Below, one piece after another: positions 1 through 64,000 of a stretch of 64,000 nt of DNA. Position 1 is the first letter of the stretch; each line of letters opens with the position of its first letter. Origin of the DNA: an uncultured Sunxiuqinia sp. Lineage in GTDB: Bacteria > Bacteroidota > Bacteroidia > Bacteroidales > Prolixibacteraceae. The notes below the pieces were generated by a model. The model had not been told where the DNA came from and ran no database searches. It saw only the letters and a list, made by a program, of their open reading frames with translations. Location: NCBI RefSeq assembly GCF_947495665.1, contig NZ_CANLZV010000002.1, positions 310,001 to 374,000 on the forward strand, in the 5' to 3' direction. Made by a program: the position numbers and the translations under genes.

Positions 1-1681
1 GGTAGCCCGTGTAATAAATGACGGTCGCCAGGGTCATTGGTGTAGGTGTAAAGTCCTGCACTTGCTCAAGTTTAAAATCGAGTTGCTTGGTTTCTGCAGC
101 CAGGTTGGCCATGTCGGAGTTGTGGCAACCCGGGTGGCTCGAAATAAAATAGGGGATCAATTGCTGGTTCAGGCCTTCCTGTTTATTTATTTCGTTAAAT
201 GTCTTATTCAGTTTGTAAAACAGCTTAAATGAAGGCTTACGCATGATTTTTAGCACGTCGTCGGAAGTATGTTCCGGAGCCACTTTCAATCGCCCTGAAA
301 CGTGGTGCTTAACAACTTCGCGCAAGTAAGTCATGTTTGTTTTATTGACCTGCTTGTCTTTGGTTTCGTGCAGAATCATGTCGTAACGAATGCCGCTGCC
401 CACAAAGGCTTTCTTGATTTTAGGATGCTGACGAACTTTGCGGTACAGGTCGAGCATGGGTTTGTGATTAATGTCCAGATTCTTGCATATGTCGGGGAAG
501 ATGCACGAGGGACGCTTGCACTTGCGGCAAATTTCTTCATGAATCCCTTTCATTTTGTACATGTTGGCTGACGGGCCACCCAAGTCGGAAATATATCCTT
601 TAAAGTCGGGCATCTGGGTAACCTGGTCCAGCTCCTTCAGAATGCTCTTTTCGGAACGGCTGGCGATGAATTTTCCTTGGTGTGCGGAAATGGTACAAAA
701 AGTACAACCTCCGAAACAGCCACGGTGAATGTTGATGGAGTGGCGAATCATTTCGTAAGCCGGAATGGTGCCTTTGTTTTTGTATTTGGGGTGTGGTAAG
801 CGGGTGTACGGCAAATCGTAATACCGGTCAATTTCCTTTTCAACCAAGGGAGGCCAGGGCGGATTGACAACCACCTGTTGATTGCCGATGTGCTGCGTGA
901 TTTTGTTCGCTTCCGTTTTATTCGACTCTTCCTCGATATGCATGAAGTTTTTGGCAAACTTCTTTTTATCGCTTAAGCATTCCTCGTGCGAATACAAATC
1001 AATGTTATTCCATTTCTTGTTGGTTGCGTATGGCGCATCTTTTTCAATCAAAAAGGCCGTTTGGGGCAGATTGGTAATGGTGCGCGCGTCAACGCCCCGT
1101 TGAATCAGACGCGTAAAGTCAATGATTGATTTTTCGCCCATGCCATAGAACAGCAAATCTGCTTTTGCCTCTTTCAAAATAGAGGGCTTCAGCTTATTTT
1201 GCCAATAATCGTAATGGGTAACCCGGCGCAGCGATGCTTCAATTCCACCCAGCATGATTGGGGTGTCGGGGTACAATTCCTTCAGGATATTGCAGTAAAC
1301 TGTTGCTGCATAATCCGGACGTTTGTCGTGCTGACCGCCGGGCGTATAGGCGTCTTTTGAGCGCTTGCGTTTGTTGGCGGTATAGTGGTTTACCATGGAG
1401 TCCATGTTTCCTGAAGTAACTGCAAAATAAAGTCGGGGAGCTCCCAATTTTTTGAAGTCACGCAAATCATCCTGCCAGTTGGGTTGCGGAACAATGGCCA
1501 CGCGCAGGCCTTCGGCTTCCAAAACCCGTCCAATTACGGCAGCTCCAAACGAAGGGTGGTCAACGTATGCGTCGCCTGTAAATAAAATCACATCGACCTC
1601 GTCCCAGCCGCGTTCTTCAATTTCCTTTTTGGTTGTAGGCAACCAATCGGTTGTCTGATATTTATCGTATAACTGATTCAC
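1..1681 (-). CDS. YgiQ family radical SAM protein (3' end cut by window edge)
   Basis: Translation of the minus strand gives 560 codons with no stop before the left edge, so the C-terminus is missing. Near residue 322 it has the radical-SAM cluster motif CFGGCTFC (CX3CX2C), and around it the typical YgiQ/UPF0313 sequence, including RPDYAATVYCNILKELYPD and an N-terminal stretch with FTGDAYVDHPSFG. The family binds a 4Fe-4S cluster and S-adenosylmethionine; its substrate is not established. The start is taken as GTG at 1681, because it follows an AGAAAGGA ribosome binding sequence and a TAACTTTG promoter box about 30 bases upstream, and because NQLYDKYQTTDWLPTT matches the usual family start. 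It is transcribed away from the acyltransferase gene on the other strand. The family call is firm; the role is unknown. Confidence 0.9.
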   Translation of the reverse strand, partial: MNQLYDKYQTTDWLPTTKKEIEERGWDEVDVILFTGDAYVDHPSFGAAVIGRVLEAEGLRVAIVPQPNWQDDLRDFKKLGAPRLYFAVTSGNMDSMVNHYTANKRKRSKDAYTPGGQHDKRPDYAATVYCNILKELYPDTPIMLGGIEASLRRVTHYDYWQNKLKPSILKEAKADLLFYGMGEKSIIDFTRLIQRGVDARTITNLPQTAFLIEKDAPYATNKKWNNIDLYSHEECLSDKKKFAKNFMHIEEESNKTEANKITQHIGNQQVVVNPPWPPLVEKEIDRYYDLPYTRLPHPKYKNKGTIPAYEMIRHSINIHRGCFGGCTFCTISAHQGKFIASRSEKSILKELDQVTQMPDFKGYISDLGGPSANMYKMKGIHEEICRKCKRPSCIFPDICKNLDINHKPMLDLYRKVRQHPKIKKAFVGSGIRYDMILHETKDKQVNKTNMTYLREVVKHHVSGRLKVAPEHTSDDVLKIMRKPSFKLFYKLNKTFNEINKQEGLNQQLIPYFISSHPGCHNSDMANLAAETKQLDFKLEQVQDFTPTPMTLATVIYYTGY

Positions 1682-1709
1682 GTATTATCCTTTCTTAATA
1701 TTCAATGTG

Positions 1710-1717
1710 CAAAGTTA
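1710..1717 (-). promoter_or_regulatory. Bacteroidetes -7 box for the YgiQ gene
   Basis: On the minus strand these bases read TAACTTTG, an exact fit to the Bacteroidetes -7 consensus TAnnTTTG. It lies about 28 bases before the GTG start and so supports that start. I see no clear -33 TTG at the usual distance. Confidence 0.5.
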
Positions 1718-1846
1718 ACCTGCTTTTATTGATTTAAAAGACTTTGTCCTCTTTTTTTAGAGGCGGATATGTTTAAGAACCCATCCGCTTTTGCAAAAGT
1801 AAGCCGTATCCTTCTTAAATTTAATGCGTGCTTAATCTGGTTAACT

Positions 1847-3637
1847 ATGGAAATCGTAAAACCCAAAGACATTCTTAAAGCAAGTCCGTACCTGGCTTAC
1901 CTTGGAGGAGAAAACCTCGCTAAATTTATCATGTATGTGTTACGGTTCAACAAGCTTAACCGCATTTATGGTCAAATTGCCGATAAGCAGGGGATAGCGT
2001 TTATCGATGAATTGATTAAAATCCTGGAAATTAAATATGAATTTGATGAGTCAGAGTTGCGTAAGATTCCTAAAACCGGGCCGTTTATAGTGGTTGCCAA
2101 CCATCCGTTTGGTGGGCTTGACGGTATTTTGCTGATAAAAATACTTAGCCTGGTTCGGCCGGACATTAAAGTGATGGCTGATTTTTTGCTGAAAAAAGTT
2201 GAGCCCATCAGCGAATTTTTCCTGCCGGTTAATCCATTTGACGCACGAAAGAGCGAACAATCAGATGTTGGAGGAATTAAAAATGCCCTTCAGCACCTGA
2301 AAGCTAGTGGAGGCTTATGTATTTTTCCTGCTGGAGAGGTTTCGGGTTACCAGGCGAACAACAAGATTACTGACCGCCAGTGGCAATATGTCTCTCTTCG
2401 GTTTATAAAACACGCCCAGGTGCCTGTTGTTCCTGTTTATTTTGGAGGGCACAACAGCCGGTTGTTTCATCTGATTGGGCGGATTAATCCGAACCTGCAG
2501 CAAGTAAAACTTCCTTCGGAATTGCTGAACAAAAGACGCCGGCCAGTTAAAGTTCGCATCGGGTCGGCCATATCGGTGAATGAGCAAGCTGGTTTTCCCG
2601 AGGTATACCAGTTTGGGCGCTTCCTGCGGGCGAAGACTTACAGTTTGAAGTCGCAGATTGAAATTCGACGTTTTTTCAATTATTCGTTGAAAAGACAACG
2701 GCGCATAGAAGAAATCGTCAAGGCTTCATCAACCGAGTTGGTGGTCAGCGAGATTGCCGGATTGAAAAGCGAACGTTTGTTGTTTCAGGTTAAGAATTTC
2801 CAGGTGTTCTGTGCGCCATCCAGCGAAATACCAACCGTGCTTTATGAAATTGGCCGCTTGCGCGAAATTACCTTTCGCGAAGTGGGAGAGGGCACCAACC
2901 GGGGCATTGATCTGGACGAGTTTGATTTGTATTACCATCAACTTTTTATTTGGGACGATGAGGCGGAGAAACTGGTTGGAGCCTACCGAATAGGTAAAGG
3001 AACCGATATTTTGCATGAGTTTGGTGTGCGCGGGTTTTATATTCAAAGCCTGTTTAAATTGAAGGAGGCCTTTGAGCCGATTCTTCGGGAGTCGCTTGAG
3101 TTGGGCCGTTCGTTTGTGGTGAAGGAATACCAGCGTCAGCCTTTGCCCTTGTTCTTGCTGTGGAAAGGCATTTTGTACTTTCTGCTGAAAAACCCGGAAT
3201 ACCGCTATCTGATTGGACCGGTAAGTATTAGTGCCAACTATTCGAAAAGCTCAAAAGAGCTGATCATCAAATTTATCATGTCGCATCATTTCGATTGGCA
3301 AAATGCCCGTTTGGTAACTCCCCGAAAAGCTTTCAAATTTAAGAGCCAGGATCCGGATATGAACGTGATTATGGAAAACCTGGATGACATTAATAAGCTC
3401 GATCGATTCATAGGCGATGTTGACCTCCAAAATCCGGGACTTCCGGTTTTGTTGAAAAAATACATTCGTTTAAACGCCAAAATCATTGGATTTAATGTTG
3501 ACCCCAAATTTAATAACTGCCTGGATGGATTGATTTTGCTGGATGTTTACGATGTGCCCAAAAACACCATTGAATCACTTTCAAAAGAAACAAATGATGG
3601 GGCTATTCTGAATCGCTTTTATAACAGCAGGGAGTGA
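1847..3637 (+). CDS. OlsF-like bifunctional acyltransferase (PlsC-type plus GNAT/OlsB-type)
   Basis: A 596-residue protein of two fused acyltransferase units. The N-terminal half is a PlsC/lysophospholipid acyltransferase domain with the motif NHPFGGLD (HX5D form, His near 86) and the later FPAGEVS motif (about 160-166). The C-terminal half resembles OlsB/GNAT N-acyltransferases (REITFREVGEGT, then VGAYRIGKG). Known OlsF-type fusions make ornithine lipids, and related Bacteroidetes enzymes make glycine lipids: one domain N-acylates the amino acid, the other O-acylates the hydroxy fatty acid. Here the amino acid cannot be read from sequence. An ATG at 1769 would add 26 residues, but family members begin with sequence like MEIVKPKDI, so ATG 1847 is preferred. 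It probably acts at the inner face of the inner membrane. Confidence 0.8.
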   Translation: MEIVKPKDILKASPYLAYLGGENLAKFIMYVLRFNKLNRIYGQIADKQGIAFIDELIKILEIKYEFDESELRKIPKTGPFIVVANHPFGGLDGILLIKILSLVRPDIKVMADFLLKKVEPISEFFLPVNPFDARKSEQSDVGGIKNALQHLKASGGLCIFPAGEVSGYQANNKITDRQWQYVSLRFIKHAQVPVVPVYFGGHNSRLFHLIGRINPNLQQVKLPSELLNKRRRPVKVRIGSAISVNEQAGFPEVYQFGRFLRAKTYSLKSQIEIRRFFNYSLKRQRRIEEIVKASSTELVVSEIAGLKSERLLFQVKNFQVFCAPSSEIPTVLYEIGRLREITFREVGEGTNRGIDLDEFDLYYHQLFIWDDEAEKLVGAYRIGKGTDILHEFGVRGFYIQSLFKLKEAFEPILRESLELGRSFVVKEYQRQPLPLFLLWKGILYFLLKNPEYRYLIGPVSISANYSKSSKELIIKFIMSHHFDWQNARLVTPRKAFKFKSQDPDMNVIMENLDDINKLDRFIGDVDLQNPGLPVLLKKYIRLNAKIIGFNVDPKFNNCLDGLILLDVYDVPKNTIESLSKETNDGAILNRFYNSRE

Positions 3638-3826
3638 GCTTAAAATCAGAAATGTTTTTAAACCAAAACTCTAATGGTCTTTGACTCAGGTAAGGGGAAT
3701 CAGTATGAAACAGCCACTGGCCAAAATCGGATAAATGTCAATCGTGTATTTAACTTTCTTTTGAAGTGTTTGTTTACATTTACTGTCCTGTTAAGTTTTT
3801 ATCTGTGAAATAAAATGTAGTAACTT

Positions 3827-4534
3827 ATGAGATTATTTATTGTATTGTTAATGAGTAGCCTGCTGATGGGCTCTTGCGTTCAGAAAAAGAAAGAATCTGT
3901 TCAACCGCTCGATACCAGTTCGCTCATGCATCAGGTGGAAGTCAAAGAAGTGATTCAAACCGATAGTTATACTTACTTAAAAGTTTCAGAAAATCGTGAG
4001 GAATTTTGGATTGCGGTGAGTCGTCAGGAAGCAAAAGTGGGCGAAAAATATTATTATGCTTCAGCTTTGGAAATGAAGGATTTTGAGAGCAAAGCCTTGG
4101 GGCGGGTGTTCGATTCGATCTTTTTTGTTCAGAAGCTGAGTAAAGACCCCATTCAGAAGAGTGCTCCGGTGGCTTCCAAAAAAGAACCATTAGGGAAAGC
4201 CATCGAATCGTTTGATTCCAATATTGAAGTGGAGCCTGCTGAAGGTGGAGTGACAATCGGTGAATTGTATGCTTCCAAAGGAAATTACGAAGGAAAACGC
4301 GTACGCGTAAAAGGAAAGGTTGTCAAAGTGAATAAAAACATCATGTCGCGCAACTGGATTCACATTCAGGATGGAACTAAGCACGGCGAGGATTATGACC
4401 TGACCATTACTTCGGACCAGATGGCAGAAGTTGGGCAGGAGCATACTTTTGAAGGCGTAGTAACCCTTAATAAAGATTTTGGTGCCGGCTATTTTTATGA
4501 GCTGATCATGGAAGAAGGCCAGTTGGTCAACTAA
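3827..4534 (+). CDS. OB-fold lipoprotein, function unknown
   Basis: A 235-residue protein with a lipoprotein signal peptide: a short hydrophobic start and lipobox LMGSC, with Cys17 as the lipidation site. The middle is charged and low in pattern. The last 90 residues (from GVTIGELYASKG) look like a bacterial OB-fold: VRVKGKVVKVN, then WIHIQDGT, then EGVVTLNKDFGAGY. Such domains in exported Bacteroidetes proteins are often labelled nucleotide-binding or DNA-binding OB-fold proteins, but no ligand has been shown and I do not assign one. It is monocistronic in appearance, with a strong terminator hairpin 35 bases after the stop. Confidence 0.75.
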   Translation: MRLFIVLLMSSLLMGSCVQKKKESVQPLDTSSLMHQVEVKEVIQTDSYTYLKVSENREEFWIAVSRQEAKVGEKYYYASALEMKDFESKALGRVFDSIFFVQKLSKDPIQKSAPVASKKEPLGKAIESFDSNIEVEPAEGGVTIGELYASKGNYEGKRVRVKGKVVKVNKNIMSRNWIHIQDGTKHGEDYDLTITSDQMAEVGQEHTFEGVVTLNKDFGAGYFYELIMEEGQLVN

Positions 4535-4567
4535 CAAAGCACCACTTAGTTTTTTAAATTTTTTTGT

Positions 4568-4630
4568 TTAAGGTTTGAAATGGGAGTGAAACATGAAACT
4601 CCGGATTTCAAACCTTAATTTTTTCTTTCC
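4568..4630 (+). terminator. Intrinsic terminator after the OB-fold lipoprotein gene
   Basis: AAGGTTTGAAAT (4570-4581) pairs perfectly with ATTTCAAACCTT (4605-4616), with further GGAGT/ACTCC pairing inside. A T-rich run (AATTTTTTCTTTCC) follows directly. Confidence 0.8.
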
Positions 4631-4659
4631 TTTCTTCATTCTGGTTCGCTATTATTTTT

Positions 4660-4686
4660 TTGTCAGCGTGAGAACAATTACTTTCG
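4660..4686 (+). promoter_or_regulatory. Promoter of the first MATE gene
   Basis: TTG at 4660-4662 and TACTTTCG at 4679-4686, spaced 16 bases, match the Bacteroidetes -33/-7 pattern with one change in the -7 box. Transcription would start near 4692, giving a leader of about 145 bases before the MATE start codon. Confidence 0.5.
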
Positions 4687-4702
4687 CCGCCGTTTTTAGC
4701 GA

Positions 4703-4795
4703 CCTTAATTACATGAAACTTCCAACAGGGGAGCGCTTCTCACCTTGAAGCTTGAAAACGATGCTTAACTCCTGCCTGTCGTGTATGTATTAAGG
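4703..4795 (+). promoter_or_regulatory. Folded 5' leader of the MATE gene, candidate cis-regulatory RNA
   Basis: The bases between promoter and start codon can form a closed structure. Outer stem: 4703-4713 with 4786-4795 (CCTTAAT, bulged T, ACA against TGTATTAAGG). Inner stem: ACAGGGGAG (4725-4733) with CTCC-TG-CCTGT (4769-4779), two-base bulge. Nested hairpin: GCTTC (4735-4739) with GAAGC (4747-4751). The stems are read by eye, not computed. I cannot match it to TPP, FMN, SAM, cobalamin or preQ1 riboswitch consensus sequences. The GGGGAG string resembles part of the yybP-ykoY element, but the rest does not fit. It could be an unassigned riboswitch or a chance fold. Confidence 0.35.
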
Positions 4796-4838
4796 GGCAA
4801 GGTCTCGCTCAATCACAACCATTTATTTATTGTTAGTT

Positions 4839-6197
4839 ATGAAACGAATTTGGCGTTTGTATCGTCCTCACTATGCCGAAACCCGTAGGCTTGCCCTGCC
4901 GGTAATTGTGGCGCAAATTGGACAGATTACGGTTGGTTTGGCCGATAATATGATGATTGGCCGTTTGGGCAAAACAGAACTGGCAGCAGCAGCGTTTGCC
5001 AATACCCTGTTTTCGCTTCCCCTGATTTTTGGGATGGGATTTGCGATGGCCATTACTCCCTTAACCGGGAAGGCTAACGGTTCGAATGATTATGCGGAAC
5101 TGTTGTCGTTGAAAAAAGCGGCTTTTGCTGCCAACAGCATCATGGCGATCTTGCTGGCTATGGCTTGCCTGCTGTTGTATTCGGCGATGCCATTTATGCA
5201 TCAGCCCGAAAGTATTCTTGACTATTCACGGCACTACTTTAGTGTTATCGGACTTTCCATTGTGCCTTTGATGCTGTTTTTGAGCGGAAAACAGTTTGCT
5301 GATGGTTTGTCGAACACCAAACTGGCCATGATGATTACCCTGGGGGCCAATGTTGTGAATATTCTGGGGAACTACATGCTGATTTTTGGGAAATGGGGAG
5401 CGCCTGAATTGGGACTTGTTGGTGCCGGTTGGTCAACCTTGATTGCCCGGGTGTTAATGGCTGTGGGGATGCTCATATTTGTCCGTAAGCTTTATCGCGA
5501 GCAACTGCAGTCGGTTGTTGCTAATGTGAAGTCGGTAACCGCCTCCACGCTTAAGATAATCAAGCTCGGCATTCCTATGGGATTGCATATGTTTTCGGAG
5601 TCTTCGGCGTTTATTGTGGCCGGTATTATGATGGGCTGGATCAGCGAAACCGGACTGGCTGCACATCAGATTGTGATTAGCCTTTCCACTTTTGGGTTTA
5701 TGCTTTACCAGGGAATTGGTGTGAGCACAACCATTCGTATCAGTCAACTTGCCGGACGTCAGGTACCCTCGCTGTTGAAAAGAGCCTCCAACGCTTCAAT
5801 TCAGATTGTGTTGGGAATGGTGGTTATTATTTCCATGTCCTTTGTGAGCTTGAGCCATTGGCTGCCAACTTTGTTTACGACCGATGCGGAAGTGATCCGG
5901 CTTGCCTCGCAAATGATTATCGTGTTGGCTATCTTTCAGCTTTTTGATGCCATTCAAATCATTTACTCGGGTATTTTACGGGGAATGGCTGATGCCACGA
6001 TTCCGGGAATTCTTACTTTTATTTGCTATTTCATCATCACTATTCCGTTTAGTTATTGGGCAGCTTTTCATGGCGGATTCAATGAAATTGGCATTTGGAT
6101 GGGCTTCCCGGTGGGCTTAAGTATTTGTGCGTTAATGTTTCACTTCAGGCTTAGTTACCTGCATCGAAAGTTGAATTTAGAGATGCAGGCCTCCTAA
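4839..6197 (+). CDS. MATE family multidrug/cation exporter (first copy)
   Basis: A 452-residue polytopic inner-membrane protein with about 12 predicted hydrophobic segments in two halves of six, the usual MATE design. The family signature lies near the start (LALPVIVAQIGQ, then ADNMMIGRLG) and the second half begins with LGIPMGLHMFSESSAF. MATE proteins export cationic compounds or metabolites using a sodium or proton gradient; the substrate is not readable here. ATG 4839 is chosen over an in-frame TTG at 4830, as the MKRIWRLYRP start matches the paralogue's MKFSDYIPLYR. The paralogue at 22006-23340 shares the same length and motif order. A structured leader precedes it. The N-terminal half carries the ADNMMIG motif typical of NorM-like members. 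Confidence 0.93.
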   Translation: MKRIWRLYRPHYAETRRLALPVIVAQIGQITVGLADNMMIGRLGKTELAAAAFANTLFSLPLIFGMGFAMAITPLTGKANGSNDYAELLSLKKAAFAANSIMAILLAMACLLLYSAMPFMHQPESILDYSRHYFSVIGLSIVPLMLFLSGKQFADGLSNTKLAMMITLGANVVNILGNYMLIFGKWGAPELGLVGAGWSTLIARVLMAVGMLIFVRKLYREQLQSVVANVKSVTASTLKIIKLGIPMGLHMFSESSAFIVAGIMMGWISETGLAAHQIVISLSTFGFMLYQGIGVSTTIRISQLAGRQVPSLLKRASNASIQIVLGMVVIISMSFVSLSHWLPTLFTTDAEVIRLASQMIIVLAIFQLFDAIQIIYSGILRGMADATIPGILTFICYFIITIPFSYWAAFHGGFNEIGIWMGFPVGLSICALMFHFRLSYLHRKLNLEMQAS

Positions 6198-6335
6198 GCA
6201 CTTTTGCCGAAAACGAAGGCTCCAGTATCCCGTACTTTTTTCAGCAAAGCTGATTCAAAAGAAACTGCAGCTTTGGAAGTAAGGGGAACTTTTGCGTAAC
6301 TTGAAGGGAGTTTCTACCCTCCAAATGATTGCGTT

Positions 6336-6881
6336 ATGAATTCGTTGAAGTTTTTATTGAGCACGGTGTTTTTAGGAGCTTGCCTGCTGACCTATGGACA
6401 GCCAAGTGGCAATCCGGAAAAAGAAGTTCGCTTTCGCGATAAGCTTTTTACAGGGGGCAGTGTCGGGCTTTCGCTAGGGAGTTATACCAACATTAACATT
6501 AGTCCGATCATTGGTGCCCGCTTAACCGATCAGTTTTATGCCGGTGCAGGAATTGAATATCAATATACCCGCTACAAGTATCCTGATGGGAATCTCACGG
6601 CCAGCCAGTATGGCGGGCGATTGTTTGGGCAATACAACATCATTCCCCAATTTTATCTTCATAGTGAGTTTTCGATGATCAACATGGAGTATTATTCCTT
6701 TAACCGGGAAGAGCGAAGTTTCATTCCTTTTTTTCATGTGGGAGGAGGCTACCGGCAGGTGCTTTCTGACCGCTCTTTTATAAGCTTTCAGGTTTTGTTT
6801 GATGTAATTCAGGATAAAAATTCGCCCTACAAATCATGGGAACCCATTTACAGTGTCGGATTTGGCGTGGACATTTGGTAG
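6336..6881 (+). CDS. Outer-membrane beta-barrel protein
   Basis: A 181-residue protein with a cleavable signal peptide (SLKFLLSTVFLGACLLTYGQ) and then alternating short hydrophobic strands with aromatic ends and Gly/Tyr-rich turns, for example GLSLGSYTNINISP, YAGAGIEYQYTRY and FIPFFHVGGGYRQ. It ends in an aromatic residue (VGFGVDIW), as expected for insertion by the BAM machinery. The size suits an eight-stranded barrel of the OmpW/OmpA-barrel or porin-family type. No binding or enzymatic motif is visible. It converges on the serine-hydrolase-like gene and shares a two-way terminator with it. Confidence 0.7.
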   Translation: MNSLKFLLSTVFLGACLLTYGQPSGNPEKEVRFRDKLFTGGSVGLSLGSYTNINISPIIGARLTDQFYAGAGIEYQYTRYKYPDGNLTASQYGGRLFGQYNIIPQFYLHSEFSMINMEYYSFNREERSFIPFFHVGGGYRQVLSDRSFISFQVLFDVIQDKNSPYKSWEPIYSVGFGVDIW

Positions 6882-6907
6882 ATGAGGCTTCAGGCACTGA
6901 AAATAAA

Positions 6908-6938
6908 AAACCGGGTTAATCATGGATTGACCCGGTTT
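6908..6938. terminator. Two-way terminator between converging genes
   Basis: AAACCGGGT (6908-6916) pairs perfectly with ACCCGGTTT (6930-6938). There is a T-run on the plus side (CCTTTTTTATT) and an A-run at 6901-6910 that gives a T-run on the minus side. It sits just before the stop codon of the minus-strand gene. Confidence 0.8.
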
Positions 6939-6944
6939 CCTTTT

Positions 6945-8081
6945 TTATTCTTGTTTAGCGTCTTCTTTGGGATCTATAATTTTCAGGAAGTGATTGGCAA
7001 TTTGCATCACCGGCAAATCTTCAAAATCGCTTCCCAGGTTAGCACAGAGAGTAACCACCAATTTCTGCTCGGGGTAAACGGCAATGGCCGAAGCTCCCCC
7101 GGTAGTGCTGCCAGCCTGACCAATTACTTTGCGGCCTTCGCGGTCGGTAATAACCAGCCAGCCAAAGCTTGAATTTAACCGTTGTCCGGTACTTAATTGG
7201 TAAGGCTCGTAAAATAACCGGAGTGTTTCTTCATTGAAAAATCCTGGCTCCAGAAGCTGTTGGGCGGCCAGATTCAGGTCATCAGCTGTTGATAGCATTC
7301 CTAAGGCCGGAGCCAGCGGGTTAAGGTTGATTTGAGGCGCATTGGTTAACCGGGCAATGTAATCACGGTCGTAAGTATTGCTGCGGTTTTCAATGATTGC
7401 CATAGTGTTATCCAATTGGGTGTTGTTCAATTGGAGGGTGTCAATAATCGTTTCCTGTATCAAGTCTGCAAACCTTTTTTGACTGATGTCTTCTGCTAAA
7501 ATTCCAAGCAACCCCAGGCTTAAATTCGATTGCAGAAAGTAGCTGTCGGGTTGGTAAACCAACGAATCGTTTTCGTGAAGCTTGATGTAGTCTTTCAAGG
7601 TTCTGATTTTCTTGTCGAGCTGTTGAGCTTCGCGGTTTGAGCTTTCCGGGAACCCGGCTACCTGGTTCATCAGCATGCGCAAGGTAAAATCTGCACGCTT
7701 TTTAGGGAAGTCCGGAATGTAGGTATAAAAGCTGCTGTCAATATGGAGCTGGTTTTCTTCCTGCATTTTGGCAATGAGGTAGGCTGTAAAAAGCTGAGAG
7801 CTGTTGCCAATGCGGAATTTGGTGTTGCGCTGCGTCGGAGCTTTCAGTTCTTTGTTGGCATAGCCAAGTCCTTCCGACCACACCAATTCGCCATCAACCG
7901 AAACCGAAACCGAGCCTCCGGGGGTAAAGCTGGTCATGAGATGTGCACCTAATTCCTTTCGGCTTTCTAAAATTGCTTCCTTGTAATCCCTTTTGTAGAT
8001 GGGGCCATTCGCTGTTTTTTCCTGTTGGCAGGAGGTAAAACTTAGAATAACTACAAGAATTGGGATAAATGTTTTAAGCAT
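6945..8081 (-). CDS. Beta-lactamase/serine-hydrolase-fold lipoprotein, probably catalytically inactive
   Basis: A lipoprotein (MLKTFIPILVVILSFTSC, lipobox Cys at 18) with the class C beta-lactamase-like fold of serine hydrolases and penicillin-binding-protein relatives. All three catalytic motifs are altered. The family FRIGSxxK block reads FRIGNSSQ, so catalytic Ser becomes Asn and Lys becomes Gln. The YxN motif reads QSN within FLQSNLSLGLLG. The C-terminal HxG block reads IGQAGSTTGG. The scaffold otherwise looks intact, including the AIAVYPEQKLVVTLCANL end region, so this seems a kept pseudoenzyme and not a decaying gene. ATG 8114 would give a longer start, but a TAAATTTA -7-like box at 8117-8124 and the compact signal peptide favour 8081. 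A role in binding or regulation is inference. Confidence 0.8.
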   Translation of the reverse strand: MLKTFIPILVVILSFTSCQQEKTANGPIYKRDYKEAILESRKELGAHLMTSFTPGGSVSVSVDGELVWSEGLGYANKELKAPTQRNTKFRIGNSSQLFTAYLIAKMQEENQLHIDSSFYTYIPDFPKKRADFTLRMLMNQVAGFPESSNREAQQLDKKIRTLKDYIKLHENDSLVYQPDSYFLQSNLSLGLLGILAEDISQKRFADLIQETIIDTLQLNNTQLDNTMAIIENRSNTYDRDYIARLTNAPQINLNPLAPALGMLSTADDLNLAAQQLLEPGFFNEETLRLFYEPYQLSTGQRLNSSFGWLVITDREGRKVIGQAGSTTGGASAIAVYPEQKLVVTLCANLGSDFEDLPVMQIANHFLKIIDPKEDAKQE

Positions 8082-8277
8082 TGAAGTGGGTGGAGTAAAT
8101 TTCTTTTCCATCATTCTAAATTTATTAAGTCTGGTTTGTTGTGAAAATTGTATTGAACAGGGAGGGGGTGAGCCTTCCCTTTGATTTTTGCAGCCCTGAA
8201 AATAATAATTTCAATCAAAACAGGTGGTTGATCCGATCATTTTTTTAGATAAATGATGAACTTTCATTTTTTCAGAA

Positions 8278-8304
8278 ATAAAAAAAGCCCCTTTAACAGG
8301 AGCT
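8278..8304 (-). terminator. Terminator after the C1-like peptidase gene
   Basis: On the minus strand AGCTCC (8304-8299) pairs with GGGGCT (8291-8286), one G-T pair, loop of 7. A run of T follows, from the A-run at 8278-8286. Confidence 0.7.
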
Positions 8305-8324
8305 CTTTTAGAAGTATTGTTTGC

Positions 8325-9575
8325 TTAAAACTTTTGCAGAATTGCTTTTACGGCATCTTTATGAATCGTAAACCCCATCATTTTTAGCTTGATGTAATCT
8401 TCGTGAAAAAAGTAGTAGCCAAATTTCGGATCGTCTTCACCTACATTGCGCGAGCCCGAGCTGGAGTCTTTTATCAAATACCAGTCTTTGCCGCTGTTTT
8501 TGTAGTTTTCCAGTACGCCCACCAGGTGCATGCCATGATCGTCGGTCGTTGTTTCGTTGGAAAAACGAAATTGCCGGGCATCTTCATTGATGTATTCCGA
8601 AGGGATATCATAATCAGGAATCATGGCGCAGTTGGTTTCACGGCTAAAGCCAGTTTCTGAAACATCGCCGCCAATACTCATCGAGTAGCCATCTTTGATT
8701 GCCTGTTTGATAATTTTCATATACACATCCAGCGGAACATTGTAGTATTCGTCGCTGTGCCACCAGTTGTCCGGTACTTTGTATTCAACCTGCTCCCAGT
8801 AAGGCTCTTGCTTATAGGATAAAATTTCGACAAAATCATCCGGGTTCATTTTCAAATAGTCAGTCATGTAGCTCATGGGCGTGTAAGTTTTGCCTTCCAC
8901 TGTAAACTCAACAGGCGGTTCGCCAATGTAGTGATTCATAATTGCCTTAATGGTTTCCAGCCCATAGTTTACGTTCCAGGCATTCGACTTTTTCATGGAC
9001 TCCAGAAAACCACGCATTTCTTCCATCATCTTGGCGTGGGTGTGAAACTTGCGGTTGTGGAGCAAACCTGTGTAAGCTGATTCGGGCACTACCCCATAGC
9101 GGTTCATAATGCGGGCAACAGCATTGCCCTCCGAACCTTCATCAAACAAGGATTCGCCTCGCTTTTCAATGTAGCGCCGGGCTTTTTCAACATACTCCCA
9201 GTAAACGGTGTAAATTTCTGATAACGCTACTTTTTTTCCGGTTTCCCTAAAAATCTCCGATTCGTAAAACGAAGTGGTTGAAAACGACCAGCAAGAGCCG
9301 GCATTGCCTTGCGACTCGGTTGGCTGACACCATACGGTTCGGTAGAGCGACGGATCATTGGGAAGGTCTAAATCCGACTGATCCATGTTGAAACGGATAA
9401 ACGGCGTGGTTTCTTCCAGCTGTTCATCTACCGCTGTTACATCTTTCAGAATAGATTCGTAATAGTACCCTTTGCCTTTGTCGTAAACTTCTACTTTCCC
9501 CTTACTTTTGTTTTCTTGCGCCAAGCCATTCAGCACCAGGAAAATGGCAAGCAGATTTAAAATGTGTTTGTTCAT
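8325..9575 (-). CDS. Secreted papain-like (C1, bleomycin hydrolase type) peptidase
   Basis: A protein of about 416 residues with a Sec signal peptide (KHILNLLAIFLVLNGLAQ). The papain-fold block ESQGNAGSCWSFS carries the oxyanion Gln (about 89) and the catalytic Cys (about 95). The His block is DDHGMHLVGV. The third block, normally Asn in a KNSWG-like context, reads WYLIKDSSSGSRN, with Asp where Asn is expected. The nearest family is Peptidase_C1_2 (PepC/bleomycin hydrolase), here in exported form, so it likely acts in the periplasm on peptides. Start: ATG 9575, directly preceded by an in-frame TTG. It has its own terminator and appears to be transcribed alone. The family is clear; whether activity is full, with Asp at the Asn position, is uncertain. 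Confidence 0.85.
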   Translation of the reverse strand: MNKHILNLLAIFLVLNGLAQENKSKGKVEVYDKGKGYYYESILKDVTAVDEQLEETTPFIRFNMDQSDLDLPNDPSLYRTVWCQPTESQGNAGSCWSFSTTSFYESEIFRETGKKVALSEIYTVYWEYVEKARRYIEKRGESLFDEGSEGNAVARIMNRYGVVPESAYTGLLHNRKFHTHAKMMEEMRGFLESMKKSNAWNVNYGLETIKAIMNHYIGEPPVEFTVEGKTYTPMSYMTDYLKMNPDDFVEILSYKQEPYWEQVEYKVPDNWWHSDEYYNVPLDVYMKIIKQAIKDGYSMSIGGDVSETGFSRETNCAMIPDYDIPSEYINEDARQFRFSNETTTDDHGMHLVGVLENYKNSGKDWYLIKDSSSGSRNVGEDDPKFGYYFFHEDYIKLKMMGFTIHKDAVKAILQKF

Positions 9576-9746
9576 CAATTAATTTTTTAGATAAAGCCAA
9601 ATTACTTTTTATCCGTGAATTAGTTGCTAGAGTAAGGCTAAAAATTTAGGTTCTGTTTTTTTATGCTTATTTTCGTTCGTCCGGATGATTCTTCATCTGA
9701 ATAGGATTAACAGATTTAAAGCCCGGAAAAACTGACTTTTGGAAGC

Positions 9747-9775
9747 TTGTTTTACACGGAGTTCTGTTATTTTCG
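9747..9775 (+). promoter_or_regulatory. Promoter of the heme operon
   Basis: TTG at 9747-9749 and TATTTTCG at 9768-9775, with 18 bases between, resemble the Bacteroidetes -33/-7 pair, with one change in the -7 box. The leader to hemN would be about 105 bases. The rest of the 313-base gap before hemN shows no gene. Confidence 0.45.
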
Positions 9776-9888
9776 CATAGAATAAAATTTGTCGCCGTGC
9801 TTTTGCTGAAGAGAGCGTTGCCGGTAAATGTCTGGCCTGCTGTGCATGCAGGCACCAATGAAGCTAAAAAACAAACAATTCAAGACAC

Positions 9889-11265
9889 ATGAGAATCCCT
9901 TTAGCATTGATCGATAAGTATAATGTTCCGGTTCCTCGTTATACCAGTTATCCACCCGCCAATTTTTTTACCGATGATTTTACAACAGCGGATTATTTGC
10001 AGGCGGTAAAGGAATCAAATCACACACAACCCGAGAATATTTCCATTTACCTGCATATTCCGTTTTGTACGCAGTTGTGTTTGTATTGCGGATGTAATAC
10101 GCATATCACCAAAGATCAGGATATGATGAAAACGTATGTGGAAGCCCTGAAAAAGGAAATTCACATGCTTGGAAAGTTGATTGATAAGAACCGGAAGATA
10201 TCACAGATTCACTGGGGGGGAGGAACGCCCAATGTTTTGCCATCAAGCTATATTGGTGAAATCATGGAGCTTTTTACGTCCAATTACCAGTTTATTGATA
10301 AACCTGAAATCGCCATTGAATGTAATCCGGCACATTTGGATGAAGCCTACATTAACGATTTGGCATCTTTTGGCTTTACCCGTATTAGCTTGGGAGTTCA
10401 GGATTTTCAGGAGAAAGTGCTGAATGCCGTGCACCGGGAAGTGCCGGAAATACCGATTGCTGATTTGGTTGCCATGATCCGAAAGCATCCGGGCGTGTCG
10501 GTTAATCTGGATTTTATTTACGGCTTGCCTTATCAAACGACAGCATCATTTGCTGAAACTATGGAAACGGCAGCAGCCATCAATCCCGATCGCTTGGTTA
10601 CTTTTTCCTATGCCCATGTTCCTTGGGTGAAAAAAGCGCAGCAAAAGCTTGAATCGTATGGGCTGCCTGAGCCCGAAGAAAAAGTGAAAATGTTTGAGGT
10701 GGCCTGGGCAAAGATGACCGGAGCGGGCTATGTGCCCATTGGCTTGGATCATTACGCCAAACCCGACGACGATATGGCCATTGCTCTGCAAAATCGTTCC
10801 TTGCATCGGAATTTTCAGGGCTATTGCACGCGCGAAACCACTGGTCAGGTATATGCTTTTGGTGTTACCGGAATCAGCCAGTTGGAGAATGTGTATGCGC
10901 AAAATGCACGAACGGTGAAAGAGTATGTTGATTCGATAAATGCTGGCGAAATACAGGTGGTGAAAGGCTATGTGCTTTCGGAAACCGATAAGATAATTCG
11001 GCAGATTATCAACGAAGTGATGTGCAATCAGTACTTGTCGTGGAAGCAGGTTGCCAGTCAGTTTAACCTTGAGGTGGATGCACTGAAAGCGCTGTTGAAT
11101 TTTGAAGAAAGCAAGCTGGATGAGTTTGTGAAAGATGATCTGCTGTCATACACAACTGAAGAGATTGTGATTACTGACCTAGGCCGTTTTGTGCTGCGAA
11201 ATATTGCGGCGGTATTCGACATCCGACTGGAAGGGAGTATCCAGAAATTCTCCAAATCAGTGTAA
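9889..11265 (+). CDS. hemN: Oxygen-independent coproporphyrinogen III oxidase
   Basis: A 458-residue radical SAM enzyme that converts coproporphyrinogen III to protoporphyrinogen IX without oxygen, in the cytoplasm. The cluster motif is HIPFCTQLCLYCGCN (Cys 60, 64, 67, with the extra Cys 69 typical of HemN). The N-terminal KYNVPVPRYTSYP and the WGGGTPN SAM-binding block are diagnostic of true HemN as opposed to HemW-like relatives, and RISLGVQDF follows. It is the first gene of hemN-hemG-hemF-hemH. A gap of 90 bases separates it from hemG. The start ATG is supported by the conserved N-terminal sequence. Confidence 0.96.
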   Translation: MRIPLALIDKYNVPVPRYTSYPPANFFTDDFTTADYLQAVKESNHTQPENISIYLHIPFCTQLCLYCGCNTHITKDQDMMKTYVEALKKEIHMLGKLIDKNRKISQIHWGGGTPNVLPSSYIGEIMELFTSNYQFIDKPEIAIECNPAHLDEAYINDLASFGFTRISLGVQDFQEKVLNAVHREVPEIPIADLVAMIRKHPGVSVNLDFIYGLPYQTTASFAETMETAAAINPDRLVTFSYAHVPWVKKAQQKLESYGLPEPEEKVKMFEVAWAKMTGAGYVPIGLDHYAKPDDDMAIALQNRSLHRNFQGYCTRETTGQVYAFGVTGISQLENVYAQNARTVKEYVDSINAGEIQVVKGYVLSETDKIIRQIINEVMCNQYLSWKQVASQFNLEVDALKALLNFEESKLDEFVKDDLLSYTTEEIVITDLGRFVLRNIAAVFDIRLEGSIQKFSKSV

Positions 11266-11355
11266 CGAAATTATATTTGGCTTGTGCTGAAACGAGCCGC
11301 TTAAGACGGATGCTTGTGACATCCGGACTTAGGTGCGAATTGAAAATAGAATACA

Positions 11356-12705
11356 ATGAATAAAAAAGTAGCAGTAATTGGGGCCGGCTTGACAGGCTTA
11401 ACAACCGCCTATTATCTTCAGAAAAAAGGAATTGATGTTCAGATTTTTGAACGGGCCGATCATGTGGGCGGTGTCATTCAAACCCGGTCTGAAAATGGTT
11501 TTCTTTATGAGAATGGTCCCAGTACCGGGGTGCTCGGACAACCTGAAGCTGCTGCTTTGATTGAAGACCTGGGTGGCGCTTGCGAATTGGAAATTGCTGA
11601 TGAGGATGCCAAATTCCGTTGGATTTGGAAAGGTGACTGTTGGCATGCTATTCCTTCGGGGTTGCTGGGCGGAATAAAAACGCCTTTGTTCACCTGGTAC
11701 GATAAGTTTCGTATACTGGGAGAGCCATTCCGGAAACCCGGAACCAATCCGAATGAAACCTTGGCAGAGTTGGTGCGTCGTCGCATGGGCGAGAGCTTTC
11801 TGAAATATGCCATTGACCCGTTTATTCTTGGTGTTTACTCCGGAGATCCGGCTAAGCTGGTGGTAAAATATGCTTTGCCAAAACTGTATAATCTGGAGCA
11901 GACTTATGGCAGTTTCATTGGCGGGTCGATTAAAAAGGCCAAAGAACCCAAGACCGACTGGGACAAAAAAGCCACCAAAGAAGTTTTTTCCATGAAAGGG
12001 GGATTGTCCTCGCTGATTAATGCCCTGAACAATGCGATAGGAGAAGAACACATTCATTTAAGCTTAACGGACTTGAAAGTGGCGCAGACAGCAGAGAAAT
12101 ACCAGCTTATGAATGGAAACGAATCGCTTGGAGAATTCGATTATGTGATATCAACTGTAGGGGGATTTGCTTTACGTTCCTTATTCCCATTTCTGCCTTC
12201 CGGAAAACTTGAAAAAATTGAAGCAATGCCTTATGCACGGGTGGTGCAGGTTTCCGTGGGCTTTAACCAATGGGAGGGTATTCCTATCAAAGCATTTGGC
12301 GGTTTAATTCCATTTCATGAGAATCGTGATATCCTGGGGGTTTTGTTCTTGTCTTCTTTCCTGAAAGGCCGTGCCCCCAAAGGAGGAGCCTTGTTGTCTA
12401 CATTTTTAGGTGGTGTCCGAAAGCCGGAAATGGTTGATTTGTCGGATGATGAGCTTAAAGCATTGGTTGAAAAAGAGCTAAAAAGCATGATGGGCTTAAC
12501 AAAATGGCAACCAGATTTGTTGGTTATTAATCGTTATCAGCATGCTATTCCGCAATACGGTTTTGAGTCAGCTGAACGTCTGGCGGCTATCGATTCCATC
12601 GAGGCCTCTTATCCCGGATTACTTCTGGGAGGAAACATTCGTGATGGCATTGGAATGGCCGACCGAATGAAACAAGGACGAAAGCTGGCGGAATCGGTTG
12701 GATAG
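11356..12705 (+). CDS. hemG: Protoporphyrinogen oxidase, FAD-dependent HemY type
   Basis: A 449-residue flavoprotein that oxidises protoporphyrinogen IX to protoporphyrin IX. The N-terminal Rossmann motif VIGAGLTGLTTAYYL (GxGxxG at 9-14) binds the ADP of FAD, followed by ERADHVGGVIQT. The C-terminal FAD block reads GLLLGGNIRDGIGMADRMKQG, shortened here only in description. This is the oxygen-using HemY/PPOX type, although Bacteroidetes genes are usually labelled hemG. It is likely membrane-associated. It lies between hemN and hemF, 18 bases before hemF, so it is probably co-transcribed. Protoporphyrin made here is the direct substrate of the ferrochelatase two genes on. Confidence 0.94.
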   Translation: MNKKVAVIGAGLTGLTTAYYLQKKGIDVQIFERADHVGGVIQTRSENGFLYENGPSTGVLGQPEAAALIEDLGGACELEIADEDAKFRWIWKGDCWHAIPSGLLGGIKTPLFTWYDKFRILGEPFRKPGTNPNETLAELVRRRMGESFLKYAIDPFILGVYSGDPAKLVVKYALPKLYNLEQTYGSFIGGSIKKAKEPKTDWDKKATKEVFSMKGGLSSLINALNNAIGEEHIHLSLTDLKVAQTAEKYQLMNGNESLGEFDYVISTVGGFALRSLFPFLPSGKLEKIEAMPYARVVQVSVGFNQWEGIPIKAFGGLIPFHENRDILGVLFLSSFLKGRAPKGGALLSTFLGGVRKPEMVDLSDDELKALVEKELKSMMGLTKWQPDLLVINRYQHAIPQYGFESAERLAAIDSIEASYPGLLLGGNIRDGIGMADRMKQGRKLAESVG

Positions 12706-12723
12706 CTTTAATAAAAGACCAAC

Positions 12724-13623
12724 ATGAAAAATGACCTCGTGGCTTCCACTTACCGGAAGCTTCAACAACAAATTTGTACCGAACTGGAAACGGCTGATGG
12801 ACAGGCTGTTTTTAAAACGGACTATTGGGAGAAAGAAATCGGACATGGCTATACCATGGTCATGGACCAGGGAGATGCCATTGAAAAGGCAGCGGTAAAC
12901 TTTTCGGCCGTAAGCGGAAAAGTGAGTGAACGCATGCGCCAAGCCTTGCGAATTGACGAAGGTGAAGCCTATTTTGCAACCGGAATCTCCTCCATCATTC
13001 ATCCTAAAAACCCACATGCCCCGATTACGCATATGAATGTGCGCTATTTCCAGCTGAGTTCAGGCAAAGCCTGGTTTGGCGGTGGAATAGACCTGACACC
13101 GCACTATGTGAATAAAGCGGAAGCCAGTTGGTTTCACCAGGAGTTGAAAAAGGTGTGCGATGCGTATGATGAAAACTTTTACCCCGACTATAAGCAATGG
13201 GCTGATACTTATTTCTACTTGCCCCATCGCCAGGAAACCCGAGGTGTGGGGGGGATTTTCTTCGACCACCAGGATGGAGCCGATGAGGCTAGCTTTACCA
13301 AGTTCTTTGCTTTTACCCAAGCCTTGGCTGAAGCCTATCCGCGCATCTATATTCAGCTGCTAAATTCCAATCGTGATCGACAGTTTTCAGAAGTCGAAAA
13401 GCAATGGCAAGACTTGCGAAGAGGTCGGTACGTGGAGTTTAACCTGCTGTATGACCGCGGAACCAAGTTTGGTTTGGAATCGAATGGTCGCACGGAATCA
13501 ATCCTTTTAAGCATGCCCCCAATGGCCGCCTGGACGTACGATTTTCAGTCAGAAAAAGGGTCGGACGAAGAAGAGACTTTAAGCTTGTTAAAAAAAGATA
13601 TTGACTGGATTCATCTGGTCTGA
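12724..13623 (+). CDS. hemF: Oxygen-dependent coproporphyrinogen III oxidase
   Basis: A 299-residue cytoplasmic enzyme doing the same decarboxylation as HemN but with molecular oxygen. Family blocks are clear: FSAVSGKVS, the ISSIIHPKNPHAPITHMNVR region with its conserved His, WFGGGIDLTPHY, and RGVGGIFFD. The C-terminal LLYDRGTKFGLESNGR with ESILLSMPP is also typical. Length matches the family. It sits 18 bases after hemG and 29 bases before hemH, within one operon. Having both HemF and HemN side by side suggests heme synthesis across oxic and anoxic conditions. Confidence 0.96.
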   Translation: MKNDLVASTYRKLQQQICTELETADGQAVFKTDYWEKEIGHGYTMVMDQGDAIEKAAVNFSAVSGKVSERMRQALRIDEGEAYFATGISSIIHPKNPHAPITHMNVRYFQLSSGKAWFGGGIDLTPHYVNKAEASWFHQELKKVCDAYDENFYPDYKQWADTYFYLPHRQETRGVGGIFFDHQDGADEASFTKFFAFTQALAEAYPRIYIQLLNSNRDRQFSEVEKQWQDLRRGRYVEFNLLYDRGTKFGLESNGRTESILLSMPPMAAWTYDFQSEKGSDEEETLSLLKKDIDWIHLV

Positions 13624-13652
13624 TTTAATTTGGAATCATTAATCTAACAGGA

Positions 13653-14678
13653 ATGCAAACGATGGATAACTCAAAAAGAACCGCTGTTTTACTGGTAAAC
13701 GTGGGTACGCCCGATGAACCTAAAGTACCGGCTGTGCGTCGGTATTTATTCGAGTTTTTGAACGACCGGAGAGTGATTGACCTGCCACTGATTCCGCAAA
13801 AGTTGCTGGTTAATTTGATCATTGTCCCTTTTCGGGCACCCAAGTCTACCAAGCTTTACGAAATGCTTTGGACACCGGAAGGATCGCCGTTGCTGGTAAA
13901 TGCCGAAAAGAACCGGGAAAAACTTCAGGCAGCGTTAGGAGACGAATTTCAGGTGTTTACAGCGATGCGTTACCAGAACCCGCATTTGCGAAAGGTATTG
14001 CGTGAGGTGCGTGACCAACGCTTTGGCCGAATGATTGTTATTCCGGTGTTTCCACAGTACGCCTCTTCAACAACGGGAACTATTGCCCAGTTTGTTTCGC
14101 AGGAAGTAGCCCGGTGGAATGTAATTCCTGAGATCAGAATGGTTAGCCAGTTTTACGATCATCCAACGTTTATCAAGGCCTTCTCCGAGCGCATCAAATC
14201 TTATCATCCGGAAGATTACGATCATATTGTGTTCTCCTACCATGGATTGCCCAACCGGCAGGTTGATAAGGTGCACCCGGAGATTGCTTCGACCAAATGT
14301 ACTTGCGAGCAAGCAATGCCTGCACACGGAAAATACTGTTACAAAGCTACCTGCTACGAAACAACTCGTTTGCTGGCCAATGCGCTGAACTTGAAGCAGG
14401 AAGATTACTCGGTTTCGTTCCAGTCGCGCTTAACCAAAAACTGGCTCAAGCCTTTTTCAGATGAGCTGGTCATTCAGAAAGCCAAAGAAGGGGTGAAGCG
14501 GATGTTGTTTGTAGCGCCGGCTTTTGTGGCTGACTGTCTGGAAACCACTATTGAACTAGGAGTTGAATACCAGGAATTGTTTGAAGAACACGGAGGCGAA
14601 AAAATTCAGTTGGTGGAAAGTTTGAACGACCATCCTTTGTGGATTGAAACGCTCAAGGAGCTGATTCTGCAACCCTAA
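13653..14678 (+). CDS. hemH: Ferrochelatase
   Basis: A 341-residue enzyme that inserts ferrous iron into protoporphyrin IX to make protoheme. The catalytic His is in FSYHGLPN (His197), and the acidic partner region is DCLETTIELGVEY. The N-terminal VLLVNVGTPDEP is the family start. Four cysteines cluster just after the active-site loop (Cys216, 218, 229 and 234), a pattern that could bind a 2Fe-2S cluster or metal; that is inference. Last gene of the heme operon. No T-tailed hairpin follows directly. An in-frame ATG at 13662 would trim three residues. Confidence 0.95.
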   Translation: MQTMDNSKRTAVLLVNVGTPDEPKVPAVRRYLFEFLNDRRVIDLPLIPQKLLVNLIIVPFRAPKSTKLYEMLWTPEGSPLLVNAEKNREKLQAALGDEFQVFTAMRYQNPHLRKVLREVRDQRFGRMIVIPVFPQYASSTTGTIAQFVSQEVARWNVIPEIRMVSQFYDHPTFIKAFSERIKSYHPEDYDHIVFSYHGLPNRQVDKVHPEIASTKCTCEQAMPAHGKYCYKATCYETTRLLANALNLKQEDYSVSFQSRLTKNWLKPFSDELVIQKAKEGVKRMLFVAPAFVADCLETTIELGVEYQELFEEHGGEKIQLVESLNDHPLWIETLKELILQP

Positions 14679-14831
14679 GGTTTATCGCTTTAGCGATTAG
14701 CACATGAAGTGGTTACTTTTAGTAAGTATTTTACCCTTGGTCTTGCTATAACAAGTTTTCAACGCCAAGGCCATTTTTTGAATCTTAGACTGCTAACTCC
14801 GCAGGTTTGTTAGATCATATCTACTAATTAT

Positions 14832-14869
14832 GGAATTGTCTATTTATTCTAGTATAAATAGACAATTCC
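14832..14869. repeat. Perfect 16-bp inverted repeat with 6-base loop
   Basis: GGAATTGTCTATTTAT (14832-14847) is followed, after TCTAGT, by its exact reverse complement (14854-14869). There is no T-run on either side, so it is not a standard terminator. It may be a repeat-family element or a transcript-end hairpin. Confidence 0.7.
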
Positions 14870-14949
14870 TGCATGGAGCATTTTGATCAAAGCAGCTGTC
14901 CTTAAAAAGGAAATGGTCAAGTAGGCCACCTCAAATTTTCGGAAATTAT

Positions 14950-14986
14950 AAGAGACTGTTCCTAAAGTAAAATTTGACAGTCTCTT
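14950..14986 (-). terminator. Terminator after the fused E1 gene
   Basis: AAGAGACTGT (minus strand from 14986) pairs perfectly with ACAGTCTCTT (ending 14950), loop of 17, then the weak T/A tail ATAATTT. It starts six bases after the E1 stop codon. Confidence 0.6.
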
Positions 14987-14992
14987 CTTCAT

Positions 14993-17410
14993 TTAATGCA
15001 AACTGGGATATTTTTTTACATCCACTTCGCGCATCATTTCGTAGATGCTTTCAAAAATTTGCTCCACATTGGGTTTGGAGAAAAATTCACCATCAATACC
15101 ATAGGCCGAACGGTGTTCTTTAGCCGACAGTGTTCTTGGAGCGGTATCGAGGTAATCGAAGGCTTTTTGCTCTTCCATCACTTTTTGTAGCATGTAAGCG
15201 GTTCCGCCTCCCGGAACATCTTCATCGACAAAAACTACTTTCCCGGTTTTTTTGATAGACTCCAGAATGCGGTGATCTATATCAAAAGGCATCAGGGTTT
15301 GCACGTCAATCACTTCCACTGAAATTCCCTTGGTTTGCAGAAGTTCGGCCGCTTTAACCGCATGGTTGACATTCCAGGCATAGGTAACCAAGGTAACGTC
15401 GGTTCCTTCAACCATCACTTCAGGAACTCCTAAAGGTACGGTGAATTCGCCCAGGTTGTCGGGCAGGTCTTCTTTCATGTTATAGCCTTTCAGGGGCTCA
15501 ATGACCAGCGCGGGATCGTTGGCTGCCAGCAAAGTGTTGTAAAAGCCTGCTGCCTGTGTCATGTTGCGTGGTACGCACAAATAGAGTCCGCGCAGTGAGC
15601 CGAGCAACATTTGCATAGGCGAGCCGGCATGCCACATGCCCTGCAGCTGATGCCCACGGGTGCGAATGATAAGCGGTGCTGCTTGTTTGCCTTTGGTCCG
15701 GTATTGCATGCTGGCTAAATCGTCACTCAAGGTAGAATGGGCGTAAATCAGGTAATCGAGGTACTGAATTTCAGCAATGGGGCGAAATCCGCGCATGGCC
15801 AGACCAATACCTTGGCCGATGATGGTGGTTTCGCGAATACCGGCATCAGCTACCCGGTGGGCACCGTATTTCTCCTGCATCCCTTTCATCCCTTGGTTTA
15901 CTCCGCCCAGCTTACCAGTGTCTTGTCCAAAAGTGACAAGGTTCGGGTATTTTTGAAACAGCACATCAAAATTCCGGTTCAGGATACCGGAGCCATTGAC
16001 GACTTCCGGCTGCTCCGTATAGGTGGCAGGCACTGCTTTTACCTTTATAGCAGAGTCAGCCCCTTCGCGGTATAATTGCTGGTTGTAGAACCCGGCACTT
16101 TGTGCTTTGAACTGCTCAATCCACTGATGCAGCAACTGACGTTCGTGTTTCAGATTGTCCTGAAGGTGAATATCATAATAAAGTCGTTGGGCAAAACTAA
16201 GGTACTTGCGGCGGGTAGGGAAGGTGAGTTGCTTAATTTCCACCAGCTCGTCCAGCAGATCAACGGTTCCGCTAGATTGTTTTTTGAGTTGAAGCAAAAT
16301 TTCTTCCAGGCTTTGCACTTCTTGCTTATAACCATTGGTGTAGTTGGCCCAGGCTTTTTTGCGCGCTTCACGGGCAACCTTTTCAGCCTTTTTTTCCAGT
16401 TGAGTGATGGTGTCCATATCGGCCTGGCCAGTTTCAATCAACCAGAGTTTGAACTGGTAAATACCATCGTATTCTTTTTCCCATTCCAGCCGCTCCTTTG
16501 TTTTGTAGCGTTCGTGCGATCCGGAAGTGGAATGCCCTAGCAGCTGGGTAACTTCCTGCACGTGGAAAAGTACAGGCGTATGAGTTTTCCGGCATTGCTT
16601 AATGCCTTCTGAAAAGGTTTTTACCAGCTCCGGATAATCCCATCCTTTGCAGGTGTAAATCAGGATGCCGTTGGTGTCCTTTTGTTTTTGAAAACCTTTG
16701 AGTGCTTCCGAAATACTGGATTTGGTGGTTTGAAGTTCAATCGGAACGCTGATTCCAAAGCCATCGTCATAAACCGCAACGGCCATCGGAACTTGCAATA
16801 CCCCGGCTGCGTTAATGGTTTCAAAAAACATTCCTTCGGAGGTGCTGGCATCACCAATACTTCCAAAAGCCACTTCGTTTCCGGTGACATTGTTGTTCAG
16901 GTGTTTCTTCAGCGACTTGTCGTTCCGCACCATTTTTGAAGCCTGAGCAAGTCCGAGCAATCGGGGCATTTGGCCTCCGGTAGAGCTGATATCGGAACTG
17001 GAATTATAGCGGTTGGCTAAGTCTTTTATTTCTCCTTCTTCGTTAATGTTTGCGGTGCAGAAGTGGTTATTGAAGTTTCGCCCGCCGGTTGAAGGGTTGA
17101 TTTGATCATCCGTATCACCATAGATCATTGCGAAAAACTCCTCTGGTTGCATTAAACCTAAGGCCAGCATAAAAGTCTGGTCGCGGTAATACCCCGATCG
17201 CCAATCTCCCTTTTGAAAGGTTTTGGCATAGGCAATCTGAGCCACTTCTTTTCCATCTCCAAAAATCCCAAAATGGGCACGGCCATTATGCACTTCGCGT
17301 TTACCCAAGATGCTTAATTGACGGCTTAAGTAAGCGACATAATAGTCGTTCAGAACTTCGGTATTCTTTTGATCGCTTGCTGTAAGCATTCCGGCTTTTT
17401 CTAAGAGCAT
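14993..17410 (-). CDS. 2-oxoacid dehydrogenase E1, fused alpha and beta subunits
   Basis: An 805-residue thiamine-diphosphate enzyme. The N-terminal part (about 1-400) is an E1 alpha unit with the TPP motif GSIGDASTSEG (about 184-193) ending in YDDGFGISVP, where the usual final Asn is Asp, as in other Bacteroidetes enzymes I recall. After a helical, lysine-rich linker, the C-terminal part (about 470-805) is an E1 beta unit with TFGQDTGKLGGVNQG, DAGIRETTIIGQGIG and FVDEDVPGGGTAYM. It decarboxylates a branched-chain 2-oxo acid or pyruvate and passes the acyl group to an E2 lipoyl protein. No E2 or E3 gene is nearby. The substrate is unresolved; branched-chain type is likely from family resemblance. 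Confidence 0.88.
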   Translation of the reverse strand: MLLEKAGMLTASDQKNTEVLNDYYVAYLSRQLSILGKREVHNGRAHFGIFGDGKEVAQIAYAKTFQKGDWRSGYYRDQTFMLALGLMQPEEFFAMIYGDTDDQINPSTGGRNFNNHFCTANINEEGEIKDLANRYNSSSDISSTGGQMPRLLGLAQASKMVRNDKSLKKHLNNNVTGNEVAFGSIGDASTSEGMFFETINAAGVLQVPMAVAVYDDGFGISVPIELQTTKSSISEALKGFQKQKDTNGILIYTCKGWDYPELVKTFSEGIKQCRKTHTPVLFHVQEVTQLLGHSTSGSHERYKTKERLEWEKEYDGIYQFKLWLIETGQADMDTITQLEKKAEKVAREARKKAWANYTNGYKQEVQSLEEILLQLKKQSSGTVDLLDELVEIKQLTFPTRRKYLSFAQRLYYDIHLQDNLKHERQLLHQWIEQFKAQSAGFYNQQLYREGADSAIKVKAVPATYTEQPEVVNGSGILNRNFDVLFQKYPNLVTFGQDTGKLGGVNQGMKGMQEKYGAHRVADAGIRETTIIGQGIGLAMRGFRPIAEIQYLDYLIYAHSTLSDDLASMQYRTKGKQAAPLIIRTRGHQLQGMWHAGSPMQMLLGSLRGLYLCVPRNMTQAAGFYNTLLAANDPALVIEPLKGYNMKEDLPDNLGEFTVPLGVPEVMVEGTDVTLVTYAWNVNHAVKAAELLQTKGISVEVIDVQTLMPFDIDHRILESIKKTGKVVFVDEDVPGGGTAYMLQKVMEEQKAFDYLDTAPRTLSAKEHRSAYGIDGEFFSKPNVEQIFESIYEMMREVDVKKYPSLH

Positions 17411-17634
17411 TGATTGTATTTTAGTGTTTATGACTATTCTGTCTGAAATATTCTAAACAACGCTCGTCACGGATATTTGTTTAGCCTGTGGTTTGAATGA
17501 GCAGGAAGATTTTTGGTCTTTGCGAAGCGCTTGTTTAGAGCCTGTAAAATGGCGAAGTCAGAGCCTGTTTTGTCGTCGCGTGGAGAGGACGAACTTGTTG
17601 TTGATGACTATTTGAGGGAAAGAGTTAACCTTCA

Positions 17635-17670
17635 AAAAAGTGTGCCCGAAAATGCATTGAATCTTCGGGC
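17635..17670 (-). terminator. Terminator of the acyl-CoA carboxylase operon
   Basis: GCCCGAA (17670-17664 read on the minus strand) pairs with TTCGGGC (17650-17644), loop of 13, then ACACTTTTTT. It lies 19 bases past the last stop of the operon. Confidence 0.75.
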
Positions 17671-17688
17671 AACACTGTATTTGTTGTT

Positions 17689-19236
17689 CTATAATGGAAT
17701 ATTTCCGTGTTTTCGTGGTAAATTGGATTTGCGTTTGTTGCGCGTCATATCCAAGGCGTTGATGATTTTGATCCGCGTGTCTTCCGGATAAATAATTTCA
17801 TCAATATAGCCCAGCGAGGCAGCCCGGTAAGGATTGGCAAAGGCATCGCGATATTCTTCAACAGCCTTGGCTTTTTCTTCCTCGTTGGTCAGGTTCCGGT
17901 TCAGGATGTTAATGGCTCCTTCAGGTCCCATAACAGCAATCTCGGCAGTTGGGTAGGCGTAGTTGATATCGCCACCAATGTGCTTGCTCGACATCACATC
18001 ATATGCACCACCATAGGCTTTACGCGTGATGAGCGTAATTTTAGGAACTGTTGCTTCTGCAAAGGCATACAGTAATTTGGCGCCGTGTTTGATAATTCCA
18101 CCAAACTCCTGTTGCGTTCCGGGCAGGAATCCGGGTACATCCACCAAGGTAACTAAGGGAATGTTGAAGGCATCACAGAAGCGCACAAAACGTGCTGCCT
18201 TAGCCGATGAGTTGATGTCGAGCACTCCGGCCAGAACCGATGGCTGGTTGGCGACAATTCCCACAGACCTTCCGTCAAAACGGGCAAAGCCAATAATGAT
18301 ATTGGAGGCATAATTGGGCTGAACTTCTAAAAAGTGCTCATCATCCACAATTTTATAAATGATGTCCTTCATGTCGTAAGGTTTGTTCGGATCAGCCGGA
18401 ACAACATCATGCAAGGCTTCTATTTTTCGGTCGATGGGGTCAGTTGTGGTTTGAACCGGCGGATCTTCCATATTGTTGGAAGGGATGAAACTTACCAGTT
18501 CACGCACCATCATGATGGTTTGCTCTTCGTTTTCTCCGGTAAAGTGGGCTACGCCACTTTTGGAACTGTGGGTAACGGCTCCTCCCAAATCTTCTTTGGT
18601 AACATTTTCATGCGTCACGGTTTTGATGACATCCGGGCCGGTAACAAACATGTGGCTCGTTTCATTAACCATGAAAATAAAGTCGGTAAGGGCAGGAGAG
18701 TAAACGGCTCCTCCGGCACAGGGCCCCAGAATGGTGCTGATTTGTGGAATGACCCCGGATGAGAGTACATTGTTGTAAAAAATGTCGGCATAGCCGGCCA
18801 AACTTTGCACACCTTCCTGGATACGGGCACCTCCGGAATCATTAAGTCCGATAAGCGGCGCTCCGTTTTCGATGGCCATTTTCTGAATTTTGACAATCTT
18901 ATCGGCGTTGGAACGGCTCATGGTTCCACCAAAAACGGTGAAATCCTGGGCAAAAACATACACCAAACGATCATGAATTTTTCCATAACCAGTGACAACG
19001 CCATCGCCGCGAAATTTCTTTTTATCAATGCCAAAATCGGTGGCGCGGTGTAGCACAAACTTGTCAATTTCATTGAATGTGCCGGGATCCAGCAATTCTT
19101 CTACACGTTCGCGGGCCGTTTTTTTTCCAGCTGCGTGTTGCTTCTCAACACGTTCCTGGCCACCGCCACTTTCAGCTTCTTTATTAAGTTGTTCAAAATG
19201 CTCAAACTTGCTTTTTAAATCCATAGTTTCTTCCAT
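17689..19236 (-). CDS. Acyl-CoA carboxylase carboxyltransferase subunit (propionyl-CoA carboxylase beta type)
   Basis: A 515-residue crotonase-fold carboxyltransferase that moves CO2 from biotin onto an acyl-CoA. The N-terminal half has [20 protein letters not shown] and [13 protein letters not shown]; the C-terminal half has [17 protein letters not shown], then [16 protein letters not shown] and [11 protein letters not shown], which form the CoA and biotin sites. Its ATG overlaps the carrier gene stop (TAATG), implying coupled translation. With the biotin carboxylase and carrier upstream it forms a complete ATP-dependent carboxylase, likely for propionyl-CoA. It is a paralogue of the decarboxylase alpha subunit at 49687-51246, with the same motif order. 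Confidence 0.92.
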
Positions 19237-19745
19237 TAATCAATTTCAATTAATACCTGGTTGGACTCAACCGTGTCGCCATCGGCAACATTAACGGCTT
19301 TAACCATCCCATCAACCGCTACTTTGTATTCACTTTCCATTTTCATGGCCGAAATGATTACGGCTGTTTGTCCCTGGCTTACTGCTTCGCCTTCTTTTAC
19401 AAGCACTTTTACAATTTTCCCCGGCATAGGAGCCGAAATTTGCTTTTCGCTTTGGCTGAGTGTGCCCGCTCCGCGATTTCGGATGTAACGAGCCTCAGCA
19501 TCAATAATTTCTAAGTCGTAAGTGTTGTAAAGGGTGTGGGCGGTGTAAGACTTAGGCTTTTGTGACGGAACCAGGGAAATATTATGTGAACGGTTATTTT
19601 CAATAATTGAAAAAGTTCCTTCGTCATTGTGCATCAAATCAACGTTATAAACCTTATCGTCGACCATGATCTCGATTAGGTTCTCGTTTTGATTCAGGAT
19701 TTTAACAGATGCAATGCGATCACCTAATTTAATTTCAATAGGCAT
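19236..19745 (-). CDS. Biotin carboxyl carrier protein of the acyl-CoA carboxylase
   Basis: A 169-residue protein whose last 80 residues are a biotinyl domain: [18 protein letters not shown], then [12 protein letters not shown], with Lys135 as the biotinylation site. The N-terminal part ([13 protein letters not shown] and on) is a beta-rich linker domain seen in propionyl-CoA and methylmalonyl-CoA systems of Bacteroidetes. It shuttles carboxybiotin between the biotin carboxylase and carboxyltransferase. It lies 11 bases after the biotin carboxylase gene and overlaps the carboxyltransferase start by one base. Confidence 0.92.
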
Positions 19746-19756
19746 AATAGTCTGTT

Positions 19757-21271
19757 TTATAAACGATCAAAATTCTTTTGGTAAGTATATTTTTTCCATC
19801 GGTTTTTGGCCGGATTGAGTTCCTTGCTTGGAATCACTTTGTTTTTCCGGTTGATGAAGTCGAAGTAGGCTGCAATGATAACCATGTCCTGTGATTCATC
19901 TTCGTTGGAATCGTCGGCCAGTAATGTACTTCGGTTCTTCTCGATGAAGTTGGTGTCATAGTTTCCGGAGATAAAATCTTCGGATTCCATGATTCTTTCA
20001 AGGAATTTCAGCGATGTTCGGATTCCTGTGATTTTGTACTCATAAAGGGCTCTTCGCATACGTTGAATGGCTTCTCCACGGGTTTCAGCCCAAACAATCA
20101 GCTTGGAAATCATCGGGTCATAATGAATCGGGATTTCATAGCCCTCATAGACGTAGCCATCGGTTCGTACCCCCAGTCCCAAAGGTTGGGTAATGGAATG
20201 CACGCGGCCGGGACTTGGCATGAAATTATTGTCTGAATCTTCGGCATAAATCCGACATTCAATGGCATGTCCCTTTTGTTTTAATTCGTCTTGCGCAAGG
20301 TTTAACGGTTGTCCTTCGGCTACCTGTATTTGTTTTTTGACCAAGTCGACTCCGGTAACACGTTCGGTAATGGGATGCTCCACCTGCAGGCGGGTATTCA
20401 TCTCCAGAAAGTAATAGTTGAGCTTGTTGTCCACCAGAAACTCGATGGTTCCGGCTCCAATGTAGTTGACTGCCTTGGCAGCATCAACGGCATGTTTACC
20501 CATTTGCTCGCGCAATTCTTCGGTCATTAAAACAGAAGGGGTTTCTTCCACCATTTTCTGGTGTCTGCGCTGAATGGAGCACTCCCGTTCAAATAAATGA
20601 ATGGCATTGCCGTGCTGGTCGCCCAGAATTTGAAACTCAATGTGGTGTGGAGAGGTAACGTATTTTTCAATGTATACGGCATCGTCGCCAAAGGAAGCCA
20701 AAGCTTCGGAGCGGGCTGAGCGAACACCGGAAAGGATGTCGGCTTCTTTTTCAACCAGTCGCATGCCTTTACCACCTCCTCCGGCAGAAGCTTTAATCAT
20801 TACAGGCAAGCCAATGGTTTTGATGGTTTCAATGGCTTCCTCTTCCGACTGAATAGCTTCAGTTGTTCCCGGAACAACGGGAACCCCGGCGGCAATCATG
20901 GCTTTTCGGGCTTCAATTTTATCACCCATTTTTTCGATAACTTCCGGAGTTGGCCCAATGAAAATGATGTCATTTTCTTTACAGAGCTGGGCAAACTTGG
21001 CGTTTTCAGATAAAAAGCCGTAACCAGGGTGAATGGCATCGGCTTTTGATTGTAAAGCAACCTCTATTATTTTATCAGATTTTAAATAACTGTCTTTTGA
21101 TGGGGCCGGACCGATGTGGTAGGCTTCGTCAGCATAACGCACATGTATCGAAGTCCGGTCGGCATCAGAAAAAACAGCAACAGTTGCTATGCCCATTTCA
21201 CGACAGGTGCGCATGATTCGGACAGCAATTTCACCCCGGTTGGCAACCAGGATCTTGTTGATTTTCCTCAT
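19757..21271 (-). CDS. accC: Biotin carboxylase subunit of an acetyl/propionyl-CoA carboxylase
   Basis: A 504-residue ATP-grasp enzyme that carboxylates biotin with ATP and bicarbonate. Seen: the N-terminal KILVANRGEIAVRIMRT, HPGYGFLSEN, the glycine-rich loop ASAGGGGKGMR (about 161-171), and the active-site block LEMNTRLQVEHPITE. A C-terminal tail of about 50 residues beyond the core ends in KNRWKKYTYQKNF. First gene of a three-gene operon with carrier and carboxyltransferase, all on the minus strand. Because the carboxyltransferase is the single-chain MmdA/PccB type, propionyl-CoA is the more likely substrate than acetyl-CoA; some such enzymes accept both. Confidence 0.93.
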   Translation of the reverse strand: MRKINKILVANRGEIAVRIMRTCREMGIATVAVFSDADRTSIHVRYADEAYHIGPAPSKDSYLKSDKIIEVALQSKADAIHPGYGFLSENAKFAQLCKENDIIFIGPTPEVIEKMGDKIEARKAMIAAGVPVVPGTTEAIQSEEEAIETIKTIGLPVMIKASAGGGGKGMRLVEKEADILSGVRSARSEALASFGDDAVYIEKYVTSPHHIEFQILGDQHGNAIHLFERECSIQRRHQKMVEETPSVLMTEELREQMGKHAVDAAKAVNYIGAGTIEFLVDNKLNYYFLEMNTRLQVEHPITERVTGVDLVKKQIQVAEGQPLNLAQDELKQKGHAIECRIYAEDSDNNFMPSPGRVHSITQPLGLGVRTDGYVYEGYEIPIHYDPMISKLIVWAETRGEAIQRMRRALYEYKITGIRTSLKFLERIMESEDFISGNYDTNFIEKNRSTLLADDSNEDESQDMVIIAAYFDFINRKNKVIPSKELNPAKNRWKKYTYQKNFDRL

Positions 21272-22005
21272 AATTAACTTTTAATACTTCAAATAATTTG
21301 TATTATTAAATAGTCTCTTTCCAGTTTCTAAGTCTAACTTAAAAACCATATTCGCCTTAAAAAGTTTCTTCATTCGGTCATTAATTCGCCTATTTCTGCA
21401 AAAAAGTTCGTGTCTGAAAATCAACTTTTCGACTGTTTTTAGTGCGATTTATTCGTCGTCTGAGCAATAGTTATGTTATGAAATGAGTTGGTTGTTATGT
21501 GCTTATTGTTTTAATAATTAAAAGACATAAACGCATGAAAGAGTCGTGCTACCAGTGCCTTTACTTGGTGACAGCCTTGTTTTGCAGTCTGATTTATCAG
21601 TCAGTGCTCTTTCAAAGGCTAACACCATTCGTTTTTTCATCGTATTGATTAAAGTCCTTTTAAAATAAACAGTTATGATAATTAATAAAAACAGATCTGG
21701 TTATGCAAAATTGCTTTCAGGGAAGGAACCAAAACAGGGGAGAATTTTTATTGGAGGCACTCGTCAAACAAGCCATTCAATGTGAAGAACAGTGGTAAAT
21801 TTGCCCGTGCCTGAGCTCAAAAACGTTTAATACTTTGGAGATCTGAAGGTGCGAAACAGAAGAGTCTATTGATGATGAAATTTAATTGCTGGATTTCTTT
21901 ATAAAACCAAAGCATCGGCTTATTTTTGCGCGCTTTGGCATGTTTTAAGGCTTGAACCTTTGGCTTGTCAAACGGTTTAAGTCTGTTTAAATTGAATTGT
22001 ATTCC
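21272..22005. other. Long gene-poor gap (about 730 bases)
   Basis: An AT-rich stretch between the biotin carboxylase start and the second MATE gene, so it must hold promoters for both. Two tiny plus-strand frames with ATG starts are present, at 21536-21649 (37 codons, MKESCYQCLYLV...) and 21675-21782 (35 codons, with KLLSGKEPKQGRIFIGG). Neither is recognisable or has a clear ribosome binding site, so I do not call them genes. No repeat or RNA family is recognised. Confidence 0.4.
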
Positions 22006-23340
22006 GTGAAATTTTCTGATTACATCCCCTTGTACCGAAGAAGCCTGCATTTGGCTTTTCCGGTTATTTTGTCTCAGGTTGGCCAGGTAACCGTGAGTTT
22101 AGTTGATAATATGATGGTTGGCCATGTGGGCACCGTTGAATTGGCTGCTGCGGCATTTTCCATCAATATTTTTCATATTGGTATGCTGCTGGGAATCGGA
22201 ATTACCTTGGGCTTGACACCTCTGGTAGGCCATGTGTATAGCCAGAAAAAAGAGCAAGAGGTGGGCGAATACTTGAAAAATGGCTTGGTGGTTCATGGGG
22301 TAACAACGCTGGTGATAACTTTAGTGATGGCAATTTTAAGCTTATTCCTTGACCGCATGGGACAACCCGCCGAGGTGGTGGCACAGGCACGGCCTTATTA
22401 CCTGTTGTTGGTGGTATCCTTGTTCCCGATGCTAATTTTCTACACATTCAAGCAGTTTTTGGAGGGCGTGGGAAACACCAAGATCGCGATGTACATTACC
22501 CTCACATCAAATTTGGTCAACATCGTTTTAAATTATTTGCTGATCTATGGGAAATTCGGATTTCCGGAGTGGGGGTTGAATGGTGCCGGTATTGCAACGC
22601 TCATTTCGCGCATTTTGATGCCTTTGATGTTGATTCCTTTTATTCTGAAAAACAAGCAATACAAACAGGAATTTCGGATTGCCTACCATGCCCGGATAAA
22701 ACTGAAGATGTTGAAACAGGTGTTTGCCGTTGGTTTCCCAATTGGATTGCAAATCATTGTAGAAGTCAGTACTTTCAGTTTTGGAGCCATTATGATGGGC
22801 TGGATTAGTAAGGAAGCGTTGGCGGCTCACCAGGTTGCTATCGGGCTGGCCTCGTTCTCCTACATGATTAGCTTGGGGCTTGGGGCCGGAACAACCATCT
22901 TGGTTAGTCATAACAGGGGAGCGAATAACCGTTTGCGCCTGCGTCAGAGTATTTATGCTTCTTTTCACCTGGTCATCCTGTTTATGGCATCCATGGGGGT
23001 TGTCTTTGTGTTGTTACGCTATCAGCTTCCATTTTTATTTACCGAAGATGCTGCCGTGCTTATCATTGCTGCAAACCTCTTGATTGTAGCAGCTCTTTTT
23101 CAAGTGTTTGATGGGATTCAGGTAATTTTATTGGCATCCTTGCGGGGATTGTCTGATGTAAAGCACCCCATGTTTATGGCCTTTATCAGTTACATGGGCT
23201 TTGGTTTACCCATTAGTTATCTCTTTGGAATAGTGCTTGAATTTGGCGCAATGGGAGTGTGGATTGGCTTCTTAAGTGGTTTGGCTTTTGCGTCTTTGCT
23301 TTTCTCATTGCGACTAAAAAAGCACCTTCATCTCGACTAG
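22006..23340 (+). CDS. MATE family exporter (second copy), no ATG start
   Basis: About 444 residues, paralogous to the exporter at 4839-6197. The same signature occurs near the start (LAFPVILSQVGQ, VDNMMVGHVG, ELAAAAFS) and at the second half (VGFPIGLQIIVEVSTF), with about 12 hydrophobic segments. The frame has no ATG at its start: an upstream stop at 21988 leaves only TTG 21997 and GTG 22006. GTG is chosen because it gives MKFSDYIPLYRRSLHLAFP, matching the other copy's start. It should export organic cations or metabolites with a sodium or proton gradient; the substrate is unknown. It stands alone between the carboxylase operon and the glycosyltransferase gene. Confidence 0.92.
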   Translation: MKFSDYIPLYRRSLHLAFPVILSQVGQVTVSLVDNMMVGHVGTVELAAAAFSINIFHIGMLLGIGITLGLTPLVGHVYSQKKEQEVGEYLKNGLVVHGVTTLVITLVMAILSLFLDRMGQPAEVVAQARPYYLLLVVSLFPMLIFYTFKQFLEGVGNTKIAMYITLTSNLVNIVLNYLLIYGKFGFPEWGLNGAGIATLISRILMPLMLIPFILKNKQYKQEFRIAYHARIKLKMLKQVFAVGFPIGLQIIVEVSTFSFGAIMMGWISKEALAAHQVAIGLASFSYMISLGLGAGTTILVSHNRGANNRLRLRQSIYASFHLVILFMASMGVVFVLLRYQLPFLFTEDAAVLIIAANLLIVAALFQVFDGIQVILLASLRGLSDVKHPMFMAFISYMGFGLPISYLFGIVLEFGAMGVWIGFLSGLAFASLLFSLRLKKHLHLD

Positions 23341-23437
23341 CATTAACTTATTCTTCCCGCTAACCAAAAGTGGTTCACAGTGCAGAAGAAAGCTCTGCTG
23401 ATAGCCGTTAATAAAGGTGCTTTGGGGACTGACTCGC

Positions 23438-25006
23438 TTATTGTTTACGAGTCAGCAATACGGTAGTGGGGCGTTCCATAATGTCGCGCGATGAGAAGGC
23501 AACTTCTACATCATCGGGCAAGGCAACACCCTCTAATTTACGTTTAGTCGAAATAATCACCCCATCAGGGTACTCCTTAAAGAAACTGGCAAATTGTTCC
23601 GGTTCAAGATATTCAATTTCCTTCTGCAGATAAAACGAAAAAGACGGGTTGAACTTCTCATAATAACGTACTTCTTTGCCTTCCAGCAAATGAATGCTCT
23701 TAGCCACCGGATTTTCCTGGTCAATTCGAGGAAACACAATGGCAATGAAGCTTAGGGCGCCCAGCATGGTACTTAGTCCAACCACTTGCAATGACCGCTT
23801 GATTTGCTGTCTGGAGAATAAGAAATAGGCGAACAACATTCCTACGGGAATAGGAAAGAAATACAACGCCAGGTAATTCAAATGAGCCAGCGCCGGATCA
23901 AACTTAATTCCGATGTACAAGGCTGGAACCAGCAGCAGACTAAAAATGAGAAGTCCGAGCATGCTTCCCTTCAGGCGTACTTCATTCATTTTGAGCTGCG
24001 AGAGCCACAGACCAATCAGAATGGCGAAAAAGGGATAGGCCGGAACTGTATAGTTGGGCAATTTGGTACGCGAAATGGAAAAGAACACCACAATGGTGAT
24101 GCCTGTCACCAAGCTCAATAATGTAAAATCGTCTTTTCGGTTGGCAAAAGCTTTTTTCAGGGTTTGAATGATAAATGCAGAAAAGGGAAACAAACCGATC
24201 AGTACAAAGAAAAGGGTGAGAATAAATAATCCGCCATGGCCTTCCATTTCGCTGGAAAAACGCCCCAGGTTGTGTTTCAGGAAAAACCCTTCAGACCAGA
24301 GTCCATTGGTTTTTAGGTGTACCAGAATGTACCAGGGCAAAGCAATCAGCAAAACAATGACAGCTCCCAAGAACGGACGCAGTTGGCTGATTTCGCTCCA
24401 CTTAAACCGTTTGCTGAAAATCAGGAATAGGAGGAAAACCAATCCGGGCAAACCGATGGCTACCGGGCCTTTTGATAAGGTTCCGAGTCCTATTGAAATA
24501 TACAACAACAGCAGGTAGGAAAGGCGTTTTTCCTTTACCGCGGCATAGAACGCATAAATACTGGCTGTGAAAAAGAAAATCAGGTAGGGATCGGGCACAG
24601 CCAGGTGAAACTGGATGGTGAGATGAATGGACGACAGTAAAACAAAACTGCTCCATAAGGCTGCTTTTTCAGAATGAAACCGACGGACAAACAGAAAGGT
24701 GATCAGGATGGTAAGTGCTCCGAAAACGGCTGAGAAAAACCGCGCGGCAAAAGCATTTACCCCAAAGATGGAATAACTCAACATCATGAAGAAATAGTGC
24801 AATGGCGGCTTGTCGGTGCGCAGTTCCTGGTTAAATGTGGGAACAATCACATCAGATCGCTCAAACATTTCAGCCGCACAGGTGGCATTTTTGGCTTCAT
24901 CCAAAATGTAAATGCTGCTCCCGCCAAGGTTTGAAAGGTAAAGTGCAAGAGCGATAAGGAAAACAAACCATGGATAATATCGGGAGTTACTTATTTGTTT
25001 GATCAT
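23438..25006 (-). CDS. ArnT-like GT-C glycosyltransferase (family 39/83)
   Basis: A 522-residue membrane protein with about 12 hydrophobic segments and a short soluble C-terminus. The first outer loop holds the acidic catalytic pair (YILDEAKNATCAAEMF, Asp36-Glu37), followed by RTDKPPLHYFFM, as in ArnT and protein mannosyltransferases. Such enzymes use a polyprenyl-phosphate sugar on the outer face of the inner membrane to glycosylate lipid A, proteins or other lipids. The gene is divergent from a GT2 polyprenyl-phosphate glycosyltransferase, which could make its donor. The acceptor and sugar cannot be told from sequence. Confidence 0.88.
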   Translation of the reverse strand: MIKQISNSRYYPWFVFLIALALYLSNLGGSSIYILDEAKNATCAAEMFERSDVIVPTFNQELRTDKPPLHYFFMMLSYSIFGVNAFAARFFSAVFGALTILITFLFVRRFHSEKAALWSSFVLLSSIHLTIQFHLAVPDPYLIFFFTASIYAFYAAVKEKRLSYLLLLYISIGLGTLSKGPVAIGLPGLVFLLFLIFSKRFKWSEISQLRPFLGAVIVLLIALPWYILVHLKTNGLWSEGFFLKHNLGRFSSEMEGHGGLFILTLFFVLIGLFPFSAFIIQTLKKAFANRKDDFTLLSLVTGITIVVFFSISRTKLPNYTVPAYPFFAILIGLWLSQLKMNEVRLKGSMLGLLIFSLLLVPALYIGIKFDPALAHLNYLALYFFPIPVGMLFAYFLFSRQQIKRSLQVVGLSTMLGALSFIAIVFPRIDQENPVAKSIHLLEGKEVRYYEKFNPSFSFYLQKEIEYLEPEQFASFFKEYPDGVIISTKRKLEGVALPDDVEVAFSSRDIMERPTTVLLTRKQ

Positions 25007-25129
25007 GAGTGGATTTCTATTTTAATGAACATTCTATTAGATAACTTTCAGGCTTTTTCTTAATTTCGTGGCGCTAAATAATAAAAATTTCGGCAAAGAT
25101 ATCCTATTATCGCCATAAACAGAAAATCT

Positions 25130-26074
25130 ATGAAGCAATTAAGTTTGGTTATTTGTGTGTACAACGAAGAGTTGAACATTAAACCACTTAGCGAACAAAT
25201 AAAATCAGCCCTTAAAGATTTCGACTACGAAGCTATTTTTGTGGATGACGGATCAACCGACCGGACGCGCGAAGAAGTTCGGGCCATTAACGATGAGCAT
25301 TTCTTGTTGTTGGAGTTGAAGAAAAATTATGGGCAAAGCTCAGCGCTTCAGGCGGGTATCGATGCGGCAACCGGCGAATACATTGCTTTGATTGATGGCG
25401 ATTTGCAGAATGATCCGAATGATATTCCCATGATGCTGAAAATGGCGGCTGAAGGGGAGTGGGACATGGTTGCCGGTGTACGTGCCAACAGGAAAGATGG
25501 CGCTTTTTTGCGCAAACTTCCCAGTAAAGTGGCCAATTACCTTATTCGCGAAGCCACCGGAATCCGGATGAAAGATTTGGGATGTACTTTGAAGGTATTT
25601 ACCCACGAAGCCATTAAAAGCATTCATATTTATGGTGAATTGCACCGGTTTATTCCGGCACTTTTGGCATTGGAAGGATCGACCCGCTTAACGCAGGTTG
25701 ACGTAAACCACCGGGCCCGTGAGTTCGGAAAATCAAAATATAATTTAAGCCGGACCACACGTGTATTCAGTGACTTGGTTTTGATGGTATTCTTTAAAAA
25801 ATACATGCAACGGCCCATGCACTTCTTTGGTGGAATTGGGATTGTTACCCTTGCCCTGGGATTCTTAATCAATTTTTATCTTCTGATACTAAAGCTTTTT
25901 GGCTACGACATTTGGGGAAAACCAATCCTTATTTTAGGAATGATTTTATTAATGGGAGGAATTCAGTTGATGACCATTGGTATTGTGGCTGAAATGTTGA
26001 TGCGGACTTACTATGAAGGGCAGGGGAAAAAGCCTTATCGCGTGCGTCGTCTGGAAACCACCAAGAAGAATTAA
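25130..26074 (+). CDS. GT2 polyprenyl-phosphate glycosyltransferase (ArnC/GtrB/DPM1 type)
   Basis: A 314-residue enzyme with an N-terminal GT-A domain: LVICVYNEELNI, FVDDGSTDRT (Asp39-Asp40) and the metal-binding DGDLQNDP (Asp89, Asp91). Two C-terminal hydrophobic segments follow (about 230-250 and 265-290), the GtrB/ArnC arrangement. It likely transfers a sugar from a nucleotide donor to undecaprenyl phosphate at the cytoplasmic face. It is divergent from the ArnT-like gene across a 123-base gap, so the two are likely partners: this one makes the lipid-linked sugar, the other uses it. The sugar is unknown. Confidence 0.9.
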   Translation: MKQLSLVICVYNEELNIKPLSEQIKSALKDFDYEAIFVDDGSTDRTREEVRAINDEHFLLLELKKNYGQSSALQAGIDAATGEYIALIDGDLQNDPNDIPMMLKMAAEGEWDMVAGVRANRKDGAFLRKLPSKVANYLIREATGIRMKDLGCTLKVFTHEAIKSIHIYGELHRFIPALLALEGSTRLTQVDVNHRAREFGKSKYNLSRTTRVFSDLVLMVFFKKYMQRPMHFFGGIGIVTLALGFLINFYLLILKLFGYDIWGKPILILGMILLMGGIQLMTIGIVAEMLMRTYYEGQGKKPYRVRRLETTKKN

Positions 26075-26219
26075 GCCCCCAGTTTCATCATAGAATTAAT
26101 AAGGCTTTTCTTAAGAAAGAAGTAGCTTGAAAACGTATGCTTTTAGTTCCCATGGAAAGTAGGGCCAGGCATTGGTTTGCCTGAATTCTAATGGGCTGTC
26201 AGTAGAAGAGAGTTTGAAT

Positions 26220-29200
26220 CTATTCTTCTTTTTCTTCCTTGATGCCAAAGGTGTTTTTTGCTCCGCTAAAAATGGATTTCCACCAGTAGTTGACAACTGA
26301 CTTTTGAGGATTGCGTTTGAAGTAAATATCATCGGGCAGAAGAATGCGCGTGCGCGGATGCTTGGATTTTAACACCAAACTATTAGTGAGGAAACTTAGG
26401 AATTTAGCCTCTTTGGTGTCGCCATCCTTTTGCTCCAATATGGCTATTCGAAGGTTGTCATAAGCAAACTTTAGTTTTCCTTGCGCCAATTCCTGATCGG
26501 CAATAAAATCGAACTCAAAGCGGTCCAATTGGCCGGAGCGGACTGCGATGCCTGCGGCATTTCGGGTTACCGGATTCAAGTAAGTCAAATCGAAAGGAGA
26601 AAGATGCCCTGAAACCTGAAACTGATTGACCGGAGAGCGTAAATCATACTTCATGCTGACTTCCATCAACGATTCGCCCATAAGCCAGGCACTGGCCTTG
26701 ACGTTTAACGCTGTTTTTGCATTTGCTAGGTAAGGCAGATTGGTTACTGGAAATGCCCGAATGGTCATGTCGCGGAAGTAAACGAGACCCGGGAAAGGAC
26801 GCTCGGGTGCCTGCTCTTCATAATACAAGTCGTAATTGGTTAATTTCAGGGTGTCAAAATAAATGGGCAATGCCATGTCCTTAAGAATTTCCTGTGGCAT
26901 TTTTGATTGTTTGTTCGGGTCATCTGCTGTGCGTTTATCCCGGTAAATGTTGAGTGTGCCGCCATCGGCAATGAGCTGCGAAGCTGTGAGTTCTCCCTGC
27001 TGGTACCATCTTTTTAAGTCGAGGTTGATCAAATCCAGCCGGTTGATGGAGCCCTGATAATGATCGGTTTCGAAAGGAATAACCGTTTGAAATTGTTGCT
27101 TGCTGTAGCGGGGGGTAATTTGGATGTCCTCAATGGACAGCTGGTTATTCTGGTTGTTGAACTGAATGTCTCCCAGGTTAAAATTGTACAGGTTAGCTTT
27201 ATCAGAGAAAGCATAATTTTTAAGGTTCAGCTTCACCGATTGCGCTCCCAGCAAATGCTCAGCAGGAATAGTATCCAGCTTAAATTCTTGCAATTCAACC
27301 TGTAGATTCGGAAAGTGCTTGGTTGTATTGCCCACGCGGCTAATCAATTCGCCATCAGTTAAATGAATTTGATGAGCTGCAATTTCAGAAAATAAGGGCG
27401 AAATGTCTGACGGAATTTTCAGTTGAAACAGGTTAACCCGGGAATTGCTGTTGTCACTTTTCTGAATGGTCAGCTGCGGCCTCTCTGCCTGAATCGATTC
27501 AAAATGAAGGTTTTTCTTATTCAGTACCTGCTGAATGTCAACTTCTTTGAACGTTAGTCCCGGCACCTTGAGTTCAACAAAGCCCTTTCCGGCTGTTGCT
27601 GCATTGTTTGTCAGCAGCAGGTTGCGTAGGGTCAGGTCACGTTTGCGCGTTGAAAAGTGCACCGAGTCGGCGGTGTAATCCACATTTCCTTTTTCGGGTT
27701 TGAAAATAACCTGACTTAAGGAGGTTGAAATATTGTCTGATTTAAATGCCGCAGGCGTATTGGCGGTATGACTGATAAGACTGTTGTTATCGCCAATCAT
27801 TTGTAAGTTGGATGTCAAAATTTTACTTTCCTGAAGTTCATTGGTTTTGAAGATATTGATTTTTCCTCCGGTCAGCTTGAATTGGGTAATTGTCAAGCGC
27901 TGCATTTCTTTGGGCAAGGGAACAACAGCATCTTTAAAATCTACCTGTTTTTGAGGGACTTCTGACCGGTATAGATTTATCTCCGGCTGATTGATTAAAA
28001 ATCGGTCAACATCCAGTTGTTGCTCAAAATAAGCTTCCTCCAAGTCGACACCCTGTAGTTTGATTTCAGGGATGTTGATGTGAAAATGCATTGGCAAGTC
28101 GCCATAAATCTTGCTGGTTATGTCGGGATACAAAATGGCATTTCGTATGTATATTTGCGATTTTTTGGAAGAGATGCCAATCTCACTGGCCTGCAGGTTG
28201 TGCACATTGTCTGACAGCTGGAACAACTGATCTTCAATTTTAAGCTCAAAATCATCCGCAAAAAACAAACGGCTCTTTTCAATTTCGGCGGCATTGAGCA
28301 GAAAGTTTTCCAGTTCAACACTAAACTTGTTGTTAAATGAGCTGGTTTTTCCTTTTCGGCTGTGTGTTACCAGTTGGATGTTGCCATTGGGAACTTCAAT
28401 CTTTCCGATAGAAATGTTTTCGATGTAGTTGTTTAGCAGTTCGTAAAGCTCTTGCGGGCTGTTCCTCTTGGCTTCTTTATTTGGGCGTGAAAACACCTCA
28501 AGGGAGATGCTTGGCTCTATGATTGAAAAATTATTGATTTGCAGCTTTTTTCGAAAAAATGCCTGGTGGATATTTGTATTGCTCAAAATCAAATGCGGAA
28601 TGGTGATCTCATAAATTTGTGAGCGGTTGAATTTTTTCAGCAGCCGGGCATTCTTCTTCGGATCGTCTGGAGACAGCCTGAAATTGGTTAAGCTAGCCCG
28701 GTTGTTGTACGATGAAACATCAATCTGGTCAATTTGCAGGCGGTGAATCTGATCCACCAGCTTCATGTTGTAGTCGGAGAAGGTCAGTTCAATGTTGGTT
28801 GCAAAAAACAGCTTATCGGTGCGCTCGGCACTGATGGAATCCAGCGAGAAGTCGGTGAGCTTGAAATCAAAGTTTGACGAGATCTCCCCGGATTGCTGCG
28901 ATCCTTCGTCAGATAAAACGACCACACGCCCCTCGTCAAAGTCAACAACACTGGCATAAACTCCTTTGATGTAGTTGCGAATGAAATAGTACAGCAAACT
29001 GTTTGTTTCGCGCGAAGCTTTTTGTTTTTTCTGCCCTTGGTTAATAAGAACCTTGGGCGAATAGGCGAGAATGGACTGTAAGGGCATTTCGCGTTTGTGA
29101 AACAACCTTTTCAGGTCAATATCCCGGAAGCGGATGCTGTCGCATTCCATGTCTACCCGGGTTAAGGTAGTGGATGGATTTTGGTTAGGTTTTAGCTGTA

Positions 29201-30467
29201 ACTGATCGGCCTGTATGGAATTCGTTTGAGTAGAAGCGATGATGTTGGTGGCATCAAAGCGGTGAACCTGATCATTCATCAGCAAGTAATAGTTGTCCAG
29301 CTGAAGGTAAAAATCCTTCGCATAAAGAATTCGATCGGGATCGTTAAACGACTGGTCATTGAGTACAAACTTGTCCAGCTGAACGTTTAAGTCATAAAAC
29401 TCTTGCATGCTTGCCTTGTCTTCGCTTTTTCGGTCAATTTGGAGTTTGCGTGCATTCATCGACAAATGGTTAATGCTAAGTTGTGTGAATTCGCCTTCTG
29501 CCAGCTGGTACAAATCGAATTCCTTCATTTGTCTGAAGTTCATCTCCGGTGCATTTTCCACAGGAATTACCTTAATGTCGGCCTGATGCAAAAACAAGGA
29601 ATCAATGTGAATGCTATCCTGCTGAAACAGCTTGTTGAACTGATTCGATTTGATGGAAATTTCCGGAATTGTTACTAAGTATTGGGTTCGGCTGGTTGGT
29701 TGCTGTCTGGTTGGCGATAGTTCAATGGATCGGCCAATAATGTCATTGCTTTTTAGTGAATACTGAATGTTTTGAATGCTAAGTTCGTGAATGCTATCGC
29801 TTAATGCCTTTCTGTAGTTATCTAGGCTGAGAAAAACGTCATCGGCCCGGAAGAAGTCATCTTTTTGACGGATCAAAGAGGAATCGGTGTAAAAATTCGA
29901 AATACCAATGTTTAGATTCAGGGCTCCCAGGCTTTTGGGCTGCAGTTGGTTGGATAGCTGATTGTCAATGAATCCGGCGTTTGTCAGGCTAATCTTGTCG
30001 ATGGCCAGGGACTGCAGGTCTTGACCAAAAACGGAACGAAGTTCCTTAACGAATGCATAAGAGCTTTTGGATTTTGTACTATCTGTTTTTAAGGTCCAGA
30101 CCGGTGAATTAATCTCGAGTTCCCGGATGTGAAGCTCATTCTTCGTGAGTAACTTGTACAGGTTGATCCTTTTCACTGAAATGGCTTCTGCTTGCAGAAA
30201 ATCAGCTGTTTGGCTTGCGGATTTCTTTTTGATTTCGATCTCTTGAATCCGGATGCTTCGGGTGAACAGGTTGACCGATAAATCTTCAAAGTGAAGTACG
30301 TATTGGTTTGCCGTTTTAGCTTTCAACCAGGCGTTCAGTTCCTTTTGTATTAGTTTGTCAGCCCACAAAAATAGCAGTGTCCCACCTATGATGACCAGCC
30401 CAATGAAAAACGCCAGTATCCATCTGGTCAGTCTTTTGGGAGTGTTATTTGGGGCTTGGTTCATCAT
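26220..30467 (-). CDS. Giant AsmA/TamB-like single-pass envelope protein
   Basis: A 1415-residue protein with one N-terminal membrane segment (about 15-35, ILAFFIGLVIIGGTLLFLW) and a very long beta-rich outer part. The outer part is made of loose repeats such as SLTNAGFIDNQ, ISSKKSQIYIRNA and IEDIQITPRYSKQ, many following a hydrophobic-polar alternation. The C-terminal 250 residues have the AsmA-like pattern LTNYDLYYEEQAPE, then SPFDLTYLNPVTRNAAGIAV and SGQLDRFEFDF. AsmA-family proteins form hydrophobic grooves that move lipids between membranes; this is a family-level inference. It is alone in its transcript, next to the GT2 gene but opposite in direction. Confidence 0.65.
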   Translation of the reverse strand: MMNQAPNNTPKRLTRWILAFFIGLVIIGGTLLFLWADKLIQKELNAWLKAKTANQYVLHFEDLSVNLFTRSIRIQEIEIKKKSASQTADFLQAEAISVKRINLYKLLTKNELHIRELEINSPVWTLKTDSTKSKSSYAFVKELRSVFGQDLQSLAIDKISLTNAGFIDNQLSNQLQPKSLGALNLNIGISNFYTDSSLIRQKDDFFRADDVFLSLDNYRKALSDSIHELSIQNIQYSLKSNDIIGRSIELSPTRQQPTSRTQYLVTIPEISIKSNQFNKLFQQDSIHIDSLFLHQADIKVIPVENAPEMNFRQMKEFDLYQLAEGEFTQLSINHLSMNARKLQIDRKSEDKASMQEFYDLNVQLDKFVLNDQSFNDPDRILYAKDFYLQLDNYYLLMNDQVHRFDATNIIASTQTNSIQADQLQLKPNQNPSTTLTRVDMECDSIRFRDIDLKRLFHKREMPLQSILAYSPKVLINQGQKKQKASRETNSLLYYFIRNYIKGVYASVVDFDEGRVVVLSDEGSQQSGEISSNFDFKLTDFSLDSISAERTDKLFFATNIELTFSDYNMKLVDQIHRLQIDQIDVSSYNNRASLTNFRLSPDDPKKNARLLKKFNRSQIYEITIPHLILSNTNIHQAFFRKKLQINNFSIIEPSISLEVFSRPNKEAKRNSPQELYELLNNYIENISIGKIEVPNGNIQLVTHSRKGKTSSFNNKFSVELENFLLNAAEIEKSRLFFADDFELKIEDQLFQLSDNVHNLQASEIGISSKKSQIYIRNAILYPDITSKIYGDLPMHFHINIPEIKLQGVDLEEAYFEQQLDVDRFLINQPEINLYRSEVPQKQVDFKDAVVPLPKEMQRLTITQFKLTGGKINIFKTNELQESKILTSNLQMIGDNNSLISHTANTPAAFKSDNISTSLSQVIFKPEKGNVDYTADSVHFSTRKRDLTLRNLLLTNNAATAGKGFVELKVPGLTFKEVDIQQVLNKKNLHFESIQAERPQLTIQKSDNSNSRVNLFQLKIPSDISPLFSEIAAHQIHLTDGELISRVGNTTKHFPNLQVELQEFKLDTIPAEHLLGAQSVKLNLKNYAFSDKANLYNFNLGDIQFNNQNNQLSIEDIQITPRYSKQQFQTVIPFETDHYQGSINRLDLINLDLKRWYQQGELTASQLIADGGTLNIYRDKRTADDPNKQSKMPQEILKDMALPIYFDTLKLTNYDLYYEEQAPERPFPGLVYFRDMTIRAFPVTNLPYLANAKTALNVKASAWLMGESLMEVSMKYDLRSPVNQFQVSGHLSPFDLTYLNPVTRNAAGIAVRSGQLDRFEFDFIADQELAQGKLKFAYDNLRIAILEQKDGDTKEAKFLSFLTNSLVLKSKHPRTRILLPDDIYFKRNPQKSVVNYWWKSIFSGAKNTFGIKEEKEE

Positions 30468-30971
30468 TTTTAGCTATCAAACAGAATGCATTATATACTA
30501 GAGACTAATTTTATAAAAAAAGTTGCGTATTCAAAGGAAAAACGTGCTTTGATTCATTTCTTTTGTGCAAAGAACAGAAAGGTGTTTTATAACGCATTCG
30601 CTGAAAGAGTACTTACGAGCTATTTCCCCGGTTCTAACTCGAGAATGTTTATACCGGATAGATATTGGCTAGGTTGCAATATTTGCTGAGTTAGCCTTTG
30701 AAACATGCGAGCTAAGCTGGTGCCGGAACGGCTTTTCTGATTCTGGGAGTAACAATCAGAAAACTTGTTTGGGTTTGATTGCTCAGAATTTCTCAGGCTT
30801 GCAACAGAAGCCGAGTTAAACAAATTATTTCTTGCCTTGTTTTTTGTTTAAGTTAATTAAATGATTGTCCGGTAATCAGTGAACAGTTTCTTTGATGGCT
30901 CTTGCTGTTTAAAGCATTGGTTTATCATGGTGGATTCGCCTTTGAGCCGGCGTCATTTTAAAGAATCGATT
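30468..30971. other. Gene-free stretch with a 10-bp hairpin
   Basis: About 500 bases between divergent genes. TTTTCTGATT (30733-30742) pairs perfectly with AATCAGAAAA (30754-30763). Short open frames on both strands (up to 67 codons) have no recognisable content. It should hold the promoters of the AsmA-like gene and the dehydrogenase gene, but no consensus -7 box is obvious. Confidence 0.4.
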
Positions 30972-32240
30972 ATGAGGTTTTCCGCGTTTTGGTTTTTTCT
31001 TGTAGGCTTGATGGCCTGTAACCAAGGAGTGCACAAACTTGATGTGATTCAACCCGATGCAGACAATGGTGGCTTGATTTTGCCTGATGGTTTTTCGGCT
31101 CTGGTTGTTGCAGACACGCTTGGGCATGCCCGGCATATCCAGGTGAATCGCCAGGGAGATATTTACATTTCGTTGAACCGCCCTAAAAATGGGGGAGGTA
31201 TCGTTTGTCTTCGGGATACCACCAATGATGGACGAGCAGATTTGATCAAGTATTTTGGCGAACATCATGGAACGGGAATTGCCTTGAAAGATGACTATCT
31301 GTACCTCGGGGCAGACACCCTGGTGGTACGATATCCTATGATTTATAGCCAACTTCTGCCACACGATGCGGAAGAAATCATTGTTCAGGGCTTGCCCCAC
31401 AACAGTCAGCATGCGGCCAAACCACTGACTTTTGATCAGGACGGAAATTTGTATGTGACAGTTGGTGCCCCTTCAAATGCTTGTATGGAACAAAGCCGAA
31501 CGAAAGGTTCGCCGGGCATGGACCCTTGTCCGCTGCTGGAGCGACATGGTGGTATCTGGCAATTTAAAGCCGATCAGCTTAACCAGAATCAGGTTTTGGA
31601 TGGTGAGCGATTTGCAACGGGAATCCGACATGCCGTTGCAATAGACTGGAATACGACCGAAAGTACCTTATTTGCGGTGCAGCATGGGCGGGACCAGCTG
31701 AGCCAGCTTTTCCCGGATTTATACGATGCCAAGCAAAATGCGGAGCTTCCTGCCGAAGAGTTTTTATTGGTTGAAGAAGGTTCCGATTTTGGCTGGCCCT
31801 ACTGCTACTATGATCCGATGCAGCAGGCAAAAGTATTGGCTCCGGAGTATGGTGGCGATGGACATACGTTGGGGCGCTGTGAGGATAAAGATGATCCAAT
31901 CATGGCATTTCCGGCACATTTGGCACCTAACGATTTATTGTTTTACACCGGAGACATGTTTCCTGAGCGATACAAAAACGGAGCTTTTATCGCGTTTCAT
32001 GGTTCGTGGAACCGCGCCCCGGAAGTGCAGGAAGGCTACTTTGTGGCCTTTGTGTCTTTTAAAGGAAAGCTACCATCTGGAGATTGGGAAGTTTTTGCCG
32101 ACGGATTTGCTGGTGTTGACGTAGTAAACAGCCCGCGTGATGCGGCCTATCGTCCCTGTGGACTGGCGCAAGGTCCCGATGGGTCGTTGTTTGTTACCGA
32201 TGATGTGCAAGGAAGGGTTTGGCGAATCATGTATGAATAG
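30972..32240 (+). CDS. Glucose/sorbosone dehydrogenase-like lipoprotein (PQQ-type beta-propeller)
   Basis: A 422-residue lipoprotein, with signal MRFSAFWFFLVGLMAC and lipidated Cys at 16. The mature part is the six-bladed propeller of soluble glucose/L-sorbosone dehydrogenases: HARHIQVNRQGDIYISL, GNLYVTVGAPSNACME, FATGIRHAVAIDWN, GSDFGWPYCYYDP, GAFIAFHGSWNRAPE and GSLFVTDDVQGRVWRI. Members oxidise sugars with PQQ in the periplasm; whether PQQ is made here is unknown. The reading frame is open upstream to 30879, but the lipobox fixes ATG 30972 as the sensible start. A cytochrome c lipoprotein follows closely and could take the electrons. Confidence 0.85.
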   Translation: MRFSAFWFFLVGLMACNQGVHKLDVIQPDADNGGLILPDGFSALVVADTLGHARHIQVNRQGDIYISLNRPKNGGGIVCLRDTTNDGRADLIKYFGEHHGTGIALKDDYLYLGADTLVVRYPMIYSQLLPHDAEEIIVQGLPHNSQHAAKPLTFDQDGNLYVTVGAPSNACMEQSRTKGSPGMDPCPLLERHGGIWQFKADQLNQNQVLDGERFATGIRHAVAIDWNTTESTLFAVQHGRDQLSQLFPDLYDAKQNAELPAEEFLLVEEGSDFGWPYCYYDPMQQAKVLAPEYGGDGHTLGRCEDKDDPIMAFPAHLAPNDLLFYTGDMFPERYKNGAFIAFHGSWNRAPEVQEGYFVAFVSFKGKLPSGDWEVFADGFAGVDVVNSPRDAAYRPCGLAQGPDGSLFVTDDVQGRVWRIMYE

Positions 32241-32308
32241 TGATGAGAAAAATTCGGTTTTTATTGAATTTATCAGTCCCTAACTTCACCACAAACAACT
32301 TCAAAAGC

Positions 32309-32812
32309 ATGTTTCAAGATAGAAAGTCAGAAGTATCAATTTTTAATAAAGAATTTGTGAGAGTATTTATTATTTCCCTTTCATTTATCGTTGCACTTGT
32401 TGGGAGTTCGTGCACGCAAAGTAGTTCGTCAACCAGTGATCAACAAACCGAAAAGTTTCAACAATCTATGGAAAGTGCTGACTCCGGCCCCGTGGAGCAA
32501 GTTCATCCCGGAAAGTCCGTTTATGAAAAATATTGCCTGACCTGTCACCAGGCAGATGGTTCAGGAGTTCCAGGCATGTATCCTCCGGTTGGGCCAAATG
32601 AGTGGACTAAGGATCAGGCTAAAATAATTCAGGTTGTCCTTAATGGTCAAAGTGGAGAGATTGAAGTCAATGGCGAAGTGTATAATAATTTGATGCCCCC
32701 GCACAATTTTCTGTCTGATAAGGAAGTGGCAGATGTGGTTTCTTATGTTCGTGCCAATTTTGGGAATGAGCTTCCTCCGGTTACTGAGGAAGATGTTGCC
32801 GCAGCTCGCTAG
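32309..32812 (+). CDS. Cytochrome c lipoprotein, probable electron acceptor of the dehydrogenase
   Basis: A monoheme cytochrome c of about 167 residues. A hydrophobic lipoprotein signal (IISLSFIVALVGSSC, lipidated Cys about 35) is followed by a Ser-rich spacer and a class I heme domain with CLTCH (about 76-80) and a likely distal Met in NNLMPPHNFLSDKE. The dehydrogenase gene ends at 32240 and an alternative ATG at 32243 would add 22 residues. A TTG...TAACTTCA promoter-like pair just before 32309 favours the shorter start. Side-by-side placement with the sorbosone-dehydrogenase-like gene suggests it passes electrons from sugar oxidation to the respiratory chain. It converges with the GH5 gene, 4 bases apart. 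Confidence 0.85.
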   Translation: MFQDRKSEVSIFNKEFVRVFIISLSFIVALVGSSCTQSSSSTSDQQTEKFQQSMESADSGPVEQVHPGKSVYEKYCLTCHQADGSGVPGMYPPVGPNEWTKDQAKIIQVVLNGQSGEIEVNGEVYNNLMPPHNFLSDKEVADVVSYVRANFGNELPPVTEEDVAAAR

Positions 32813-32816
32813 CTTG

Positions 32817-34541
32817 TTAATTCGATTTGATCAGCTTTCCCGATAGCATGGTTCCTTTGTATGGCCATCGGATCAGGTAGCGGCCATGGGGGAGTTCATT
32901 TAAATCAATCTGCAAGTCGGTGGAAATGACCTTCTGCATCATCAGTTGCCCGGAGAAGTTGTAAATAGAGGTTCTCCCGGCACTATCGGCTTTGGTGAAG
33001 TTAAGAATGCCATTGGTCGGGTTGGGGTAGAAATAGGACTTTTTCTCTTTCAAAGCTGAGCTATCCGTTCCAAGGCTTATTTCATAAAGTCCGATTTCAT
33101 CCAAAACAAAATTGGTGCTTGAATCCCCTAAATCGAAGACAAGGCGGGCTTTGGAGTCCGTGTCGTTTTGCATCTGAAAACTGAACGAATAAGTCTGCAA
33201 CTCCGCAGTCATGTTGAATGTGGAGTTGCCACTGTATGAGGTCCATGGTTCCTGATTCATTCCGGTGTAAATACTGATTGGTCTGCCATCGCTGGCCTTT
33301 GCTTTAAACTGTACTTCATAGGTTTTGCCTTTTTCTAAAACCAGCTCATTGAGGACAAGTTGAATGTGCCAGTTTTCAGTCCCGCCATTGGTGATTTCGA
33401 GCGACAGCTCTCCCTGGCTGACTAAGCCTGTGGAAGAAGCGCCTGAGTTGTTGTACAGTTTCCAGCCTTCCAGGTCGCCATTCTGGTTAAACTCTGTCTT
33501 AAACAGTTCTTTCCGGTTAACCGGCGTTGGCTCGGGCAACTCATTTTTCAGTAAGGCGTCAACCAGTTCGTGCCTGAAGGTCAGAGTTGCAGGTCTGAAG
33601 ATGCCAAAACCGGCACTAAATTCCCAGTAGGCCCAGCTAAAGTTTTGAGACTCAAAATACCGGGCAAGGTAGGTGGTCCAACGCACACGCGAGGCCATGT
33701 CGGCCCGGTTGTAAGCTCCAAATTCACCAACATGAACCGGGATGTTGTTGGTGGCGCTAAACTGGATCGCTGCTTCAAAGTCAGCTTGTACTTTTTGCCG
33801 TTCCGTTTCAGTGTCATGCCATTCTGTCCCCAGCCATTGGTCAGCTTCAGGACCAACCCATTCGGCACCTTGATGGGTAAACGAAAAGGGATTGTAGTAG
33901 TGAAGGGTCAGAATGAGCCGGTCGTCGTTCGGAACTTGCAATTTTGACAACCCGCCAAGTCCTCCATATTCTGCAGTTCCGACTAAAATAAAGCGATTGG
34001 GGGTGGTGCGGCGGATAGTCTGAAGAGCCTCGGCTAAAAATACATTCCATTTTTCAGCGGTTAGGTTGTTATGTGGCTCATTCAACAGTTCAAAAATCAG
34101 GCTGTCTGGATAATCTGCAAAATGAGTGGAAAGCTGCTCCCACATGGCCAGAAACCGGGGCTTTTCTTCCTCCGGATTTTCAAATAAGGCTTCATGGTGA
34201 TGCATGTTGATAATTGCGTGCATCTTGTTTTTAAGGGCTAAATCGACTACGTGCTGAATGCGTTGTAAGAAAGCATCGTCAATGGTGTAGGGGGAGTGTG
34301 CTAAACTCCGCTCTTCGGTTTCCCAGCGAATGGGAATACGGACATGATCAAAGCCCATACTGGCTATGGTCAACATGTATTCATCCTTGAACGGGTTGCC
34401 CCAGGCTTCTTCGCTGGGGGCTTCAAGCATATTGCCCAGGTTGATTCCCCGGCCAAGTTCCGCGTTTTTATCAAAAGCCGGAGTTTGTGCCAAAACCGAA
34501 AAAGAAAGGACGGTTAACAGCAGGCTGATTCGTGTTTTCAT
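32817..34541 (-). CDS. Secreted GH5 glycosidase with CBM and type IX secretion sorting domain
   Basis: A 574-residue secreted enzyme. Order: signal peptide (MKTRISLLLTVLSFSVLAQ), GH5 TIM barrel (about 25-340), a carbohydrate-binding-module-like beta domain of the CBM4/9 type (about 350-490), and a Por C-terminal sorting domain (YFYPNPTNGILNF to the end). The acid/base Glu155 sits in FELLNEPHNN and the nucleophile Glu273 in HVGEFGAYN. It should cleave a beta-glucan, mannan or xyloglucan-like polymer outside the cell, exported by the type IX system. No SusC/SusD pair is next to it, so it is not in a visible polysaccharide utilisation locus. Confidence 0.92.
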   Translation of the reverse strand: MKTRISLLLTVLSFSVLAQTPAFDKNAELGRGINLGNMLEAPSEEAWGNPFKDEYMLTIASMGFDHVRIPIRWETEERSLAHSPYTIDDAFLQRIQHVVDLALKNKMHAIINMHHHEALFENPEEEKPRFLAMWEQLSTHFADYPDSLIFELLNEPHNNLTAEKWNVFLAEALQTIRRTTPNRFILVGTAEYGGLGGLSKLQVPNDDRLILTLHYYNPFSFTHQGAEWVGPEADQWLGTEWHDTETERQKVQADFEAAIQFSATNNIPVHVGEFGAYNRADMASRVRWTTYLARYFESQNFSWAYWEFSAGFGIFRPATLTFRHELVDALLKNELPEPTPVNRKELFKTEFNQNGDLEGWKLYNNSGASSTGLVSQGELSLEITNGGTENWHIQLVLNELVLEKGKTYEVQFKAKASDGRPISIYTGMNQEPWTSYSGNSTFNMTAELQTYSFSFQMQNDTDSKARLVFDLGDSSTNFVLDEIGLYEISLGTDSSALKEKKSYFYPNPTNGILNFTKADSAGRTSIYNFSGQLMMQKVISTDLQIDLNELPHGRYLIRWPYKGTMLSGKLIKSN

Positions 34542-34619
34542 AAGTCGGAATTTTTTCTGACAGGTTTAGTTTTGCTTACTATTGGTCCGGGTGAAGTTAG
34601 TTTTATTCGAGGTGAAAAA

Positions 34620-34670
34620 CAAGAAAATCCAGGCATTCCTGAACCCTTGCTGCGAAGGGGTGAATGCCTG
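34620..34670 (-). terminator. Terminator after the SIMPL gene
   Basis: CAGGCATTC (34630-34638) pairs with GAATGCCTG (34662-34670), with an inner CCCTT/AAGGGG pairing. On the minus strand a TTTTCTTGTTTTT run follows. Confidence 0.7.
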
Positions 34671-34680
34671 AATTGACGGG

Positions 34681-35388
34681 CTATTCGCCAATGGCGAAGC
34701 GCGTAAATACTTTGTAGCTGAGTTTCATTTTTTCGAATGAAATTTCGGGCTCCGACTCGATGCTGCTTTCATTCATCATTGACGCAGTTCCCCGGATGAG
34801 GATGTTTTTTGCGTAAGGCTGGATGAAGTTTGCCCGTTCCTGGATGAAGAGTACTTTCCCCAGTTTTTGGTCAACAGCTTCGAGCAAATAACTGGCTTTT
34901 TCCCGGGCATCTTTAATGGCCTTGATTTTGACTTCTTTTTTGAAATCGTCCATCTGACTGTGGTCTACGCGTTGAATGTGGGCATTCTGGGCATCAATTT
35001 CATCCAGAATCTCCCAAACGTTTGCCAGTTCGCTGGTGCTGCCAACTTCCAGCAGGTAGTTTTTTGAGGCCAGCATATCCTTGTTTTTTCGTTTGATGGT
35101 TACAAAATCAGCGTCAGCATTGGCCAGACTGAGTTTGCTTAGGTCAAACTTATTGACCTTCAGGTGTTGTTTCAATTTCTTCTCGAGGTCTTCAATGTTT
35201 ATCTTGGTTTTTCCCTCATAGCGCTCTTTTAAGGTAAATTGAAGAAAAATCTCATCCGGAACTACTTCCATTTCACCTTCTCCGGTTACTTCAATATAGG
35301 GCGTTGAAACCAATGGATTAAGTTCAGTTTGCGCAAAGCCACTCAGGCTAAATACAAGAAGTATCAAAATTAATCTGCTCGTTTTCAT
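34681..35388 (-). CDS. SIMPL (DUF541) domain periplasmic protein
   Basis: About 235 residues with a Sec signal peptide (MKTSRLILILLVFSLSGFAQ). The mature part carries the SIMPL pattern: IEVTGEGEMEVVPDEIFLQFTL near the front (given here only in part), then KASYLLEAVDQKLGKVLFIQE and a C-terminal KMKLSYKVFTRFAI. Members are exported oligomeric proteins of uncertain role; some are linked to oxidative stress or signalling. An alternative start lies two codons upstream at 35394. It is monocistronic, divergent from the AddB-like gene 109 bases away. Confidence 0.85.
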   Translation of the reverse strand: MKTSRLILILLVFSLSGFAQTELNPLVSTPYIEVTGEGEMEVVPDEIFLQFTLKERYEGKTKINIEDLEKKLKQHLKVNKFDLSKLSLANADADFVTIKRKNKDMLASKNYLLEVGSTSELANVWEILDEIDAQNAHIQRVDHSQMDDFKKEVKIKAIKDAREKASYLLEAVDQKLGKVLFIQERANFIQPYAKNILIRGTASMMNESSIESEPEISFEKMKLSYKVFTRFAIGE

Positions 35389-35502
35389 AGTCATTATTTT
35401 AAATTTATAATTTATTCATTCTGATCGCTTTATTTCAAATGGTAAAAAATCTTTTCTGCTCGGCTGAATTTTAGTATTATCTTTAACAACAAATCTTTTA
35501 GC

Positions 35503-38340
35503 ATGACCCCTTTTTTAACCCAGGTAGCCCGTTATTTATTTGCGACTTATGGTTCTGACATTAACCGCATTTCGTTGGTGTTTCCGAGTCGGCGAGCCAG
35601 TGTTTTCTTTAATGCTTATTTAAATGAACTGGTCGAATCGCCGATTATTGGGCCAGAAGCCATAACAATCGACGAATTGGTGTCACGAATGTCGGGAATG
35701 CAAATATCAGACCAGATTAGTCTGATTCTGCATTTGCACCGCATTTATGTGGCCGAAACAGGGCATGAGGAAAGTCTGGATGACTTTTTCTTTTGGGGGG
35801 AAATTCTGCTTAATGATTTTAATGATATCGATAAATACAGACTGGATTCCAGTGATTTGTTTCAGAATATTGAAGACATCAAAGAAGTGGAATCCCGCTT
35901 TGATTACCTGACTGAAGAACAAAAAAAAGCAATTGAATCTTTTTGGGGAAGTCTTGGGCGTTCGGAGAGTTCGGTGAATCGTGACAAGTTTGTGGCTTTC
36001 TGGAATAAGTTACCTGCCATTTATAAACGGTTTCGCCAGGAACTGCTGAAGCAGAATTCGGGCTACACAGGCTTGGTTTATCGTGAAATCGTTGAAAAGC
36101 TTGAAGATGGCGAAATTGGTTTGCCGGAAGGTGATCAGTTTGTTTTTGTGGGTTTCAATGCCTTAAATCGTTGCGAAAATAATTTGTTTAAACGGTTCCA
36201 GTCAGCCGGAAAAGCGCTTTTCTTTTGGGATTATGAGGAGCAGCTGCTGAATGACTCTTCGCAGGAAGCCGGGCTTTTTATTCGTCGAAACAGATTGGAA
36301 TTTCCGGCTCCTGAAGGTTTTGAGTTGGATGCAGGAGCACAAAAAAATACCAAAATTAGTTTGGTGTCGGTACCTGGGCAAGTGGCGCAGGCGCAAGTTA
36401 TTCATTATCGAAACTTGTTTCAGGAGGATATTAAGGCCAATCGTTTTGATGATACGGCTCTGGTATTATCTGATGAAAGTATGCTGGTGCCGGTGATTTC
36501 CGCAGCCGGAGCCCGTTTCAAGCAGATTAATATAACCATGGGGTATGCGCTGCAGAGTACGCCTGTTTACAGCTTGATCACCTTGCTGATTGACTTGCAG
36601 AAAAACAGTCGCAGAATGGATGGCGAGTCAGCTTTTTATCATCGTCCGGTTTTGGCTTTGCTGAAACACCAGCTGGTTGCTAGTGATGAGACTAAGGGAT
36701 TAGTCGCTGAGATTCTGAGTAAAAACAAAATTTACATCCGAAAACAGGAGCTGGAGCGCAATGCTTTGCTGAGTCTGCTTTTTTTCTCTCCATCCAATTG
36801 GAAGGATTGTGCCCACTACTTTATGGATATTCTTCGCATGTTGGGCTTGCGTTTCTCGAGTGGGGAAGAGAGCCCCATAAAACTGGAAGGAGAGTACCTT
36901 TATCAGGCTTATCTCTCGATTCAGCGATTGGTCGATACGCTTGCAGAGCTGGGAGATGCCAAAGTATCGGTTTCCTTGTTCTTTCGCTTGCTTGTTCAAT
37001 ACCTTCAGCGGGTTTCCATTCCTTTTGAAGGGGAGCCATTGACCGGATTACAGGTAATGGGTTTTTTGGAAACGCGCTTGCTCGACTTCAAAAAGGTCGT
37101 GTTATTTTCTGTAAACGAAGGCAAAATGCCCAAGTCAACGCCTGTCCATTCATTTATTCCTTATCACCTGAGAAAGGCTTTTGGCTTGCCTGCTTACGAA
37201 GAGCACGATGCCATGTATGCTTATTATTTTTACCGTCTGTTGCATCGGGCCGAAGAAGTGGTGTTGGTGTACAACTCCGCCACTGACGGGTTGAATTCAG
37301 GAGAGATGAGCCGCTATTTGTTTCAGCTTAAGTATGATTCGGAAGAGAAGCCCAAAGAATATTATTTCGATTTCAATTTTAAGTCATCGGGCAATGCTCC
37401 GATTGCAATTCCGGCTACGGCGGCGCATCAGGAAAAGTTACTTCAGAATTATACGGAACGCAAGCTAAGTCCCAGCGCACTAAATACCTATCTCGACTGT
37501 AAGTTAAAGTTTTACTTTAAGCATATCGCCTTCATTAAAGAAACCGATGATGTTCTGGAGGATGTGGACCCTCGTTTATTCGGAAACTTGTTTCACTATG
37601 CCATGGAGTTGCTCTACCTGGATTTTGTGGGGAAAGAAGTTCAAAAAGATCATTTGAAAGCTTTGCTGGTAAATAAGTCAAAAATTGAACAGGTGATCCG
37701 GGCGGCTTTTGCCAAGGAATATTATAAGGATAAGAATTTGAATGACGTTCGGATAGCGGGAAAAAATATTCTTGTGAAAGATCATCTGGAAACTTATTTG
37801 CGCCAGTTGCTGATGAATGACCTGGCCTTTGCTCCGTTTCGGGTAGTGGCGTTGGAAGGGCAATACGAGGCTCTGTTTGATGTTGATCTGGGAGATCGGA
37901 AACAGCAGATTTTGATGGGAGGAACAATTGACCGGATTGACGAAACCGCCAACGGAACCCGGATTATCGATTACAAGACGGGGCGTAGCCTGAAACTGAG
38001 CTTCAAAGAGATCGATCAGTTTTATGAACGGGATAAACACGGAAGGCCCAAAGAAATTTTTCAGACCCTTATTTATTCTGAAATATTTCAACGATCAACC
38101 GGCCAAACAAACTTGCTTCCGACTATTTATAAAATCGATGATTTTTTTGGCGATGAGTTTCATCCGGAGGTATTGCGCGGAAATGAATTGCTCCATTACC
38201 AGCAAGTAGCCCAAGCTTTTCAGGCGAGCCTGGATGAATTCTTAGCCGAAATCTTTAGCAAAGACAATGTGTACACACAAACAGAAGACGATCGAAAGTG
38301 CCGTATGTGTCCGTATAATGTTATTTGCCGACGGGGTTAG
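35503..38340 (+). CDS. addB: AddB-like helicase/nuclease subunit (PD-(D/E)XK, Fe-S)
   Basis: A 945-residue protein. The N-terminal two-thirds resemble an inactive UvrD-like helicase without a Walker A loop ([16 protein letters not shown] where AddB proteins begin). The C-terminal nuclease has GTIDRIDE and IIDYKTGRS, the Asp and Lys of the PD-(D/E)XK core. An iron-sulfur staple is marked by Cys in [10 protein letters not shown] and by Cys933, Cys936 and Cys942 in [11 protein letters not shown]. AddB pairs with AddA in double-strand-break end processing for recombination. No addA gene is in this window, so the partner must lie elsewhere. Its stop codon overlaps the convergent trmD end by a few bases. 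Confidence 0.88.
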
Positions 38341-39017
38341 TTTCCTTTAAGCAAGTCAGGGCGAAGCTTTTTGGTGCGTTCGTAGGCTTGCTTCTCTTTC
38401 CACTCGTTAATTTTGCGATCATTGCCACTGGTCAGCACTTCAGGTACTTTCCAGCCTTTGTAGTCGGCAGGCCGGGTGTAAACGGGCGGGCTCAGCAAAT
38501 TGTCCTGAAAAGAATCGGTAAGAGCTGATGTTTCGTCCGAAATTACGCCAGGAATCAGCCTTACAATACTGTCGGCCATAACAGCTGCAGCCAATTCTCC
38601 TCCGGTAAGTACGTAATCTCCAATGGAAAGCTCACGAGTGATTAAATGCTCCCGGACACGCTGATCCACGCCTTTGTAGTGACCACAAAGAATCATCAGG
38701 TTGCCTTTTAACGAAAGTTGATTGGCTATTCCTTGTGAAAATTGCTCTCCATCCGGGCTGGTGTAAATAATTTCATCGTACTCGCGCTGCGATTTCAAAT
38801 GCTCAATAGCCGCTTCAATGGGCTGGATGGTCATAACCATGCCCGCGCCGCCGCTAAACGCATAGTCATCGGTGCGCTTATGTTTGTCGGTCGAAAAATC
38901 ACGAATATTATGCACATGGATTTCAACTAATCCTTTGTCCTGGCCGCGTTTGATGATTGAATGGCTAAAGGGACTTTCCAGTAATTCGGGTACAACGGTT
39001 AAAATGTCAATGCGCAT
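38337..39017 (-). CDS. trmD: tRNA (guanine37-N1)-methyltransferase
   Basis: A 226-residue SPOUT methyltransferase that methylates G37 of tRNAs with SAM, keeping the reading frame. The trefoil-knot SAM site is clear: [16 protein letters not shown], then [14 protein letters not shown]. The N-terminal [17 protein letters not shown] is the true family start; an open frame runs further to 39269 but reads as noise. A TACTTTTG promoter box at 39035-39042 on the minus strand, 17-24 bases ahead, supports ATG 39017. It converges with the AddB-like gene with overlapping stop codons. Confidence 0.95.
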
Positions 39018-39034
39018 AGTTCTAAATTTTGCTG

Positions 39035-39042
39035 CAAAAGTA
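39035..39042 (-). promoter_or_regulatory. -7 box of trmD
   Basis: The minus strand reads TACTTTTG followed by CAGC, an exact fit to TAnnTTTG. It sits 17 bases before the trmD start, implying a very short leader. Confidence 0.6.
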
Positions 39043-39275
39043 GCAACATTTTGCAATTCGGAGCGCTCAAAAATCAAAACAACGTATTTAGAATAATATA
39101 TAACATGACAAAATGGCTTGATGTTTTTGCTATATTCGGAAATAATGACGCAATCTTGAGTCCTGATTTGAACGATTTGTCTGAAAGTTACTGTTGGAAC
39201 AGAACTTGAAATTAGGCAGTCAAAACGAATAAATTTTAGAAAAAAAATATAAAAATTAGAAACAAACAATTAGTT

Positions 39276-39281
39276 AGGAGG
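39276..39281 (+). promoter_or_regulatory. Strong Shine-Dalgarno site of the Hsp20 gene
   Basis: AGGAGG lies 9 bases before the ATG, a full complement to the usual 16S rRNA tail. Most genes in this window lack such a site, so this one stands out. Confidence 0.75.
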
Positions 39282-39290
39282 AAACAAATT

Positions 39291-39752
39291 ATGAAACTAG
39301 TAAATGTGAATCGCCCGGTTTATGGTATCAATCCAGTTGACGCTTTATTAAACGACTTTTTTAATACCAATGGCGCCTCTGATCGTCTTGAAAAGAAAGA
39401 GTTGACTTACTCTCCGTCAACCAATGTGCTTGAAAGTGATTCTAAAATTGTTTTGGAATTGTTGGTTCCGGGATATTCAAAGAACGAAATCAAAATAGCC
39501 ATAGAGAATAACGTACTGCTTGTAAAAAGCAATTTAGAAGAGGCTAAAGCAAAAGAACCAACCGACGAGAAAGATGCAATAAGCTATTCACGGGTTGAAT
39601 TTCGAAAAAGAGAATTCGAAAAGAAATTCAAACTTTCAGATAAATTGAATCAGGATAAAATTCACGCCGAAGTAGCCAACGGTATTCTTACTATTAGCCT
39701 GGAAAAGAAACAAGAAGCCATTCCTGTGAAACGCGAAATTGAAATCGCATAA
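39291..39752 (+). CDS. Small heat shock protein, Hsp20/alpha-crystallin family
   Basis: A 153-residue ATP-independent holdase that binds unfolding proteins in the cytoplasm. The alpha-crystallin domain (about 40-140) shows KIVLELLVPGYSKNEIKIAI, then SRVEFRKREFEKKFKLS and the ANGILTISLEKK strand typical of the family. A C-terminal PVKREIEIA tail holds the I-x-I-like oligomerisation motif (IEI). It has a full AGGAGG ribosome binding site and its own terminator, so it seems strongly translated and independently transcribed. No CIRCE or HAIR heat-shock element is visible upstream. Confidence 0.93.
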   Translation: MKLVNVNRPVYGINPVDALLNDFFNTNGASDRLEKKELTYSPSTNVLESDSKIVLELLVPGYSKNEIKIAIENNVLLVKSNLEEAKAKEPTDEKDAISYSRVEFRKREFEKKFKLSDKLNQDKIHAEVANGILTISLEKKQEAIPVKREIEIA

Positions 39753-39777
39753 GCTCGAAAATTGAGCTGGAAACAAT

Positions 39778-39810
39778 AAATGCTGCTTATTTAAGCGGCA
39801 TTTGTTGTTT
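39778..39810 (+). terminator. Terminator after the Hsp20 gene
   Basis: An 11-bp stem (39778-39788 with 39793-39803; AAATGCTGCTT against AAGCGGCATTT, one T-G pair) closes a loop ATTT. The T-rich TGTTGTTTC follows. Confidence 0.8.
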
Positions 39811-39936
39811 CTGAGTGGATGTTTTTCTTACTTTATTGCTGATTTCTTTGAGTATTCGTACATTATATTATATTTTCGTATACAGAAGAGGAGCCTAATT
39901 CTCTGATAATTACTTAGTAATTTAAATTTATATTAC

Positions 39937-42057
39937 ATGACACCTGAAGACCTAAAAAACTCGAACGAAGAGTTAAAAGCAACACCTGAGGAAAATGGTG
40001 CTGCTGATGCACCTGAATTGATCCCTGAGAATACCTTGAAATCCAAAGAGGTTGAGAACTCTGAAGTGAAAGAAGAAAATGAAACTTCCGCTAAGGAAGA
40101 AACGGTACCAACGGAAAAGGAGCCGGATTCTGAAGTGGAACAGCCCATATCTGGGGAAGAAGCTCAGGAGGAGGTGAAGGCCGAGCTGAAAAACGAACCA
40201 GTTGTTGAAAATCAGGATGAAAAAGAAAAAGATGAAGAAAACATCGAGTCTTCAGGTGAAGCATCCGCCAAAGTAGAGACTGAGAAGTCAGTTGACGCTG
40301 GAAGTGTTGAAGAAAAGCCGGTTCGGGAAATGATCGATTACACTGCTTTAGGTGAAGTGGAGTTGATTAATGCCTTGCGTGACTTGCTGGAAAATCATGC
40401 CAATGAAGATATCAAGGCAGATATCGATAGCATCAAAATCAATTTCTATAAAAAGCATCGGGCAATTGCTGATGCTGAAAAAAAGGTCTTTTTGGAAGAA
40501 GGAGGCAATGAAGAAGATTTTGAAGCCTCCAATACGCCCTATGAAGAAGATTTGCGCAACTTATTAAAAGATTTCCGTCAGCTACGAAATAAACAACACC
40601 GCCAGCTGGAAGATGAAAAAGAAGAGAACCTCCAGCGGAAATATGAGATTATTGATGAAATAAAAAATCTGGTCAATCGGAAAGAATCAATCAATAAGAC
40701 TTTTCAGGAATTCAGGGACTTGCAGCAGGAGTGGCGTGAAATAGGTCTGGTTCCGCAATCGAAGTTGAAAGATTTATGGGAAACCTACCATCACCATGTT
40801 GAAAACTTCTACGACTATATTAAAATCAATCGCGAACTGCGTGATTTGGATCTAAAGAAAAACCTGGAAGCTAAAATTATTCTTTGTGAAAAAGCTGAGG
40901 AGCTTTTGGTGGAGCCATCCATCATTAAAGCCTTCAATATTTTGCAAAAATACCACGAGCAATGGCGTGAAATTGGTCCTGTTCCGCGCGATAAAAAGGA
41001 GGAACTGTGGGAGCGCTTTAAAGCAGCCACTGCGCAAATAAATAAAAAGCATCAAGGGTATTTTGAAGGACGCAAGCAAGAGCAGAAGAAAAACCTGGAG
41101 GCCAAAACGGTTCTTTGTGAAAAGGCCGAAGAAATTGCGAATCATCAAATCCAAAACCACCGGGAATGGGACAAAAAGTCGCGCGAGCTGATTGAGCTTC
41201 AGAAAGTGTGGCGAACGATTGGTTTTGCCCCTAAGAAGGATAACAATCGGATTTATGAACGATTCCGCAGTGCCTGTGATCAATTCTTTGACGCAAAACG
41301 AGAATTTTACGCTCAGAATAAAGAATTGCAGATGAATAACCTGCAAATGAAAACAGACTTGTGTGTTCAGGCCGAAGCCTTGAAAGACAGTACGGACTGG
41401 CGTAAAACAACCGATGAGTTTATTCGGATTCAGAAAAAATGGAAAGAAATCGGGCCGGTTCCACGTAAGCATTCGGATGTCATTTGGAAACGATTCCGGG
41501 CAGCCTGCGATTTTTTCTTCGATAATAAATCCAATCATTTTCATCATGTGGATGAGGAGCAGGTGGATAATCTGCAATTGAAAAAGGATTTGATTGAGGA
41601 AGTAAAGAACTACAAATTAACCAAGGTCGAAGCCATTGATTTGGCCAATATTAAAGAATTTCAACGTCGTTGGACGGACATCGGGCATGTGCCATTTAAA
41701 GAAAAGGATGTGGTTCAGAATGAGTTCAGAGATGCCATCAATAAGCACTTTGATAGCCTGAAAATTGATGATCAGCAGCGTGATTTGTTGAAGTTTAAAA
41801 CTAAAATGTCCAATATTTCAGGTACTACCCGAGGCAATAATAAAATGCGCTATGAGCGCGATAAATATGTCAATAAACTGAAGCAACTGGAGAACGACCT
41901 GACTCTATTAAACAACAATATTGGATTTTTTGCCAATACGAAGAATGCAGAATCATTGATTGATGATGTCAATCGAAAGATCCAGGACACTGAAGAAAAA
42001 ATTGAATTCCTAAAAGAGAAGATTAATATAATCGACTCGATGGATGATGAAGATTAA
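39937..42057 (+). CDS. DUF349 repeat protein, five repeats
   Basis: A 706-residue protein. Residues 1-130 are very acidic (Glu-rich, low complexity). Then come five DUF349 repeats, each about 70-75 residues, marked by QEWREIGLVP, EQWREIGPVP, KVWRTIGFAP, KKWKEIGPVP and RRWTDIGHVP, each followed by a helical Lys/Arg/Glu-rich stretch. A coiled C-terminus (KYVNKLKQLENDLTLLN) closes it. DUF349 proteins in Bacteroidetes have no settled function. The gene stands alone between hsp20 and pyrG, with a perfect terminator after it. Confidence 0.85.
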   Translation: MTPEDLKNSNEELKATPEENGAADAPELIPENTLKSKEVENSEVKEENETSAKEETVPTEKEPDSEVEQPISGEEAQEEVKAELKNEPVVENQDEKEKDEENIESSGEASAKVETEKSVDAGSVEEKPVREMIDYTALGEVELINALRDLLENHANEDIKADIDSIKINFYKKHRAIADAEKKVFLEEGGNEEDFEASNTPYEEDLRNLLKDFRQLRNKQHRQLEDEKEENLQRKYEIIDEIKNLVNRKESINKTFQEFRDLQQEWREIGLVPQSKLKDLWETYHHHVENFYDYIKINRELRDLDLKKNLEAKIILCEKAEELLVEPSIIKAFNILQKYHEQWREIGPVPRDKKEELWERFKAATAQINKKHQGYFEGRKQEQKKNLEAKTVLCEKAEEIANHQIQNHREWDKKSRELIELQKVWRTIGFAPKKDNNRIYERFRSACDQFFDAKREFYAQNKELQMNNLQMKTDLCVQAEALKDSTDWRKTTDEFIRIQKKWKEIGPVPRKHSDVIWKRFRAACDFFFDNKSNHFHHVDEEQVDNLQLKKDLIEEVKNYKLTKVEAIDLANIKEFQRRWTDIGHVPFKEKDVVQNEFRDAINKHFDSLKIDDQQRDLLKFKTKMSNISGTTRGNNKMRYERDKYVNKLKQLENDLTLLNNNIGFFANTKNAESLIDDVNRKIQDTEEKIEFLKEKINIIDSMDDED

Positions 42058-42073
42058 CTTCAAAAATACCAAG

Positions 42074-42097
42074 CCCGCTAAATTTAGCGGGTTTTTT
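42074..42097 (+). terminator. Terminator after the DUF349 gene
   Basis: CCCGCTAAA (42074-42082) is followed directly by TTTAGCGGG (42083-42091) and a TTTTTT run, a perfect intrinsic terminator. Confidence 0.9.
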
Positions 42098-42155
42098 AAT
42101 GGTTAATTTTTGAATTATAATGGATCGAATTTAAAGCTCAATAATTTTTATTGAT

Positions 42156-42163
42156 TAACTTTG
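42156..42163 (+). promoter_or_regulatory. -7 box of pyrG
   Basis: TAACTTTG matches TAnnTTTG exactly, 33 bases before the pyrG start codon. No clear -33 TTG is seen. Confidence 0.55.
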
Positions 42164-42184
42164 TGGGTTTTTAGGAACTAATAA

Positions 42185-43798
<1,614 letters not shown>

Positions 43799-43817
43799 TA
43801 AAGAAAAAAACATTTAT

Positions 43818-45746
43818 ATGGATAAAAATACGATTATCGGGATCGTCCTGATCTTTACCATTCTGATTGGGTTTAGCTACTTAAACCAACCGTCAGAAGA
43901 AGAGATTGCAGCCGCAAAAAGAAGGCAGGACTCCATCGCACAGGTAGAAGCATCGCGGGCCAAGGAAGCTGAAGCTTTGGCTCAGATTAAAGAGGTGGAG
44001 CAGTCAGCAGCGCTTCAGGGGAACTTTGATGATGACTCTTCAACTGTTGCCAAAAGTATCAGAGATCAATACGGCGCTTTTGGTGAAGCTGCAGTGGGTG
44101 AGGAGCAATTCATTACCCTCGAAAATAACCTGATGAAAATTAAGGTTTCAACCAAAGGAGGAAAAATTTATTCGGTTGAGTTGAAAGATTACCAAACCTA
44201 TGATTCATTGCCCTTGATCTTGTTTGAAGGGGATGATAACTTGTTTGGGTTCAATTTCTTTTCAGAGAATCGGAGCATTCGCACGGATGACCTGTATTTT
44301 GTTCCTTCTTCCGGACAAAGCCAGCTTGTAGTTAATGGCCCGGAAGTTGACAAAGGCAAAGAAGGCCGCGTAAAATTTAACGAAGAGCACCCAGGAGGGA
44401 GCAAAACATTGAGCATGCGGTTGAATGCCGGAAACGGTCGTTACTTGGAATACGAGTACACGCTGGCGCATAACTCTTTTATGGTTGGGTTTGATGTAAC
44501 AAGTCAAGGGCTGAATCAGCTACTTTCGCAAAACACCAACTACCTTAATTTCAACTGGGCTTTTACAGCTCCACGCTTGGAGCGTAAATCACAGTACGGA
44601 GAAGACCGTTACACTACGATCAACTACAAGTTTTTTGAAGATGACGTGGAAAAATTAAGTACGGCCAAGACCAGTGAGGAAACTCTGACGACCAAAGTGA
44701 AATGGATTAGCATGAAGCAATTGTTCTTCAACTCAACAATTATTGCTGATGAAGCTTTCCCAACAGCCGATGTGCGCTATGAGTATTTGGAAGATGATCC
44801 GAAACACCTGGGGCGCTTCTTTACCGATATTGCTTTTCCTTTTGAAGGCCAAACAACGGAAAACTATGACATGCAGTTTTATTTCGGCCCCAACCATTAC
44901 AATACATTAAAACAGTATGATTTGTCGTTGGAGCGCTTGATTGATTTGGGATATGCCATTGTTCGTCCGGTAAATAAATACCTGATTATCCCAACGTTCA
45001 ACTTTCTGCGGAAATACATCGACAATTTTGGGATCATCATTCTCCTGCTCACGGTATTTATCAAACTGATTGTTTTCCCATTTACCTATAAATCATACAT
45101 CTCACAAGCCAAAATGCGTGCGTTGAAGCCGGAGATTGATGAGTTGAATGAGAAGTTTGGCAAAGACAAGCCAATGGAAAAACAGCAGGCTACCATGGCC
45201 CTGTACAAGAAAGTAGGCGTAAATCCGATGGGAGGCTGTTTACCTATGTTGTTTCAGTTCCCGATTCTGATTGCGATGTTCTTTTTCTTCCCAACCTCTA
45301 TCGAGCTGCGGCAGGAAAGCTTCTTGTGGGCAACCGACTTGTCATCGTATGATTCTATTTTGAATCTGCCATTTACGATCCCTTTCTATGGCGATCACGT
45401 GAGTTTGTTCTGTTTGTTAATGACAGTGACCACTGTTTTCTCAACAAAACTGAACTCACAGGCGGCAAGCAGCCAGCAAATGCCAGGTATGCAAACAATG
45501 ATGTACATCATGCCTGTTATGTTCCTGTTTATTTTGAATAACTACTCCTCAGGTTTGAGTTACTATTATTTCCTGGCCAACCTGATTACCATCGGGCAAA
45601 TGTATTTGTTCCGGAGTTTGATTGACGAGGATAAAATACGGGTACAGCTGTACGCCAACAAAAAGAAAGGGCCGGCTAAAAAGTCTAACTTCCAAAAAAG
45701 GTTAGAGCAAATGGCCAAAGAACGAGGGATGCAACTTCCTAAATAA
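43818..45746 (+). CDS. yidC: Membrane protein insertase YidC
   Basis: A 642-residue inner-membrane insertase. It begins with a membrane segment (NTIIGIVLIFTILIGFSY), then a large periplasmic beta-sandwich domain (about 90-360), then the conserved insertase core of five membrane segments (from NFGIIILLLTVFIKLIVFPF to the end), including MGGCLPMLFQFPILIAMFFF. A basic C-terminal tail (KKKGPAKKSNFQKR) suits ribosome contact. It inserts and folds inner-membrane proteins alone or with SecYEG. It follows pyrG closely and ends with its own terminator. Confidence 0.97.
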   Translation: MDKNTIIGIVLIFTILIGFSYLNQPSEEEIAAAKRRQDSIAQVEASRAKEAEALAQIKEVEQSAALQGNFDDDSSTVAKSIRDQYGAFGEAAVGEEQFITLENNLMKIKVSTKGGKIYSVELKDYQTYDSLPLILFEGDDNLFGFNFFSENRSIRTDDLYFVPSSGQSQLVVNGPEVDKGKEGRVKFNEEHPGGSKTLSMRLNAGNGRYLEYEYTLAHNSFMVGFDVTSQGLNQLLSQNTNYLNFNWAFTAPRLERKSQYGEDRYTTINYKFFEDDVEKLSTAKTSEETLTTKVKWISMKQLFFNSTIIADEAFPTADVRYEYLEDDPKHLGRFFTDIAFPFEGQTTENYDMQFYFGPNHYNTLKQYDLSLERLIDLGYAIVRPVNKYLIIPTFNFLRKYIDNFGIIILLLTVFIKLIVFPFTYKSYISQAKMRALKPEIDELNEKFGKDKPMEKQQATMALYKKVGVNPMGGCLPMLFQFPILIAMFFFFPTSIELRQESFLWATDLSSYDSILNLPFTIPFYGDHVSLFCLLMTVTTVFSTKLNSQAASSQQMPGMQTMMYIMPVMFLFILNNYSSGLSYYYFLANLITIGQMYLFRSLIDEDKIRVQLYANKKKGPAKKSNFQKRLEQMAKERGMQLPK

Positions 45747-45750
45747 TTTT

Positions 45751-45782
45751 AAAAATGCTGTCAATTTTGGCAGCATTTTTTG
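45751..45782 (+). terminator. Terminator after yidC
   Basis: AAAAATGCTG (45751-45760) pairs perfectly with CAGCATTTTT (45771-45780), with a T-run continuing after the stem. Confidence 0.85.
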
Positions 45783-45816
45783 TACATTATACTTTGTAAT
45801 TCTAAAACTGACAACC

Positions 45817-46215
45817 ATGTTTCAATATCAAGCAGAAATACAAAGGGTAGTGGATGGCGATACTTATGATGTAGACATCGACTTGGGGATGAGCGTGTGG
45901 GTGCGCAAGGAACGGATTCGACTTTATGGCGTGAATACCCCCGAGGTTTATGGTGTTCGTAAAGATTCGCCCGAGTATCAGTTGGGGAAAGCTTCTTCTG
46001 ATTTTGTTAAATCTTTAATCCGAAAAGGAAGCTTGGCGATCGTTGAAACAATTAAAGACACCAAAGGAAAATATGGTCGCTATCTGGCTGTTTTGTACAT
46101 CCGGGTTCCTGAGGAGGTGCTTACCAGTCATGAAAATATAAGGGCCATAGGCGACTTTTATTGTTTGAATGACTTGTTGCTGGCCAAAGGACTGGCAAGT
46201 TCTTATTTCCTCTAG
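45817..46215 (+). CDS. Thermonuclease (SNase-like) family protein
   Basis: A 132-residue OB-fold nuclease domain with no signal peptide, so probably cytoplasmic. Key positions of staphylococcal nuclease are kept: VVDGDTYDVDID near the start, RIRLYGVNTPEVYG (with the Arg and Glu), and KGKYGRYLAVLY (the second Arg). Members cleave DNA or RNA in a calcium-dependent way; some only bind nucleic acid. The frame sits in its own unit between terminators of yidC and a two-way terminator. Substrate and role are unknown. Confidence 0.88.
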   Translation: MFQYQAEIQRVVDGDTYDVDIDLGMSVWVRKERIRLYGVNTPEVYGVRKDSPEYQLGKASSDFVKSLIRKGSLAIVETIKDTKGKYGRYLAVLYIRVPEEVLTSHENIRAIGDFYCLNDLLLAKGLASSYFL

Positions 46216-46288
46216 AAAGCGGGTTATGCCGGCTGCTTAGGGGAATATGAAGCATCCGGAATCTGATCGTGATACAGTTTGATAAAAA

Positions 46289-46326
46289 TAAAAGAGCCGG
46301 TAACGTTTAACGCTACCGGCTCTTTT
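46289..46326. terminator. Two-way terminator between the thermonuclease and ThuA genes
   Basis: AAAGAGCCGGTA (46291-46302) pairs with TACCGGCTCTTT (46314-46325), with an A-run before and T-run after, so it works for both converging genes. Confidence 0.85.
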
Positions 46327-46343
46327 TTCGTCCAGTTTGTTCT

Positions 46344-47099
46344 TTATCTTTTACCGGCCCAGTTGACGGCACCGGCATAGTGTGCTTGAATTTTTGGATC
46401 TTCAAATGCCTCATGCGTATGTCCGAATACTGAATAGAAAGACCGGATTCCTTCAAATTCCTGCCACCAAATTAATGGATGGTCGCCCATTTTCCACTTA
46501 TCATTTTCCGATTTTTTAATGGATGATTCGTCCAGACGTGCCAGAACATTTACCTTGGCTCGTGGATTGGCTTTAAAGGTGTACCATTCATCAACCGTGG
46601 TGTACTTATTCATACCTTCAAAAGCTTTCATGGCGGGGTGGTTATGATCTTCAAAAATTACAGTTCCTTTTTGAGAGGGGGGGTGGTTCAGGAAATAGGC
46701 TCCATTCAGTTGGCCATACCATTCCCAGTCGTATTCGCAGTCGGCCGAAGCATGAACGCCAACAAAGCCTTTTCCTGTCTTCATAAAGTTTTCAAAGGCC
46801 ATCTGCTGCTTATCAGTTAAAATGTCCAGGGTGGGGTTTAAAAATACCACTACATCAAAGTTAACCAGAAAGTCCATGGTGAATAGATTAGCATCTTCGG
46901 TTGCTGTTAGGTTCCAGCCTTCGGTTGTTGCCAAATCACTAAACATTTTTAACCCACTGGAGATGGAACGATGTTTCCAGCCTGATGTTTTGGAGAACAC
47001 CAAGACATTCAAGGTCTTTTCAGGGAAAGCATCCGGACCTTGTGCTTGTGCAGAAAATAAAAAGCAAATGCAAATGCTAAGAAGTAGCAATTTCTTCAT
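46344..47099 (-). CDS. ThuA-domain exported protein
   Basis: A 251-residue protein with a Sec signal peptide (MKKLLLLSICICFLFSAQAQ). The mature part is a ThuA domain (glutamine-amidotransferase-like fold): VLVFSKTSGWKHRSI, the loop FLNPTLDILTDKQQ, GFVGVHASADCEYDWEWY, and the tail PLIWWQEFEGIRSFYSVFGH. ThuA proteins are tied to sugar metabolism, such as trehalose and its oxidised forms, but the reaction of these exported Bacteroidetes members is unclear. It ends in a shared two-way terminator and has its own unit. Confidence 0.9.
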   Translation of the reverse strand: MKKLLLLSICICFLFSAQAQGPDAFPEKTLNVLVFSKTSGWKHRSISSGLKMFSDLATTEGWNLTATEDANLFTMDFLVNFDVVVFLNPTLDILTDKQQMAFENFMKTGKGFVGVHASADCEYDWEWYGQLNGAYFLNHPPSQKGTVIFEDHNHPAMKAFEGMNKYTTVDEWYTFKANPRAKVNVLARLDESSIKKSENDKWKMGDHPLIWWQEFEGIRSFYSVFGHTHEAFEDPKIQAHYAGAVNWAGKR

Positions 47100-47134
47100 G
47101 ATCGTGTTGTTTTAGGTTAAAGAATACAAGTATA

Positions 47135-47172
47135 CAAAAAAAAGGCTGTTCTCTCCACGAGAACAGCCTTTT
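47135..47172 (-). terminator. Terminator of the methylmalonyl-CoA decarboxylase operon
   Basis: AAAAGGCTGTTCTC (47140-47153) and its exact reverse complement (47159-47172) surround TCCAC. On the minus strand a run of T follows. Confidence 0.9.
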
Positions 47173-47196
47173 AAAACATATCGAAATATGTATTTC

Positions 47197-48840
47197 TTAC
47201 ATTAAGAAACTAAGCAGGATACCAGCACCGATGGCTGAACCAATCACTCCGGAAACGTTTGGAGCCATGGCATGCATTAGCAGGTGGTTGGTTGGGTCCT
47301 CTTTCAGTCCCATTGTTTGAACCACACGGGCACTGTCTGGAACGGCAGATACTCCGGCTGCTCCAATCATTGGGTTGATTCTATTCTCTTTTTTATAGAA
47401 CAAGTTCATGATTTTAGCACTAATCACACCTCCGGCTGTAGCAATCACAAACGAGATGGCTCCAAGCATGAAGATTTTGATTGATGAAGGAGTCAGGAAG
47501 ACATCAGCCTGAGTTGATGCTCCTACCGTAATTCCAAGCAGAATAGTAATGGTGTTGATCAGGGCAAAGTTCGCCGTATCGGCCAAACGCTTTGTTACAG
47601 TTGATTCTTTCAGCAGGTTACCGAAGAACAACATACCCAATAGCGGAAGGGCAGAAGGGGCAATGTAGGCCGTTAAGATCAAGCCAACAATCGGGAACAG
47701 AATTTTTTCCAGTTTCGAAACTGCTCTTGGAGGTTTCATCCGGATTAAGCGTTCTTTTTTCGACGTCAGCAATTTGATTACCGGTGGTTGAATTACTGGT
47801 ACCAAGGCCATGTAGGAGTAGGCCGCAATCGCAATTGGTCCAATCAGGTTTTTCACCGTTTCGCCATTGGCCATTACGTTCAATCCGTTAGCCAACTTCG
47901 ATGAAATAAAGATAGCCGTAGGGCCGTCAGCTCCACCAATAATACCGATGGCACCGGCTTCTGGTGGGGCAAATCCCATCCAAAGGGCTCCTAAAAAGGT
48001 AAGGAAGATACCGATTTGAGCGGCAGCACCCAATAGCATCAATTTAGGGTTTGAAATCAGTGATGAGAAATCCGTCATGGCACCAATACCCAAGAAAATT
48101 AATGGGGGATACCAACCTTGCACAACACCCTGGTAAAGAATGTTCATTACTGAACCAGGCTCATAAATACCCAGTTTCAGGTTGAAGTCAACAGCCTGGA
48201 ACATTGGGATATTTCCAATCAGGATACCAAAACCAATAGGAACCAGCAACAGCGGCTCGAAGTCATACTTAATAGCCAGGTAGATGAAGATGAATCCGAT
48301 CATCATCATCAGCAAGTGCTTCCAGGTAGCATTGGCAAAACCAGAAAACTCGTAAAAGTTAAACAAGCCCGACACCGCTCCTGAATAGTTTTTGTACTCA
48401 TAGCCGTCTCCGGAGAGTTTGCCATCTTGCAAAACCAGTTGGCGGGTACCCAATTCCAAAACTTCATCCTCTGACACATAACCACCTGCTTGAGCATTAG
48501 GATCAGTGTTTTTGTAAAGGTGAGTTACTGTTTTGGGGTTGAACGTCATAACAATTTTGTCGTCCTTAACCGTCCATTTACCGGAATACCGCTGTTTCAG
48601 CGAGTCCATTGTAAAAGTGTAGTTTTCAGAAAAAGAAAGGGTTTTGTAGCGTTTTGCTGACTCAAAATCTTCCTTTTTGTCTACACTGGGATCGAATGTT
48701 GGCGACGCCACGTAACCGTCGCTTCGGTTAATCCATTTCCCATCCGTAATCGATTTTGCCAAGTCGCTGTTTTCAGCCGCCTCTGTAAAAGAGGGAAGCG
48801 TCAACAGCAAAGCAGCAATTATATAGAATAGTTTTTTCAT
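47197..48840 (-). CDS. mmdB: Sodium-pumping decarboxylase beta subunit with an exported N-terminal domain
   Basis: A 547-residue inner-membrane protein of the OadB/GcdB/MmdB family. It couples decarboxylation of carboxybiotin to sodium export. The sodium-site motifs are in place: GIGAMTDFSSL (about 251-261) and IIGGADGPTAIF (about 300-311). About nine to ten hydrophobic segments follow residue 172. Residues 1-22 look like a signal peptide and 23-150 form a beta-rich, lipocalin-like domain (KWINRSDGYVAS, YTFTMDSLKQRYSGKWTVKD) that would sit outside. The usual family length is near 400, so this is an extension. Last gene of the operon. Oxaloacetate as substrate is less likely, given the epimerase upstream. 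Confidence 0.92.
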   Translation of the reverse strand: MKKLFYIIAALLLTLPSFTEAAENSDLAKSITDGKWINRSDGYVASPTFDPSVDKKEDFESAKRYKTLSFSENYTFTMDSLKQRYSGKWTVKDDKIVMTFNPKTVTHLYKNTDPNAQAGGYVSEDEVLELGTRQLVLQDGKLSGDGYEYKNYSGAVSGLFNFYEFSGFANATWKHLLMMMIGFIFIYLAIKYDFEPLLLVPIGFGILIGNIPMFQAVDFNLKLGIYEPGSVMNILYQGVVQGWYPPLIFLGIGAMTDFSSLISNPKLMLLGAAAQIGIFLTFLGALWMGFAPPEAGAIGIIGGADGPTAIFISSKLANGLNVMANGETVKNLIGPIAIAAYSYMALVPVIQPPVIKLLTSKKERLIRMKPPRAVSKLEKILFPIVGLILTAYIAPSALPLLGMLFFGNLLKESTVTKRLADTANFALINTITILLGITVGASTQADVFLTPSSIKIFMLGAISFVIATAGGVISAKIMNLFYKKENRINPMIGAAGVSAVPDSARVVQTMGLKEDPTNHLLMHAMAPNVSGVIGSAIGAGILLSFLM

Positions 48841-48854
48841 TACCAGAATCTTTT

Positions 48855-49280
48855 TTAGCTAATTTCCAATAATACATCATCTTGCAGTACAGCATCGCCT
48901 TCTTTCACCTTGATGGTAGAAACCTGGCCATCTTTTTCTGCAAGGATCTGGTTTTCCATTTTCATGGCTTCCATGATCAACAGCGTGTCGCCTTCTTTCA
49001 CCTGGTCGCCAACAGCCACATTCATCTTGAAGATTGTTCCTGGGAGTGGTGCTTTTACCTGCATGCCTCCGCTGGACTGTTTTTTCTTGATCATACCTTC
49101 GCCGGGTTGCTGAACGACAGGTTTACGAATCAGCTTAGGCGTTTTAGTTGCTTTAACTTCGCTCTTGATCTGAACTTCGTATTTGGTGCCGTTTACTTCG
49201 ATGGTGGCTACGTTGTCTTCCAGGTCTTTAATATGGACATCATACTCATCGCCACTGATGGTGAATTTATATTTTTTCAT
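48855..49280 (-). CDS. mmdC: Biotin carrier subunit of the sodium-pumping decarboxylase
   Basis: A 141-residue biotinyl protein. The C-terminal domain has VKAPLPGTIFKMNVAVGDQV and IMEAMKMENQILAEKDG, with Lys107 as the biotin site. The N-terminal part (KKYKFTISGDEYDVHI) is a beta-rich domain, joined by a Lys/Gln/Gly linker. It carries CO2 from the alpha subunit to the membrane beta subunit. It is placed between the OadG-like and beta-subunit genes, 14 bases before the latter. It is shorter than the carrier at 19236-19745 and paralogous to it in the biotinyl domain. Confidence 0.92.
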   Translation of the reverse strand: MKKYKFTISGDEYDVHIKDLEDNVATIEVNGTKYEVQIKSEVKATKTPKLIRKPVVQQPGEGMIKKKQSSGGMQVKAPLPGTIFKMNVAVGDQVKEGDTLLIMEAMKMENQILAEKDGQVSTIKVKEGDAVLQDDVLLEIS

Positions 49281-49307
49281 GTTTTGTTTTGTTATGCAAT
49301 GAAACGG

Positions 49308-49673
49308 TTATCGCGGCCAGTTATTGGTCACACTATAGATTTTTGAACTCCATGGCGAATAAGCTTTACGTACCTTTTTAATGGTTACAATATTGCTTTC
49401 TTCGTCGTGTTGATTTTTAAAATAAAGATGAATAGCCATACCAATTGCAGCGGTAACATTACCTTGAATATGACAATCAGTATCTTCTTCTTCGCAATGG
49501 GATTTGGCTTTCTTCGGTTCTTTCCGTTTGAAGTTCATGTTGATCAACTTCGGAAGTCGTAAGAATACAATAACCAATGTGGTTAGTGCAACAAATACGA
49601 TCATAAAGCCGACCAAGGCAACAGTCCATCCGAAATCCATCTGAGAAGCCAAAAGGATTAATAAATTATTCAT
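49308..49673 (-). CDS. OadG-like small membrane subunit of the decarboxylase
   Basis: A 121-residue protein with one N-terminal membrane segment (GWTVALVGFMIVFVALTTLVIVFL) and a charged cytoplasmic tail. This is the OadG/MmdD design, the assembly subunit that holds the alpha and carrier subunits to the membrane pump. The hinge region has a His/Cys/acidic cluster (KSHCEEEDTDCHIQG), possibly metal-binding, since OadG of Klebsiella binds zinc through a His/Asp C-terminus; that comparison is from family knowledge. It lies between the alpha subunit gene (14 bases upstream) and the carrier gene. Confidence 0.8.
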   Translation of the reverse strand: MNNLLILLASQMDFGWTVALVGFMIVFVALTTLVIVFLRLPKLINMNFKRKEPKKAKSHCEEEDTDCHIQGNVTAAIGMAIHLYFKNQHDEESNIVTIKKVRKAYSPWSSKIYSVTNNWPR

Positions 49674-49686
49674 AACTACGGTGTGA

Positions 49687-51246
49687 TTATAATGGAATGT
49701 TTGAATGTTTTTTAGGAGGATTTACCAGCTTTTTCGTTGCTAAGCTCTGTAATCCCCGAATAATCCGGATCCGTGTATTTCGCGGTTCAATCACATCATC
49801 AATGTATCCGTAAGAAGCTGCCTGGTATGGGTTGGCAAATTTCTCCTTGTATTCTTCTTCGTGCTTGGCGATGAATTCAGCGCGTTCGTTCGGATCTTCA
49901 ATCTCGCGTAACTTACGTCCTTCCAATACTTCAACAGCACCAGCAGCACCCATTACAGCAATTTCGGCTGAAGGCCAGGCATAGTTCAGGTCTCCGCGCA
50001 ATTGTTTACATGACATTACATCGTGTGCACCACCGTATGATTTACGCAGCGTGATGGTAATTTTTGGTACCGTTGCTTCTCCGTAAGCAAACATAAGCTT
50101 GGCTCCGTGAGTAATGATACCACCATATTCTTGTCCGCTACCAGGAAGGAATCCAGGAACGTCAACTAAGGTAATGATTGGGATGTTGAAGCAGTCAAGG
50201 AAACGTACAAAGCGAGCTGCTTTCCGTGAAGCTTCGATGTCCAATACTCCGGCCAGGTAGTTGGGCTGGTTGGCTACAATTCCTACCGGTTGTCCATCGA
50301 ATTTCGCAAAACCTACGACAATGTTTTTAGCATAGTTCCGGTGTACTTCCAGGAACTCACCATAGTCAGCCAACGAGTGAATCACATCTTTTACATCGTA
50401 TGGTTGGTTGGGGTTATCCGGAATGATTTCATTCAATGAGTCTTCCAGACGATCGATTGGATCATCACATTCGGTGATTGGTGCTTCTTCCAGATTGTTT
50501 TGAGGAAGGTAAGAAAGCAGTTTGCGAATCATCAGAACACCTTCTTCTTCGTTTTCTACCAAGAAGTGAGAAACTCCTGATTTAGAGGCATGAACTTTAC
50601 CACCTCCTAAGTCTTCGGTTGTGATGTCTTCACCGGTAACTGTTTTAACAACTTTTGGTCCGGTTACAAACATGTACGAGTTTTCCTCTGTCATCATGAT
50701 GAAGTCAGTCAGGGCAGGAGAGTAAACGGCTCCACCGGCACAAGGACCGAAGATGGCAGAAATTTGAGGAATAACTCCGGAAGCCAGGATGTTGCGCTCG
50801 AAAATTTCGGCGTATCCGGCCAAGCTGGTAACCCCTTCCTGAATACGGGCACCACCACTGTCGTTGATTCCAATAACAGGAGCTCCGACTTTCATGGCCA
50901 TATCCATCACTTTGCAAATTTTCTGTGCAAAAGTTTCAGATAATGATCCGCCAAATACGGTAAAATCCTGAGAGAATACATAAACAACACGTCCGTCAAT
51001 CGTTCCGTGTCCGGTAACTACACCGTCACCCATAAATTTGGTTTTTTCCAAGCCAAAGTTGGTACAACGGTGCGTGACAAACATGTCAAATTCTTCGAAG
51101 CTACCTTCGTCCAGTAGCATTTCAATACGTTCGCGAGCTGTGAATTTTCCTTTTGCGTGCTGGGATTCAATGCGTTTGATTCCACCTCCAAGCTTGGCTT
51201 CAGCCCGTAACTCGATTAGTTTGTTGATTTTATCTTGATTGCTCAT
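49687..51246 (-). CDS. mmdA: Methylmalonyl-CoA decarboxylase alpha (carboxyltransferase) subunit
   Basis: A 519-residue crotonase-fold carboxyltransferase. It removes CO2 from methylmalonyl-CoA onto biotin of the carrier subunit, giving propionyl-CoA. N-terminal half: [20 protein letters not shown] and [17 protein letters not shown]-terminal half: [33 protein letters not shown] and [12 protein letters not shown]. Operon order is epimerase, this gene, OadG-like, carrier, beta subunit, so decarboxylation linked to sodium export is the best reading. The paralogue at 17689-19236 is the ATP-driven version. Start ATG 51246 gives the family beginning [21 protein letters not shown]. Confidence 0.93.
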
Positions 51247-51270
51247 TGTAATTGAATAAATGATAATTGG

Positions 51271-51675
51271 TTATTTTTCGCTGCAAAATTCAGTCAGTAC
51301 ACCCAAGGTTGATTTCGGATGCAAAAAGCCGATGTTTAATCCTTCAGCTCCTTTACGTGAGGTCTGATCAATCAAACGGACACCATTGGCTTCAGCTTCT
51401 TTCAATGATTCGTTAACATTGTCAACGGCAAAAGCCAGGTGGTGAATGCCTTGACCTTTTTTCTCAATGAATTTGCCAATTGGTCCTTCAGGATCAGTCG
51501 ACTCCAACAATTCAATTTTTGTGTCGCCAACTTTAAAGAAGGCTGTTTTCACTTTTTGATCTGCTACTTCTTCAATGGCATAGCATTTTAAGCCCAAAAC
51601 CTTTTCATAGTAAGGAATGGCTTCCTCTAAACTGTTAACTGCAATTCCGATGTGTTCGATATGTGATACGCTCAT
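51271..51675 (-). CDS. mce: Methylmalonyl-CoA epimerase
   Basis: A 134-residue VOC-fold enzyme that interconverts the (R) and (S) forms of methylmalonyl-CoA. Metal-binding positions: His in IEHIGIAVNSLEEA, His in GIHHLAFAVDN and Glu in GVLTEFCSEK (Glu129). It makes the isomer used by the decarboxylase from the isomer made by methylmalonyl-CoA mutase. It is the first gene of the five-gene decarboxylase operon, 24 bases ahead of the alpha subunit. No mutase gene is in this window. Confidence 0.95.
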   Translation of the reverse strand: MSVSHIEHIGIAVNSLEEAIPYYEKVLGLKCYAIEEVADQKVKTAFFKVGDTKIELLESTDPEGPIGKFIEKKGQGIHHLAFAVDNVNESLKEAEANGVRLIDQTSRKGAEGLNIGFLHPKSTLGVLTEFCSEK

Positions 51676-51914
51676 GCTGATTTAATTTATGATGATTAAT
51701 AAAGTATTTCTGCTTGCCTGTTTCAGGAGTGTTGCTCTTTTGGCGGACCAGACACATTGCTGCGAAAAGTCGGGGAAGAGTTACTTGGAGCTCCTAAAAC
51801 AAAACGATCTGATTTCATTTTTCTTTCTTTGAAATATATTCAAACAAAAGACTCAAAAATTCGAAGTTGATTTAAAAAAATAAACTCTCTCTTTATTAAA
51901 AACATTAAAATACC

Positions 51915-51941
51915 AAAACAGGCAGGTCGAGCCTGCCTGTT
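51915..51941 (-). terminator. Terminator of the CoA-transferase gene
   Basis: AACAGGCAGG (51917-51926) pairs perfectly with CCTGCCTGTT (51932-51941), loop TCGAG. The minus-strand tail is TTTTGGTATTTTAATG. Confidence 0.8.
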
Positions 51942-51949
51942 GTTATGCA

Positions 51950-53266
51950 TTATGCATTTTGTGTTTTTTGTATAAAGTGGAAATGAGAACCGAAGCGTTC
52001 ATAGGCTGCTTTTTCCAATTCTTCACGGTGTTGTGGGTGAGCAATTGAAATAAGCAAACGTGCACGCTCTTGCAAGGTCTTTCCGTATAAGTTAACGGCT
52101 CCCTGCTCGGTTACTACCCAGTGCATGTTAGCCCGGGTACTTACAACACCTGATCCTGGAATGAGGATTGGGCTGATTTTAGAGACCCCTTTGGCCGTTA
52201 CCGATGGTAGAGCAATAATGGGCTTACCACCTTTTGAATGGCCAGCACCACGGATAAAGTCAATCTGCCCGCCAACACCTGAATAGTGTTTAATACCAAT
52301 TGAGTCAGCACAAACTTGTCCAGTAAGGTCAATAGCCAATGCTGAGTTAATGGCTGTTACTTTATCATTTTGTCGGATGACGTGCACATTGTTGGTGTGG
52401 GCAACATCCATCATGGCTACCATGGGGTTATCGTCTACAAAGTCGTACAGGTTTTTGGTTCCCATCAAGAAAGAGGCTACCATTTTACCTTTATCAATCG
52501 CTTTGTGCTTTCCGGTAACCACTCCTTTTTCAACCAAAGGAAGAATACCATCAGCAAACATTTCGGTATGAACACCCAAGTCTTTGTGGTTGCCCAACTG
52601 AGCCAGTACTGCATTGGGGATTCCACCGATACCCATTTGCAGGCAGGCACCATCTTCAACCAACTCGGCTACATTTTTACCAATCTGAATATCCGTTTCA
52701 GTCAGTGGAGCCATGTCGTGAGCATAAAGCTCAATGTTATCTTCTACAAATAAATCGATCTCATTGATGTGGATCATGGCATCTCCCCAGGCTCTTGGCA
52801 CATTCGGGTTAACGGCTGCAATAACAACATCAGCACACTCAATAGCCGCTTTAGTTGCGTCAACAGATGTTCCGAGTGAAACAAAACCATGCTTGTCGGG
52901 TGTTGACACCATAATCATGGCCACATTGACTTTCAGGTAACCTTCACGAATTAACTTTTGAGTCTCGCTCAGAAAAACCGGAATGTAATCGGCATAACCC
53001 GCTTGCGTTTGCTTACGCAGGTTGGCTCCAACAAAGAATTGCTCGGAAACGAAAATTCCTTCAAATTCGGGGTTGGCATACTCAAGTTCTCCTTCCACGT
53101 GAATGTGTTGGATTTTAACGTCGTAGAGCTCTCCGGCGCGTCCACGCTCGACCATTGGTTTGATAAGCGTATGTGGTGTAACAGCCACACTACTTAAGTG
53201 AACACGATCTCCGGATTTTATAACTTTTACTGCTTCTTCAGGAGTAATGTATTTGATTTGCTTCAT
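51950..53266 (-). CDS. Acyl-CoA:carboxylate CoA-transferase (acetyl-CoA hydrolase/transferase family)
   Basis: A 438-residue enzyme of the Ach1/Cat1/4-hydroxybutyrate CoA-transferase family. The catalytic Glu235 is in GVHTEMFADG. The glycine loop MGIGGIPNAVL precedes it, and the C-terminal GVGGQIDFIRGA is typical. It moves CoA between acyl groups such as propionyl-CoA and succinate or acetate through a glutamyl-CoA intermediate. Its place next to the methylmalonyl-CoA operon suggests propionyl-CoA:succinate CoA-transferase, which would release propionate and recharge succinate. This pairing is inference. It has its own promoter and terminator. Confidence 0.88.
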   Translation of the reverse strand: MKQIKYITPEEAVKVIKSGDRVHLSSVAVTPHTLIKPMVERGRAGELYDVKIQHIHVEGELEYANPEFEGIFVSEQFFVGANLRKQTQAGYADYIPVFLSETQKLIREGYLKVNVAMIMVSTPDKHGFVSLGTSVDATKAAIECADVVIAAVNPNVPRAWGDAMIHINEIDLFVEDNIELYAHDMAPLTETDIQIGKNVAELVEDGACLQMGIGGIPNAVLAQLGNHKDLGVHTEMFADGILPLVEKGVVTGKHKAIDKGKMVASFLMGTKNLYDFVDDNPMVAMMDVAHTNNVHVIRQNDKVTAINSALAIDLTGQVCADSIGIKHYSGVGGQIDFIRGAGHSKGGKPIIALPSVTAKGVSKISPILIPGSGVVSTRANMHWVVTEQGAVNLYGKTLQERARLLISIAHPQHREELEKAAYERFGSHFHFIQKTQNA

Positions 53267-53785
53267 AATTGTGAATTAGAATAGATTGCGCTATAATTTT
53301 CGCGACCAAATATAAAAATTAAAACAGCAATCGTATGGCTTCAAATCTTATTTAAAAGGGGTCTAATTAATACGGCCCTCATTGTGAAGTTAATGTTAAG
53401 CGAAAAAATATTAACCTGTATTTTTATCATGTTTCTGGGGAGGATGAACTTTTTTATTATGAACCATGATTCATAATGGAATTTTAAAAGGGGACTAGTT
53501 GAGTGAGGGTGCTCATAGTCAGCTTGTAGCTTCTTGAGGCTTGTTTCGTTGGGGAGTGTTTTTGCAGTGCTTTGTTTTTAGTCTTTTGGGATAGAACCTG
53601 AAAAGAAAACGCATTTTATGAATGCTAAAGGTTATTTGGATGTCCAATTCGGATTTGACATGAGATGCATCGGTAGCCAATGGTAAGCTTTACGAGGTAT
53701 CTAATATATAGATAGGCAGGTGTTTTCAAAACTGGCTTTGATCTTTATATGTTGTCTGGCAAGCTTCAAGGCATTAAAATTCAGC
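53267..53785. other. Gene-free divergent region (about 520 bases)
   Basis: No credible coding frame. It holds the minus-strand promoter of the CoA-transferase gene (listed) and, at its right end, leads into the aldo/keto reductase promoter. No repeat or RNA element is recognised. Confidence 0.5.
53307..53330 (-). promoter_or_regulatory. Promoter of the CoA-transferase gene
   Basis: The minus strand reads TTG (from 53330) and TATATTTG (53314-53307), an exact TAnnTTTG box, 13 bases apart. It is about 40 bases before the start codon. Confidence 0.6.
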
Positions 53786-53813
53786 TTGATCAACCTTTTT
53801 TATGATATATTTG
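53786..53813 (+). promoter_or_regulatory. Promoter of the aldo/keto reductase gene
   Basis: TTG at 53786-53788 and TATATTTG at 53806-53813, with 17 bases between, fit the Bacteroidetes -33/-7 pattern well. The start codon follows 31 bases later. Confidence 0.65.
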
Positions 53814-53844
53814 TTGAAACTAACAACACTAAAATCAGGAAACT

Positions 53845-54768
53845 ATGGATGCTTCCAGCTTCACTCGCCGAAAATTTGTTGCTGCTTTATCGATGGGAAC
53901 AGCACATCTTTTATTCTCAAACCCTTTATTGGCTTCTGACAAAAACAGCTTTTCAACCGATCCGTTGCAGGCGATCAGGCTGGGGCAATCTGGCTTGGAG
54001 ACGAGCTTAATTGGGATTGGGACTGGAGTACATGCCGGAGGGCGTACCGCTTTTTTGACCCGCCAGGACAAGAGCAAGAGCCTGGGGGTACTTCGGCATG
54101 CTTATGAGCGTGGAATTCGCTTCTTCGATTGTGCCGACAGCTACGGAACACATCCTTTAATGAAAGAAGCGCTGGAGGGAATGGCGCGTGAAAAAATTAC
54201 ACTTTGCTCAAAAATATGGGTTCGTCCAGGAGGTATTCCCGAACCTGAAAGGCCGGATGCGGATGTGGTGATTGACCGTTTCAGAAAAGAATTGAATACG
54301 GATTACCTTGACATGGTTCAGATTCATTGCATGGTGGATAGCGAGTGGACGGACACGCAAAAGCGACAGATGGATATTCTGCAAAAGCTAAAAGATAAGG
54401 GCATAGTTCGGGCTCATGGTGTTTCGGTGCATTCGTTGGATGCCATGAAAGCAGCTGCTGCGAGCGACTGGGTGGATATTGTCCATGTTCGAATTAATCC
54501 TTACGGTATTGCAATGGATAAGCCCGATCCGGCAGAAGTTGTTCAGGTTATTAATCAGCTTCATGAGAAAGGGAAAGGAGTTGTTGGGATGAAATTAGTT
54601 GGAAATGGAGAGTATCGGAACGACAGCGATAAAATCAATCACGCCCTGAAGTTTGTCCTTGGGTTGGGGTGTGTTGATATGATGATTGTTGGTTTTGAAA
54701 CCACTGCCCAGATTGACAACTACCTTGACCGGACTAAAAATACTTTAACCGATTTGGCCCGAAGTTAA
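53845..54768 (+). CDS. Tat-exported aldo/keto reductase
   Basis: A 307-residue protein with a twin-arginine signal (FTRRKFVAALSMG, Arg8-Arg9), so it is folded in the cytoplasm with its cofactor before export. The AKR barrel has the catalytic tetrad: Asp and Tyr in FFDCADSYGTHP, Lys in TLCSKIWV and His in VQIHCMVD. It should reduce a carbonyl using NADPH, or work in reverse; the substrate is unknown. Its -33/-7 promoter is just upstream. An exported AKR is unusual for classical NADPH enzymes but common in Bacteroidetes. The next stretch on the right is the YciI-type pseudogene on the other strand. Confidence 0.88.
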   Translation: MDASSFTRRKFVAALSMGTAHLLFSNPLLASDKNSFSTDPLQAIRLGQSGLETSLIGIGTGVHAGGRTAFLTRQDKSKSLGVLRHAYERGIRFFDCADSYGTHPLMKEALEGMAREKITLCSKIWVRPGGIPEPERPDADVVIDRFRKELNTDYLDMVQIHCMVDSEWTDTQKRQMDILQKLKDKGIVRAHGVSVHSLDAMKAAAASDWVDIVHVRINPYGIAMDKPDPAEVVQVINQLHEKGKGVVGMKLVGNGEYRNDSDKINHALKFVLGLGCVDMMIVGFETTAQIDNYLDRTKNTLTDLARS

Positions 54769-54798
54769 CTGTCTTTTGAAATGGAGTTTCACTAGCGT

Positions 54799-55189
54799 TT
54801 AAGGGAGGGCTGTTCCTTTGGCTCCCCACCAGTAAAAGCGTTGCATTTTTAGCCGTCCTTTTTGAACGGCGGGGTCTTCGCGCTCCAGCTATGGTTGCTA
54901 CATCAAAAATGAACAGTCCCCGATAATTTCCTCCATCCTGAAAAGGACCTGCCATAACAAGCTTTCCGGTTTTGGCCTACTTGTTTAAATGAGCCAGGTG
55001 CTGTTGTTGTATTTGATTGGCTTCCGTTGAATCCTGGCTACATTCGGGGCCAGCCAGAAGATACATAAACAAGTAACGTTTCATCACAAATGTGGTGTCT
55101 CCTTCAGTCATTTTGAATTCACGCTGAGCCAAAGCAGGTACTGTTAGTGCAAGAAATAAGGAGAGGTAAAGCAGTTTGAATTTTATGAT
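54799..55189 (-). pseudogene. Decayed YciI-family exported protein gene
   Basis: Read on the minus strand, this stretch encodes an exported YciI-like protein in pieces: a signal peptide (KFKLLYLSLFLALTVPALAQ), then REFKMTEGDTTFVMKRYLF, LLAGPECSQDSTEANQ and HLAHLNK. A TAG stop interrupts the frame at that point, then AKTGKLVMAGPFQDGGNYRG continues to FDVAT. Past that a frameshift or short deletion moves the frame, and DPAVQKGRLKMQRFYWWGAK follows to a TAA at 54799-54801. There is no ATG where the frame should begin; ATC or ATA is in its place. Three separate lesions argue for true decay over a read error. It lies directly behind msrA, with 3 bases between, so it was probably its operon partner. 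Confidence 0.8.
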
Positions 55190-55192
55190 GCC

Positions 55193-55720
55193 TTATTTTA
55201 GTTTGCTTTGAAAGGTCTTTCTGAATTTACTCAATTTAGGAGCAATAACAAACTGGCAATAGCCTTGGTTGGGGTGGTTTTGGTAATAGCTTTGATGGTC
55301 GATTTCGGCTTTGAAAAAATTCTGCCAGGGACTAATTTCTGTTACTATCGGCGCATTAAATATTTTTTCATCATTGAGCTGCTGTTTCATGGTTTCAGCA
55401 AGCTGCTTTTGTTTTTCATTGTGATAGAAAATGACTGAGCGGTATTGCGTACCGATATCAGCTCCTTGCTGGTTCAGGGTGGTGGGATCATGGCTTGCCC
55501 AGAATACTTCCAATAGTTCCGGAAAACTGATTGTGGCAGGATCAAACTCAATTTCAACAACCTCAGCATGCCCTGTGCGTCCGGTTGTTACTTCCCGGTA
55601 GGAGGGATTGATAATTTCGCCTCCGGAGTAGCCCGAGACAACCGATTCAACGCCTTTCAGCTCTTTAAAAACGGCTTCGGTACACCAAAAACACCCCGCT
55701 CCAAATGTTGCTACTTCCAT
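55193..55720 (-). CDS. msrA: Peptide methionine (S)-sulfoxide reductase A
   Basis: A 175-residue enzyme that repairs methionine-S-sulfoxide in proteins using thioredoxin. The catalytic motif GAGCFWCTEAVF (Cys10) is at the very N-terminus, followed by GVESVVSGYSGGE, GHAEVVEIEFDP and HDPTTLNQQGADIGTQYRS. No signal peptide, so it is cytoplasmic. The fold and length match the standard MsrA. The YciI-like pseudogene follows 3 bases after its stop. An msrB gene is not seen nearby. Confidence 0.96.
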   Translation of the reverse strand: MEVATFGAGCFWCTEAVFKELKGVESVVSGYSGGEIINPSYREVTTGRTGHAEVVEIEFDPATISFPELLEVFWASHDPTTLNQQGADIGTQYRSVIFYHNEKQKQLAETMKQQLNDEKIFNAPIVTEISPWQNFFKAEIDHQSYYQNHPNQGYCQFVIAPKLSKFRKTFQSKLK

Positions 55721-55794
55721 TGCTTTTTTCTTTGATTGATTAACTGTTAATTTTCTGGTTGCCTCGTCGCCATTTTGGCAAAAGCAGGGCTGGG

Positions 55795-56094
55795 CTAATT
55801 GTCTAACTTGATTCCAAACCGCCGCAAAAGTTTCTTTTCAAATTTCCAGAAGAAATCAAACTGCCCAAACAAGGTGCCAAAAAAGATTAGCATGATCTGG
55901 TAAGCCGGAACAATGGTAAGAACATAAGTCACAGCAGTCAGCCAGAATGGCCATTCCGGCGAATAATCAACCAGGTGAAAGACCAACTTTCGTATGACAA
56001 GAGCACCACTTCCTGATATGGAAAAAACCAAGAAAATGAGGGCCAGCTGTATGTTTGACTCCACCTCCCATTTTTCTTTTAATCGTTTAAACAT
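55795..56094 (-). CDS. Small two-segment membrane protein (DUF6787-like)
   Basis: A 99-residue protein with two hydrophobic segments (IQLALIFLVFSISGSGALVI and FWLTAVTYVLTIVPAYQIML) joined by VRKLVFHLVDYSPEWPF-type sequence, and a basic C-terminus (FEKKLLRRFGIKL). It looks like the Bacteroidetes-wide short membrane family usually labelled DUF6787, but I recall this only from pattern. No function is known. It lies between msrA and the VTT-type gene, all on the minus strand, with separate spacing. Confidence 0.7.
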   Translation of the reverse strand: MFKRLKEKWEVESNIQLALIFLVFSISGSGALVIRKLVFHLVDYSPEWPFWLTAVTYVLTIVPAYQIMLIFFGTLFGQFDFFWKFEKKLLRRFGIKLDN

Positions 56095-56203
56095 AGTTCA
56101 TCTTTAGAGTTCACTTACTAAACAAGATTGGTGTCGATTGGTTGAAAAAAGCTTGTCTAAATAAGGCATTGCGCTCCCGCTGTGCTTCCCAGAAGATTCA
56201 CGG

Positions 56204-56782
56204 TCAGGCCAATTGGTGCGATTGAAAAATGATGTAGCCGTAGACTCCAAAACGCAGAATTCGAAACAAGGCCAAGTTTAGGTATTTCTTCATGGGATAT
56301 TCTGTAGTGCCAACCAACATGCTAATTAACGACCAGGGAAGGGGGGTAAGGGCTGCCGTGATAATCAGAAAGGAGCCATATTTACGAAACAAGGGCCAGT
56401 ATTTACTAAAGAACTTGCGACCTAGAAAGCGAAACAAAACAACTTTACGCAGGTAGCGCCCAATTAAAAATGCTAAATAGCCTGCAGCGTAGGAAACTCC
56501 GGCGAAAAACAGGACGTTGGCGGCATAGTGCCACACATCGCCTTTAAAGTAAGCCCAAAGCATAAAAATTTCGGGCGGGAACAGGCCGAATAATATTTCA
56601 GAGCCTATATAGATGCTGTAGATAAGCATTGGGCGGCTGTAAAATCGTTCAAGCCAGATGTCGTGATTGTCTGCAATAATGTATTCCTTGGCAAGCAAAT
56701 ACAAGGCTGCCAAAATTGCCATCCAGAGTAAGCCCTTCAGAATATTGTTAAAAAGGAATTTTAACTTCACGCGTAAATTCAT
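56204..56782 (-). CDS. SNARE-associated/VTT-domain (DedA-like) membrane protein
   Basis: A 192-residue inner-membrane protein with about five hydrophobic segments. The signature region of VTT/DedA proteins is present: ILFGLFPPEIFMLWAYFKG, AAGYLAFLIGRYLRK and the re-entrant-loop-like ALTPLPWSLISMLVGTTEY. Members are thought to flip polyprenyl phosphate or phospholipids across the membrane, a family-level idea. The open frame reaches back to 56842, but the first 20 residues run through the palindrome at 56837-56881, so ATG 56782 (MNLRVKLKF) is the better start. Confidence 0.75.
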   Translation of the reverse strand: MNLRVKLKFLFNNILKGLLWMAILAALYLLAKEYIIADNHDIWLERFYSRPMLIYSIYIGSEILFGLFPPEIFMLWAYFKGDVWHYAANVLFFAGVSYAAGYLAFLIGRYLRKVVLFRFLGRKFFSKYWPLFRKYGSFLIITAALTPLPWSLISMLVGTTEYPMKKYLNLALFRILRFGVYGYIIFQSHQLA

Positions 56783-56836
56783 GCATTTTCGTTGTTTGAA
56801 TCCCAATGCATCCTGACAGGCCTGGAATTTGGTTCT

Positions 56837-56881
56837 ATGCACGGGGAAAAGGAATGTGTTTCATTCCTTTTCCCCGTGCAT
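56837..56881. repeat. Perfect 20-bp inverted repeat, loop of 5
   Basis: Bases 56837-56856 (ATGCACGGGG...GGAATG) and their exact reverse complement at 56862-56881 surround TGTTT. It lies between two minus-strand genes. There is no T-run on either side, so it is either an untailed terminator or a repeat-family hairpin. Confidence 0.75.
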
Positions 56882-56884
56882 GTG

Positions 56885-57124
56885 TTAAATATTATCAATT
56901 TTTTCAGCCAGCTGATAGTCTTTGTCGGTTAATCCTCCCTTGCTGTGTGTGGTCAGGCTGATGCTTACTTTTTTGTAAGCATGAATCAAGATATCAGGAT
57001 GATGATCCATGCTTTCGGCTAATTCGCCGACTTTATTGACAAACTGAAGCGCTTCGGTAAAATTCTTAAATGTGAACTCTTTCGTGATTTTCTCTGCTTC
57101 TTTATTCCAATTCATGATCGTCAT
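56885..57124 (-). CDS. 4a-hydroxytetrahydrobiopterin (pterin carbinolamine) dehydratase
   Basis: A 79-residue protein with the family signature DHHPDILIHAYKKVSISL and THSKGGLTDKDYQLAEKID. It dehydrates 4a-hydroxy-tetrahydropterin in pterin recycling, usually to serve phenylalanine hydroxylase; no such hydroxylase is nearby. The open frame is longer (to 57196), but only the part from MTIMNWNKEAEK (ATG 57124) fits the family. ATG 57115 is nearly as likely. It follows the flavoprotein gene with 44 bases between, so they may be co-transcribed. Confidence 0.9.
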   Translation of the reverse strand: MTIMNWNKEAEKITKEFTFKNFTEALQFVNKVGELAESMDHHPDILIHAYKKVSISLTTHSKGGLTDKDYQLAEKIDNI

Positions 57125-57168
57125 TTTATTCTTGAAAACAAGCAGATTGTCACATAGTTCAAGCTTGA

Positions 57169-57744
57169 TCAGGCTTTTAATTTTTTCAATAACCAAGCCA
57201 TATTTTCACCCAATGTTTTCATGATTTGCATCCCCTCGGCATCCTCCAGAACCGCTCCTTCCGGGCCTCCAAATGCAAAGTTCCAATAGCTTGAGCCGGG
57301 GATGATCATTTGGCTGATTAAAAAGAAATTGTTGAGTGTTTCGAAAGCATGTAACTCGCCGCCTCGTCGAACGGCTAAAACTCCGGCGCCAACTTTGCGT
57401 TTGAGCAAGTGGCCGTTGCCTCGGGTTACATAGCCGGATACGTCAATTAAAGCCTTCATTTCGGTGCTGACATCAGCAAAATAGACCGGCGAGCCCAGAA
57501 TGATGGCATCGGCTTCAAGCATTTTTTCAATGCATTCGTTTATAGCATCATTTTTAATGTGACATCGTCCGTCTTTTACCTGGCGGCATTTGCCACAGGC
57601 GGTGCACCCATGTACCTGTTTGCCTCCAAGTTGGTAAAGTTCGGTTTCAATTCCTTCAGCCTGAAGCGGCTCGAAAACTTTCTGTATTAAAAGTTGAGTA
57701 TTTCCGCGTTTCCGCGGACTTCCGTTAATTGCAAGTACTTTCAC
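57169..57744 (-). CDS. Iron-sulfur flavoprotein / flavodoxin-family NAD(P)H reductase
   Basis: A 191-residue flavodoxin-like protein. The N-terminal phosphate-binding loop is NGSPRKRGNTQLLI. The Cys pattern CX2CX2CX7C (Cys47, 50, 53 and 61, in GCTACGKC...GRC) marks the iron-sulfur flavoprotein subgroup, which passes electrons from ferredoxin or NAD(P)H to FMN. LGSPVYFADVSTEMKALID is the typical FMN-domain block. Partner proteins are unknown. It lies between the DUF4159 gene and the pterin dehydratase on the minus strand, 21 bases after the DUF4159 region's start. Confidence 0.85.
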   Translation of the reverse strand: MKVLAINGSPRKRGNTQLLIQKVFEPLQAEGIETELYQLGGKQVHGCTACGKCRQVKDGRCHIKNDAINECIEKMLEADAIILGSPVYFADVSTEMKALIDVSGYVTRGNGHLLKRKVGAGVLAVRRGGELHAFETLNNFFLISQMIIPGSSYWNFAFGGPEGAVLEDAEGMQIMKTLGENMAWLLKKLKA

Positions 57745-57765
57745 AAGTATTTCTTTTTGTTGATG

Positions 57766-58422
57766 TTAATGACTAAAAACGTAGGTGATCAGGTTTGCTC
57801 CCATTTGCAAGGCCTTTTGGCGAACCTCCGGTGGGTCGTTGTGCACTGACGGGTCTTCCCAGCCATCGCTTAAGTCCGACTCGTAGGTGTAAAAGCAAAC
57901 CAGGCGCCCCTCATGAAACAGGCCAAAACCCTGAGGGGGCCTATTGTCATGTTCATGAATTTTGGGTAGGCCATTTTTAAATTTGAATTTTTGATTGTAA
58001 ATCGGATGATTGGCTGGGAGTTCGGTAAATTCCTGATCAGGAAAAACCTTTTTCATCTCCCGCCTGATATAAGGATCAAGTCCATAATTGTCATCAATGT
58101 ACAGAAAGCCGCCGGCTTCCAGGTAGGCACGTAGGTTGCGGCTTTCTTCCTCCGAAAAAATCAGATTGCCATGCCCGGTAATGTGCACCAGCGGATAATT
58201 GAATAGTTCAATGCTTCCCGGCTCAACAGTAGCGGGCTCCGGATCAATGCTGGTCTGAAGCTCCTGATTGCAAAATCGTATCAAATTTGGCAAAGCCGTT
58301 GGATCAGCATACCAGTCTCCGCCCCCTTTGTATTTGAGTAGGCCCAGCTTCAGATTGGGATTTTGGCCAAATAGAAGAAGGGCAGGAAGCAAAAATAGTA
58401 ATGTCAGACAGCTTGTTTTCAT
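57766..58422 (-). CDS. DUF4159-family exported protein
   Basis: A 218-residue protein with a Sec signal peptide (MKTSCLTLLFLLPALLLFGQ). The mature part has a DUF4159 domain: LKYKGGGDWYADPTALPNLI, VHITGHGNLIFSEEE, AGGFLYIDDNYGLDPYIRRE and RLVCFYTYESDLSDGWED. DUF4159 resembles the glutamine-amidotransferase-like fold and often sits beside MoxR-type or aerotolerance genes, but no such partner is here. A TACCTTTG promoter box lies just before the start. Function unknown. Confidence 0.88.
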   Translation of the reverse strand: MKTSCLTLLFLLPALLLFGQNPNLKLGLLKYKGGGDWYADPTALPNLIRFCNQELQTSIDPEPATVEPGSIELFNYPLVHITGHGNLIFSEEESRNLRAYLEAGGFLYIDDNYGLDPYIRREMKKVFPDQEFTELPANHPIYNQKFKFKNGLPKIHEHDNRPPQGFGLFHEGRLVCFYTYESDLSDGWEDPSVHNDPPEVRQKALQMGANLITYVFSH

Positions 58423-58441
58423 AGCCAGTTATTGAAAAAAA

Positions 58442-58449
58442 CAAAGGTA
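58442..58449 (-). promoter_or_regulatory. -7 box of the DUF4159 gene
   Basis: The minus strand reads TACCTTTG, an exact TAnnTTTG, 19 bases before the start codon. Confidence 0.5.
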
Positions 58450-58650
58450 ATAAGAAAGTGGAATTTTTCGGAATTAGCTAAGCTGGATTGGCAGTTGGTT
58501 TTTGAAGGGCATTTAAGCATTATTATTTATTGATCTGCAATTGTTGTAAGTGGCTTTAAAATAGCTTGTTTTTGTAGCAGTTGAGCGATTGCGATTTGCT
58601 GTTGCTGAAATAGGGTGCTCTTTCTTAAAACTGATTTCGTTTCCAGCTGT

Positions 58651-58658
58651 TATCTTTG
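58651..58658 (+). promoter_or_regulatory. -7 box of the PLP-dependent enzyme gene
   Basis: TATCTTTG matches the -7 consensus TAnnTTTG, 25 bases before the start codon. Confidence 0.55.
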
Positions 58659-58683
58659 GGGTGTATAAACAAGCAAAGAAAGA

Positions 58684-59922
58684 ATGAAAAAGAGTTTTAC
58701 TACCCGATCACTTCATGTTCCGTTTCCGCGGAATGATGCGCATAGAGCGCTGGACATGCCCGTTTATGAAACTGTTGCTTATGAGTTTGATTCTTCGGAA
58801 AGCATGTCGGCCAATTTCAGAGGCGAGCTTCCGGCACATGTTTATTCACGAACAAGTAATCCAACAGTCGAATATTTCGAGCAGAAGATGAAGGCGCTGA
58901 CCGGAGCGCATCAGGTGTTGGCTGTTGCATCGGGGATGGCTGCCATCAGCAACACAATTCTATCGGTTTGCAAAAGTGGCGACAACATTATTTCAGGCAA
59001 TCATCTGTTTGCCCATTCTTTCTCTTTGCTTGATCAAAGTTTACGAAACTATGGCTTGGAAACACGGTTTGTCGATACCACCCAATCGCATTTGGTGGAG
59101 CGACTGATTGATGAAAATACCCGGGCAATTTACTTTGAAACAGTTACCAACCCGCAGTTGGAGTTGGCAGATATTTCAAAACTGTCGGCCGTTGCGCGCA
59201 AATATAATTTGCTGTTAATAGCAGATAGTACCATTACTCCTCCGGTCGTTTTTAATGGCCGCTCTCTAGGAGTCGATATCGAAGTGATGTCAACGACCAA
59301 GCATATTTCTGGTGGAGGTACGTCCTTTGGAGGGGTGATTCTGGATCATGGAAACTATGACTGGTCGCTTAACCCAAACCTGAAATCACTGACAGAAAAG
59401 TTTGGGAAAGATACTTTTATGGCACGTTTGCGGAAAAATTATTTCCGAAATACGGGGGGCGCAATGTCTGCACACACTGCTCACTATCAGATTCTGGGAC
59501 TCGATATGCTGGAGCTTCGTTTCGAGCGTTCGTATAGCAGTTGTATGAAGTTGGGTGAATTTTTGACCCGGCATCCCAAGGTTTGTGGGCTTACTTATCC
59601 CGGGCTGAAAGGTTCCAAGGATTATGAGTTGGCCGCAACTCAGTTTCAGGGAAAGCCAGGAACGATCCTGACATTTGAGCTGGAGTCGGAAAAGGCTTGC
59701 TTTACCTTCATGAATCATCTGCAAATGATTCGCCGTGCAACCAACTTGAACGACAACAAATCGTTGATCATTCATCCTTGGTCAACCATTTTTGTGGAGT
59801 TTTCGGAGAAGGACCGAAAGGCCATGAAAATCAGCCCAACGGCCATGCGTTTGTCAGTGGGGATAGAGGCTGCGGAGGACTTGATGGAGGATATTGAGCA
59901 GGCCCTGAAAGCAATAGCATAA
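58684..59922 (+). CDS. PLP-dependent Cys/Met-metabolism enzyme (gamma-synthase/lyase type)
   Basis: A 412-residue fold-type I PLP enzyme related to cystathionine gamma-synthase, O-acetylhomoserine sulfhydrylase and methionine gamma-lyase. SGMAAISNTILS holds the cofactor phosphate loop, ADSTITPP the cofactor Asp (Asp181), and MSTTKHISGGG the Schiff-base Lys (Lys206). The Tyr that normally stacks on PLP in the NLYGGT block is replaced: here HLFAHSFSLL, with Phe109. The exact reaction is therefore uncertain; sulfhydrylation or gamma-elimination of a homoserine ester is likely. It has its own promoter and converges with the kinase gene. Other methionine-pathway genes are not nearby. Confidence 0.85.
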   Translation: MKKSFTTRSLHVPFPRNDAHRALDMPVYETVAYEFDSSESMSANFRGELPAHVYSRTSNPTVEYFEQKMKALTGAHQVLAVASGMAAISNTILSVCKSGDNIISGNHLFAHSFSLLDQSLRNYGLETRFVDTTQSHLVERLIDENTRAIYFETVTNPQLELADISKLSAVARKYNLLLIADSTITPPVVFNGRSLGVDIEVMSTTKHISGGGTSFGGVILDHGNYDWSLNPNLKSLTEKFGKDTFMARLRKNYFRNTGGAMSAHTAHYQILGLDMLELRFERSYSSCMKLGEFLTRHPKVCGLTYPGLKGSKDYELAATQFQGKPGTILTFELESEKACFTFMNHLQMIRRATNLNDNKSLIIHPWSTIFVEFSEKDRKAMKISPTAMRLSVGIEAAEDLMEDIEQALKAIA

Positions 59923-59928
59923 AGGCGT

Positions 59929-61527
59929 TTAAGCAGGCCGGTAGGGGATATTGAAGAAAAAGCAGGATCCTTTGTCTCTTTCAGATTCAAGGCGGATCGT
60001 TCCATCAAGCATCTCAACATAGGCTTTGGAGATCGAAAGTCCAAGGCCTGCACCTTCGTAGGCTTTGGAAACCGATATGTCAGCCTGAACGAAACGATTG
60101 AATATCGCAGCTTGTTTTTGGTCTGAAATACCAATGCCTGAGTCTTTGACGAAAAAATGAAGCTGATTACTTTCGAGTTTACAACCAAACTCAACCCAGC
60201 CGGCTTTGGTGTACTTCAGCGCATTGTTCAGCAGGTTGGATAAAATGGCAAAAAGCTTTTCCTGATCGGTATAAATCAAGGTATGTTTCTCCGGAAGAGG
60301 CTTCGTGCAACGAAGAAGAAGGTTCTTCCTTTTGGCCATGGGTGAAAAGAAGGTCAGCAGACGCTGGAACTCTTCATTGACATTGACTTTGGAACTAACG
60401 ACTTTCATTTGGCCGGATTCAATCTTTGAAATATCGATGATTTGATTGATCAGGTTTAGCATGCGTTGGCCGCTTTCTTCAATGACTTTGATGTATCGCT
60501 GTTGCTCCCTTTCTTCTAAAAAAGGTTCTTTTAAAAGGCTGGCAAATCCAAGAATACCGTTCATTGGAGTTCTTATTTCATGACTGATATTGGCCAGGAA
60601 AGCGGACTTTAACCGATCGCTCTCTTCTGCGTGATTCTTGGCTTCAATGAGTTCTTGTTCAGCGCGCTTTCGTTCGTCAATATCTCTCATGGAGCCCTCT
60701 ATTCCGATTAAGGTTCCATTGTCGTCAAATAGTTTGTGCGCATTTAGCGAAACGTACTTAATGGCGCCTTTTTTCGTTTTTAGCCGAACTTCGTAGTCCC
60801 AAGCTTCCAGATGTTGCTGAATTTCCTCGATCAGGAAGTCATATTCTTCTGGATGTTCAAAAAAATGAAAGGCATGATGACCGATCAACTCAGAAGGGGA
60901 GTAGCCAATCATGCGAGATATGGAAGGGCTTACTTCTAGAAAATGGTTATGTGTATCAATCTGGAAAAATACATCCTGAATATTTTCAAAGATCTTACGG
61001 TATTTCTCTTCGCTTTGCCTGAGATTTTCTTCGGCTTTTTGTTTTTGCTTTTTCAGTTCGGTTTCAGCCAGGGCTTGTTTGATGGCCGGACTTAGTCGTT
61101 GAAGATTCTGTTTCAGGAGGTAGTCATTGGCCCCAACTTTTAACATTTCAACAGCTATCTCTTCGCCCAGAGTGCCTGAAACAATGATAAACGGAGTTTC
61201 AGGATAGTGTTCGGCGCATAATTGCAAAGCGGCAATCCCATTGTATCCGGGTAAATGATAATCAGCCAGAATAATATCAAAACTGGCTTGTTGTAAAGCT
61301 TTTTCAAAATCAGCTTCGCTATCCACGCGGGTGTAGTCGATACGCCAGCCATCTCTTTTCAGAGCCATCAACACCAGTTCAGAGTCTTCGGGTGTGTCTT
61401 CCAGATGAAGTATTTTTATCGGATTAACTTTGACATTATTGGTACTTGCGGGAACCTGAGCAGTGTCATTCCCCGAAGAGTTAGTATTTTTACCTGTGTT
61501 TTTTTGATTGTAGTTTTCCTTCTCCAT
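59929..61527 (-). CDS. Receiver-PAS-histidine kinase protein
   Basis: A 532-residue soluble signalling protein. Residues 38-155 form a receiver domain with Asp89 in IILADYHLPGYNG, the acidic pair Glu43-Asp44 and Lys139. Then come a PAS/PAC domain (about 172-290), a HisKA dimer domain with His316 in FLANISHEIRTPMNG, and an HATPase domain (ILSNLLNNALKYT, then VKDSGIGI and GAGLGLSISKAYVEM). The receiver at the N-terminus suggests it is controlled by another kinase. It has no membrane segment and no linked response regulator gene. The signal it senses is unknown. Confidence 0.92.
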   Translation of the reverse strand: MEKENYNQKNTGKNTNSSGNDTAQVPASTNNVKVNPIKILHLEDTPEDSELVLMALKRDGWRIDYTRVDSEADFEKALQQASFDIILADYHLPGYNGIAALQLCAEHYPETPFIIVSGTLGEEIAVEMLKVGANDYLLKQNLQRLSPAIKQALAETELKKQKQKAEENLRQSEEKYRKIFENIQDVFFQIDTHNHFLEVSPSISRMIGYSPSELIGHHAFHFFEHPEEYDFLIEEIQQHLEAWDYEVRLKTKKGAIKYVSLNAHKLFDDNGTLIGIEGSMRDIDERKRAEQELIEAKNHAEESDRLKSAFLANISHEIRTPMNGILGFASLLKEPFLEEREQQRYIKVIEESGQRMLNLINQIIDISKIESGQMKVVSSKVNVNEEFQRLLTFFSPMAKRKNLLLRCTKPLPEKHTLIYTDQEKLFAILSNLLNNALKYTKAGWVEFGCKLESNQLHFFVKDSGIGISDQKQAAIFNRFVQADISVSKAYEGAGLGLSISKAYVEMLDGTIRLESERDKGSCFFFNIPYRPA

Positions 61528-61981
61528 TACCTGTATTTTGCGCTTTATTCATAGCAATTACTGCTGTAATTCCAACACCTTCTATCTTAAGCCGATTTAA
61601 TCTTTGTCCTATTGAAAGACTAGTCAGCAATATTTCCTTTCTTGTTCTTCTTGTTTAAGCACACGCACAAGTAGGATTAATCTTCGATGTAAATTCTTGA
61701 AAGGATGGTATAAAAAACTGTCAAGTGTGAAAATAATCCTTGTCAACCAAATATAATTAATCCGTATGTAATTTGCTATTAATCAGGCAGAAGTTTTTGC
61801 CTGAATGTCGTCAGCAGGAGAACAATTACAAAAAAGAAGTGGGTGTATTCTAAAAACGCTTATGAGAATAAAATTCGTAAAATTTAATTTATAGATAAAT
61901 AACATGAAAGAACCCTGTTTATTCCGAAGGATTGTTGTGAAGGGTGTTTATAGGCTAAGATCCTTATTGACTGGTTGGTGC
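61528..61981. other. Gene-free, AT-rich stretch upstream of the kinase gene
   Basis: About 450 bases with no credible coding frame on either strand. It separates the kinase start from the small-RNA candidate and probably holds the kinase promoter, though no clear TAnnTTTG box stands out. Confidence 0.45.
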
Positions 61982-62116
61982 AAAAAAAAGCGGGTTACCA
62001 TCGTCATGATAACCCGTTGTCCATAATTTAGTTTAGTTAGACCAGAAAATAATTATTGGTTTAAAAGAGAAAAGGTATCTATAATTATTTCATTTAAAAG
62101 CACTTGTTTTTAAATG
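61982..62116 (-). ncRNA. Candidate small RNA: promoter, three stem-loops and terminator
   Basis: On the minus strand a promoter (listed next) leads into about 135 bases with no real coding frame. Three hairpins follow in order. One: CATTTAAAA (62116-62108) with TTTTAAATG (62099-62091), 9 perfect pairs. Two: GAAATAATTAT (62091-62081) with ATAATTATTTTC (62056-62045), one bulge. Three: CGGGTTA (62016-62010) with TAACCCG (61997-61991), followed by a run of eight T. No coding gene on the minus strand ends here, so the terminator needs another explanation. Not matched to any RNA family by eye; 6S, tmRNA, SRP and RNase P do not fit. Structure was read by eye only. Confidence 0.5.
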
Positions 62117-62121
62117 CTCTG

Positions 62122-62147
62122 CTAATATAGCATATATTTCATTCCAA
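62122..62147 (-). promoter_or_regulatory. Promoter of the small-RNA candidate
   Basis: On the minus strand TTG (62147-62145) and TATATTAG (62129-62122) are 15 bases apart, close to the Bacteroidetes -33/-7 pattern, with one change in the -7 box. Transcription would begin about at the foot of the first hairpin. Confidence 0.45.
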
Positions 62148-62253
62148 TATTAAAAAAACCTTAAAATTTCTTAACAAATAGAAAACACAGCCGATTTCGG
62201 CTATTATAAATAATTGTTTTTCAGGGTGTAAAAAATGCCAATATGTTATAGAA

Positions 62254-62261
62254 TATATTTG
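62254..62261 (+). promoter_or_regulatory. Possible upstream -7 box for trhO
   Basis: TATATTTG matches TAnnTTTG exactly, 135 bases before the trhO start. It may be a second promoter next to the one at 62372-62379. Confidence 0.35.
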
Positions 62262-62371
62262 CATTTATAACCAGCATTTTCGGAAAATGAGCAAAAAAGG
62301 GCTGAACAGTTTACTTCTGCCAGTAGAGAAACACATTTAAAGATGCGCTACTCCTATATGGAAGGATTTTT

Positions 62372-62379
62372 TATCTTTG
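62372..62379 (+). promoter_or_regulatory. -7 box of trhO, within the longer open frame
   Basis: TATCTTTG followed by C is an exact consensus box. It lies 17 bases before ATG 62397 and inside the extended open frame that begins at 62343, which rules out that longer start if the box is used. Confidence 0.55.
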
Positions 62380-62396
62380 CAGCAAAATTTAGCAAG

Positions 62397-63458
62397 ATGC
62401 ATTTGTATAACCGATACAGTAAAAAGGAGTTGACCAGGCGCTTGAATGAAGAGACTTTCAAGCGAAGAACGATTTCATTTTACCGCTATGTAGCGATTGA
62501 TGAGCCTCAGGAGTTCCGGAATGAGCTTTATTTTCAATGGGATAAGCTTGGATGTTTGGGGCGCATCTATGTGGCCCGGGAAGGAATTAATGCCCAGATG
62601 AGCGTGCCGGAGCAAGCCTTGCCTGCATTTCTGTCGCATTTGGAAGAAATGGAGCAGCTCAAGGCTATGCCGATCAAGTATGCCATTGAGGATGACGGTA
62701 AGTCATTTTATAAGCTGACCATTAAAGTGCGTCCGAAAATTGTGGCCGACGGCTTGGACGAACGTGCTTTTGATACCACCAATGTTGGAACCCATTTATC
62801 GGCGAAAGAATTTCATGATCTGGTTGATCAGCCGGACGTTTTGCTGGTGGATATGCGCAACCATTACGAGAGTGAGATTGGCCATTTCAGAGGAGCTATT
62901 TGCCCTGAGGCGGATACTTTTCGCGAAGAAATTGAAATGGTTGTCAATGATTTGAAGGAGCAAAAAGAGCGTAAGATCCTGTTGTATTGTACGGGAGGTA
63001 TACGTTGTGAAAAAGCAAGTGCCTATTTGAGACACCATGGTTTCAGCGATGTTAACCAACTGCATGGAGGTATTATTGAGTATGCCCGGCAAATTAAACA
63101 GCTTGATCTTGAGTCAAAGTTCATAGGTAAAAACTTCGTTTTTGATCAGCGCTTGGGGGAAACGGTCAGTGGGGAAGTGATTGCCCACTGTCACCAGTGC
63201 GGACGTAAGTGCGATACGCATACCAACTGCGCCAATGACTTGTGTCACATCCTCTTTATTCAATGCGAGACCTGTGCTCTGCAATACGAAGGCTGTTGCA
63301 CTAGTGAGTGTCAGTCGGTATTGCATGCCACGGAAGAAGAGCGCTTGTTGCACGTTCAAACTTTCAAACGTAAATTTGGCAACCGAAAAAGTTTTCGAAA
63401 AAGCATTGATAACCGGCTAAAAACAGAAAGCCAAAGCGCAACCGTTGAGCATGACTAA
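62397..63458 (+). CDS. trhO: tRNA uridine(34) hydroxylase (rhodanese type)
   Basis: A 353-residue protein of the TrhO/YceA family, which hydroxylates uridine 34 of certain tRNAs at the wobble position. An N-terminal UPF0176 domain (FYRYVAIDEPQEF, YVAREGINAQMSV) precedes a rhodanese domain with LLYCTGGIRCEKA, where Cys198 is the active-site Cys and Cys204 follows. The C-terminus has a Cys-rich patch (CHQCGRKC, then CETCALQYEGCC) that may bind metal. An ATG at 62343 would add 18 residues, but the promoter box at 62372-62379 and family length (near 350) favour ATG 62397. The dus gene starts inside its last codons. Confidence 0.93.
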   Translation: MHLYNRYSKKELTRRLNEETFKRRTISFYRYVAIDEPQEFRNELYFQWDKLGCLGRIYVAREGINAQMSVPEQALPAFLSHLEEMEQLKAMPIKYAIEDDGKSFYKLTIKVRPKIVADGLDERAFDTTNVGTHLSAKEFHDLVDQPDVLLVDMRNHYESEIGHFRGAICPEADTFREEIEMVVNDLKEQKERKILLYCTGGIRCEKASAYLRHHGFSDVNQLHGGIIEYARQIKQLDLESKFIGKNFVFDQRLGETVSGEVIAHCHQCGRKCDTHTNCANDLCHILFIQCETCALQYEGCCTSECQSVLHATEEERLLHVQTFKRKFGNRKSFRKSIDNRLKTESQSATVEHD

Positions 63459-64000
63459 TTTTTGGAAAGAGATAAAAGCTCCAATCATGGCCTTGGCGCC
63501 TATGGAAGATGTTACCGACACTTCATTTCGTGAGTTGGTAGCCCGCATTTCATATCCCGAATGTTTACATCTTTTGTTTACTGAGTTTACGGCAGTAGAC
63601 GGAATGAATCATCCGAAGGGGAAGGAAAGGGTTTCAGAGCGCCTGATTGTGAGTAAAAGTGAACGGGAAGTCCTGAAGGAAAAAGGGATTAAACTGATTG
63701 CTCAGATTTGGGGGAACAAACCAGAAGTTTTCCATAAAATTACCAAGGAGATTTCGGAAGAGTATGATTTTGATGGGATAGACATTAATATGGGCTGTCC
63801 GGTTAAAAATGTGGTAAAACAAGGATCATGCAGTGCACTGATCGATCAGCCTGCTTTGGCGCAGGAAATTATTCTGGCTTCGAAAGAAGCAACCAAGCTA
63901 CCTGTTTCAGTAAAAACAAGAACCGGAATCAGACAACACGAAACGGAGCGCTGGATTAATCAATTGCTGGAGACGAAACCGGCCGCCATCACGCTGCACG
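63451..64000 (+). CDS. tRNA-dihydrouridine synthase (5' part, runs off the right edge)
   Basis: The visible 183 codons encode the start of a Dus-family flavoenzyme that reduces uridine to dihydrouridine in tRNA with NADPH. The N-terminal MALAPMEDVTDTSFRELV is the FMN-binding start, and DGIDINMGCPVKNVVKQGSC holds the catalytic Cys in MGCP (given here only to that Cys and neighbours), with VKTRTGI after it. DusB-like in pattern, though the subtype cannot be fixed without the C-terminus. Its ATG overlaps the trhO stop by 8 bases, so both tRNA-modifying genes are likely translated together. Confidence 0.92.
   Translation, partial: MTNFWKEIKAPIMALAPMEDVTDTSFRELVARISYPECLHLLFTEFTAVDGMNHPKGKERVSERLIVSKSEREVLKEKGIKLIAQIWGNKPEVFHKITKEISEEYDFDGIDINMGCPVKNVVKQGSCSALIDQPALAQEIILASKEATKLPVSVKTRTGIRQHETERWINQLLETKPAAITLH

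Follow-up and report, generated by a model that had tools for sequence, protein, structure and literature searches.

An element on the minus strand of this Sunxiuqinia genome, at 61982-62119 of the window (the whole 64-kb stretch of DNA that was analysed, G000:C2:310001-374000, where G000 is this genome), is very probably, judging from its conservation, a standalone small RNA gene with a regulatory role that is kept across the whole family Prolixibacteraceae. We call it sRNA1. A second, previously unlisted small RNA, sRNA2, lies at G000:C5:53697-53837 and has near its 3' end a segment of 18-30 nt that is complementary to the conserved core of sRNA1. It is rather likely that sRNA1 is a trans-acting base-pairing regulator and that sRNA2 is its sigma-54-controlled antagonist, a so-called sponge.

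Putative promoter, terminator and conserved core of sRNA1

The predicted sRNA1 gene is about 135 nt long, with the 5' end placed from a -7-like promoter box, TATATTAGC (62121..62129, minus strand), and the 3' end from a run of T. The box is near-invariant in the family alignments and resembles what we take to be the Bacteroidota -7 consensus, TAnnTTTG, and we propose that it is a promoter box of the housekeeping type. The promoter-like pair given in the preliminary description did not hold up: a promoter scan around sRNA1 returned 16 sites against 11.3 +/- 3.6 in shuffles, so a match of the E. coli type says little at this locus, and no conserved -35/-33 partner of the box was seen in the cross-genus homologue alignments, the -7-like box being the only conserved part of the pair. 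Upstream of the promoter, an A/T-rich block of the TTAA..AATTTTTAA type (62159..62177, minus strand) recurs in homologues, many of which have it upstream of the box in a form of the ATTAA-AAATTTTTAA type; this block may act as an UP-type element or bind a regulator.

The terminator stem-loop (61991..62016, minus strand), located by a terminator scan and by the consensus fold, is a hairpin of 11 pairs running from 62016 to 61991 and followed by a run of eight T (61989-61982). A terminator scan of 58000-64000 gave nine terminator-like sites against 5.6 +/- 2.6 in shuffles, and the scan alone is therefore weak evidence; the hairpin is kept in the 46 aligned homologues, where seven of nine pairs have at least one sequence changed on both sides, and the T-tailed minus-strand terminator of the preliminary description is thereby upheld. 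The stem reads CGGGTTATC/GATAACCCG in the alignment, with the T-run after it. The folding check that had been suggested also came out in favour of structure, as the region 61982-62147 folds with -33.7 kcal/mol (z -3.9) and 0 of 200 shuffles were as good. Of the three hairpins in a row that had been described, the terminator is conserved throughout (97.2% of cells paired in 12 relatives), the 5' hairpin (62098..62119, minus strand) only in part (73.9% of cells in these sequences), and the middle one is absent from the consensus folds of the homologue alignment. Likewise, the compensatory changes expected of homologous loci were found in the terminator stem, and the two upstream hairpins did not stand as conserved features; the consensus fold of the 46 sequences holds only the terminator. 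In one genome, G094 (L126, 1514-1610 on the plus strand and 1565-1646 on the minus strand), the sRNA1 terminator matches the model on the other strand too, and it may end convergent genes as well.

The near-constant parts of the 46 sequences are the box and, after a variable stretch, the core, the terminator stem and the T-run. The core (62017..62077, minus strand; TACCTTTTCTC ... ACCAATA ... TTTTCTGGTCTAACTAAACTAAATTATGGACAA) is roughly 60 nt long, has no helix in the consensus and appears in the alignment as CCTTTTCTC..ACCAATA..TTTTCTG-RTCTAACTAAACTAAA-TATGRACAA. Within it, an AUG in a start-like context (62022..62024, minus strand) is kept as a start codon in 46 of 46 sequences, in a count that covered ATG (43), GTG (1) and TTG (2) only. 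The frame behind this codon is not conserved and ends after 2 to 73 codons with no common length, and no open reading frame accounts for 61982-62147, in agreement with the earlier description of the region as free of coding frames. A small-protein gene was rejected because the frame varies among the 46 sequences, by which sRNA1 is non-coding. The retained start codon, together with the unpaired state of the core, would also suit sRNA1 as mainly a protein- or ribosome-binding decoy in which ACUAAACUAAACUAUGRAC imitates a translation start without a gene. We consider such a decoy very improbable, as it leaves the conserved CCUUUUCUC part and the complementary RNA unexplained, and the likeness to a start was judged by eye, without a model score.

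Distribution of sRNA1

A DNA search of the genomes of 61 relatives found sRNA1 in 26, all of one family, and in none of the 24 genomes from other families of the order. A covariance search across related genomes had been proposed as a check on the RNA, and its outcome was positive: the model matched 96 of the 140 Prolixibacteraceae genomes (78 of the 103 of good quality), belonging to 19 of the 23 genera. Part of these 96 matches were inspected by eye, and those in G150, G012 and G025 appear to be genuine copies that have diverged, while one place in G157 resembled a match to the terminator only. The gene is single-copy, with one copy in its own genome and, in almost every genome of the family, a single match; a second, weak match to the model was present in three genomes (G094, G104 and G157). 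When named genomes were scanned with a pattern, 41 places matched, of which inspection left 40, the carriers being Sunxiuqinia, Mangrovibacterium, Draconibacterium, Maribellus, Mariniphaga and Prolixibacteraceae MAGs, among others. The match in an Oscillospiraceae MAG (L031) was a chance match and was dropped before the alignment, which consisted of 46 distinct sequences. Three further loci were left out of it, two being an antisense site at uxaA (L025 and L026) and one a short match to the upstream flank (L027).

When the covariance search was made over the order, 9 of 295 genomes matched, four of them from Prolixibacteraceae. The five matching genomes outside the family (six places, E 1e-5 to 8e-4) were rejected as carriers, as they share only a similar terminator, and by eye these look-alikes stand mostly behind coding-like sequence. 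In Rfam 15, sRNA1 has no covariance match above the gathering score.

Neighbourhood of sRNA1

The preliminary description placed the element divergent from trhO and upstream of a kinase gene and held that its terminator serves no minus-strand gene, and the annotation of the window agrees on both points. The divergent neighbour is a trhO-like gene (62343..63458, plus strand) with UPF0176_N, Rhodanese and Rhodanese_C domains, the next gene downstream on the strand of sRNA1 encodes a sensor kinase with the architecture Response_reg-PAS-HisKA-HATPase_c (59929..61527, minus strand), and upstream there is no gene on the minus strand for the terminator to end.

With a kinase gene downstream, sRNA1 might be its cis-acting leader or attenuator, and in both G000 and G005 a kinase gene does follow on the same strand, the reading frame starting 443 and 503 bases past the match. 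However, in 18 of 25 sRNA1 loci the next downstream open reading frame (at least 80 aa) is convergent, the same-strand frames of the other 7 belong to varied families, and homologues do not share one downstream gene. Because the neighbours change from genus to genus, sRNA1 is not a leader of the kinase gene; synteny leads us to reject the leader or attenuator, to which we give next to no probability. The varied and mostly convergent downstream frames therefore argue for a standalone RNA, as had been claimed from the start. That reading is also favoured by the presence of a putative promoter box of its own and an intrinsic terminator, apparently serving no gene, in 19 genera while the downstream gene varies. 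The sequences compared show the conserved gene, its terminator and its changing neighbourhood.

A second small RNA, sRNA2

The sRNA2 site was first sighted in a search for the complement of the sRNA1 core with three mismatches allowed. The matches were no commoner than those of the reversed pattern, and the pattern also matched many coding regions; four of the matches shared one intergenic element, where they directly preceded a terminator, downstream of a gene assigned here as mtnN (PNP_UDP_1 in Pfam). The element is present downstream of this gene in all seven Sunxiuqinia genomes, and also in G010 and G101, from two other genera, where it lies upstream of a gene assigned here as lepA, so that sRNA2 was found in 3 of the 23 genera. 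In Rfam it has no family match, BTnc005 reaching 24.6 bits where its gathering score is 174.8.

At its beginning sRNA2 has an invariant TGGCAYA-N4-TTGT, which has the spacing of a sigma-54 -24/-12 promoter; the consensus of such promoters underlies our call of the motif. A putative -24/-12 motif of the form TGGCAY-N5-TTG[TC] is found in the seven Sunxiuqinia genomes, G010 and G101. When five sRNA2 neighbourhoods, about 74 kb in total, were searched on both strands for TGGCAYA-N4-TTG[TC], each had a single match, and it was the one at sRNA2. The remainder of sRNA2 comprises a small hairpin, the invariant sequence AACAATTAAACA, the segment complementary to sRNA1, and a terminator in which changes occur on both sides. 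It looks like an independent gene with a promoter of the sigma-54 type. The rpoN gene was found in 29 of 31 genomes, and in G000 it lies about 11 kb from sRNA2. The distance of about 11 kb was observed in G000 (G000:C5:53697-53837 and 64789-65265, L264) and in G006, and it represents a neighbourhood and not an operon.

In G010, one gene separates sRNA2 from a Sigma54_activat gene; here the complement match lies before the terminator, and TTGGCACAACATTTGT, noticed afterwards, lies 112 bases upstream. G101 matches the sRNA2 model weakly; past the portion that the model covers, TTCATAAGTTTGGTTTAGTTAGG and a terminator come after the sigma-54 motif. Two copies of a core-complementary repeat, GGTTTAGTTAGGTTTAGTTAGG, are present at the same locus (L262), downstream of this motif (at 4587) and preceded by an additional T-tailed hairpin. 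Weak R2 matches in G079, G143, G082 and G078 do not have the sigma-54 motif as written and were not counted.

Complementarity between sRNA1 and sRNA2

The segment near the 3' end of sRNA2 is complementary to the conserved core of sRNA1, as a sponge would be; in G000 an 18-nt stretch of the core (62032..62049, minus strand) is complementary, with one bulge, to the genome's own sRNA2 on C5. With sRNA2 as the query, the search returned sRNA2 places, the terminators on their reverse strands and nothing else but the complement of sRNA1, the last in 7 of 41 genomes and with E 8e-4 to 9e-3. Eight genomes with both RNAs in hand entered a window control, and in all eight, none of the masked control windows, which numbered 370-4237 per genome, reached the local alignment score of the pair (p per window 1.6e-8 to 5.8e-4). 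The scores were 27-44 compared to 11-20 for reversed or same-sense sRNA1 controls. In G000 the p is about 3e-5 per window, which means that chance would meet the score a few times per genome, and the case consequently rests on recurrence in conserved sRNA2 genes. The complementary segment varies between species by substitutions and small insertions, and each copy still fits. A pattern of promoter plus complement matched 22 places in the 140 genomes, a number close to that for the reversed pattern; seven of the 22, those at sRNA2 in six Sunxiuqinia and G010, were examined further.

The predicted duplexes are about 18-21 bp long with a few unpaired bases in five Sunxiuqinia genomes and more broken in G001. 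The core duplexes of these six range from -22.1 to -27.8 kcal/mol, with G000 at -22.1, and shuffles were as good in 1-14 of 1000 cases when sRNA2 was shuffled and in 1-28 of 1000 when sRNA1 was. The seventh Sunxiuqinia genome, G002, is 71% complete, gave no sRNA1 and is outside this comparison. In the other genera, the duplex with the genome's own sRNA1 was about 30 nt and -36.6 kcal/mol in G010 (0 of 1000 shuffles as good) and -27.5 in G101 (32 of 1000); in G001 and G101, shuffles reach the observed energy 14-32 times per 1000. Moreover, 306 of 8286 windows of 80 nt in G000 DNA reach -22.1, five of the best being the complement of sRNA1 itself, and duplex energy is thus a poor yardstick by which the G000 pair is not unusual. 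Over the whole RNAs, duplex energy was uninformative.

A two-sided change was found in G001, which has GATCT in sRNA1 and AGATC in sRNA2 compared to GGTCT and ACC in the other five Sunxiuqinia, and its sRNA1 pairs best with its own sRNA2 (-22.7 versus -18.3 to -21.1 for the other six). Another pairing position in G001 has changed to a G-A mismatch, which counts against pairing. The background frequency of the first matches and the moderate duplex energies in G000 and G001 would suit a real regulator sRNA1 next to an unrelated sigma-54 small RNA with incidental complementarity. We find this unlikely given that no control window reached the score in any of the eight genomes, that the complementarity recurs at a different locus in two further genera, and that G001 has the two-sided change. 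The comparison of the sequences points instead to sRNA2, with its promoter-like motif and its complementarity in eight genomes, as a partner of sRNA1.

Proposed mechanism and candidate targets

We infer that both RNAs are transcribed in the directions given and pair in cells. The long unpaired core of sRNA1 would base-pair with other RNAs, and the terminator hairpin would end the transcript. Near its 3' end, sRNA2 would offer the complement of the core, TTTTCTGRTCTAACTAAACTAA, which in two genera extends over the following ATGAA. A sigma-54 activator would turn sRNA2 on, and by pairing sRNA2 would take sRNA1 away from its mRNA targets, presumably at mRNA start regions. Whether the system is a two-RNA switch of Prolixibacteraceae seems to us evenly balanced; in such a switch, a family-wide single-copy sRNA seed would be neutralised by a sigma-54-controlled antisense sRNA that has moved (mtnN in one genus, lepA in two) while re-matching the seed.

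Complementarity is symmetric, and sRNA2 has an invariant motif of its own, GTGG..AACAATTAAACA, outside the segment that pairs with sRNA1. The roles could accordingly be reversed, with sRNA2 regulating mRNAs upon sigma-54 induction and sRNA1, made steadily, acting as the decoy that sets its threshold. This is doubtful, as sRNA1 occurs in 19 of 23 genera and sRNA2 in three, where it changes place, and regulators would usually be expected to outlast sponges. The distribution thus suggests sRNA1 as the regulator and sRNA2 as the sponge.

No conserved mRNA target of sRNA1 was found. In two sister species, a near-copy of the core (about 41-43 nt), which the DNA search returned as a second match, lies antisense over the uxaB-uxaA junction and the start codon of uxaA (G003:C10:82140-82180, L026; G004:C8:63953-63993, L025), the gene names being putative assignments from sequence. 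The duplex of sRNA1 with the uxaA site has -35.9 kcal/mol, and the site is a candidate for a recently gained target. As a general target uxaA was rejected, since the site is in G003 and G004 only and not at the other uxaA starts compared (nine starts from 15 loci, that of G000 not among them). Within G000, no other site was found within three mismatches of a 25-base sRNA1 pattern. A second seed, AAAGAGAAAAGGTATC, was also set aside, as its candidate targets were not convincing and it matched no more often than the reversed pattern.

Comparison with known systems

To our knowledge, what is known of base-pairing RNAs in Bacteroidota comes mostly from Bacteroides and a small number of flavobacteria. 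No report on small RNAs of Prolixibacteraceae or on a sponge RNA in Bacteroidota was found in a literature search, most subscription literature being outside its scope. As far as this search shows, it would be the first time in Bacteroidota that a seed RNA kept family-wide is paired with a sponge that shifts between loci. If true, it would mean that a family-wide small RNA has a natural antagonist tied to sigma-54 signals and that circuits of small RNA and sponge exist in Bacteroidota too. The pair is directly testable, and the natural sequence variants are ready-made mutants.

In enterobacteria, small RNA regulation is relieved by a second, complementary RNA, as with the RyhB sponge from the leuZ spacer and the partner of ChiX. 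Many of these sponges are parts of other transcripts, whereas sRNA2 appears to have its own gene and a sigma-54-type promoter.

The examples of GibS and FopS of Bacteroides show that, in this phylum, an RNA that is mostly unpaired and ends in a terminator can target start codons (PMC7366714, PMC11697453). Similarly to them, sRNA1 is from the same phylum, intergenic, and made of a largely unpaired conserved stretch and an intrinsic terminator, GibS being about 145 nt (PMC7366714, PMC11697453). Both pair at the start codons of their targets, and the accessible parts of these reports describe no antisense partner RNA for either (PMC7366714, PMC11697453). FopS is a family of 14 copies with a 5'-terminal R1 seed, in contrast to the single-copy sRNA1 with its core at the 3' side next to the terminator (PMC11697453). 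No Rfam family gave a match to sRNA1, which sets it apart from GibS and FopS.

For sRNA2, a likeness is found in Rfp36 of Flavobacterium psychrophilum, a putative regulatory RNA listed under the sigma-54-type promoter motif SM4 (PMC9723704). The likeness, a motif of this type in a species of Bacteroidota, is one of description and not of sequence, and the accessible part of the report describes no complementary partner for Rfp36 (PMC9723704).

A parallel for two standalone small RNAs that pair and modulate each other is CjNC110 and CjNC140 of Campylobacter jejuni (PMC10470494). That pair comes from a different phylum and is likened here by description and not by sequence, and its pairing was demonstrated by gel shift, while ours is predicted (PMC10470494). 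One of the two is CU-rich and the other GA-rich, and one is possibly under sigma-54 and lies just downstream of luxS (PMC10470494). In a similar way, the Sunxiuqinia sRNA2 lies downstream of mtnN, which is another gene of the methyl cycle.
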